A DNA stretch of 34,761 nucleotides from Lachnospiraceae bacterium (GTDB taxonomy: Bacteria > Bacillota > Clostridia > Lachnospirales > Lachnospiraceae): NCBI GenBank assembly GCA_017539565.1, contig JAFYCS010000043.1, positions 1-34,761 on the forward strand, written 5' to 3'. Shown here piece after piece: positions 1-34,761 of this stretch. The notes beneath the pieces are model-generated. The model worked only from the letters and a program-made list of their open reading frames with translations. It ran no database searches and was not told the origin of the DNA. The position numbers and the translations under genes are program-made. Positions within the stretch are counted from its first letter, which is position 1; each line of letters opens with the position of its first letter.

Positions 1-1740
1 AAGGAAGAAAATAAGGAAGAAAACAACGTAAATGTCCAGCAGGAAGATAAGAAGGAAGAGGAAGCACCTGAAGTAAGGAAGATGGGAAGCCTGGAAATGC
101 CTAATCTTCAGAAGAAAGAAAATGAACTTAAAGAACAGGTCGAAGCTCTTGTAAAGAGACAGGAAGAGAAGCAGAAAGAGGAGGAAGAAAAGAAAAAGAA
201 GGAAGAGGAGGCTAAGGAGAAAGAACGGAAAAAGAAATCCGAATTCCTTAAGAATATGGCCGATCTTTCGGGAACCTATTCCGATCATAAAGAGTCGATC
301 CTTAAAATATCCGGCAGCATTAAGACGGTATATACCGATGTCGGAAAAGAGCTTTACAAGCAATGGTTCGGCGGTGAAGAAAGCGGACGTGAAAAAGCCG
401 AGAAAGACGAATTGGGAGAGATGCTGGAGGGCGTTAAGCTTGAAGATAGTAAGAAGGTTGAAAATGTCTTCGACGTTGTGGAAAAAACCTTCGAAAAGGT
501 TGACAATGTTCTGGCTAAGCCCGGTGAGATACTTAACCGCCTGAGTGCAGAGGACTTCGGTATAGTAGGAACCATATATACTTATGCGGATATGGGTGTC
601 GGATATCTCAGCCAGGCTAAGGAAGTGCTTGATAAGTATCTGGTTGATTCACCGGAGATGCTGGAGACCGTAGACGGAGTGATAAAGAATTATCTGGGCG
701 GTTTTATAAGTGCCAAAGGTATAGGTGAATGGTATGAGGACAAGATTTACGGCAATATAAATAAAGCTGTGAAATTTGTTGTGGATGACCGTATACCGGA
801 TAATGTAAAGAATGCGATCAAGAACATCTGCGACAAAGTCGGAGAAAGTAAAGACACGCTGGAACTCATATCAAAGTATATAGATCCTGCAGTAGGTATA
901 GCCGTAGCATTTAAGGGTATATATGACAATGCCAAGAATCTGAGGGATCTTAAGAAGAACAAAAACGAAGCCGTTGAAAAACGTACGGAGGATCAGAAGA
1001 AGATCGAAGATACGGCTAAAAAACGCAACAAGAGACAGAACGAACAGGTTAAGAAACAGGAAGAACTGAATAATGCCCTTCTTATGGCAGCGAACGATAC
1101 CACCCAGTATATCCAGTACAGACAGATCATGGGTAACGTAAAGGATGTGGTCGAAAAAGTCGGCAATATAATCACTACCTATGATAAGAAGTTTACGGTA
1201 GTAGGTCTTGGCGTTGATACGGCTGTGACTATCCTGCAGAAAGGTATCGATTGTGCAAGCTTCATCATGCACTGCCTGAATGATGCCACAATGCTTAAAG
1301 AATGGTTCAACGGTGCCGGCAGGGATATAGCTGAACGAATGGAAAAGGGTAAAGAGACCTATGAAAAGAGAAGCGGAGTGAAGGTCGGACCTTCGCTTGA
1401 GGAACAGCTGGTTGAGAAAGAAGAGGAGAAAGAGGCAGAGCAGCTCCAGATGCTTGAAGGACAGATCCGTAAGGACGGAAAACAGAATGTTAAGCAGTAC
1501 GGACGCAGCGAAGTCAAATTTACCCGCAGGGCTATGGGCTTTGAGAGCAATGAGGAACTGAACTGCTACATGGCACTTAATATGGTACATGCAATGCTGT
1601 TCTCTGCAAGTGATTATAATACGCTTGAGAGCAATAAGATGCTTGCAAAAGTCACCATGACCGTTCTGGGACTGGAAGACAGTATAGGCAAGACCGATTC
1701 CGACACTGCAATGAAGATCTATGCAAAGCTCAGAGAGTGA
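1..1740 (+). CDS. Charged coiled-coil protein of unknown function, 3' part only
   Basis: The reading frame is open from the first base of the window to the TGA at 1738-1740, so the true start lies upstream; an internal ATG at 82 is not needed. The visible 579 residues open with a Lys/Glu-rich stretch (roughly residues 1-80) typical of a long charged helix. Mostly helical sequence with moderately hydrophobic segments follows, then a second Lys/Glu/Gln-rich coiled-coil stretch (codons near 950-1080), another hydrophobic helical part, and a compact C-terminal segment containing a NMVHAMLFSASDYN motif. I see no enzyme motif, and no clear membrane span in the visible part. I do not recognise the family. 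It is not a usual neighbour of plsX, and a strong terminator separates it from that operon, so it probably ends an accessory region lying upstream. Confidence 0.75.
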   Translation, partial: KEENKEENNVNVQQEDKKEEEAPEVRKMGSLEMPNLQKKENELKEQVEALVKRQEEKQKEEEEKKKKEEEAKEKERKKKSEFLKNMADLSGTYSDHKESILKISGSIKTVYTDVGKELYKQWFGGEESGREKAEKDELGEMLEGVKLEDSKKVENVFDVVEKTFEKVDNVLAKPGEILNRLSAEDFGIVGTIYTYADMGVGYLSQAKEVLDKYLVDSPEMLETVDGVIKNYLGGFISAKGIGEWYEDKIYGNINKAVKFVVDDRIPDNVKNAIKNICDKVGESKDTLELISKYIDPAVGIAVAFKGIYDNAKNLRDLKKNKNEAVEKRTEDQKKIEDTAKKRNKRQNEQVKKQEELNNALLMAANDTTQYIQYRQIMGNVKDVVEKVGNIITTYDKKFTVVGLGVDTAVTILQKGIDCASFIMHCLNDATMLKEWFNGAGRDIAERMEKGKETYEKRSGVKVGPSLEEQLVEKEEEKEAEQLQMLEGQIRKDGKQNVKQYGRSEVKFTRRAMGFESNEELNCYMALNMVHAMLFSASDYNTLESNKMLAKVTMTVLGLEDSIGKTDSDTAMKIYAKLRE

Positions 1741-1753
1741 TATTATGCTTTCG

Positions 1754-1784
1754 GACCCCGCGCCACGGCGCGGGGTCTTTTTTT
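1754..1784 (+). terminator. Rho-independent terminator after the coiled-coil gene
   Basis: A perfect 10-bp GC-rich stem (GACCCCGCGC / GCGCGGGGTC, 1754-1763 and 1768-1777) has a 4-base CACG loop and is followed directly by seven T. It lies 13 bases after the stop codon and insulates the upstream gene from plsX. Confidence 0.93.
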
Positions 1785-1785
1785 C

Positions 1786-1814
1786 TTGCTTTTTTTGGGA
1801 ATTTTTAGTAAAAT
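1786..1814 (+). promoter_or_regulatory. Candidate sigma-A promoter for plsX operon
   Basis: TTGCTT (1786-1791), a 17-base spacer and TAAAAT (1809-1814) lie between the terminator and plsX. The -35 is weak (3 of 6) and the -10 is good. I looked for the FapR operator that controls plsX in Bacillus and did not find a match. Confidence 0.5.
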
Positions 1815-1852
1815 ATACTCTGAATTTTTGTGTAAAGTATCGGGAGGGGATT

Positions 1853-2875
1853 ATGAGCGAAACGGTACGTATAGCCATGGATGCCATGGGCGGGGACAAT
1901 GCTCCCGGAGAGATAATCGCAGGCGTTATAGACGCCCTGAAAGAGGCTGATGACGTTATCGTCTATCTGGTCGGCAAGGAGGATGTGATAGCATCCGAGC
2001 TCTCCAAGTACAGCTATGACGAAAAGCGCATAGAAGTGGTACATGCTTCGGAAGTGATCGAGATGGCAGAACCGCCTGTAATGGCTGTCCGCCGCAAGAA
2101 GGATTCTTCCATAGTAAGGGCCCTCAACCTGGTGAAGGACGGTACCTGTGATGCTTTTGTTTCGGCAGGATCCTCCGGAGCCATACTGGTGGGCGGCCAG
2201 CTTATAGTGGGACGTATACCCGGCGTGGAACGCGCTCCTTTAGCCCCCATAATCCCTACCGAAAAGGGAGCATCCCTTCTTATAGACTGTGGTGCAAACG
2301 TGGATGCCAGGGCTGAACAGCTGGTACAGTTCGCAAGGATGGGAAGCATATATGCAGAGAATGCATTGGGTATAGAAAAGCCCCGTGTAGGTATAGTCAA
2401 TATCGGTGCTGAAGAGGAAAAGGGAAATGCCCTGGTAAAAGAGACCATCCCTTTGCTCAAGGAGTGTGATGACATCAACTTTACAGGATGTGTGGAATCA
2501 AGAGATATACCTTTCGGAGCAGCGGACGTTATAGTCTGTGAGGCTTTCACCGGTAATGCGATACTCAAGTTATATGAAGGTGAGGCAACTTTCATTTTAA
2601 AAGCGCTTAAGAGGGCGATGATGACCAATACCCGCAGCAAGCTGGGAGCGCTGCTCTTAAAGCCGGCACTTAAGGAAGTGCTTAAGGATTTTGACGTAAA
2701 ACAGTATGGCGGGGCACCGCTCCTTGGCCTGAACGGACTGGTCGTAAAGACCCACGGATCGGCAGAAGCGGTTGAAGTAAAGAATTCGATACTGCAGTGC
2801 CGTACCTTTAAAGCGCAGCATATTAACGAAAAGATCAAAGAAAATATGAAGCTGGGCAGTGATGATGGAATATGA
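1853..2875 (+). CDS. plsX: Phosphate acyltransferase PlsX
   Basis: PlsX makes acyl-phosphate from acyl-ACP and phosphate, the first step of phosphatidic acid synthesis through PlsY in most Gram-positive bacteria. The 340-residue product has the family N-terminus IAMDAMGGDNAPGEII and conserved segments SAGSSGAILVGGQ and CEAFTGNAILKLYEG, and its length is normal. The frame extends upstream to 1721, but the ATG at 1853 has a strong GGGAGGGG ribosome site four bases before it and gives the usual N-terminus, so I chose it. The next gene, the acyl carrier protein, starts inside its 3' end, which fits coupled production of PlsX and its acyl-ACP substrate carrier. Confidence 0.95.
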   Translation: MSETVRIAMDAMGGDNAPGEIIAGVIDALKEADDVIVYLVGKEDVIASELSKYSYDEKRIEVVHASEVIEMAEPPVMAVRRKKDSSIVRALNLVKDGTCDAFVSAGSSGAILVGGQLIVGRIPGVERAPLAPIIPTEKGASLLIDCGANVDARAEQLVQFARMGSIYAENALGIEKPRVGIVNIGAEEEKGNALVKETIPLLKECDDINFTGCVESRDIPFGAADVIVCEAFTGNAILKLYEGEATFILKALKRAMMTNTRSKLGALLLKPALKEVLKDFDVKQYGGAPLLGLNGLVVKTHGSAEAVEVKNSILQCRTFKAQHINEKIKENMKLGSDDGI

Positions 2876-3101
2876 TGTATTAAAAAAAGCCATAGAAAAA
2901 ACCCTTCAGGTATACAATACGGAGATAACCCCGGAGTCTACCTTTGAAACAGCGTTGGGAGCCGATTCCATAGACATGGCACAGATATTCAAGCTGGTGG
3001 AAGAAGAGCTGGGTATCACGATACCTGTCGCAGAGTGGGCGGGAGTCAGTACAGTACAGGATGCTTATGAGCTGATATGCAGGGTGAAGCAGAATGAATG
3101 A
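2865..3101 (+). CDS. acpP: Acyl carrier protein
   Basis: This small acidic protein (78 residues) carries fatty-acyl chains on a phosphopantetheine arm. The attachment site is the Ser of GADSIDM (Ser35), preceded by ITPESTF, which is typical of clostridial ACPs. GTG at 2859 and ATG at 2862 are alternative starts; ATG 2865 gives the usual MEYDVL-type N-terminus. There is no strong ribosome site, and the gene overlaps the end of plsX by 11 bases and rnc by 8, so translational coupling is likely. Helix 3 (PVAEWAGVSTVQDAYELI) differs from the housekeeping E. coli sequence, so a second or specialised ACP cannot be ruled out, but the plsX-acpP-rnc order argues for the main one. Confidence 0.9.
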   Translation: MEYDVLKKAIEKTLQVYNTEITPESTFETALGADSIDMAQIFKLVEEELGITIPVAEWAGVSTVQDAYELICRVKQNE

Positions 3102-3795
3102 TGAAGAAAGGGTAGCCGTTATCGAAAAACAGACCGGCTATGTATTTAAGGATAAATCCCTTTTGCTTACTGCGATAACACATTCGTCCTATGCCCATGA
3201 GCGTAAGATAAATAAGACGGGATGTAATGAACGTCTGGAGTTTCTGGGAGATGCGGTGCTGGAACTCATAAGCAGCAGATACCTGTTTGAAAAGTATAAA
3301 GATCTGCCGGAAGGCAGGCTTACGTATCTCAGGGCTTCACTGGTGAGTGAAAAGCCGCTGGCTGAATGTGCAAAGAGGATAGGCCTGGGGGAAGTGCTGC
3401 GGCTTGGCAAAGGCGAGGAGGCCGGAGGCGGCAGGACGAAAGCTTCCGTTACGTCGGATGCATACGAGGCTCTGATCGGTGCGATATATCTGGACGGAGG
3501 TTTTGAAGAGGCAAGCCGCTTTGTGGAACGTGAAGTGATGAGCTGCAGCGGGGAGCATCTTAAGGAAAAGGATCCCAAAACTACCCTGCAGGAACTTCTT
3601 CAGAAAAGGATGGAAGCGCATATCGAATATGAGCTGATAAGCGAGACCGGCCCCGATCATGACAAGTGCTATACCGTGGAAGTAAAGGTGAACGGTAAGG
3701 CCTGCGGCAGAGGCGAGGGCAGGAATAAAAAGAATGCTGAAAAAGCAGCGGCTGCAGAGGCCGTAGAATACTGGAAGAAAGAGATAGCAAAGTAA
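3094..3795 (+). CDS. rnc: Ribonuclease III
   Basis: Double-strand-specific endoribonuclease that processes rRNA precursors and structured mRNAs. The 233-residue protein has the N-terminal RNase III domain with signature NERLEFLGDAVLE (about residues 45-57) and DAYEALIGAIYLD (122-134). The metal-binding catalytic residues are E46, D53, D122 and E125, with the same spacing as E38/D45/D114/E117 of the E. coli enzyme. A C-terminal dsRNA-binding domain starts near DPKTTLQELLQ and ends in the basic KKNAEKAAAAEA helix. Length is normal and all key residues are present. It sits between acpP and smc, the standard Firmicutes order, and its stop codon shares one base with the smc start. Confidence 0.96.
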   Translation: MNDEERVAVIEKQTGYVFKDKSLLLTAITHSSYAHERKINKTGCNERLEFLGDAVLELISSRYLFEKYKDLPEGRLTYLRASLVSEKPLAECAKRIGLGEVLRLGKGEEAGGGRTKASVTSDAYEALIGAIYLDGGFEEASRFVEREVMSCSGEHLKEKDPKTTLQELLQKRMEAHIEYELISETGPDHDKCYTVEVKVNGKACGRGEGRNKKNAEKAAAAEAVEYWKKEIAK

Positions 3796-6700
3796 TGTAT
3801 TTAAAGAGTATAGAAGTTCAGGGCTTTAAGTCCTTTGCAAATAAGATAAGATTTGAGTTCCATAACGGTATCACAGGTATAGTAGGACCAAACGGATCAG
3901 GTAAATCCAATGTTGCGGACGCGGTACGCTGGGTTCTTGGAGAACAGCGTATCAAGCAGCTGCGTGGTGCATCCATGCAGGATGTTATCTTTTCCGGAAC
4001 CGAATTGCGTAAGCCTCTGGGGTATGCTTATGTTGCCATTACCCTGGATAATTCCGACAGACAGCTTTCGGTTGATTATGATGAAGTAACAGTTGCCAGA
4101 AAGATCTACCGCTCGGGTGAGAGTGAATATCTGATGAACGGCAATATATGCAGGCTTAAGGATGTTAACGAGCTGTTTTATGATACCGGTATAGGTAAGG
4201 AAGGCTATTCCATCATAGGACAGGGCCAGATTGACCGTATACTTTCGGGTAAACCCGAAGAGAGGCGTGAGCTTTTTGATGAGGCTGCAGGTATCGTTAA
4301 GTTTAAGAAACGTAAGGCTGCGGCTGTTAAGCAGCTTGAAGATGAGAAGCAGAACCTGACGCGTGTAAATGATATACTGGCTGAGCTGGAAAAGCAGGTG
4401 GGACCGCTGGAGAAGCAGTCGGAGAAGGCTCATGAATACCTGAAGAAAAAGGAAGAATTAAAGCGCCTGGATGTGAACCATTTCCTGCTGGACAGTGACA
4501 GAAAGGCGGAGGCATTAAAGGATACCAAAGAAAAACTGCGCATTGTTAATGATGACTTGTCCGGTCATCAGGCACAGTTGGAAAAGATCCGTGCTGAATA
4601 TGATACGATATCCGAGGATCTTACAGCTCTGGAACAGCAGCTGGATGAAGCCAGAGGAGAACTGAGTGAGGCGGGTACCGCACGCACCAGGCTGGAGTCA
4701 CAGATAGCTATCGCCAATGAGCAGATCAACTCCGCACAGAAAGGGACAGAGCATTTTACCAGACGCATAGAGGAACTTAATGCTTCCCTGGAAGAAAAAA
4801 AGAAAGAAAAGGAATCCATAGACAGCGATAAGTCCGGTGCTGATGATGTACTTAAGGAAGCGCAGGATAAGAGGGACAAGGAAAGAGCTGTCTTAAAAGA
4901 GATACAGGATAAGATCGAGGAGATCAACCAGGCTATAGAGGCAGATAAGAACGGCATCATTGAAATGCTCAACGAGCGCGCCAATGTGCGCAGTTCAAAA
5001 GAGCGTTATGATACTATGCTGGAGCAGAGCCAGGTAAGGCGTGCCGAGCTCAATTCCCGCTTCCTGCAGGCAAGGACCGATGAGGAAGAGCAGCAGAACA
5101 TAATCGAAAGCCTGCGAAAGGAATTTGAGGAGATCAACAAAAGGATCAAGGATATCGATTACGAGCGCGAAAAGAAAGAGGAACGCGCCGGTGAGATACA
5201 TGACGAACTGGGGGCTATGGATAAGCAGCTGCAGGAGACCCAGGTGGCATATCATCAGGATAAGACCAAGCTGGAATCCATTTCAAACCTGACAGAGCGT
5301 TATGAAGGCTACAGCGGATCCATACGGCATGTAATGGAAAAGAAGGCCGAGGATAAAGGTGTTATCGGCGTTGTGGCAGATATAATCCGCGTGGAAAAAC
5401 GTTATGAGACGGCTATAGAGACTGCGCTGGGCGGTAATATCCAGAACATCGTAACCCGTGATGAGGCCTGCGCAAAGCGCATGATAAAATACCTTAAGGA
5501 TAACCGCTTCGGACGTGCCACATTCCTGCCCCTTACATCCATAGAGCATCCCCAGAAGTTCAAGACACCCGAGGTGCTTAATGAAAGAGGCGTTATCGGT
5601 ATGGCGGATGAGATCGTTGATACCGATCCCGAATATATCAATGTAGCAAAGAGCATGCTGGGCCGTATAGTCGTTATCGATAATATGGATAACGCCCTGG
5701 CTATAGCACGTAAATATGACTATGGTATCAGGATGGTCACCATAGAAGGCGAACTGCTGGTACCCGGCGGTGCCATAAGCGGTGGTGCGTTTAAGAATAA
5801 TTCGAACCTTCTGGGACGCCGCCGTGAGATGGATGAGCTTGAGAAAAAGGTAAAAGATGCCCTGGCAAAGATAAACGGGTTCATGGACGGCATAGAGAAA
5901 CTCAAAGCGGAGCGTAACCGTTTAAGGGTTGAGATAGAGGATGCCAAGGTAAGAAGCCAGAAGGAGTTTATCAACTTAAATACCGCAAACCTCAACCTTC
6001 AGAAGGCACAGGAAAAGATAGATGCCACCACCAGGGGCGTGGACGACTTAAACCGCGAACAGGGTGAGATAGAACAGCAGGTAAAAGAGATCAAGGAGCG
6101 CCAGGTCGAGATCGCAGAGGCATTAAAGGGCTTCGCAGGTAACGAAAAGGAATTAAACGAACGGATCGAAGCTGCGCAGATAAAGCTTGATGCGGAAAGG
6201 GATAAAGAAACTGCCCAGGCTATGACCGTTACCGAATGTGAGGTCGAACTGGAGAAGCTGGTACAGAAGCAGCAGTTTGAAGCTCAGAATGTTGAGCGTA
6301 TCGATTCAGAGATTGCGCGTATAGAGAAGGAACTGGGTGAAGCAAGGGAGACCATCGCTGCCAATGCGGATACTGTCAGACAGAAGGAAGAAGATATAGC
6401 GCAGATAAAGCAGACCATAGAGGCAAGCTTTTCTGCCGAAGAAGATTCAAAGAATAAATTAAAAGCCCTTCAGAATAAGAAGGATGAACTGGGTGAGAAG
6501 CAGAAAGGTTTCTTCAGCCAGAGAGAAGAGCTTACGGATAAGATCGGCGGCCTGGATAAGGATGCATACCGTTTGAACAGCCAGCTGGATAAGCTGCATG
6601 ATGAGATGAACGGACTTACCGAATACATGTGGAATGAATATGAGCTGACGCTGGAAGATGCGGCTGCACTGAAGGATGAGGCACTGACCGATCTGGTATT

Positions 6701-7355
6701 CATAAAGAGGAGCATTGCAGAAGTTAAAGATGCCATCAAGCGTCTGGGCGATGTAAACGTAAATGCTATTGAAGATTACAAGGCTGTCATGGAAAGATAT
6801 ACCTTCCTTAAGGGGCAGCACGACGATCTGATAAATGCGGAGAAGGAACTGCAGGGTATCATCGAAGAACTGGATACCGCAATGAGAAAGCAGTTCGCCG
6901 ACAAGTTCGATGAGATAAAGAAAGAATTTGATAAGGTGTTCAAAGAGCTCTTCGGCGGCGGTAAAGGTACGCTGGAGCTCATGGAGGACGAGGATATACT
7001 CGAAGCAGGCATACGTATCATAGCGCAGCCACCCGGAAAGAAACTGCAGAACATGATGCAGCTCTCCGGTGGTGAAAAGGCACTGGCGGCCATCGCACTG
7101 CTCTTTGCGATACAGAACCTTAAGCCTTCGCCTTTCTGTCTGTTGGATGAGATAGAGGCTGCCCTTGATGAGAGTAACGTGGGACGTTACGCAAATTACC
7201 TGCACAAGCTGACAGCACATACACAGTTCATCGTCATCACCCACCGCCGCGGTACCATGGAGAAGGCCGACCGTCTCTACGGTATAACGATGCAGGAAAA
7301 GGGTGTATCGACACTGGTATCAGTCAACCTGATAGATGAAGAGCTGGATAATTAA
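3795..7355 (+). CDS. smc: Chromosome partition protein SMC
   Basis: SMC forms the ATP-driven DNA-loop-extruding ring that compacts and separates sister chromosomes with ScpA and ScpB. The 1186-residue protein has the N-terminal ATPase half with Walker A GPNGSGKSN (31-39), a long coiled coil, a hinge around residues 500-670 (IGVVADIIRVEKRYETA to VPGGAISGG), the returning coiled coil, and the C-terminal half with ABC signature LSGGEKAL (from 1090) and Walker B LLDEIEAALDE (1116 onward). All motifs and the length are normal. The start overlaps the rnc stop by one base (TAATG). It is followed 20 bases later by ftsY, a common partner in Firmicutes. Confidence 0.97.
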   Translation: MYLKSIEVQGFKSFANKIRFEFHNGITGIVGPNGSGKSNVADAVRWVLGEQRIKQLRGASMQDVIFSGTELRKPLGYAYVAITLDNSDRQLSVDYDEVTVARKIYRSGESEYLMNGNICRLKDVNELFYDTGIGKEGYSIIGQGQIDRILSGKPEERRELFDEAAGIVKFKKRKAAAVKQLEDEKQNLTRVNDILAELEKQVGPLEKQSEKAHEYLKKKEELKRLDVNHFLLDSDRKAEALKDTKEKLRIVNDDLSGHQAQLEKIRAEYDTISEDLTALEQQLDEARGELSEAGTARTRLESQIAIANEQINSAQKGTEHFTRRIEELNASLEEKKKEKESIDSDKSGADDVLKEAQDKRDKERAVLKEIQDKIEEINQAIEADKNGIIEMLNERANVRSSKERYDTMLEQSQVRRAELNSRFLQARTDEEEQQNIIESLRKEFEEINKRIKDIDYEREKKEERAGEIHDELGAMDKQLQETQVAYHQDKTKLESISNLTERYEGYSGSIRHVMEKKAEDKGVIGVVADIIRVEKRYETAIETALGGNIQNIVTRDEACAKRMIKYLKDNRFGRATFLPLTSIEHPQKFKTPEVLNERGVIGMADEIVDTDPEYINVAKSMLGRIVVIDNMDNALAIARKYDYGIRMVTIEGELLVPGGAISGGAFKNNSNLLGRRREMDELEKKVKDALAKINGFMDGIEKLKAERNRLRVEIEDAKVRSQKEFINLNTANLNLQKAQEKIDATTRGVDDLNREQGEIEQQVKEIKERQVEIAEALKGFAGNEKELNERIEAAQIKLDAERDKETAQAMTVTECEVELEKLVQKQQFEAQNVERIDSEIARIEKELGEARETIAANADTVRQKEEDIAQIKQTIEASFSAEEDSKNKLKALQNKKDELGEKQKGFFSQREELTDKIGGLDKDAYRLNSQLDKLHDEMNGLTEYMWNEYELTLEDAAALKDEALTDLVFIKRSIAEVKDAIKRLGDVNVNAIEDYKAVMERYTFLKGQHDDLINAEKELQGIIEELDTAMRKQFADKFDEIKKEFDKVFKELFGGGKGTLELMEDEDILEAGIRIIAQPPGKKLQNMMQLSGGEKALAAIALLFAIQNLKPSPFCLLDEIEAALDESNVGRYANYLHKLTAHTQFIVITHRRGTMEKADRLYGITMQEKGVSTLVSVNLIDEELDN

Positions 7356-7375
7356 ATAAAAAAGGAGAAAAGATT

Positions 7376-8872
7376 ATGGCCTGGTGGCCCTTTGGCAAGA
7401 AGAAAAAGGAAGAAGAGGAAGAGATAGTCGAGGATCAGAGCTTCCGCGTAAGCGATGATGATGCGGACTTCAGTCTTTTCAGACGTAATGATGAGCCTGC
7501 TGCTGAAACGCCGGTTTATCAGGAACCCGTGATACAGGCGCCCGTTGAGGAAACTGTTACAGCAACGGAAGAAGTTAATGCACAGGTTTTACAAATTGCG
7601 GTTCCGGAAGATACTTCGGCTGTAACACCGGAAGAAACTTCGTTAGATACACCGGATATAACTACGGCAGAAACTACTGTTGCAGCACCGGAAGAGAATG
7701 AGCCGGAAGAAGCTGAAGCAGAAGGATCAGAACCGGAAGAAACAGAAGCAGAAGAAGAGGACAAGCCTAAGAAAAAAGGCTTCTTCGGACTGTTCGGATC
7801 CAGGGATAAGACTGCAGATGAGGAAGAGGAAAAGGGTGAAGAGGACGGATCCGAAGCTGAACAAGCAGCAGAACCCGCAGAGGAAGAGGCAGAAGAAAAG
7901 CCCAAGAAGAAGGGCTTCTTTGCGCGCCTTAAGGAAGGTCTTGCAAAGACCAGGGATAACTTTGTTTACAGTCTGGACATCATCTTTGATGGTGCAGCCG
8001 CAATAGACGATGACTTTTATGAGGAACTGGAAGAGATCCTCATAATGGGTGATATAGGCGTACGCACTACGGAAGAAATACTGGATACTTTAAAAGAGCA
8101 GGTTGAGGACCAGCATATAGTGCGTCCTACCGAGTGTAAGGAACTGCTCATCAAGGATATCAGGGACCAGATGCATGTAGGCAATGCTGCTTATGATTTC
8201 GAAAAGCAGCAGTCGGTCGTGTTTGTCATAGGTGTTAACGGTGTCGGGAAGACCACATCTATCGGTAAGATCGCATCACACTTAAAGGCACAGGGCAAGC
8301 GCGTGATGATGGCAGCAGCCGATACCTTCCGCGCGGCTGCAGGAGACCAGCTTAAAGTATGGGCAGACCGTGCTGGTGTTGAACTCATCGGCGGACGGGA
8401 AGGAGCTGATCCTTCCAGCGTTCTCTATGATGCTACCGCAGCGGCCAAGGCAAGAGGTGTGGATGTACTGCTGGTGGATACCGCTGGACGTCTTAACAAT
8501 AAAAAGAACCTGATGGAAGAACTTAAGAAGATGAACCGTGTCATCGATAAGGAATTCCCCCAGGCACACAGGGAGAATCTGATAGTGCTGGATGCCACAA
8601 CCGGGCAGAATGCACTTCAGCAGGCAAGGGATTTCAACGATGTTGCGGATTTAAGCGGTATCATACTTACAAAGATGGACGGTACCGCAAAGGGAGGTAT
8701 CGCTGTAGCGATACAGTCTGAGCTTAAGGTGCCCGTTAAATATATCGGTGTAGGTGAACATATTGAGGATCTGCAAAAATTTGATGCAGATGCCTTTGTG
8801 GAAGCTCTCTTTGATGTAGAGCTTGAAAAAGATGAAGAAGATGAAAATGCGGAGGATGGAGAAGATGCCTGA
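7376..8872 (+). CDS. ftsY: Signal recognition particle receptor FtsY
   Basis: FtsY receives ribosome-SRP complexes at the membrane and hydrolyses GTP together with Ffh. The C-terminal NG domain (about 185-485) shows the P-loop GVNGVGKTT (286-294), DTFRAAA, DTAGR (368-372) and TKMDG (432-436). The first 180 residues form a very acidic, low-complexity A domain, longer than in Bacillus FtsY, which lacks a comparable extension as I recall. Within it the element KPKKKGFF occurs twice (about 130-137 and 175-182); the second copy leads into the RLKEGLAKTR helix known to touch membrane lipids. A good AAAGGAG site precedes the ATG. The expected ffh and ylxM neighbours are absent; ilvA follows. Confidence 0.96.
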   Translation: MAWWPFGKKKKEEEEEIVEDQSFRVSDDDADFSLFRRNDEPAAETPVYQEPVIQAPVEETVTATEEVNAQVLQIAVPEDTSAVTPEETSLDTPDITTAETTVAAPEENEPEEAEAEGSEPEETEAEEEDKPKKKGFFGLFGSRDKTADEEEEKGEEDGSEAEQAAEPAEEEAEEKPKKKGFFARLKEGLAKTRDNFVYSLDIIFDGAAAIDDDFYEELEEILIMGDIGVRTTEEILDTLKEQVEDQHIVRPTECKELLIKDIRDQMHVGNAAYDFEKQQSVVFVIGVNGVGKTTSIGKIASHLKAQGKRVMMAAADTFRAAAGDQLKVWADRAGVELIGGREGADPSSVLYDATAAAKARGVDVLLVDTAGRLNNKKNLMEELKKMNRVIDKEFPQAHRENLIVLDATTGQNALQQARDFNDVADLSGIILTKMDGTAKGGIAVAIQSELKVPVKYIGVGEHIEDLQKFDADAFVEALFDVELEKDEEDENAEDGEDA

Positions 8873-10085
8873 AATGCTGACACTTGACGCTTTTGAAGAA
8901 GCGGCCGAGACTGTAAAGGAGGTAACACTTGAGACAAAACTGATCTACAGTGATCATTTGAGTGCGCTTACCGGAAACAAGGTTTATTTAAAGCCTGAGA
9001 ATATGCAGTTCACCGGTGCTTATAAGGTAAGAGGTGCTTATTACAAATCAAGTACCTTAAGTGATGAAGAAAAGGCAAAGGGCGTCATTACCGCATCTGC
9101 CGGAAATCATGCGCAGGGCGTGGCTTATGCCGCACGCTGCAAGGGAATGAAGGCTACGATCGTTATGCCTACAACTACTCCCCTGATCAAGGTCAACCGT
9201 ACCAGAAGCTTTGGTGCAGACGTTGTGCTGTACGGGGATGTGTATGATGAGGCGTGCGAGAAAGCCTACGAGCTGGCAGCAGAGCACGGTTATACTTTTA
9301 TCCATCCCTTTGATGATCCGGCTGTGGCTACCGGTCAGGGAACCATAGCAATGGAGATAATAAAGGAACTGCCTCTTGTAGATGTGATACTGGTACCCAT
9401 CGGAGGCGGCGGTCTGGCTGCGGGAGTATCCACCCTGGCAAAACTCCTTAATCCAAAGATAAAAGTCATAGGTGTGGAGCCTGAAGGGGCTGCCTGCATG
9501 AAGGCTTCTTTAAAGGCAGGCAAGGTTGTTACCCTTCATACTGTAGATACCATAGCAGACGGTACCGCAGTCAAGACTCCCGGTACCAAGATATTCCCTT
9601 ATATCCAGGAGAATATCGATGATATCGTGACCGTTAAGGATGAAGATCTCATCGTATCTTTCCTGGACATGGTAGAGAATCATAAGATGATAGTTGAGAA
9701 TTCGGGCCTCCTCACCGTGGCTGCGCTTAAACAGCTGGATGCGAAGGGCAAGAAGATCGTTGCCATATTATCCGGCGGTAATATGGATGTCATAACAATG
9801 AGCTCTGTTGTGCAGCAGGGACTTATCTTCCGTAACCGTATATTTACCGTATCGGTGCTGCTTCCCGACAAGCCGGGCCAGCTGCAGGGTGTGGCAGGCG
9901 TGATCGCGAAGGAGAACGGCAACGTTATAAAGCTCGAACACAATCAGTTCGTTACTACAAACAGAAAGAGCGCCGTGGAACTGCGTATCACTATCGAAGC
10001 CTTCGGTACAGAGCATAAGGAAGCGATACTTAAGGCTCTTGAGACCGGCGGCTATAAACCTAAAGTAGTAAGAACACTTATATAA
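8865..10085 (+). CDS. ilvA: Threonine ammonia-lyase with one ACT domain
   Basis: A PLP enzyme converting threonine to 2-oxobutanoate and ammonia, feeding isoleucine synthesis or threonine breakdown. From ATG 8865 the product has 406 residues. The PLP lysine is K54 in FTGAYKVRGA; SAGNHAQGVA (78-87) and the phosphate loop GGGGLAAG (180-187) are intact. A single ACT domain occupies about 327-406 (FTVSVLLPDKPGQLQGV onward), which marks the medium form between TdcB-like and long IlvA enzymes. The frame opens at 8823 inside ftsY, but ATG 8865 has a GGAGG site nine bases upstream and gives the expected N-terminus; it overlaps ftsY by 8 bases. Whether it serves biosynthesis or catabolism cannot be told from sequence alone. 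Confidence 0.92.
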   Translation: MPEMLTLDAFEEAAETVKEVTLETKLIYSDHLSALTGNKVYLKPENMQFTGAYKVRGAYYKSSTLSDEEKAKGVITASAGNHAQGVAYAARCKGMKATIVMPTTTPLIKVNRTRSFGADVVLYGDVYDEACEKAYELAAEHGYTFIHPFDDPAVATGQGTIAMEIIKELPLVDVILVPIGGGGLAAGVSTLAKLLNPKIKVIGVEPEGAACMKASLKAGKVVTLHTVDTIADGTAVKTPGTKIFPYIQENIDDIVTVKDEDLIVSFLDMVENHKMIVENSGLLTVAALKQLDAKGKKIVAILSGGNMDVITMSSVVQQGLIFRNRIFTVSVLLPDKPGQLQGVAGVIAKENGNVIKLEHNQFVTTNRKSAVELRITIEAFGTEHKEAILKALETGGYKPKVVRTLI

Positions 10086-10136
10086 AAATGTGATCCCGAA
10101 CTCCGGTGAAGGATCTTTAAAAGGAGGATATAAACA

Positions 10137-11396
10137 ATGGCAGACATCAGACCTTTTGAGGCGATCAGACCCGCAAAGGGAATGGAAAGCAAGATCGCAG
10201 CATTGCCCTATGATGTATACAGCAGGGCAGAGGCAAAGGTAGTGGTAAGTAAAAATCCCGATTCATTCCTGGCTATCGACAGGGCTGAAACACAGTTTGA
10301 CGACAGCGTGGATACCTATGCGGATGAGGTATACGCAAAGGCGGCATCGATGCTTAAGGAACGCATCGAAAAGGGAGATTTCGTAAGAGAGGATAAGGCT
10401 GTTTATTATCTTTATGAACTGACAATGGACGGCCGTGTACAGACCGGTATCGTAGGCTGCGCCTCCATAGATGATTATGAGAACCAGGTTATAAAGAAGC
10501 ATGAGAATACCCGTGCGGATAAGGAAGCTGACCGTATCCGCCACGTTGATACCTGCAGCGCGCAGACGGGCCCCATCTTCCTGGCATACCGTCAGACCAC
10601 AGAGCTGCGTGAGCTTATGGGCAGGATCAAGAGCGGTGATGCCCTTTATGACTTCACCTCTGATGACGGCATAAGACACAGGGTATTCGTGATCGCAGAA
10701 GATGCTGATATCGCCATTGTTAAGAAGGCTTTTGAAAACATGAACGCGCTCTACATCGCGGACGGACATCACCGCTGTGCTTCAGCTGTACGTGTTGGCC
10801 AGCAGAGGCGTGCCGCAAATAAGAATCATACCGGCAATGAGGAATACAACTTCTTCCTTTCGGTCATCTTTCCTGATGAAGAGCTGATGATAATGGATTA
10901 CAACCGTGTGGTACATGATCTGAACGGTAACAGCAAGGATCAGTTCATGGCTGCACTTGAAAAGGTATTTACCGTAAGCGAAGCCGGAGCGGATGAATAT
11001 CATCCCACATCGAAGGGAGAGCTTGGCATGTATCTGGACGGCAAATGGTACAGGCTTAACATGCTGGACAGTGTAAAGAGCGATGATCCGGTAGACGGCC
11101 TGGATGTTGCAATACTGCAGGATAAGCTCTTATCCCCCGTGCTGGGTATCGCTGATCCCAAGACCGACAAGCGCATCGAGTTCGTAGGCGGTATCAGAGG
11201 GCTTGGTGAATTAAAGAGCAGGGTAGATGCTCTGCCTGAAATGGGCGTTGCATTCGCAATGTATCCGACTTCCATCGGTGAGCTTTTTGCCGTAGCTGAT
11301 GCCGGCAGGCTTATGCCTCCCAAGTCAACATGGTTTGAGCCTAAGCTGCGCAGCGGCATTTTTATTCACAGCATAGAGGAGGCATCCAATGAATAA
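10137..11396 (+). CDS. DUF1015 family protein
   Basis: A 419-residue protein of the DUF1015 family, which is widespread in Clostridia and has no settled function. Recognition rests on the N-terminus MADIRPFEAIRP, the AALPYDVYS segment, IKKHENTRADKEADR (about 119-133) and IADGHHRCASA (207-217). The DGHHR element resembles that of ParB/sulfiredoxin-fold proteins, some of which are nucleotide-dependent serine kinases (SerK, SbnI), so a small-molecule kinase or nucleotide-binding role is conceivable but unproven. A strong AAGGAGG site sits nine bases before the ATG. The 50-base gap after ilvA shows no clear terminator, so read-through is possible. It overlaps the next gene by 8 bases, indicating coupled expression. 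Confidence 0.87.
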   Translation: MADIRPFEAIRPAKGMESKIAALPYDVYSRAEAKVVVSKNPDSFLAIDRAETQFDDSVDTYADEVYAKAASMLKERIEKGDFVREDKAVYYLYELTMDGRVQTGIVGCASIDDYENQVIKKHENTRADKEADRIRHVDTCSAQTGPIFLAYRQTTELRELMGRIKSGDALYDFTSDDGIRHRVFVIAEDADIAIVKKAFENMNALYIADGHHRCASAVRVGQQRRAANKNHTGNEEYNFFLSVIFPDEELMIMDYNRVVHDLNGNSKDQFMAALEKVFTVSEAGADEYHPTSKGELGMYLDGKWYRLNMLDSVKSDDPVDGLDVAILQDKLLSPVLGIADPKTDKRIEFVGGIRGLGELKSRVDALPEMGVAFAMYPTSIGELFAVADAGRLMPPKSTWFEPKLRSGIFIHSIEEASNE

Positions 11397-13803
11397 GAAG
11401 CTCTACGATCTGATGGACTGGGCTGCTATAGAGGAGCTGGTTTACGGTGAATGTGACAGACCTGATGAGATACTTGGATCACACAACAGAGGACGTTCAT
11501 CACTGATACAGGCCTTCTTCCCCGGAGCAGAATCGGTGACGCTGTACATAAACGGCAGCGGAGCAAGAGGAAAGAGCGTTAAAGATGAAGTGAATATGGA
11601 AAAGGCGGATGACGCCGGTTTCTTTGCGGCACTCCTTTCCGGTAACGACAGAAAGGATTACCGTTACCATGTTGAATATGCAACAGAGGATGAAGGATCA
11701 AAAAAGAAAAAGAAATATGTAAAGACAGTCGATTGCGACGAGATCTACGGCAAGGGCAGAATGCTGACCGAAGCCGAAGAGACGCGTTTTGTGAGCGGAG
11801 CGGAGACCAGGGCATATACCTACATGGGAGCTCATAAAAAAAGCGTGGGTAATCTTCGCGGAGTGGTGTTCAGGCTGTGGGCTCCCGATGCGGTAAGAGT
11901 AAGCGTAGTGGGTAATTTCAATTCCTGGGATGCAATGATAAATCCCATGAACCGCCTGCAGGACTGCGGTATATTTGAACTATTCATTCCCGGCATCGAA
12001 GAAGGGGAAGAGTATGCTTATGATGTGCTTATGAAGGGCGGAGTAAGCGTACGTAAGGCGGATCCTTACAGCCTTATGCAGAAGGATTCCTATGATGCGG
12101 TAAGCATCGTGAGCGGGTATACGCATAAATGGAAAGATGAAAAGTGGATGGAGGGACGTAAGAAATTCGTACCCGCATCATCCTATGTGAACATATATAC
12201 GCTGCCGCTTCAGAATATGCCTGAAGGTTTCCTTAAGGATAAGAAGGCTGTAAGTGAGATGGCGGATTATATCGCAGGAATGGGATACAGCCATGTGGAG
12301 CTTCTGCCCATGATGGTATACCCCGGTGACGATGATGCGGGCTTCCACCCGGCACTGCTGTGTGCACCTGATACACGTACGGGAAGCACAGAGGAGCTTA
12401 TGGCATTTATAGACGCCATGCATGCAAAGAACGTAGGCGTTTTGCTTCAGTGGGCTCCCGGTGATTTCTCAAATGTAAGCTACGGACTGGGCAGCTTTGA
12501 CGGCAGTTCGATCTATGAGTATGCTGATCCCAGAAAAGGCGTGGAGCCCAGAACAGGTATGCTCAAATTTGATATGGGCAGGCCTCAGGTCAGGACCTAC
12601 CTTCTGTCTGCGCTCAACTGCTGGATAGAGAATTATCATATAGACGGTTTTAATACCCAGGATCTGGCATGCATGCTTTATCTTGATTATTACCGTAATC
12701 CCGGGGAGTGGATCCCCAATATGTACGGCGGGGTTGAAAATCTTGAGGCTATCAGCTTCTTTAAAGAGATGAATGCCATGCTGCATAAGGCAAAATCCGG
12801 ACTTATGAGTATCGCATCCGGTGCTGCCTGCTTCCCTAAGGTGACCGAAGTGTCGGATGAGGGACTGGGCTTTGACCTGGTAGCAGATGCGGACTGCATA
12901 AGGGAGCTGATCGATTATCTGAGCAGGGATCCGATAGTGCGCCGGTCATATCATCAGGCGCTTACAGGCAGCATGCTGTATCAATACTGTGAGCATTACC
13001 TGCTTCCCATAGGACTGTCGAACGTAAACTTCCGCCAGGGCGGCATAAGGATGCGTATGTACGGTGACAGCGCCCAGCAGTGGAAGGGACTTAAGCTGCT
13101 TTACGCATACCAGGCACTGCATACCGGTAAGAACAGCAGCTTCTGCGGACAGGAATACGGCGAGAATGCTTCCTTTGAGGATATGGACCGTGAGCTGCCC
13201 GATGCTAAGAAAGAATTAGAAGCTGAGGTGATGAGGGCTTATATCCGCAGCTTAAATCAGCTGTGCAGGACAGAGAGTGCGCTCTTTTCCGAAGATGCGG
13301 ATGATGATTTCGTATGGCTTAAGGAGCAGGCAGCTGAGGACAATGTACTCTGCTTTATCAGGCAGGATAAAAAGAAATCCTTTATCTGTGTTTTCAACTT
13401 CGCAAATATAGACAGGAATAAGTATTTTATCGGCGTTGACCGTGAAGGTAAATATAAAGAGATATTCTCTTCGGAGAACGGCGGACTCTGCGAAGGCTCC
13501 ACCGTTGCGGCACGCAAGGGAAAGACTGACGGATGGCAGTACAATATACGCCTGCAGCTCCCTGCGCTCAGCGTAAAGATATATCAGTACATACCTTTCA
13601 GTGCAGAGGAGAAGGCTGAGATAAAGCGCCGTGAAGAGGAGCGTGAAAGGAAGCGCCGCGAAGAGGAGGCAAAGAGACAGAAGCTTAAGGAAGAGCGTAT
13701 GAGACTGCGCCACTCTTTAAAGGATGAACTGGCAAAGAAAATAGCAGCTGCGGAGGCAGCCATTGCTTCGGGTTCTGAAAGCAAAGGTAAGAAGAAAAAG
13801 TGA
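11389..13803 (+). CDS. GlgB-like protein, apparently catalytically dead
   Basis: An 804-residue homologue of the glycogen branching enzyme. Domains in order: a GlgB-type N-terminal module (1 to about 120), a CBM48-like glycogen-binding module (about 155-235, FRLWAPDAVRVSVVGNFNSW), a GH13-type barrel (about 285-590, with strongly GlgB-like GEWIPNMYGGVENLEAI), a C-terminal beta domain, and a Lys/Glu/Arg-rich tail from about 737. Compared by eye with E. coli GlgB, the nucleophile Asp405 becomes Q424, its partner Arg403 becomes N422, the acid/base Glu458 becomes S477, and the Asp526 region (SHDEV) becomes GLSNV, giving S544. The region I DWVPGHF becomes QWAPGDF. The fold thus seems kept while the chemistry is lost, so a glucan-binding or regulatory role is more likely than branching. 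GAGGAGG precedes the ATG by six bases. Confidence 0.85.
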   Translation: MNKKLYDLMDWAAIEELVYGECDRPDEILGSHNRGRSSLIQAFFPGAESVTLYINGSGARGKSVKDEVNMEKADDAGFFAALLSGNDRKDYRYHVEYATEDEGSKKKKKYVKTVDCDEIYGKGRMLTEAEETRFVSGAETRAYTYMGAHKKSVGNLRGVVFRLWAPDAVRVSVVGNFNSWDAMINPMNRLQDCGIFELFIPGIEEGEEYAYDVLMKGGVSVRKADPYSLMQKDSYDAVSIVSGYTHKWKDEKWMEGRKKFVPASSYVNIYTLPLQNMPEGFLKDKKAVSEMADYIAGMGYSHVELLPMMVYPGDDDAGFHPALLCAPDTRTGSTEELMAFIDAMHAKNVGVLLQWAPGDFSNVSYGLGSFDGSSIYEYADPRKGVEPRTGMLKFDMGRPQVRTYLLSALNCWIENYHIDGFNTQDLACMLYLDYYRNPGEWIPNMYGGVENLEAISFFKEMNAMLHKAKSGLMSIASGAACFPKVTEVSDEGLGFDLVADADCIRELIDYLSRDPIVRRSYHQALTGSMLYQYCEHYLLPIGLSNVNFRQGGIRMRMYGDSAQQWKGLKLLYAYQALHTGKNSSFCGQEYGENASFEDMDRELPDAKKELEAEVMRAYIRSLNQLCRTESALFSEDADDDFVWLKEQAAEDNVLCFIRQDKKKSFICVFNFANIDRNKYFIGVDREGKYKEIFSSENGGLCEGSTVAARKGKTDGWQYNIRLQLPALSVKIYQYIPFSAEEKAEIKRREEERERKRREEEAKRQKLKEERMRLRHSLKDELAKKIAAAEAAIASGSESKGKKKK

Positions 13804-14783
13804 TAAAAGGCATCAGTGTATTTTTAACATCGGCATCGGAATCTGCGGTTTCGGATAATACTGCCCTAAGTTCTGCGCCGGCGGAGACTATACTTAAGGC
13901 TGCAGGTACCAGTGTGGAAGAGGTCAGTGAAAATCTTGACGCACTGCAGCAGTTCTTAAAAGACCTGCCGGGAAAGATAGTCATATTCGGCGTACGTATG
14001 ATCGTGGCTCTTTTGATGCTGTATGTGGGCAGTAAGCTGATAGGCCTGATACGCAAGATAGTAAAGAAGTCCATGGAGAAGGCCAAAGCGGATGTGGGGC
14101 TCAAACACTTCCTGGACTCCGTGTTAAAAGTAGGGCTGTATGCCCTGCTGGTGATATGGATAGCAGCGTACTTCGGATTTGAGACTACATCGCTGATAGC
14201 CGTGCTGGGCAGTGCCGGTGTGACCATCGCGCTGGCCCTGCAGGGAAGTCTGTCAAACGTTACCGGCGGTGTGCTCCTGCTTTTGCTCAAACCTTTCAAG
14301 ATAGGGGACTATATCATAGAGGACAGTAAAGGTAATGAGGGCTTTGTCACAGAGATAGGACTTTTCTATACGAAACTGCGGACTATCGATGAGAAGACAG
14401 TAGTTCTTCCCAACGGTACACTGGCCAATACGTCGCTTACAAATGTGAGCCAGACGCCAAAGCGCCGCCTGATCCTCAGCTTCGGTATATCCTACAAAGC
14501 AGATATAAAGAAGGCTAAGGAGATAATCAAAAAGCAGGTTGAAGACGATGAGCGCTTTATAAAGGGCGAAAAGGTCCAGATCTATGTGGACAGTCTGGAT
14601 GAGTCACAGGTTACCCTGGGACTGAGGGCCATCGTTAAAAACGAAGACTATTTTGAAGTGAAATGGGATATTACGGAAGCTGTAAAAGAAGCATTTGACA
14701 GGGAAGGCGTCAGCATTCCCTATCCCCAGCTGGATGTGCATATTGACGAAGCGGGGGCAAGCGGAGGAAATAAGCGCAAATGA
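13800..14783 (+). CDS. mscS: MscS-family small-conductance mechanosensitive channel
   Basis: A membrane channel that opens under lateral membrane tension to release solutes during osmotic downshock. The 327-residue product has membrane segments at about 60-84, 105-127 and 129-166; the third carries the MscS pore-helix pattern GSAGVTIALALQGSLSN. The beta domain then begins with PFKIGDYI, includes PNGTLANTSLTN, and is followed by an alpha-beta C-terminal domain. Length fits the family. The start is taken as GTG 13800, overlapping the stop of the GlgB-like gene; no ATG lies between there and the first membrane segment. The first 55 residues are a Ser/Ala/Glu-rich extension ahead of the channel core. 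The 4-base overlap with the next gene indicates an operon. Confidence 0.9.
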   Translation: MIKGISVFLTSASESAVSDNTALSSAPAETILKAAGTSVEEVSENLDALQQFLKDLPGKIVIFGVRMIVALLMLYVGSKLIGLIRKIVKKSMEKAKADVGLKHFLDSVLKVGLYALLVIWIAAYFGFETTSLIAVLGSAGVTIALALQGSLSNVTGGVLLLLLKPFKIGDYIIEDSKGNEGFVTEIGLFYTKLRTIDEKTVVLPNGTLANTSLTNVSQTPKRRLILSFGISYKADIKKAKEIIKKQVEDDERFIKGEKVQIYVDSLDESQVTLGLRAIVKNEDYFEVKWDITEAVKEAFDREGVSIPYPQLDVHIDEAGASGGNKRK

Positions 14784-16207
14784 AGAAAAAGAAAGGACTG
14801 ACAGCACTGTTGATCATACTTGCGTTGCTGATCCTTATCGGCGCGGGTGTGCTCTTCTTTGGCTTTATTAATGATCCGACTGCTATCGGGATAAGGCGTT
14901 ATATTGCGCAGAAGATGGTGGAAAAAGGCGATGACGATAAAGCCGAGACCCTTTATTACGACATATTGAGCCGTGATGAAACGGATGCTGACAGTTATCT
15001 GGCGCTTGGCGATATCTATATACGGGCAGAGGAATATGACGATGCTCATGAGATACTGGAGGAAGGCCTTCAGTATGCTCCGTGCCAGGACATTGCCGAC
15101 AAGCAGTGGTATGTATACGAACTTGAAGCTGATCTGGTGGCAGAAGCCGGTCCGGGTAAAGAGCTGCTGGCTTTCGTAAATGACATACCGGCGGAGGAAT
15201 TGAGAGAATACTTTGATGATCAGAGCGATGCAGACAAGTATGCCAAAGATGACGCAAAACGCTGGACAGATTCTGTCCTGGCACTTGCCAAAAGAAATAT
15301 GGACCACGGCGATGCTGCGGGGGCACAGACCATACTTGAAGACGCCATCGATCAGCCTATAAATGAATTTGCGGATATACAGGCTTTCAATGAAATGCTT
15401 ATCACCGTATATCTCAAACAGGGTAATGATGCTCTGGCGGCGAACGATAAAGATCACAATGCAAAGTATTTCTTTGACAAGGTACTGGCGCTGGATCCCG
15501 AAAATAAGGATGCACTGGATGGTCTGGCAAAGCTGAGCGCCATGGAGGATGAATCTAAAAAGTGGAAGACTGTCGATATCGCTGCTGTTGTAAAGTCAGA
15601 TCTTAAACTTAATATTCACGGTCTGCAGCTTTCGGCACCCGTGACGCTTACATGCAATGCCGTATATGACGGCAGGACAGAGGGAAGCGAGACCCTTAAG
15701 ATAGATGAAGATGTTACTCTCTCCGTACTGGGCCAGAAACAGCAGAAGTCAGCAAGTTTCAATATCTATCAGGACAGGAAAGATCTGGTGATCGAGAGTA
15801 AACTGACCGGGGCACAGAGGGAGAAGGATACCTCCTTAAAGGAGATGTTCTTTGGTTTTATCGATGACTATCACTCCCTGATCAGTGCTTCGCCTTATGA
15901 GGGGGAGCAGAACATAAAGGGCATTAAGTGCAATGTAAGCCATGCCACCATGAAGGGTAAGGATTATCTGTATTATATACCCAAGGATATGCTGCCTGAC
16001 GGAACAGAAGAACTGCTTAAATCAATTACGCTTGATGTTACCAGGTATACTGCAGTCGATGACGGCAGGGTTGTTAGAGTTGAAGCAGAGATGCTCACAG
16101 TAGATTCTGATGCGATAAACGAACTCATCAAGCCTTATCTGGGTGATACCAATACGGATGTTACCATGGAATCATTGACGGTGATCATGGATGTGGTCGC
16201 TAAATGA
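14780..16207 (+). CDS. Membrane-anchored TPR-containing protein
   Basis: A 475-residue protein of unrecognised function. A short basic start (MKKKKG) and a single hydrophobic span (about 7-29) suggest a signal-anchor with the bulk outside the cytoplasm. Residues about 45-250 contain TPR-like helical repeats (DADSYLALGDIYIRAEEYDDAHEILEEGL is the clearest, with a second near KYFFDKVLALDPENKDALDGLAKL). The C-terminal half (about 265-475) is beta-rich and resembles the extracytoplasmic LolA/LppX-like domains seen in Firmicutes lipoproteins (DUF6612-type), but this is only an impression. No lipobox is present. The ATG overlaps the mscS stop by 4 bases. Being envelope-located next to MscS, it might work with the channel; this is inference. 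Confidence 0.75.
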   Translation: MKKKKGLTALLIILALLILIGAGVLFFGFINDPTAIGIRRYIAQKMVEKGDDDKAETLYYDILSRDETDADSYLALGDIYIRAEEYDDAHEILEEGLQYAPCQDIADKQWYVYELEADLVAEAGPGKELLAFVNDIPAEELREYFDDQSDADKYAKDDAKRWTDSVLALAKRNMDHGDAAGAQTILEDAIDQPINEFADIQAFNEMLITVYLKQGNDALAANDKDHNAKYFFDKVLALDPENKDALDGLAKLSAMEDESKKWKTVDIAAVVKSDLKLNIHGLQLSAPVTLTCNAVYDGRTEGSETLKIDEDVTLSVLGQKQQKSASFNIYQDRKDLVIESKLTGAQREKDTSLKEMFFGFIDDYHSLISASPYEGEQNIKGIKCNVSHATMKGKDYLYYIPKDMLPDGTEELLKSITLDVTRYTAVDDGRVVRVEAEMLTVDSDAINELIKPYLGDTNTDVTMESLTVIMDVVAK

Positions 16208-16246
16208 TCCGTGTATTTTACAGATATTCAGAATGAAGGACATGAT

Positions 16247-17281
16247 ATGTTAAGTACTAAAGATTATTTTTATGAACTGCCGCCCGAGCTGATAGCACAG
16301 GATCCTCTTACGGACCGCAGCGCTTCCAGGCTGATGGTACTGGGACGTAACGACGGCAGTATTTCCCACAGACATTTTACCGATATAAAAGAATACTTAA
16401 AGCCCGGAGATCATCTGGTGCTTAATAATACCAGGGTCATCCCGGCAAGACTGTACGGGGAAAAAGAGGGTACCGGAGCAGGGATAGAAGTGCTCCTGCT
16501 CAAACGTCTGGAAGCAGACCGCTGGGAATGCCTGGTAAAACCGGGGAAAAAGGCCAGGGAAGGTGCGCGTATCATATTCGGCGGCGGACTTTTGAGTGCT
16601 GTTGTCGATGAGATAGTTGATGAGGGCAACCGTATCATACGCTTTGAATATGAGGGTATATTTGAAGAGATACTGGATAAGCTGGGAGAAATGCCCCTGC
16701 CGCCCTATATCACGCATAAGCTGCCCCGCGAGAACAGGGAGCGGTATCAGACCGTATATTCAAAGATAGAGGGTTCTGCGGCTGCGCCTACAGCCGGCCT
16801 GCACTTTACAGAAGCTCTTCTGGATGATATAAGGGAAATGGGAGTGAAGACGGACTTCGTCACGCTTCATGTGGGCCTGGGAACTTTCAGGCCGGTTAAG
16901 GTAGATAATATACTGGAGCATCACATGCACAGTGAATACTGCGAGATAAGCCGTGAGGTGGCAGATTCCATAAATGAATGCAGAAAAAGCGGCGGACGCA
17001 TTATATGTGTGGGGACGACATCGGTACGTACACTGGAAAGCATGAGTGAAGAGGACGGTACCGTAAAAGCCGGCAGCCGTGATACGGATATCTTCATATA
17101 TCCGGGATATAAGTTTAAGGCAGTGGACGGACTCATCACGAATTTCCATCTTCCGGAATCGACGCTTTTGATGCTGGTGTCTGCTTTTGCCGGCAGGGAT
17201 AATGTTCTTAAGGCTTATGAGGAGGCTATAAAGGAACGATACCGTTTCTTCAGTTTCGGCGATGCAATGCTCCTTATATGA
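16247..17281 (+). CDS. queA: tRNA ribosyltransferase-isomerase QueA
   Basis: QueA transfers and rearranges the ribosyl part of S-adenosylmethionine onto 7-aminomethyl-7-deazaguanine in tRNA, giving epoxyqueuosine at the wobble position of GUN anticodons. The 344-residue product shows [61 protein letters not shown] and [17 protein letters not shown] in the normal order, with full length. The frame opens with GTG 16211, but ATG 16247 has a GAAGGA site six bases before it and matches the family N-terminus. No other queuosine genes (tgt, queG, queF) are visible; tgt often follows queA, but here an independent degV transcription unit does. It is probably co-transcribed with the genes upstream. Confidence 0.96.
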
Positions 17282-17283
17282 GC

Positions 17284-17312
17284 TTGCGAGCATAAATTCT
17301 TTATGATATAAT
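17284..17312 (+). promoter_or_regulatory. Sigma-A promoter for the degV pair
   Basis: TTGCGA (17284-17289), a 17-base spacer and a perfect TATAAT (17307-17312) lie just after the queA stop. The start site would fall near 17319, about 48 bases before the first degV gene. Confidence 0.75.
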
Positions 17313-17326
17313 CAGCTTCGGCTGAT
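17311..17326. promoter_or_regulatory. Candidate operator palindrome at degV promoter
   Basis: ATCAGC-TTCG-GCTGAT is a perfect 6+6 inverted repeat that begins inside the -10 box and spans the expected transcription start. No T-run follows, so it does not look like a terminator. The location is typical of a repressor site. A readthrough transcript from queA would instead carry it as a UUCG-capped hairpin. Confidence 0.45.
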
Positions 17327-17366
17327 GTTATGTAAACAAAATATACACACTTAAGAGGTAGAAAGG

Positions 17367-18254
17367 ATGAGCGATTTTATTCTCAGCTGCTGTTCGGCGG
17401 TAGATCTTACTCAGGAACAGATGGATAATTACGGGATCAGTTATATCCCCTTTCATTTTGAATTAAACGGTGTTCAATATACCGATGATCTGGGTCAGTC
17501 GGTGCCTTACCCTGAGTTCTACAGACGTATGAGTGAGGGGGAGGATACAAAGACTTCCCAGGTAAATATTGATGAGTTTATCCAGTATTTTGAGGGATTC
17601 TTAAAAGAGGGTAAGGATATACTCCATCTTACACTTTCTTCTGGTATTTCGGGAACATTCAATTCCGCGAGACTTGCAAAGGATATGCTGGAAGAAAAAT
17701 ATCCAGGCCGTAAGCTTTACGTTGTGGATTCACTGGCAGCCAGCGGAGGCTACGGTCTTCTTATGGTGAAGCTGGCAGAGCTTAAGAATGCGGGAAAGAG
17801 CGTTGATGAGGTTTATGAATTTGCCGAGACCCAGAAAAAGAAGCTGAATCACTGGTTCTTCACCTCCGACCTGACATTCTTCATCAAAGGCGGACGTGTT
17901 TCAAAGACCGCAGGTTTTGTGGGCCAGATGTTAAATATCTGTCCGCTGCTTAATGTGGACTTTATGGGACGCCTTATCCCCAGGGAGAAGATCCGTACCA
18001 AGAAGAAGGTAATAGCCCGCATCGTTGACGTTATGGAAGAGAAAGCCGAAGGCGGCAGAGACTATAACGGCAAGGTTTTCATCACCCAGTCTTACTGTGA
18101 GGATGATGCAAAAGCAGTAGCGGCATTGATAGAAGAGAGATTTCCCAAGATTGACGGGAAGGTCGAGATCAATTATATAGGTAACCTTATCGGAAGCCAT
18201 ACGGGTCCCGGCACTGTAGCCCTGTTTTTCTGGGGGGAAGAGAGAACAAATTGA
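17367..18254 (+). CDS. DegV family fatty-acid-binding protein (FakB-like)
   Basis: DegV proteins bind a fatty acid in a buried tunnel; the characterised FakB members present it to the kinase FakA, which makes acyl-phosphate for phospholipid synthesis. The 295-residue protein shows the N-terminal SCCSAVDLT strand-loop, the TSQV loop, LTLSSGISGTFNSA, FIKGGRVSKTAGFVGQMLNICPLL and the closing HTGPGTVALFF, all family hallmarks. Length is normal. A GAAAGG ribosome site precedes the ATG. It is the first of two DegV genes sharing one promoter, with the second start overlapping its stop by one base. FakA is not in the window. Ligand preference cannot be read from sequence. Confidence 0.92.
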   Translation: MSDFILSCCSAVDLTQEQMDNYGISYIPFHFELNGVQYTDDLGQSVPYPEFYRRMSEGEDTKTSQVNIDEFIQYFEGFLKEGKDILHLTLSSGISGTFNSARLAKDMLEEKYPGRKLYVVDSLAASGGYGLLMVKLAELKNAGKSVDEVYEFAETQKKKLNHWFFTSDLTFFIKGGRVSKTAGFVGQMLNICPLLNVDFMGRLIPREKIRTKKKVIARIVDVMEEKAEGGRDYNGKVFITQSYCEDDAKAVAALIEERFPKIDGKVEINYIGNLIGSHTGPGTVALFFWGEERTN

Positions 18255-19120
18255 TGAAGACAGCTGTTGTTACAGATTCAAACAGCGGTATATTCGGTGA
18301 AGAGGCAAGGAACTTAGGGATACATGTTGTACCGATGCCTGTCATCATAGAGGATCATACGTTTTTTGAAAACGAGGATATCACTCATGCTGAATTCTTT
18401 GAGGCGCTGATGGCGGACAGGAAAGTCACATCCTCCCAGCCTTCGCCCGGAGCGATAATGGATCTCTGGGAGCTTGTACTGGATACTGCTGATGAGATCA
18501 TCTATATACCTATGAGCTGCGGACTTTCAGGTTCTTACCAGTCCGCCATGATGCTCGCTGATGATTTTGACGGGAAAGTCGAAGTGGCCAATAACCGCAG
18601 GATATCGGTAAGCCAGCGTCAGTCTGTAAGGCTGGCCTGCAGACTGGCTGCAGAAGGAATGAGTGCAGCGGATATCAAGGCACGTCTGGAAGAAGATGCA
18701 CTTAAGTCATGCATATATCTGACGGTTGAAAGCCTTGAGTATTTCAAACGCAGCGGACGTATCACGCCGGCTGCGGCCATGCTGGGCGGACTGCTGAACA
18801 TTAAGCCTGTCCTGGTATACCGCGGTGATAAATTTGATACTTATCAGAAGATAAGGGGCGTTGAAAAATCACGTGCGGCTGTCATCGATGCCGTCAAAGC
18901 GGAGAGAGAAAAGAACTTCTCCGAATATGATGATAACCAGCTGATCATAGGCTGTGCAGGTTCGTTTTTGAATAATGAGGATTCGCTTGCATGGCAGAAG
19001 ATGGTACAGGAAGCCGTACCCGGAATTGAAACCTATTATGATCCGCTGTCATTAAGTGTATGCTGCCACACCGGACCGAACGCTGCGGGCGCCGGTATAA
19101 TGCTGCATCCGAACATCTGA
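18254..19120 (+). CDS. DegV family fatty-acid-binding protein, second copy
   Basis: A second DegV/FakB-like protein of 288 residues. Motifs are TDSNSGI near the start, TSSQPSPG, PMSCGLSGSYQSA, YFKRSGRITPAAAMLGGLLNIKPVL and HTGPNAAGAG near the end. It is clearly diverged from its neighbour: compare GLSGSYQSA with GISGTFNSA, and HTGPN with HTGPG. This suggests an old duplication or separate origins and possibly different lipid ligands. The start is ATG 18254, overlapping the first gene's stop (TGATG); a TTG three bases earlier is less likely. Translation is probably coupled. A bidirectional terminator closes the unit. Confidence 0.92.
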   Translation: MKTAVVTDSNSGIFGEEARNLGIHVVPMPVIIEDHTFFENEDITHAEFFEALMADRKVTSSQPSPGAIMDLWELVLDTADEIIYIPMSCGLSGSYQSAMMLADDFDGKVEVANNRRISVSQRQSVRLACRLAAEGMSAADIKARLEEDALKSCIYLTVESLEYFKRSGRITPAAAMLGGLLNIKPVLVYRGDKFDTYQKIRGVEKSRAAVIDAVKAEREKNFSEYDDNQLIIGCAGSFLNNEDSLAWQKMVQEAVPGIETYYDPLSLSVCCHTGPNAAGAGIMLHPNI

Positions 19121-19138
19121 TATACCGGATATGGATAT

Positions 19139-19170
19139 AAAAAAAGTGAGGGTTGTTCACATGTCCTCAC
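19139..19170 (-). terminator. Second minus-strand terminator after tyrA
   Basis: Read on the minus strand, a GTGAGG/CCTCAC stem (19146-19151 with 19165-19170) with a 13-base loop is followed by seven T (19139-19145). It lies beyond the first tyrA terminator and probably acts as a back-up. Confidence 0.5.
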
Positions 19171-19184
19171 CGTCACAATGCACT

Positions 19185-19212
19185 AAAAAAGCCCCCGTCA
19201 GGGGGCTTTTAC
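19185..19212. terminator. Bidirectional terminator between degV and tyrA
   Basis: A GCCCCC-GTCA-GGGGGC hairpin (19191-19206) is flanked by six A on the left and four T on the right, so it can end transcription in both directions. It sits between the convergent degV pair and tyrA. Confidence 0.9.
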
Positions 19213-19214
19213 AA

Positions 19215-20315
19215 TTAAGTTAATATCACTTTATAATTATGTTTCTGGAGTACCGGTATCGCGGCTTTCAAGGTATCTTCGTCGCTGAAGACTATGCCTA
19301 AGGCTCCTTCGGCCTGTTCACGGTTGTGTATGATACCGATATTTTTGATGCTAATTGCACTGGCGGCCAGAAGAGTGGCTACCATAGCAATCTCGCCGGC
19401 TTCATCGGGTATATCCACAAATAATACGTATTGTCCCGGAATGGCGGAAGTGCGGCGTTCGCTCATGGTGCTGCGGTATGATCCGCTCTCCTTAAACAGG
19501 GTACTGATCTGGTCGAACTCAGCTTTTTCAAGTATTCCGTCGATCCGCATCAGTTCATCCGCGTAGCGTTTAAGCACCGTTCGGATATTGGCGGTGTTGC
19601 TCCTGCAGATGCTTTCCCACATGGCGGGATCGGAGGATGCGATACGGGTTATGTCTTTAAAGCCGCCGGCAGCGATGGTCCTCATGAAACCTTCTTCGTT
19701 ATCGGCGTTCCTTACAGTATTTACAAGTGCGGCAGCTATAAGGTGCGGTACATGGCTGATGGCTGCTGTAGCATAATCATGCTCATCCGGACTGACTATA
19801 AGAGGTATGGATCTGATACGCTTTACCAGGTCGGTCATAGCCTCCGTAAATTCCGGATCGGTGGCATTTGAAGGGGTCAGAAGATAATAAGCATTTTCAA
19901 GTATCATGGCATCCGATGAGGCATATCCGGTGGTCTCACGGCCTGTCATGGGATGTCCCCCCAGAAAGTGGGAAGATATACCGAGTTCATCGGCTGCAGC
20001 CTGTATGTCACCTTTTACGGAACCTACATCCGTGATGAGAGTATCCTTCTTAACCATGGTCGCAATAGTTTTCAGGTTTTCTATATTGCTGCCGGTAGGA
20101 GCGCAGAGGAAAATGACATCTGCGTTGTCAAGGTGGGAAGTAAGGCTGTCCGCTATAGCGTTTATAGTGCCGTCTGTTAATGCAGGTTCGATGTTTTCAC
20201 GGTGTCTTACCCAGGCGGTAATGTTTACGTCTTTGTCATCGGCTCTTAATGCACGTGCTATAGAGCCGCCTATAAGGCCGAAGCCAAGGAACAGATAGTT
20301 TTTAAATCTCTTCAT
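19215..20315 (-). CDS. tyrA: Prephenate dehydrogenase with ACT domain
   Basis: TyrA oxidatively decarboxylates prephenate to 4-hydroxyphenylpyruvate in tyrosine synthesis. The 366-residue protein starts with the Rossmann dinucleotide loop FLGFGLIGGS (about 8-17), followed by ITDVGSVKGDI, the substrate-site segment FLGGHPMTGRE, and AAISHVPHLIAAAL. A C-terminal ACT domain (about 295-366, YVLFVDIPDEAGEIAMVATLL) is present, as in the Bacillus enzyme, where tyrosine feedback is expected. The gene begins only 8 bases after the stop of the chemoreceptor gene and has no clear Shine-Dalgarno sequence. It is therefore probably read from the same mRNA by coupled translation or from a promoter inside the upstream gene. 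No other aromatic-pathway gene is near. Confidence 0.94.
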   Translation of the reverse strand: MKRFKNYLFLGFGLIGGSIARALRADDKDVNITAWVRHRENIEPALTDGTINAIADSLTSHLDNADVIFLCAPTGSNIENLKTIATMVKKDTLITDVGSVKGDIQAAADELGISSHFLGGHPMTGRETTGYASSDAMILENAYYLLTPSNATDPEFTEAMTDLVKRIRSIPLIVSPDEHDYATAAISHVPHLIAAALVNTVRNADNEEGFMRTIAAGGFKDITRIASSDPAMWESICRSNTANIRTVLKRYADELMRIDGILEKAEFDQISTLFKESGSYRSTMSERRTSAIPGQYVLFVDIPDEAGEIAMVATLLAASAISIKNIGIIHNREQAEGALGIVFSDEDTLKAAIPVLQKHNYKVILT

Positions 20316-20323
20316 TACTGTGA

Positions 20324-22348
20324 TCAGTCAAGCTTAAAGAAGCTCATCTCCTTTGTAAGTTCTTCAGATACCTGTTTAAGAGAATCTGCGTTATGTGTAA
20401 GTGTAGATACCGTTGCTGCAAGTTCTTCCATGGAAGCACCGGTCTCTTCACTGCTGGCGGCGTTCTCTTCGGAAATTGATGAGAGCGAAGCCATTGCATC
20501 TACTACGATGTCTTTTGCGTTCACGCAGGCATCTGCATTTGCGGAGATAGCAGTCACGCCGTTTACCGTTTCATTGATATCTCCGATCATTATATTAACA
20601 CTATTGTACGTAGAGTCAATAACTGCCTGCTGTTTATTGTTGGTCTTCTGGACTTCATCGGCCATGGCAACGGCTTCCTGGGACTGTTTAAGCAGTTCGT
20701 CCATCTCTGAACGGATCTGACTTGCCGAATTGCTGGAATCGGAAGCAAGCTTTCCTATCTCTTCGGCAACGACTGCGAATCCGCGGCCGGCGTCACCTGC
20801 GCGGGCTGCTTCGATGGAAGCGTTAAGAGCCAGCAGGTTGGTCTGTGTAGCTATACTGGTGATGGCAGCTACCATGCCATTTATACGGCCTACGGCATCA
20901 CTGGTAGCGCTTATCTTACCGGAGATGGTATTGATAACGCCGTTCATGGTTTCGCTGCTCTTTTTAAGCTCTTCCAGATTATGGGCAGAATCAGCGGAAG
21001 ATTCCTGCATGCGGGTAGCGATATTGGCCAGGTCGGCAGTAGCTTCCTGCACGCTGTTTACGGCGATACCGATCCTGTCGATGCTTTCGGTCGCACCGTT
21101 AATCTCATCAGCCTGCTGTGAAGCGCCGCCGGCGATCTCCTGAATGGCATTGGACACATCCTCTGCATTCTGGGAAATCTGTGTTGACATATCTTCAAGT
21201 TCATCTGAAGCTGCGTTTACGGATCTTGCACCTTCGACTATACCTCCTACGATCGATTCCAGTTTCTCTATAACATTGTTTGTGCTGCTTATTATCTCAC
21301 CGAATTCATCCTTGCGGTTGCCGTCATCCTTAATACGGAAGAAGCGGCCTTCTGAAAGAGCGTTCATGGTGTTGTTTACGTTCTTCAGAGGTTTGGTGAT
21401 GGAGCCTGCAAATTTTATTGCAAGTATTATGGCGATGATGATAAAAAGTGCTCCCAGGCCGGCCTGAACAACAACCGTATCATAAACATTCTGGAGAGCT
21501 ACTTCCTTAACACGGCAGGAAGCTACAACCCAGCCGCAGGTATCGATCTTTGACCAGGATATCATCCATGTGTCGCCCATAAAAGGTGCTACATAATCAC
21601 CGGAGGTCTTATCACCGCGGGAATCGGTATAGAAGGGGTTCTGATCCTGCATCTCGGGTTCTTCAACATTTATGGTTCTTACAGAATGGGCAACAACCGT
21701 ACCGGTACGGTCGACTACAACGATCTCCTGACGATCCTGGGTAACTTCCTCAGCAACCAGATCATGTAAAACGCCGCAGTCCAGGTTACGCTGAACGATA
21801 CCGATAACCTCTGATCTGTTATCGTTCCACACCGGCACGGAAATGGTTGCGATAGCAGTACCGGTGGATTTGGAGATTATTAGATCAGAGATATAATATT
21901 CGGTTCCGGACATGGGAATCTGGAAGTAATCACGTTCGGACACATTTACAAGCTTGCCGATGGTACGGACGAGCTGCTGGCCTGTGGAGTCTGAAAGTGC
22001 GGTAGAGTTACCGTCATCCATGTAGCGGTCGATATCCAGCATCTGTGTATAGATGGGGGAGCGGAGATTTTCGTTATTATGATCGCCCTGGAGGTATTTA
22101 CGTACCGTAGGGGTTGATGCAAATGAACGTAGTGCTTCAATATTTTTATTGAAGATAACATTCAGGCGCGCTTGTACTATTGCAGACTGAGCTGTATTTA
22201 CCTCGTTTGCGGAAAAAGTGCCCTGTTTGATGGTGTTGGAGAGACTTAAGAGTGTCAGCGCAACGACAGGGATAACAACGATCAGTGCCATGACAAGAAT
22301 GAGTTTGAAACTTACACTATTGGTCCTGCTTTTAGAATTAGTTTCCAT
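20324..22348 (-). CDS. Methyl-accepting chemotaxis protein, dCache sensor
   Basis: A transmembrane chemoreceptor of 674 residues that would control CheA/CheW. It has a first membrane segment at about 14-36, an extracellular dCache-type sensor (about 37-285, with [11 protein letters not shown] and IATISVPVW), a second membrane segment (about 292-314), a HAMP linker (about 314-368), and a cytoplasmic signalling domain. The hairpin tip is recognisable in [33 protein letters not shown]. The amino-acid-binding variant motif (RxWY) of dCache_1AA receptors is not evident, so the ligand is unknown. Translation starts after a strong AAGGAGGG site behind a near-consensus promoter. No other chemotaxis or flagellar gene is present in the window. 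Confidence 0.95.
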
Positions 22349-22380
22349 ATCGATCCCTCCTTGGATATAATATTAGCACT

Positions 22381-22409
22381 ATTGTATAACAAATCGCCAA
22401 TTGTGTCAA
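22381..22409 (-). promoter_or_regulatory. Near-consensus promoter for the chemoreceptor
   Basis: On the minus strand TTGACA (22409-22404), a 17-base spacer and TACAAT (22386-22381) match the sigma-A consensus at 11 of 12 positions. Housekeeping rather than sigma-D control is suggested, since flagellar sigma-28 boxes were not seen. Confidence 0.85.
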
Positions 22410-22464
22410 TTATACTTGTTAAAATATACCAATAAACAGGGGCTTTGCGGGCGGAAAAAAGGTC

Positions 22465-22493
22465 TTGAAATGAGGAACATGGCATTGTATGAT
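22465..22493 (+). promoter_or_regulatory. Promoter for the thioesterase gene
   Basis: TTGAAA (22465-22470), 17-base spacer, TATGAT (22488-22493); each box matches consensus at 5 of 6. It diverges from the chemoreceptor promoter. Confidence 0.65.
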
Positions 22494-22529
22494 TGTCTGG
22501 CAAAAAAGACGACATGAAAGGAAAAGAGG

Positions 22530-22913
22530 ATGAAGGGATTTGAGAAAGGGTGGAACCCTTTTATGGAATACAATGGTATAGAAGTGGAGAGTGTGGCCGA
22601 AGATAAGAGTTTGCTGGTGGCACGTATAGGAAAGGATTCCAGAAATCCTTACGGTATGATACATGGCGGACTTATCTATACACTGATAGACTGCTGTGCC
22701 GGTATTACGGCCAGAGCCGACGGGAACAAATATGTAACACAGAATTCTTATGTTAATTATCTGAGCAATACTGCAGAAGCCGAAAACATCTATGCCCGGT
22801 CAGATGTTATAAGGCGGGGAAACAGCGTTGTGGTGGTGCATGTAAAGGTATATACCGCAGAGGGGAAAGATCTGGCTGACGGAGTAGTGGATATGTTCCG
22901 TATAGCCGGCTGA
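22530..22913 (+). CDS. PaaI-type hotdog-fold thioesterase
   Basis: A 127-residue single hotdog-fold protein of the PaaI/4HBT group, which hydrolyses acyl-CoA or acyl-ACP thioesters. The key segment is NPYGMIHGGLIYTLIDCCAG (about 47-66): the HGG turn followed by the long central helix is the family hallmark. The strand pattern VTQNSYVNYLSNT then RRGNSVVVVHVKVYTAEGKDLADG is also typical. Length is normal. A purine-rich ribosome site (AAAGGAAAAGAGG) precedes the ATG. It forms a single-gene unit with its own promoter and terminator, so context gives no clue to the acyl substrate. Confidence 0.87.
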   Translation: MKGFEKGWNPFMEYNGIEVESVAEDKSLLVARIGKDSRNPYGMIHGGLIYTLIDCCAGITARADGNKYVTQNSYVNYLSNTAEAENIYARSDVIRRGNSVVVVHVKVYTAEGKDLADGVVDMFRIAG

Positions 22914-22942
22914 TAAAAGCAGCAGAAATGGTAAAAAAGTAT

Positions 22943-22968
22943 GGGCGGTCCGTCAGGACTGCTCTTTT
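22943..22968 (+). terminator. Terminator after the thioesterase gene
   Basis: A 9-bp stem with two G-T pairs (GGGCGGTCC / GGACTGCTC) and a GTCA loop is followed by TTTT and a T-rich stretch. Confidence 0.85.
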
Positions 22969-23023
22969 GTTGTTATTGTACAAAAATTAACGAATATTCC
23001 TTACAATTTGGTGAAATAAACGG

Positions 23024-23051
23024 TTGCAATTCTTTTATTTCATAGTAGAAT
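23024..23051 (+). promoter_or_regulatory. Promoter for the acidic lipoprotein
   Basis: TTGCAA (23024-23029), 16-base spacer, TAGAAT (23046-23051). The leader of about 65 bases ends in an AAGGGAGG ribosome site. Confidence 0.6.
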
Positions 23052-23122
23052 GTGTACGTTGAAGAAACATAATATATTTTCGGGAAACGGACCCGGAAGC
23101 AGATTAAGGGAGGAAATGAAAA

Positions 23123-23893
23123 ATGAAAAACAGAATCGTAAAGGTACTTGCAGGAGCTGCTTTAAGTGTAGCATTGATGGCAGGCTGCGGAAGTGAAGAA
23201 GCAGCATCAACCGCTCCTGAGACCAAGGAGACCACAGAGGCTAAAGAGGAGCCTGCTGAGGAAGAGACCAAGACTGAGGAGACCGGTGCAGAGTTTACTT
23301 TTGCTGATCTTCAGGACAGCTACAAGTCACTTGTTGAGAGCTACGATGCAGTTGAAGGACTGTACGCTGATGACGCTATAGCACAGGATGATGAGGTTGA
23401 ATCACTTCTTGCAGAAGCTAAGGGCATCATCGATGATATGGGCGAGATGACTGAAGATGATTTCAGCAGCACTGATGATATGATCGCATTCAATGACACT
23501 ATTGCTACAATGATCGAGGCTCTTGGCGGAGTTGTTGATAAGATGCAGGCAGCCGGCGACAGCGAAGGTGTGGAAACTGAAGATGTGATCTTTGTTGACG
23601 GTTTCTATGCTACCGACGGAAGTGCTGAGTTTGCACTGGCATTCTATGAGACTTCAGACGGCGATGTTGCTTACATCACCGATGGCGAGGAAGAGGTTTT
23701 TGCTGAATACACCGTAGAGCCTGCTGAGACAGATGGCGGCGATGAGTACCTGCTCGTAACCGTTGGCAACCTTTCTCTTGGATACATCGAAGATGGCGAT
23801 GATATCTATCTTATCGATGAGGATGGTAACATCTACGGAGCAGCACGTCTTACTGAGGAAGAAGCAGCACAGCTGGTAGCAGACGCTCAGTAA
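23123..23893 (+). CDS. Acidic secreted lipoprotein, unknown function
   Basis: A 256-residue lipoprotein precursor. It has a basic start, a hydrophobic core and the lipobox LMAGC, so Cys22 would be lipidated and anchor the protein to the outer face of the membrane. Residues about 23-55 are a Glu/Thr/Lys-rich linker of the kind that spans the cell wall. The rest is strikingly rich in Asp and Glu with few basic residues: a helical part (about 55-150), then a beta-rich part with DGFYATDGSAEFALAFYETSDG and EDGDDIYLIDEDGNIYGAARL. I do not recognise a family. Own promoter, strong ribosome site and a strong terminator make it an isolated and probably well-expressed gene. The acidity could support cation binding, but no defined metal site is visible. 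Confidence 0.88.
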   Translation: MKNRIVKVLAGAALSVALMAGCGSEEAASTAPETKETTEAKEEPAEEETKTEETGAEFTFADLQDSYKSLVESYDAVEGLYADDAIAQDDEVESLLAEAKGIIDDMGEMTEDDFSSTDDMIAFNDTIATMIEALGGVVDKMQAAGDSEGVETEDVIFVDGFYATDGSAEFALAFYETSDGDVAYITDGEEEVFAEYTVEPAETDGGDEYLLVTVGNLSLGYIEDGDDIYLIDEDGNIYGAARLTEEEAAQLVADAQ

Positions 23894-23926
23894 ATCACGG
23901 CAGTATCTGAATATTGTATCATACGG

Positions 23927-23954
23927 ACCGGTGGCTTGTTTGGCCACCGGTTTT
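23927..23954 (+). terminator. Terminator after the lipoprotein gene
   Basis: A perfect 9-bp stem ACCGGTGGC / GCCACCGGT with a 7-base loop is followed by a T-rich stretch, 33 bases after the stop. Confidence 0.88.
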
Positions 23955-24005
23955 GTGTTATTATAAAAAAAAGTTTGCATATGTCTGCGGAGAGACATCC
24001 CGGTT

Positions 24006-25292
24006 ATGGAAGACAAAGAATTCATATCATCGATAGTTAACAACTTTATAGGCGGTATCTGTGTATTCAGGATCGATGCTGTAAGCCGCAGTATCGAGCC
24101 GGTCTTTTTGAATGACGGCCTGTACAGGATGCTGGGGGGAGGGCGTGCTGCCGTTGATATGATGTTTAAGGATATCCGTCTGTCCATCATTCCTGATGAT
24201 ATGCCGGTATTTGATCAGGGGATCACCGATATACTGGCTGATGACGGTTCGGCAGAGATGGAATTCCGTATCGTTAATAATGACGGTGGCCTGGTATGGC
24301 TCAGGATGCACGGTAATCTTTATTCCCGCGAAGGCAATGAGAACATTATAACCGCGGTCATTCTGGACTGCACGGAGCAGAAGCTTATCGAAGAGGAATT
24401 AAAACGCCAGTCCGATTATATGCATCTTCTGATGGATACGGACATAACCTTTGATTTTAACTGCCGTACCGATGTCTGCGTATACCGTATAGCACAAACT
24501 GATGCATTAAGGCATGATGCAGTCATCAACGGTTATATGTCACATATACCGTCAACAGGCATACATAAAGATGATACCGCAGCATTTGAAGAAATGATCA
24601 AGAGTGCCATGACGCATGCTCACAGGGACAGTATGGAATTCCGTTCAGTTGGCTTTTTCGATCATGCGGAAGATTACAGATGGTACCGTGCAAATATCGT
24701 CAGCATCATGGGTAAGGAAGGCTATGTGGCACATGTTATCGGACACATAGTAGACATTCATGATGACAAGATGAAAGAGATGGAACTTAAGCTGCGTGCC
24801 GATCATGACGGCCTTACGGGACTGCTCAACAAGACTGCTACGGAGGAGCTTATACGGCGCACGCTTCTGAATAATATAGAAAGTAACGAAAGAGGTGCTC
24901 TCATAATACTGGATACCGATGATTTTAAGCAGGTGAACGATAATTACGGGCACAGCGAAGGTGATAAGGTACTCGCTACGATAGGAAGCATCATAAGCAG
25001 TAACTTTAAGGGCATGGACGTTACGGGACGTATAGGCGGTGATGAGTTTATGGTGTTTATCAATTGCATTACGCCGGAGGATGCATGCCGCCTGGCGGGT
25101 AAGCTGGAGCTTCTTATCCGCGGAGCATTCACTGATGAAGAATATTCGGGGAAGATATCCATGTCCATAGGTATAGCCGCCTTTCCCGAGCACGGCATGG
25201 ATTTTGAATCGCTGTACGAAAACGCCGACAAGGCGCTGTATCAGGCCAAACATTCGGGGAAGGCCTGCTATAAGCTGTATTGCGATGAATGA
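24006..25292 (+). CDS. PAS-GGDEF diguanylate cyclase
   Basis: A soluble 428-residue protein predicted to make cyclic di-GMP. Two PAS-like sensor regions (about 5-130 and 140-255) are followed by a GGDEF domain (about 262-428) starting at DHDGLTGLLNKTA. The metal-binding DTDDFKQVNDNYGHSEGD and the signature GRIGGDEFMVF (GGDEF at 344-348) are intact, so it should be active. The product-inhibition site, normally RxxD five residues before GGDEF, reads KGMD and is degenerate, so feedback inhibition may be weak. No membrane span is visible. The ribosome site (GGAGAG) is rather far from the ATG. The YkgJ-like gene starts 33 bases downstream with no terminator between, suggesting co-transcription. 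Confidence 0.92.
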   Translation: MEDKEFISSIVNNFIGGICVFRIDAVSRSIEPVFLNDGLYRMLGGGRAAVDMMFKDIRLSIIPDDMPVFDQGITDILADDGSAEMEFRIVNNDGGLVWLRMHGNLYSREGNENIITAVILDCTEQKLIEEELKRQSDYMHLLMDTDITFDFNCRTDVCVYRIAQTDALRHDAVINGYMSHIPSTGIHKDDTAAFEEMIKSAMTHAHRDSMEFRSVGFFDHAEDYRWYRANIVSIMGKEGYVAHVIGHIVDIHDDKMKEMELKLRADHDGLTGLLNKTATEELIRRTLLNNIESNERGALIILDTDDFKQVNDNYGHSEGDKVLATIGSIISSNFKGMDVTGRIGGDEFMVFINCITPEDACRLAGKLELLIRGAFTDEEYSGKISMSIGIAAFPEHGMDFESLYENADKALYQAKHSGKACYKLYCDE

Positions 25293-25325
25293 TGCTTTAG
25301 ATCACGGTACGGAAAGGGACCTTCG

Positions 25326-25988
25326 ATGGAACGCTTTGTAATGATAGAAGAGATATCCGACGGTAAGCTTTACACTTCGGAGGATATGGTTAATGCAGAT
25401 GCCCAGGGGTGCAAAGGCTGTTCCTGGTGCTGCGAAAACATGTGCGATACCATAGTTCTGGATCCCTATGATATCTATTCCTTGTGCAAAGGTCTCGATA
25501 AGGATTTTGCCTCATTGTTACTTGAAGAGTATATTGAGATAGGTCTGCACGATCTGCTGAGTATGCCCCATATCAAAGATAAGGGCAGGGGCTGCGGCTT
25601 TTTAAGTGATGCAAAGCGCTGTACAGTGCATACATTCCGTCCCGGTATCTGCAGGCTTTTCCCTCTTGGAAGATATTATCATGACGATACTTTTTCATAT
25701 ATACTGCAGACTCATGAATGCCGTGTGGAAGAACGTGATAAGGTAAAGGTCAGGGAATGGCTTGAGATAGAGGATCTTCCCGCTTATGAAGACTATGTCC
25801 TTAAGTGGCATGCGTTTGTGAAGAACCTTACTAATTTCATGAAAGAGCCTGCCGAGCCGGGGGTTAAGAGAAACATACATATACTGTTCCTCAAAAAGTT
25901 TTATGAAGCACCTTATGATCTGTCTAAAGACTTTTATCCGCAGATCAGTGAAAGGATGAAAGCGTGGGAAGATTCTTCGATGGCATGA
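25326..25988 (+). CDS. YkgJ-type cysteine-cluster protein
   Basis: A 220-residue protein of the YkgJ / Fe-S or zinc cluster family (UPF0153-like). The N-terminal cluster CKGCSWCCENMC (Cys29, 32, 35, 36 and 40) is followed by GCGFL, RCTVHTFRPGICRLFPLG and a further Cys in THECRV, the usual order for this family. The cysteines are expected to hold a metal centre; some members are annotated as flagellin N-methylase-like (FliB-related), but I see no sign of a methyltransferase domain. The biological role is unknown. An AAAGGGA site precedes the ATG. It lies 33 bases after the GGDEF gene and is closed by a terminator. Confidence 0.87.
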   Translation: MERFVMIEEISDGKLYTSEDMVNADAQGCKGCSWCCENMCDTIVLDPYDIYSLCKGLDKDFASLLLEEYIEIGLHDLLSMPHIKDKGRGCGFLSDAKRCTVHTFRPGICRLFPLGRYYHDDTFSYILQTHECRVEERDKVKVREWLEIEDLPAYEDYVLKWHAFVKNLTNFMKEPAEPGVKRNIHILFLKKFYEAPYDLSKDFYPQISERMKAWEDSSMA

Positions 25989-26013
25989 AAGTACTGTTCC
26001 GCTTCATGATATC

Positions 26014-26047
26014 ATCCTGAGGGCTTTAGCCCGAAGGATCTTTTTTT
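26014..26047 (+). terminator. Terminator after the YkgJ-type gene
   Basis: ATCCT/AGGAT outer and GGGC/GCCC inner stems, separated by GA bulges, form a hairpin followed by CTTTTTTT. Confidence 0.8.
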
Positions 26048-26051
26048 ATGC

Positions 26052-26080
26052 TTGTAATTTTATTTTGTTGATGTTAGAAT
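26052..26080 (+). promoter_or_regulatory. Promoter for the PTS IIC gene
   Basis: TTGTAA (26052-26057), 17-base spacer, TAGAAT (26075-26080), directly after the preceding terminator. A GGGAGG ribosome site follows before the ATG at 26112. Confidence 0.55.
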
Positions 26081-26111
26081 AGGCGCTGAATTTTCAGGGA
26101 GGTATAGAAAA

Positions 26112-27224
26112 ATGGCTCAGAAAGAAAAACCCGAAAGTGGGATCAAAGCATTCCTAAAGAAAAAAGATATTGAGATATCCTTAAAGCGTTACGGTATAGA
26201 TGCGCTGGGGGCAATGGCGCAGGGCCTTTTCTGCTCGCTGCTCATAGGTACGATCATCAATACCATAGGCACGCAGTTCCATTTGGGATTCCTTACAACA
26301 CCTGTAGCAACTATAGCAGGGACAGAATATACAGTGGGCGGTCTGGCCACGGCCATGAGCGGCCCGGCAATGGCGGTTGCCATCGGTTCGGCACTTAAAT
26401 GCCCCCCCTTAGTTTTATTTTCACTGATAACCGTAGGTTTTGCTTCAAATGCACTGGGCGGCGCAGGCGGTCCTCTGGCTGTTCTCTTTGTTGCCATACT
26501 TGCAGCAGAGATCGGTAAGTGTGTTTCAAAGGAAACCAAGGTTGACATACTGGTAACACCTCTGGTAACTATAGGCGTCGGTATCTTCTTATCATGGCTT
26601 ATAGCGCCCACACTTGGAGCGATAGCATCCAAGCTTGGCGATGTCATCATGTGGGCTACAGAGCAGCAGCCCTTCCTGATGGGGATCCTTGTATCCGTTA
26701 TAGTAGGTATGGCGCTTACGCTGCCTATTTCATCTGCAGCTATCTGTGCAGCCCTGGGACTTACCGGGCTTGCGGGCGGAGCAGCGGTGGCAGGCTGCAG
26801 CGCGCAGATGATAGGTTTTGCGATCATCTCCTTTAAGGAAAACAAATGGGGCGGTCTGATCTCCCAGGGTATCGGTACATCCATGCTTCAGATGGGCAAC
26901 ATAGTAAAGAATCCCCGTATCTGGATAGCACCTACCCTGGCAAGTGCGATAACCGGTCCTTTAGCAACATGCCTGTTCAAGCTCGAGATGAACGGTGCGC
27001 CCGTATCTTCCGGTATGGGTACCTGCGGTCTTGTGGGACAGATCGGTGTATATACCGGCTGGGTAAACGATGTGGCAGAAGGAACAAAAGCAGCCATCAC
27101 CGCTTCTGACTGGGCGGGACTTGTGCTTATTAGTTTTGTATTACCGGCTGTTCTTTCACTTATATTCCATATGCTTGTTAAGAAGCTTGGCTGGGTAAAA
27201 GAAGGGGATATGAAACTTTCATAA
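26112..27224 (+). CDS. PTS transporter subunit IIC-like permease, orphan
   Basis: A 370-residue polytopic membrane protein resembling the PTS_EIIC_2 family, with about eight to ten hydrophobic segments rich in Gly, Ala and Ile. Recognisable parts are DALGAMAQGLFCSLLIGTII, GLATAMSGPAMAVAIG, NALGGAGGPLAVLFVA, LPISSAAICAALGLTGLAGGAAVAG and GAPVSSGMGTCGLVGQIG. No IIA or IIB phosphorylation domain is fused, and none is encoded nearby. Members of this family are often orphan and their substrates are unknown. The gene has its own promoter and an upstream terminator; the next gene has a separate promoter, so it is a single-gene unit. The call as a permease is firm, the substrate is not known. Confidence 0.85.
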   Translation: MAQKEKPESGIKAFLKKKDIEISLKRYGIDALGAMAQGLFCSLLIGTIINTIGTQFHLGFLTTPVATIAGTEYTVGGLATAMSGPAMAVAIGSALKCPPLVLFSLITVGFASNALGGAGGPLAVLFVAILAAEIGKCVSKETKVDILVTPLVTIGVGIFLSWLIAPTLGAIASKLGDVIMWATEQQPFLMGILVSVIVGMALTLPISSAAICAALGLTGLAGGAAVAGCSAQMIGFAIISFKENKWGGLISQGIGTSMLQMGNIVKNPRIWIAPTLASAITGPLATCLFKLEMNGAPVSSGMGTCGLVGQIGVYTGWVNDVAEGTKAAITASDWAGLVLISFVLPAVLSLIFHMLVKKLGWVKEGDMKLS

Positions 27225-27231
27225 ATAATGC

Positions 27232-27260
27232 TTGCATTTATCCGATATATGGTATAGAAT
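27232..27260 (+). promoter_or_regulatory. Candidate promoter for the ABC importer operon
   Basis: TTGCAT (27232-27237), 17-base spacer, TAGAAT (27255-27260). The -35 is weak. The leader of about 55 bases ends in AAAAGGAGGAGG before the ATG. Confidence 0.5.
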
Positions 27261-27323
27261 GCAACCGGGTTAGAAACCCAAGCACATTAAAAACTTTATA
27301 CATCCAAAAGGAGGAGGTAAGCA

Positions 27324-28838
27324 ATGAAAAAGGCAGGTTTATTACTTGCAGCTTTGCTGGCTACAATGACTGTTGCACTGGGCGGATGCACAGGCGGCAA
27401 GACAGAGGAGGCTTCTTCCGGACAGATCACCATCGGTATTCCACAGGATCTGGAAGACGGACTTGACCCGCATAAGGTTAGCGCGGCAGGTACCAAAGAG
27501 ATACTGTTCAATATCTATGAGGGCTTAGTCAAGTATGACGAGAGCGGGGATCTGAAGCCGGCTGTTGCCAATGCTGTCGAGATCAGTGATGACGGACTGG
27601 TCTACACCATCACTTTACGTGACGGAGTAAAATTTCATAATGGCAATACGGTAACGGCGGAGGATGTTATTTATTCTATAGAACGCTGTGCCGGGAAGGA
27701 CGGAAATGATCCGTTGGTTCCGGCATTTTCTAATATTGCCTCACTTGTTAAAACTGATGACAAGACTATTACACTGACACTGAACGAAGCTGATACCGAG
27801 TTTATGGCATCACTGACAACGGCGATCATACCCGCAGACAATGCGGATCCCGCTGCAAATATCATCGGTACCGGTCCCTACAAGTACGTAAGCCGTGCAC
27901 CCCAGGAATCCATTGAACTGACCGCATTTGAAGATTATTGGGGAGAGAAGGCAAAGATCAAGGATGTAACACTTAAGGTCATTGCAAATCCCGATGCCAT
28001 CGTAATGGAGCTTAAGGGCGGCACCATCGACATGATCGCGCGTATCACCGATACCCAGGCTGCAGAGCTTGAGGGAAGCGACTTTAATGTCCTGGAAGGT
28101 ACCATGAACCTGGTACAGGCGCTTTACATCAATAATGCGGTTGCACCCTTTGATGATGTAAGGGTAAGACAGGCACTTTGCTACGCTATCGATCCCCAGG
28201 AGATAATGAACTTTGTTTCCGGCGGCAAAGGAACCGAACTGGGAAGCAGCATGTTCCCTGCATTCACCAAGTACTATGATGAGAGCCTGAATCACACCTA
28301 CGATCAGGACCTTGAAAAGGCAAAACAGCTGCTTGCGGAGGCAGGATATCCCGACGGTTTCTCCTTCAGTATGAGCGTGCCTTCAAACTATCAGCAGCAT
28401 ATATCCACCGCCGAGGTGCTTTCGGAACAGTTTAAGAAAATAGGCGTGGATGCAAAGATCGATCTGATCGAGTGGGACAGCTGGCTGTCTGATGTATATA
28501 TGGGACGCAATTATACCACCACCGTGGTAGGTGTTGATGCTTCCGTACTTACTGCAAGAGCTCTGCTTGAGCGTTTTGTGTCAGACAAGGGGAATAACTT
28601 CGTGAACTTCAGTTCAGCTGCTTATGATGAAGCATTCAACGAAGCAATTTCCACAACAGATGATGCAAAGCAGACTGCTGCATACGAAAAGTGCCTGAGC
28701 ATTCTTTCGGAAGAAGCGGCAAACGTATACATCCAGGATCTGCCCACCTTTGTGGCACTTAATAAGAAGTACGCAGGCTATAAATTCTATCCTTTGTATG
28801 TACAGGATATAGCAAGCCTTTATGAGGTTGAACAATAA
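27324..28838 (+). CDS. Peptide/nickel ABC transporter substrate-binding lipoprotein
   Basis: The extracytoplasmic solute-binding subunit of a family 5 (DppA/OppA/NikA-type) importer, 504 residues. A signal peptide ends in the lipobox ALGGC (Cys22), so it is a membrane-tethered lipoprotein. Family features include GLDPHKVSAAGTKEILFNIY, the VKFHNGNTVTAEDVIYSIER signature (which contains the family 5 pattern), GTGPYKYVS, and DDVRVRQALCYAIDPQEI. Length is normal. It is the first gene of a five-gene importer and has the strongest ribosome site of the set, fitting its usual excess over the membrane parts. The ligand (oligopeptide, dipeptide or a nickel chelate) cannot be decided by eye. Confidence 0.93.
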   Translation: MKKAGLLLAALLATMTVALGGCTGGKTEEASSGQITIGIPQDLEDGLDPHKVSAAGTKEILFNIYEGLVKYDESGDLKPAVANAVEISDDGLVYTITLRDGVKFHNGNTVTAEDVIYSIERCAGKDGNDPLVPAFSNIASLVKTDDKTITLTLNEADTEFMASLTTAIIPADNADPAANIIGTGPYKYVSRAPQESIELTAFEDYWGEKAKIKDVTLKVIANPDAIVMELKGGTIDMIARITDTQAAELEGSDFNVLEGTMNLVQALYINNAVAPFDDVRVRQALCYAIDPQEIMNFVSGGKGTELGSSMFPAFTKYYDESLNHTYDQDLEKAKQLLAEAGYPDGFSFSMSVPSNYQQHISTAEVLSEQFKKIGVDAKIDLIEWDSWLSDVYMGRNYTTTVVGVDASVLTARALLERFVSDKGNNFVNFSSAAYDEAFNEAISTTDDAKQTAAYEKCLSILSEEAANVYIQDLPTFVALNKKYAGYKFYPLYVQDIASLYEVEQ

Positions 28839-28850
28839 GAACATCTGCGG

Positions 28851-29792
28851 ATGAAAATATTCTTAAGAAAAATAATATCAATGTTGCTCACTCTGCTCGC
28901 AGTGTCATTCATCGTCTTTGCGGCATTTGAGATAATCCCGGGGGATGCTGCGGTATCCCGCCTGGGAAGTAATGCCACAAAAGAGAGTGTTGAGGCACTG
29001 CGAGCCCAGATGGGCCTTGACAGACCCTTCATAGTAAGATATCTGAGCTGGTTAGCCGGTTTTGTGAAGGGGGATCTGGGAACTTCTTACAGCTATAATA
29101 TGCCGGTATCTTCCATGATACTGGAAAAGCTTCCCATAACCATCACACTTACAATATTATCCATGATACTTACCATAGGAGTATCCATACCCTTATCTTT
29201 GCTGATAGCAAAGTATGCGGGAAGTAAGTTCGACAAGATAAGCTACGGCACCAATCAGTTTGCCATGGCGATCCCGTCGTTCTTTCTTGGCATACTTATG
29301 AGCTGGTTTTTCGGTATGGTGCTCAAATGGTTCAGCCCCGGAGGTTACATTTCTTATAAGAAGAACTTCGGAGGTTTTTTAGGATACCTGATACTTCCCG
29401 CCATTGCCATTGCCATACCCAAGTGCGCAATGAGTATCAAACTCTTAAGGAGCGCCATCCTTACGGAGGCGGGAAAAGATTATGTGCGTACGGCATACAG
29501 CAGAGGACTTTCCACGATGGAGGTGCTGTACAGACATGTGCTTAAAAACGCAATGATACCGCTCATCACATTCTGGGGAATGGCTGTAGCTGATATGATA
29601 GCCGGTTCCATAGTGGTTGAGCAGGTTTTTAATATACCCGGACTCGGCAGGATACTGCTTACCTCCATATCCAACAGGGATTATCCCGTGGTAGAGGCAG
29701 TGATCCTGCTCATAGCGCTTGTTGTTCTGATAATGAACCTTGTTGTGGATGTACTGTACAGGGTAGTGGACCCCAGGTTAAGGAAGGATTGA
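28851..29792 (+). CDS. ABC transporter permease, DppB/OppB type
   Basis: First membrane subunit of the importer, 313 residues. The N-terminus (FLRKIISMLLTLLAVSFIVFAAFEIIPGD) is the classic first span of DppB-type permeases, followed by about five further spans. The inner-membrane contact loop for the ATPase (the EAA motif) is seen around RTAYSRGLSTMEVLYRHVLKNA, and FNIPGLGRILLTSI closes the family pattern. It begins 12 bases after the binding-protein stop with only a weak ribosome site, so translation may depend on the upstream gene. The second permease follows 3 bases later. Confidence 0.93.
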   Translation: MKIFLRKIISMLLTLLAVSFIVFAAFEIIPGDAAVSRLGSNATKESVEALRAQMGLDRPFIVRYLSWLAGFVKGDLGTSYSYNMPVSSMILEKLPITITLTILSMILTIGVSIPLSLLIAKYAGSKFDKISYGTNQFAMAIPSFFLGILMSWFFGMVLKWFSPGGYISYKKNFGGFLGYLILPAIAIAIPKCAMSIKLLRSAILTEAGKDYVRTAYSRGLSTMEVLYRHVLKNAMIPLITFWGMAVADMIAGSIVVEQVFNIPGLGRILLTSISNRDYPVVEAVILLIALVVLIMNLVVDVLYRVVDPRLRKD

Positions 29793-29795
29793 TAT

Positions 29796-30605
29796 ATGAA
29801 GAAGTGGCTTAAAAAGCACAGTAATTTCAACTTCATAATCGGTTCTGTCATTACGGGAGTACTGCTCCTTACGGTGCTCATCGGTATTTTTGCTACGCCT
29901 TATGATACAACGCAGATGAGTGCTGCGGATAAATTTGCTAAGCCCTCATTGGCACATTGGATGGGCTGTGACAATTACGGCAGGGATATATTGAGCCGTG
30001 TTATGGAAGGCATGGGCAATACCTTCCTGATCGCTGTCCTCACGGTGCTTATCGGTACAGTATTCGGCGTTATCATTGGCGCGCTCTGCGGATACTTTGG
30101 CGGTCTTCTGGACGATATCCTTATGAGGATAAATGACGTGCTGTTTTCCTTCCCCAGTATACTGCTGGCACTGGTCATAATAAGTCTGCTGGGAACAGGA
30201 CGTCTTAATGTTACACTGGCACTTGGAATAGCTTTTATACCCAGCTTTGCCAGGATAGTACGCTCGGAGGTAAAGAAGCAATGCTCGCTTGATTATGTTA
30301 AGAGTGCGGCGCTGATGGGAGCGGGGCATATGAGGATAATATTTGTACATATCCTTCCCAATATCATGCCTGTTCTTTTGAGCTCCGTAATGATCGGTTT
30401 TAATAATGCAGTGCTGGCAGAAGCAGGACTCAGCTATCTGGGTATAGGTGTACAGCCGCCTGCGGCTTCCCTTGGCAGGATGCTTTCCGAGGCACAGTCG
30501 TTTCTGTTTACGGCACCCTGGTATGCAATATTCCCGGGCCTGGTTATAGTGCTTACGGTACTGGGCTTTGCATTGCTGGCAGAAGGCACCACGGAGGAAG
30601 AATGA
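29796..30605 (+). CDS. ABC transporter permease, DppC/OppC type
   Basis: Second membrane subunit, 269 residues. It has the DppC pattern: an N-terminal cytoplasmic start, one span (about 14-32), then HWMGCDNYGRDILSRVMEGM, four or five more spans, the ATPase-contact loop around YVKSAALMGAGHMRIIFVHILPN, and AEAGLSYLGIGVQPPAASLG. Length is within the family range. AAGGAAGGA upstream serves as ribosome site. It overlaps the first ATPase gene by 4 bases. Together with the preceding gene it should form the heterodimeric channel. Confidence 0.93.
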   Translation: MKKWLKKHSNFNFIIGSVITGVLLLTVLIGIFATPYDTTQMSAADKFAKPSLAHWMGCDNYGRDILSRVMEGMGNTFLIAVLTVLIGTVFGVIIGALCGYFGGLLDDILMRINDVLFSFPSILLALVIISLLGTGRLNVTLALGIAFIPSFARIVRSEVKKQCSLDYVKSAALMGAGHMRIIFVHILPNIMPVLLSSVMIGFNNAVLAEAGLSYLGIGVQPPAASLGRMLSEAQSFLFTAPWYAIFPGLVIVLTVLGFALLAEGTTEEE

Positions 30606-31393
30606 TGCTGCTCAGTGTAGAGGATTTCGGAATAGAATTTCATGATCATGATTCACCTGAACGTGTGGTGGAAGGTGTTTCCTTTACCCTGGATAAGGGG
30701 GAGATACTGGGCATAGTGGGCGAATCCGGATCGGGTAAGTCTATGACTGCGCTTGCCATAGCCGGCCTTCTGCCCAGAAAAAAGCTTAAGAAGGAAGGCC
30801 GCATACTCTTTGAAGGTGAAGACGTGCTGACCATGGAGAGACATAAGCTCCGCGGACTGCAGGGTGATGAGATCTGCATGATATTCCAGGAGCCTATGAC
30901 GGCGCTCAATCCCACGATGAAGATAGGATTACAGGTGGAGGAAGCTCTGCGTATACATCATACGGAGATGAATGATGCAGCCCGTAAAGAAAGGGCGCTC
31001 AAATGGCTTAAGAATGTGGAACTGGATGATCCGGAGAGAGTATATGAATCATATCCTCATCAGCTTTCCGGAGGTATGAGGCAGAGGGTGATGATAGCTG
31101 CAGCCATGGTGGGCGATCCCCAGCTCCTCATTGCGGATGAAGCAACTACGGCTCTGGACGTTACCGTACAGGCTCAGATAATCAAGCTGCTTCAGAAAAT
31201 AAATAAGGAATCAGAAGTTGCGATATTGTTTATATCGCATGATCTGTCGCTGATAAGGCAGATATCCCATAACGTGCTGGTCATGCAGAACGGACATCTG
31301 GTCGAAAAAGGTGCTGTGGACGATATCTTTGATAATCCGCAGCAGGAATATACAAAGAAACTTATAGCGGCTATACCCAGGGTGGAATTATGA
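30602..31393 (+). CDS. ABC transporter ATPase, DppD/NikD-like
   Basis: First ATP-binding subunit, 263 residues, with Walker A GESGSGKS (40-47), a Q-loop in IFQEPMTALNP, the signature LSGGMRQRV, Walker B LLIADEATTALD and the switch His in FISHDLSLI. All catalytic elements are present. It is shorter than the usual DppD (about 330 residues) because it ends soon after YTKKLIAAIPRVEL and lacks the C-terminal oligopeptide-transporter extension; this size is nearer to NikD. Two ATGs (30602 and 30605) are possible; the second has the better distance from GGAGG. It overlaps the second ATPase gene by 4 bases. Confidence 0.92.
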   Translation: MMLLSVEDFGIEFHDHDSPERVVEGVSFTLDKGEILGIVGESGSGKSMTALAIAGLLPRKKLKKEGRILFEGEDVLTMERHKLRGLQGDEICMIFQEPMTALNPTMKIGLQVEEALRIHHTEMNDAARKERALKWLKNVELDDPERVYESYPHQLSGGMRQRVMIAAAMVGDPQLLIADEATTALDVTVQAQIIKLLQKINKESEVAILFISHDLSLIRQISHNVLVMQNGHLVEKGAVDDIFDNPQQEYTKKLIAAIPRVEL

Positions 31394-32118
31394 GCGAAAG
31401 TCTTGTCAGATTAAAAGATGTGGAGGTTTCCTTTGCATCCGGCGGCATTAAGAAAACCGAAAAACAGGTACTTAAGGGCGTAAGCTTTGATATAAAGCCG
31501 GGAGAGATACTGGGACTGGCAGGCGAGAGCGGAAGCGGTAAGACAACCATAGCCAAAGTCATCCTTAAAATGGTAGATATCAAAGCAGGAAGCATGGAAC
31601 GTACCACCAATCATCCGCAGATGATATTCCAGGACCCTTACGGGTCTTTGAATCCGGCCTACAACATATCCTGGATCATGCAGGAGCCGCTACGCATGTC
31701 TACTAAATTAAATGCTGCGCAGCGTCAGGAAAAGGTGATCGGGATGCTTAAGGAAGTAGGGCTGGATGAGACTTATATGGAACGTAAGCCCGGTGAGTTG
31801 TCCGGCGGTCAGCGACAGAGGATATGCATAGGAACCGCACTTATGCGTGAGCCCAGGCTGCTCATTGCCGATGAGCCCGTGTCCGCACTGGACGTTACGG
31901 TGGCATCACAGGTACTGGCATTGCTTAAGCGGCTTCATGAAGAAAAGAATATCTCTATCCTCTTTATTTCACATGACTTGAGGACCATGTATAACTTTTG
32001 TGACCGTATCATGATCCTCAGGGAGGGGCGCATCATTGAGGAAGGTGCGCCTAAAGAACTCTATAAAAATCCGAAAGAAGAGTATACCAAGCTGCTGTTA
32101 GCCAGTGCAGGGATCTGA
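31390..32118 (+). CDS. ABC transporter ATPase, DppF/NikE-like
   Basis: Second ATP-binding subunit, 242 residues, with Walker A GESGSGKT (45-52), Q-loop MIFQDPYGSLNP, signature LSGGQRQRI, Walker B LLIADEPVSALD and switch His in FISHDLRTMYNF. It too lacks the C-terminal extension of typical OppF/DppF proteins and ends at YTKLLLASAGI, so both ATPases of this system are of the compact type. The gene closes the importer operon; no strong terminator follows, only the palindrome at 32170-32193. Confidence 0.92.
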   Translation: MSESLVRLKDVEVSFASGGIKKTEKQVLKGVSFDIKPGEILGLAGESGSGKTTIAKVILKMVDIKAGSMERTTNHPQMIFQDPYGSLNPAYNISWIMQEPLRMSTKLNAAQRQEKVIGMLKEVGLDETYMERKPGELSGGQRQRICIGTALMREPRLLIADEPVSALDVTVASQVLALLKRLHEEKNISILFISHDLRTMYNFCDRIMILREGRIIEEGAPKELYKNPKEEYTKLLLASAGI

Positions 32119-32169
32119 TAATCTTTTTTGTAAGTTCTTTTAATATTATCTTCTTAGATCTTAAATAGA

Positions 32170-32193
32170 GGACGCAGGGACGTTCCCGTGTCC
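32170..32193. repeat. REP-like palindrome
   Basis: GGACGCAGGGA / TCCCGTGTCC pair over 10 bp with one bulged A and one G-T pair around a CGT loop. It resembles the dispersed GGGACGTTCCC-type palindromes I recall from Clostridia genomes. It could also help end the importer transcript, since a T-run follows 8 bases later (32202-32207). Only one copy is in this window, so repeat status is inferred. Confidence 0.45.
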
Positions 32194-32218
32194 GCGCCAT
32201 GTTTTTTATACAGCACAC

Positions 32219-32247
32219 TTGTATTGTATTAAAAACTCGATTATACT
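32219..32247 (+). promoter_or_regulatory. Candidate promoter for the second GGDEF gene
   Basis: TTGTAT (32219-32224), 17-base spacer, TATACT (32242-32247), then a leader of about 45 bases ending in GGAAGGAG. The remaining sequence between 32119 and 32296 shows only the palindrome. Confidence 0.55.
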
Positions 32248-32302
32248 ATTACTTTAGTATGATCATAATGGCTATTTTAACCGGAAGGAGATTTTTTTGT
32301 TT

Positions 32303-33634
32303 ATGATCGATCAGACAGCGTTTGACCTGATAGCCATCACACTGGCCGAACATTATGACAGCGTATTTTATGTAAATGCAGAAACAGGACAGTATTCGGT
32401 ATTGGTTGAGACAAAGATGCTTAAGGAGCTTGATATCCCGGCAGAAGGAGAAGATTTTTTCTCCATGGCACAGGCCAATGCAAATAAGTATGTTCATCCG
32501 GATGACCTTGATCTGGCTTTATCTATCCATGATAAATGGACTATTATCGATACTCTTTCAAAAAACGGCTCATATTCCGTAAGCTGCCGTCTTATATTGG
32601 ACGGGAAGCTGGTACATATAAGACATGTAGATATGCTCTGCAGTGATAAGAAGCATGTTCTTTTCTGCATGGAGAATATCGATGATGAAGTAAAGGAAAA
32701 AGAGGAACAGCTGAAAAATCTTGAGTCTGTTGAGAGAATGGTAAGGCTGGATGAGCTGACAGGTATCAAGAATAACAATGCATTTAATGAATTGAGCCAG
32801 TCTCTTGATAACAGTATACGTATGGCGGATGCAGAGCTCAGATTCGGTGTAGTCATGTGTGATGTAAATGACCTTAAACAGTATAACGACACCAGGGGAC
32901 ACAGCTTTGGAGATGAATTGCTGCGCAGGGCCTGCCGCATGATATGTGAGACATTTCCGCACAGCCAGGTATACCGTATCGGCGGAGATGAGTTTGTGGT
33001 GTATCTGACAGGAGAAGAGTACGAGATAAGGGAAGAACTTCTTGAAAATTTAAGAAGGGAATCATATGCCAACGGCCGTTCACGTTCAGGCCCGGTCATC
33101 GCCACCGGACTGGCAGTATATGAAGCCGCATCGGATGCAAAGTTCTCTGATGTGTTCAAGCGCGCCGATCTGGATATGTACGTAAATAAGAAAGTATTGA
33201 AATCCGGTTTCCCTGCAAAGAGGATGGAGAATGCGACAAAAGTCGAGATACCCATACCGGATGGCAGGAAGCGAAAGCTTGATGCAATGTTCGGAGCCCT
33301 GTTTACCATAGCGGGAGGCGGATATATTTTCCTTAATGACTTAAGATATGATTATTCACGCTGGTCGGCAGTACTGGCTGATGATTACGGATTTGAGTCC
33401 GAATATATGTATCATGCAGGAAAGACCTGGAGGCAATACGTTCATCCCGATGATCTGGATAAATATAAGGAAATAGTGGATCTGATCATAAGCGGCAGGG
33501 GCGATACGAAGGATCTCAGATACCGTGCCCGCAGGCCTGACGGATCATACGTTGTATTGCAGCCAAGGGCATTTGTCTTATGCGATGATGACGGCAATCC
33601 GGAGTATTACGGCGGCATAATCATAGAACAGTGA
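32303..33634 (+). CDS. GGDEF protein flanked by PAS-like domains
   Basis: A soluble 443-residue predicted diguanylate cyclase. An N-terminal PAS-like sensor (about 1-125) is followed by a GGDEF domain starting near RLDELTGIKNNNAF, with CDVNDLKQYNDTRGHSFGDELL and the signature YRIGGDEFVVYL intact. The residues where an RxxD inhibitory site would lie read FPHS, so that site is absent. A second PAS-like domain occupies the C-terminus (about 325-443). Both PAS regions contain YVHPDDLD. A PAS after the GGDEF domain is unusual, since GGDEF proteins normally end with the catalytic domain or an EAL domain. The start is ambiguous: TTG 32297 is 6 bases from the AAGGAG site, ATG 32303 is 12 bases away. 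Confidence 0.88.
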   Translation: MIDQTAFDLIAITLAEHYDSVFYVNAETGQYSVLVETKMLKELDIPAEGEDFFSMAQANANKYVHPDDLDLALSIHDKWTIIDTLSKNGSYSVSCRLILDGKLVHIRHVDMLCSDKKHVLFCMENIDDEVKEKEEQLKNLESVERMVRLDELTGIKNNNAFNELSQSLDNSIRMADAELRFGVVMCDVNDLKQYNDTRGHSFGDELLRRACRMICETFPHSQVYRIGGDEFVVYLTGEEYEIREELLENLRRESYANGRSRSGPVIATGLAVYEAASDAKFSDVFKRADLDMYVNKKVLKSGFPAKRMENATKVEIPIPDGRKRKLDAMFGALFTIAGGGYIFLNDLRYDYSRWSAVLADDYGFESEYMYHAGKTWRQYVHPDDLDKYKEIVDLIISGRGDTKDLRYRARRPDGSYVVLQPRAFVLCDDDGNPEYYGGIIIEQ

Positions 33635-33663
33635 ACTTAAGCGGGAAGCAGTGAAAAAAGTAT

Positions 33664-33692
33664 TTGACAAATCCCGTAAGTTTACATAGAAT
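33664..33692 (+). promoter_or_regulatory. Promoter for the T-box pheS transcript
   Basis: A perfect TTGACA (33664-33669), 17-base spacer and TAGAAT (33687-33692) put the start near 33699, just ahead of the T-box leader. Confidence 0.87.
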
Positions 33693-33698
33693 AACAGA

Positions 33699-33951
33699 CG
33701 TTAGGCGTTGAACGTACGTGAGTACGTAAGAGGTAGTGAAAACAGAGATGAGGTGTCACCGGCTGAAAGCACTTCACACGAGCCTTACGGAAATTTCAGT
33801 ACCGGAGCCTTCCGGCGAAAAGCGACAGGCATTAAGCCGGATGTTGGTGTAGCAAACATCTTACACATAAGAGTGCATGGAAACAGATCCATGAAATAGG
33901 GTGGTACCGCGGTATATTATCGTCCCTTGTTAATACAGGGGACGTTTTTTT
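33699..33951 (+). ncRNA. T-box riboswitch, Phe-specific candidate
   Basis: The leader between the promoter and pheS carries the T-box sequence AGGGTGGTACCGCG (33898-33911), the universal tRNA-acceptor-binding element, followed by a terminator hairpin. A long stem I region lies at about 33700-33850. A TTC triplet followed by A at 33773-33775, after CTGAAAGCAC, is a good candidate for the specifier codon and would pair with tRNA-Phe (GAA anticodon). Uncharged tRNA-Phe would stabilise the antiterminator and let transcription enter pheS. The specifier position was placed by eye, not from a folded structure. This element fills the 349-base stretch between the GGDEF gene and pheS. Confidence 0.93.
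33921..33951 (+). terminator. T-box regulatory terminator
   Basis: A 10-bp stem (CGTCCCTTGT / ACAGGGGACG) with a TAAT loop is followed by seven T. Its left arm follows the T-box sequence, so antiterminator and terminator would be mutually exclusive. Confidence 0.9.
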
Positions 33952-33983
33952 ATGTCTTAATATGACAAAAGAAAGGAGTCATT

Positions 33984-34761
33984 ATGAAAGATAAGATTGA
34001 ACAGATTTTATCGGAAGCAAAAGAGAAGATCATGAATGCGGTGGCTGAGAGTGAACTGCAGAAAGTGCGCAGTGAGATCATCGGCAAGCAGGGTGAGCTT
34101 GCTCTTCTTCTGAAGGAACTGCCTACTGTTGAGGCATCTTTAAGACCCGAGATGGGTAAGATCCTTAATGTGGCAAAGAACAAAGTGACAGAACTGATCG
34201 AAGAGAAGAGGATGGAGCTTAAACTTAAAGCTTCAGAAGTATCTCCCGATTTTGACTGCTCTGTCCCCGGTGTTATGCCTGCTAATGGCGGCCTGCATCC
34301 TATCACCCAGATGTGCTATGACTTAAATGATGCATTCCGGTCCATGGGCTTTGAAGTCTTCCAGGAAGATGATATCACCAGTGAACTGTATGCATTCGAT
34401 AAACTGAACTTCCCCCAGAATCATCCTGCACGTGAAAGCATGGATACCTACTGGCTGGAGGGACATGACAGCGGCAGCACCAATGAAAAGCTCTGCTTAA
34501 GACCTCATCTTACAGGCGGCAGCGTACGTTATATGCAGACACACAAGCCCCCTTACCGTTTCGTTTATCCCGGACGCGTGTACCGTAACGAGACTACGGA
34601 TGCTCACCATGAGAGAGCTTTCTTCCAGTATGAAGCGCTGATAGTTGATAAGGATATCACCTTTACTTCAGGTAAAGTCCTGATAAAGAGCATATTGAGC
34701 AAAGTATTCGGTACCGATGTACCTGTACGTATGAGATCCGGTTTCTTCCCCTTCGTAGAGC
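33984..34761 (+). CDS. pheS: Phenylalanine--tRNA ligase alpha subunit, 3' end cut by window
   Basis: The first 259 codons of PheS, the catalytic subunit that charges tRNA-Phe; the frame runs off the window end. A GAAAGGAG site precedes the ATG. Residues 1-85 form the helical N-terminal arm; the class II core follows with GLHPITQMCYDLNDAFRSMG, FPQNHPARESMDTYWL, PGRVYRNETTDAHHE (motif 2) and FFQYEALIVD. The usual RTHTSPxQ segment is replaced by RPHLTGGS (173-180), an uncommon form discussed in the findings. Trp157, Glu203, Gln215 and Glu217, which match Phe-pocket positions of the Thermus enzyme as I recall it, are kept. The T-box leader with a Phe codon supports the identity. pheT presumably follows outside. 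Confidence 0.93.
   Translation, partial: MKDKIEQILSEAKEKIMNAVAESELQKVRSEIIGKQGELALLLKELPTVEASLRPEMGKILNVAKNKVTELIEEKRMELKLKASEVSPDFDCSVPGVMPANGGLHPITQMCYDLNDAFRSMGFEVFQEDDITSELYAFDKLNFPQNHPARESMDTYWLEGHDSGSTNEKLCLRPHLTGGSVRYMQTHKPPYRFVYPGRVYRNETTDAHHERAFFQYEALIVDKDITFTSGKVLIKSILSKVFGTDVPVRMRSGFFPFVE

Follow-up and report, generated by a model that had tools for sequence, protein, structure and literature searches.

In a Lachnospiraceae bacterium of the gut (assembly GCA_017539565.1), a tight run of genes includes a homologue of the branching enzyme GlgB in which every active-site motif is changed. This raises the question of whether the protein can still branch glucan and, if it cannot, what the gene is kept for. 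The window, meaning the whole stretch of DNA that was analysed, is the 34,761 nucleotide contig JAFYCS010000043.1. Its features around this gene are as follows, with residues numbered in the GlgB homologue.

10137..11396, + strand: DUF1015 protein, overlapping the start of the glgB homologue; a frequent upstream neighbour
11389..13803, + strand: GlgB homologue without catalytic residues, 804 aa (ORF, domain search, alignment)
11389..11778, + strand: N-terminal domain, residues 1–130, with Pfam GlgB_N at 11–102; the signature MNKKLYxLMDWxxIExxxYxE is that of the lineage
11824..12072, + strand: CBM48 module, residues 146–228 (domain search)
12448..12468, + strand: region I, QWAPGDF replacing DWVPAHF, residues 354–360
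12652..12663, + strand: nucleophile region, N-T-Q-D replacing R-V-D-A, residues 422–425
12814..12825, + strand: acid/base region, ASGA replacing AEES, residues 476–479
13012..13026, + strand: transition-state region, GLSNV replacing SHDEV, residues 542–546
13315..13587, + strand: Alpha-amylase_C all-beta domain, residues 643–733 (domain search)
13597..13800, + strand: C-terminal tail rich in Lys/Glu, residues 737–804
13714..13743, + strand: C-terminal motif SLKDELAKKI, of a type also seen in some intact relatives
13800..14783, + strand: MscS-type mechanosensitive channel, its GTG start overlapping the glgB stop; a frequent downstream neighbour
14780..16207, + strand: TPR protein, next in the overlapping gene run

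Loss of the active site

The window protein has the Pfam GlgB_N, CBM48 and Alpha-amylase_C domains around its barrel, which is the architecture of GlgB and the domain composition of GH13_9. PF00128 was not reported for it in the Pfam search at E 0.001; the same model was found in canonical GlgB, in the intact relatives L018 and L005 and in the dead L066 and L047, and marginally in the dead L033, where intact and dead are defined by residues. With TIGR01515 the window protein scores 472.4 bits and passes the cut-off of 463.95, and it falls below the cut-offs of both the PRK05402 and PRK12313 GlgB models.

The earlier note on this DNA had described the ORF, its frame and four altered motifs (QWAPGDF at 354–360, NTQ at 422–424, ASGA at 476–479 and GLSNV at 542–546), all of which stand as written, and had proposed an alignment to GlgB structures. 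Solved GlgB chains align with the window protein over nearly its full length, the best being 3k1d (E 6e-118), which we take to be M. tuberculosis GlgB. The altered motifs fall opposite the catalytic regions of these chains. Eight GH13 active-site positions, chosen from what we understand of E. coli GlgB, were checked and all eight are replaced (Y to F319, D to Q354, H to D359, R to N422, the nucleophile D to Q424, the acid/base E to S477, H to L543 and the transition-state D to S544). The catalytic Asp, Glu and Asp of GH13_9 are among the residues lost. All eight positions are kept in the canonical GlgB of the host and in 59/59 intact locus-linked relatives.

Catalytic residues have been lost with the frame and, judged from sequence, the fold kept by selection, which is the pattern of a pseudoenzyme. 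It is almost certain that the window protein no longer branches glucan and that its gene is alive. The case that the earlier note had named against its own reading, Asp425 serving as a shifted nucleophile, does not apply to the window protein because the acid/base residue and the transition-state Asp are also gone.

The DUF1015-glgB-mscS locus

Window positions 3094–17281 hold a tight same-strand run of rnc, smc, ftsY, a threonine ammonia-lyase gene, DUF1015, the glgB homologue, mscS, the TPR gene and queA, with several overlaps. At two loci, L051 and L052, queA follows mscS instead of the TPR gene. The DUF1015-glgB-mscS locus is found in many genera of Lachnospiraceae, its GlgB being intact in many relatives and dead in others.

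Neighbours were counted for 133 GlgB rows (82 intact, 51 dead), which include one gene twice (L033 and L139), three short canonical controls and about 20 other intact GlgBs without either neighbour, and for which some flanks are too short to tell. The mscS gene lies directly downstream in 97/133 rows (56/82 intact and 41/51 dead) and is non-adjacent in 10/51 dead rows; DUF1015 is upstream in 26/82 intact and 42/51 dead rows. The glgB frame and the mscS open frame lie a median of 4 nt apart, and 88/97 are at most 60 nt apart; the true gaps are somewhat larger than these distances, which are measured to the open frame and not to the start codon. Neither mscS nor DUF1015 was found beside canonical GlgB within 1.5 kb flanks at any of 48 loci. 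In 15 order-mates from other families GlgB is intact and neither neighbour is present.

Retention and selection in the genus

A long GlgB homologue is present in 33 of the 35 genomes from the genus of the host, and the two genomes without it are 67% and 81% complete. No internal stop is found in any of the 33 copies. The nucleophile Asp is absent from all of them. The carriers include XPB1003, AB2028, NK4A179 and NC2008, records that are not marked as MAGs, and the gene is therefore not a metagenome artefact. Chance and a sequencing, assembly or frameshift error were considered and rejected on the strength of the open frames in 33/35 genomes, the non-MAG carriers and the low dN/dS.

Purifying selection is seen in the dN/dS of 0.03–0.10 across 13 close dead pairs (residues 1–733), where several dS values are near saturation and the same range is obtained from the seven pairs whose dS is below 1. 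The dead protein also changes at a median of 4.1 times the rate of canonical GlgB in -ln identity (29 genomes, range 3.2–6.7), and some of this change therefore reflects relaxed constraint. Across the genus 85 columns are invariant, and the N-terminal domain, 130 residues long, accounts for 21 of these. All eight active-site positions vary within the genus. The 33 members all lack the transition-state Asp, and 14 of them still carry Glu at 477.

Recurrent loss of catalysis

In a family sample of 150 genomes, nearly one per genus, a GlgB match was found in at least 144; long copies that score worse than about E 1e-109 may be missing from it, which makes the share of dead copies a rough figure. 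The comparison set has 59 intact locus-linked copies and 17 dead copies outside the genus, of which 15 are linked (L110 and L124 are not) and one, L024, is doubtful. The lost residues differ between lineages. In Butyrivibrio AE3009, MC2021 and NC2002 the locus GlgB is dead too. The Butyrivibrio records L251, L257, L273 and L279 are of another residue type, with S or A at the nucleophile, K at the acid/base position and the transition-state Asp changed to E. Six g150 genomes, which may belong to the same genus as the host, are dead with the same kind of residue pattern, as is L377, and none of these are in the trees.

On an rpoB tree of 73 genomes (80 were requested; five had no match and two gave fragments only), nucleophile loss requires 12 changes, nine of them forced by well-supported (starred) branches, and bootstraps give 11–13. 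On a glgB tree built without the catalytic columns from 56 rows (21 dead, 35 intact), which were picked from the 133 after a first tree was seen, the intact and dead states require 10 changes, eight of them forced by starred branches. Constraining this tree to a single dead clade costs 308 log-likelihood units (p-AU 4.96e-06). The FastTree phylogeny of all 133 rows requires just five changes, all forced, with most dead rows grouped: a group with support 43 holds 47 of the 50 dead rows and one intact row, and a starred branch within it holds 40 dead rows and one intact. The count of changes therefore depends on the tree, at 5 (FastTree), 10 (56-row glgB) or 12–15 (rpoB analyses).

Three rows are classed differently between counts. 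L024, in which the only change is transition-state Asp to Glu, is dead in the FastTree, 56-row glgB, earlier rpoB and comparison counts and intact in the 73-genome rpoB count. L094 keeps the nucleophile and has lost the other two residues; it counts as dead in the first rpoB count, which gives 13 changes, and as intact when the nucleophile alone is scored, which gives 12. L123 has the three catalytic residues and a changed His543, and was treated as intact in the tree counts and left out of the intact comparison set.

A single origin of the dead copies is rejected by the AU test on the 56 glgB rows and by the rpoB tree, although the FastTree grouping runs against this rejection. We read that grouping as long-branch attraction, to which this method is susceptible and the fast-evolving dead rows would be exposed; this is a reading rather than proof. 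A count of changes cannot tell direction, and we read the changes as losses of catalysis, not gains, since it is implausible that a full catalytic set was regained. The alternative that is left, differential loss after an old duplication, is unlikely because the locus is common to both and dead rows pair with intact neighbours in both trees, for example L066 with L018.

Redundancy of branching enzymes

The second, intact glgB that the earlier note had suggested looking for is present in the host genome, where the canonical copy (G000:C37) has intact motifs. A third, more distant GlgB-like gene (G000:C85) also has intact catalytic positions. The host carries glgC and glgA, and adjoining glgC is a second glgC-like gene, scoring below the glgC cut-off, which we take to be glgD. 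With these genes the species should make glycogen.

Each of the 17 dead genomes from outside the genus holds a further GlgB whose triad is intact, a count that includes the genome with the doubtful L024 and two genomes in which the other GlgB is on contigs giving just part of the gene. Within the genus, another intact-triad GlgB is present in 30/30 of the carriers checked; of the remaining three, two have partial canonical genes and one, which is 72% complete, has none. It thus seems that catalysis is given up in genomes that still have another GlgB. The intact mscS-linked copy is the sole GlgB match in 7 of the 56 genomes that carry one.

Shifted constraint and the C-terminal tail

In the dead genus constraint has shifted away from the barrel and towards the N-terminal domain. 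Among pairs at 50–60% overall identity, mean identity in the dead genus is 0.59 for the N-terminal domain and 0.53 for the barrel (152 pairs), whereas in the intact copies it is 0.35 and 0.67 (673 pairs); these means are descriptive, as pairs share branches. At 38–50% identity the dead-genus values are 0.55 and 0.43 (316 pairs), a bin that holds no intact pairs. At 60–90% the two domains are about equal in the dead genus, while in the intact copies the barrel is still well ahead. Within the dead genus the N-terminal domain is thus at least as conserved as the barrel. The CBM48 module and the C-domain show no shift between dead and intact copies at 50–60% identity.

Columns invariant in the intact copies have been lost by the dead genus at 36/71 positions in the active-site segments, which were chosen after the losses were seen, and at 12/86 in the rest of the barrel. 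The corresponding losses are 3/33 in CBM48, 0/9 in the N-terminal domain and 0/11 in the C-domain.

A motif LKxEL..K after a charged linker is retained in 25/32 tails of the genus, where shuffling gives an expectation of 0.26, and occurs in 9/50 and 16/47 tails of two intact sets, where shuffling gives 0.10 and 0.23; the pattern was chosen after the tails were seen and the two intact sets share some genes. Outside the genus just 1/12 dead tails has the motif, so the tail cannot be the sole reason for retention. In some intact relatives, such as L105, L246, L267 and L275, a C-terminal LKxEL..K peptide, often ending in EEK, stands behind a Lys-rich linker and resembles a docking motif.

An Asp or Glu is present at residue 425 (window 12661–12663) in 33/33 members of the genus, in 9/17 other dead copies and in 0/59 intact copies. 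This acid one residue past the lost nucleophile is a convergent change. A new conserved catalytic site was considered and rejected: the dead copies have no replacement triad in common, and the acid at 425 is the sole recurrent gain that was followed.

Proposed function and alternatives

The seemingly repeated killing of the copy at the same locus, with the protein kept, probably reflects a job other than catalysis. On balance we favour a pseudoenzyme descended from the GlgB of the DUF1015-glgB-mscS locus, which would have lost branching and been kept for a non-catalytic glucan- or partner-binding job. The lost residues imply that the window protein would be unable to branch glucan. Selection would then keep a function residing mainly in the N-terminal domain, the CBM48 module and the C-terminal tail. 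The earlier note had proposed selection for a non-catalytic role, and this is strongly supported by the dN/dS of the 13 dead pairs, the kept N-terminal domain, the C-terminal motif kept in the genus and the intact glgB elsewhere in the genome. This function most likely goes back to the intact locus-linked ancestor, given that catalysis was lost independently in lineages that have another intact GlgB, while the rest of the protein was kept.

In molecular terms, the CBM48 module and N-terminal domain may hold alpha-glucan, and the N-terminal domain, joined in this genus by the tail motif, may dock partner proteins, for which glycogen enzymes or MscS are the inferred candidates. Glucan binding through the barrel is doubtful because groove residues have been lost, and the predicted binding then rests on CBM48. 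Acting in this way, the protein would serve glycogen metabolism as a tether or a regulatory subunit, much as PTST or ISA2 do in plants.

The gene order invites another explanation, in which the protein is an ancillary subunit of the adjacent MscS, a GlgB-derived body at the cytoplasmic side of the channel that could, for example, couple osmotic release to the glycogen state. The frequent and close downstream position of mscS (97/133 rows, median 4 nt to the open frame), the overlap in the window and the lack of either neighbour at the 48 canonical loci favour it, and the GH13-like transporter subunits rBAT and 4F2hc (PMC8537225) are a precedent. This is an unlikely reading, however, as adjacency alone is no proof of physical contact, the run also holds unrelated genes (smc, ftsY and queA are nearby), and dead copies without an adjacent mscS are found in the QMCEHN group, in 3/4 Butyrivibrio loci and in 6/6 g150 loci. 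It is similarly improbable that the locus-linked GlgB is in general a primarily structural or regulatory, glucan-holding subunit tied to MscS, with catalysis a dispensable remnant. Were MscS association true, it would explain the repeated loss of the active site, the frequent acid after the nucleophile and the retention of the protein, and would provide a bacterial counterpart of the GH13-like transporter subunits.

New or residual enzyme activity through residues that have shifted position, for example Asp425 taking over from Asp424, would account for the acid at 425 in the genus and in other dead copies and for its absence from intact ones, and would fit the Glu477 that remains in 14 members. 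It is nevertheless highly improbable when the window protein has Ser at 477 and 544 and lacks the Arg that partners the nucleophile, all 33 members are without the transition-state Asp and no active-site position is uniform across the genus. A redundant copy in decay, without function, would be expected to evolve fast, as the dead copies do at a median 4.1 times canonical GlgB, and to have an intact GlgB beside it, as in all the dead genomes checked, 17 of them from other genera and 30 from this one. The low dN/dS contradicts decay, as do the 33 copies without an internal stop and the 85 invariant columns, with 21 in the N-terminal domain, and there is very little chance that it is correct.

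Related systems and significance

The window protein shares with GlgB (GH13_9; 3k1d and the 5gqu group) the order of N-terminal domain, CBM48, barrel and C-domain and can be aligned over nearly the whole length; it differs in lacking the nucleophile, acid/base residue and transition-state Asp, in its charged tail and in its mscS/DUF1015 locus. The 5gqu group is Cyanothece GlgB (PMC6243121). Plant ISA2, as described in PMC12510319, is a non-catalytic paralogue of an alpha-glucan enzyme that is conserved beside an active paralogue and binds ISA1. The dead copy beside an intact one in the host genome is similar, but ISA2 is of the debranching family with ISA1 as its partner, whereas any partner of the window protein is putative and the losses look recurrent. 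Plant PTST and FLO6 are CBM48 proteins that are not catalytic themselves and guide an enzyme to glucan; PTST has coiled coils (PMC6243121). They are described there without a GlgB-type barrel, and their partners are established, whereas the window protein has CBM48 together with a barrel read from its sequence, and its partners are putative. The heavy subunits rBAT and 4F2hc of amino-acid transporters have an alpha-amylase-family fold serving a membrane transport protein (PMC8537225); they are animal, extracellular and membrane-anchored, whereas the window protein is bacterial and linked to mscS by gene adjacency only.

No paper describing such a protein was found among the titles and abstracts listed for open-licence papers on glgB with mscS, branching enzyme with pseudoenzyme, and branching enzyme with Lachnospiraceae or Butyrivibrio. 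Nor was a report found among them of the conserved linkage that joins the gene of a glycogen-related protein to that of a mechanosensitive channel. Repeated independent loss of an active site under strong retention is a natural experiment in which the catalytic function is separated from the non-catalytic one. Annotation of glycogen enzymes in bacteria relies on similarity, and because the dead protein passes the curated TIGR01515 cut-off, a dead branching enzyme may be attributed to genomes from gut and rumen as if it worked.

A separate observation concerns the canonical glgB at locus L133, which is adjoined by a 1236-aa ORF (5938–9648, minus strand) with many acidic repeats of the EGEYYEEGEY type.
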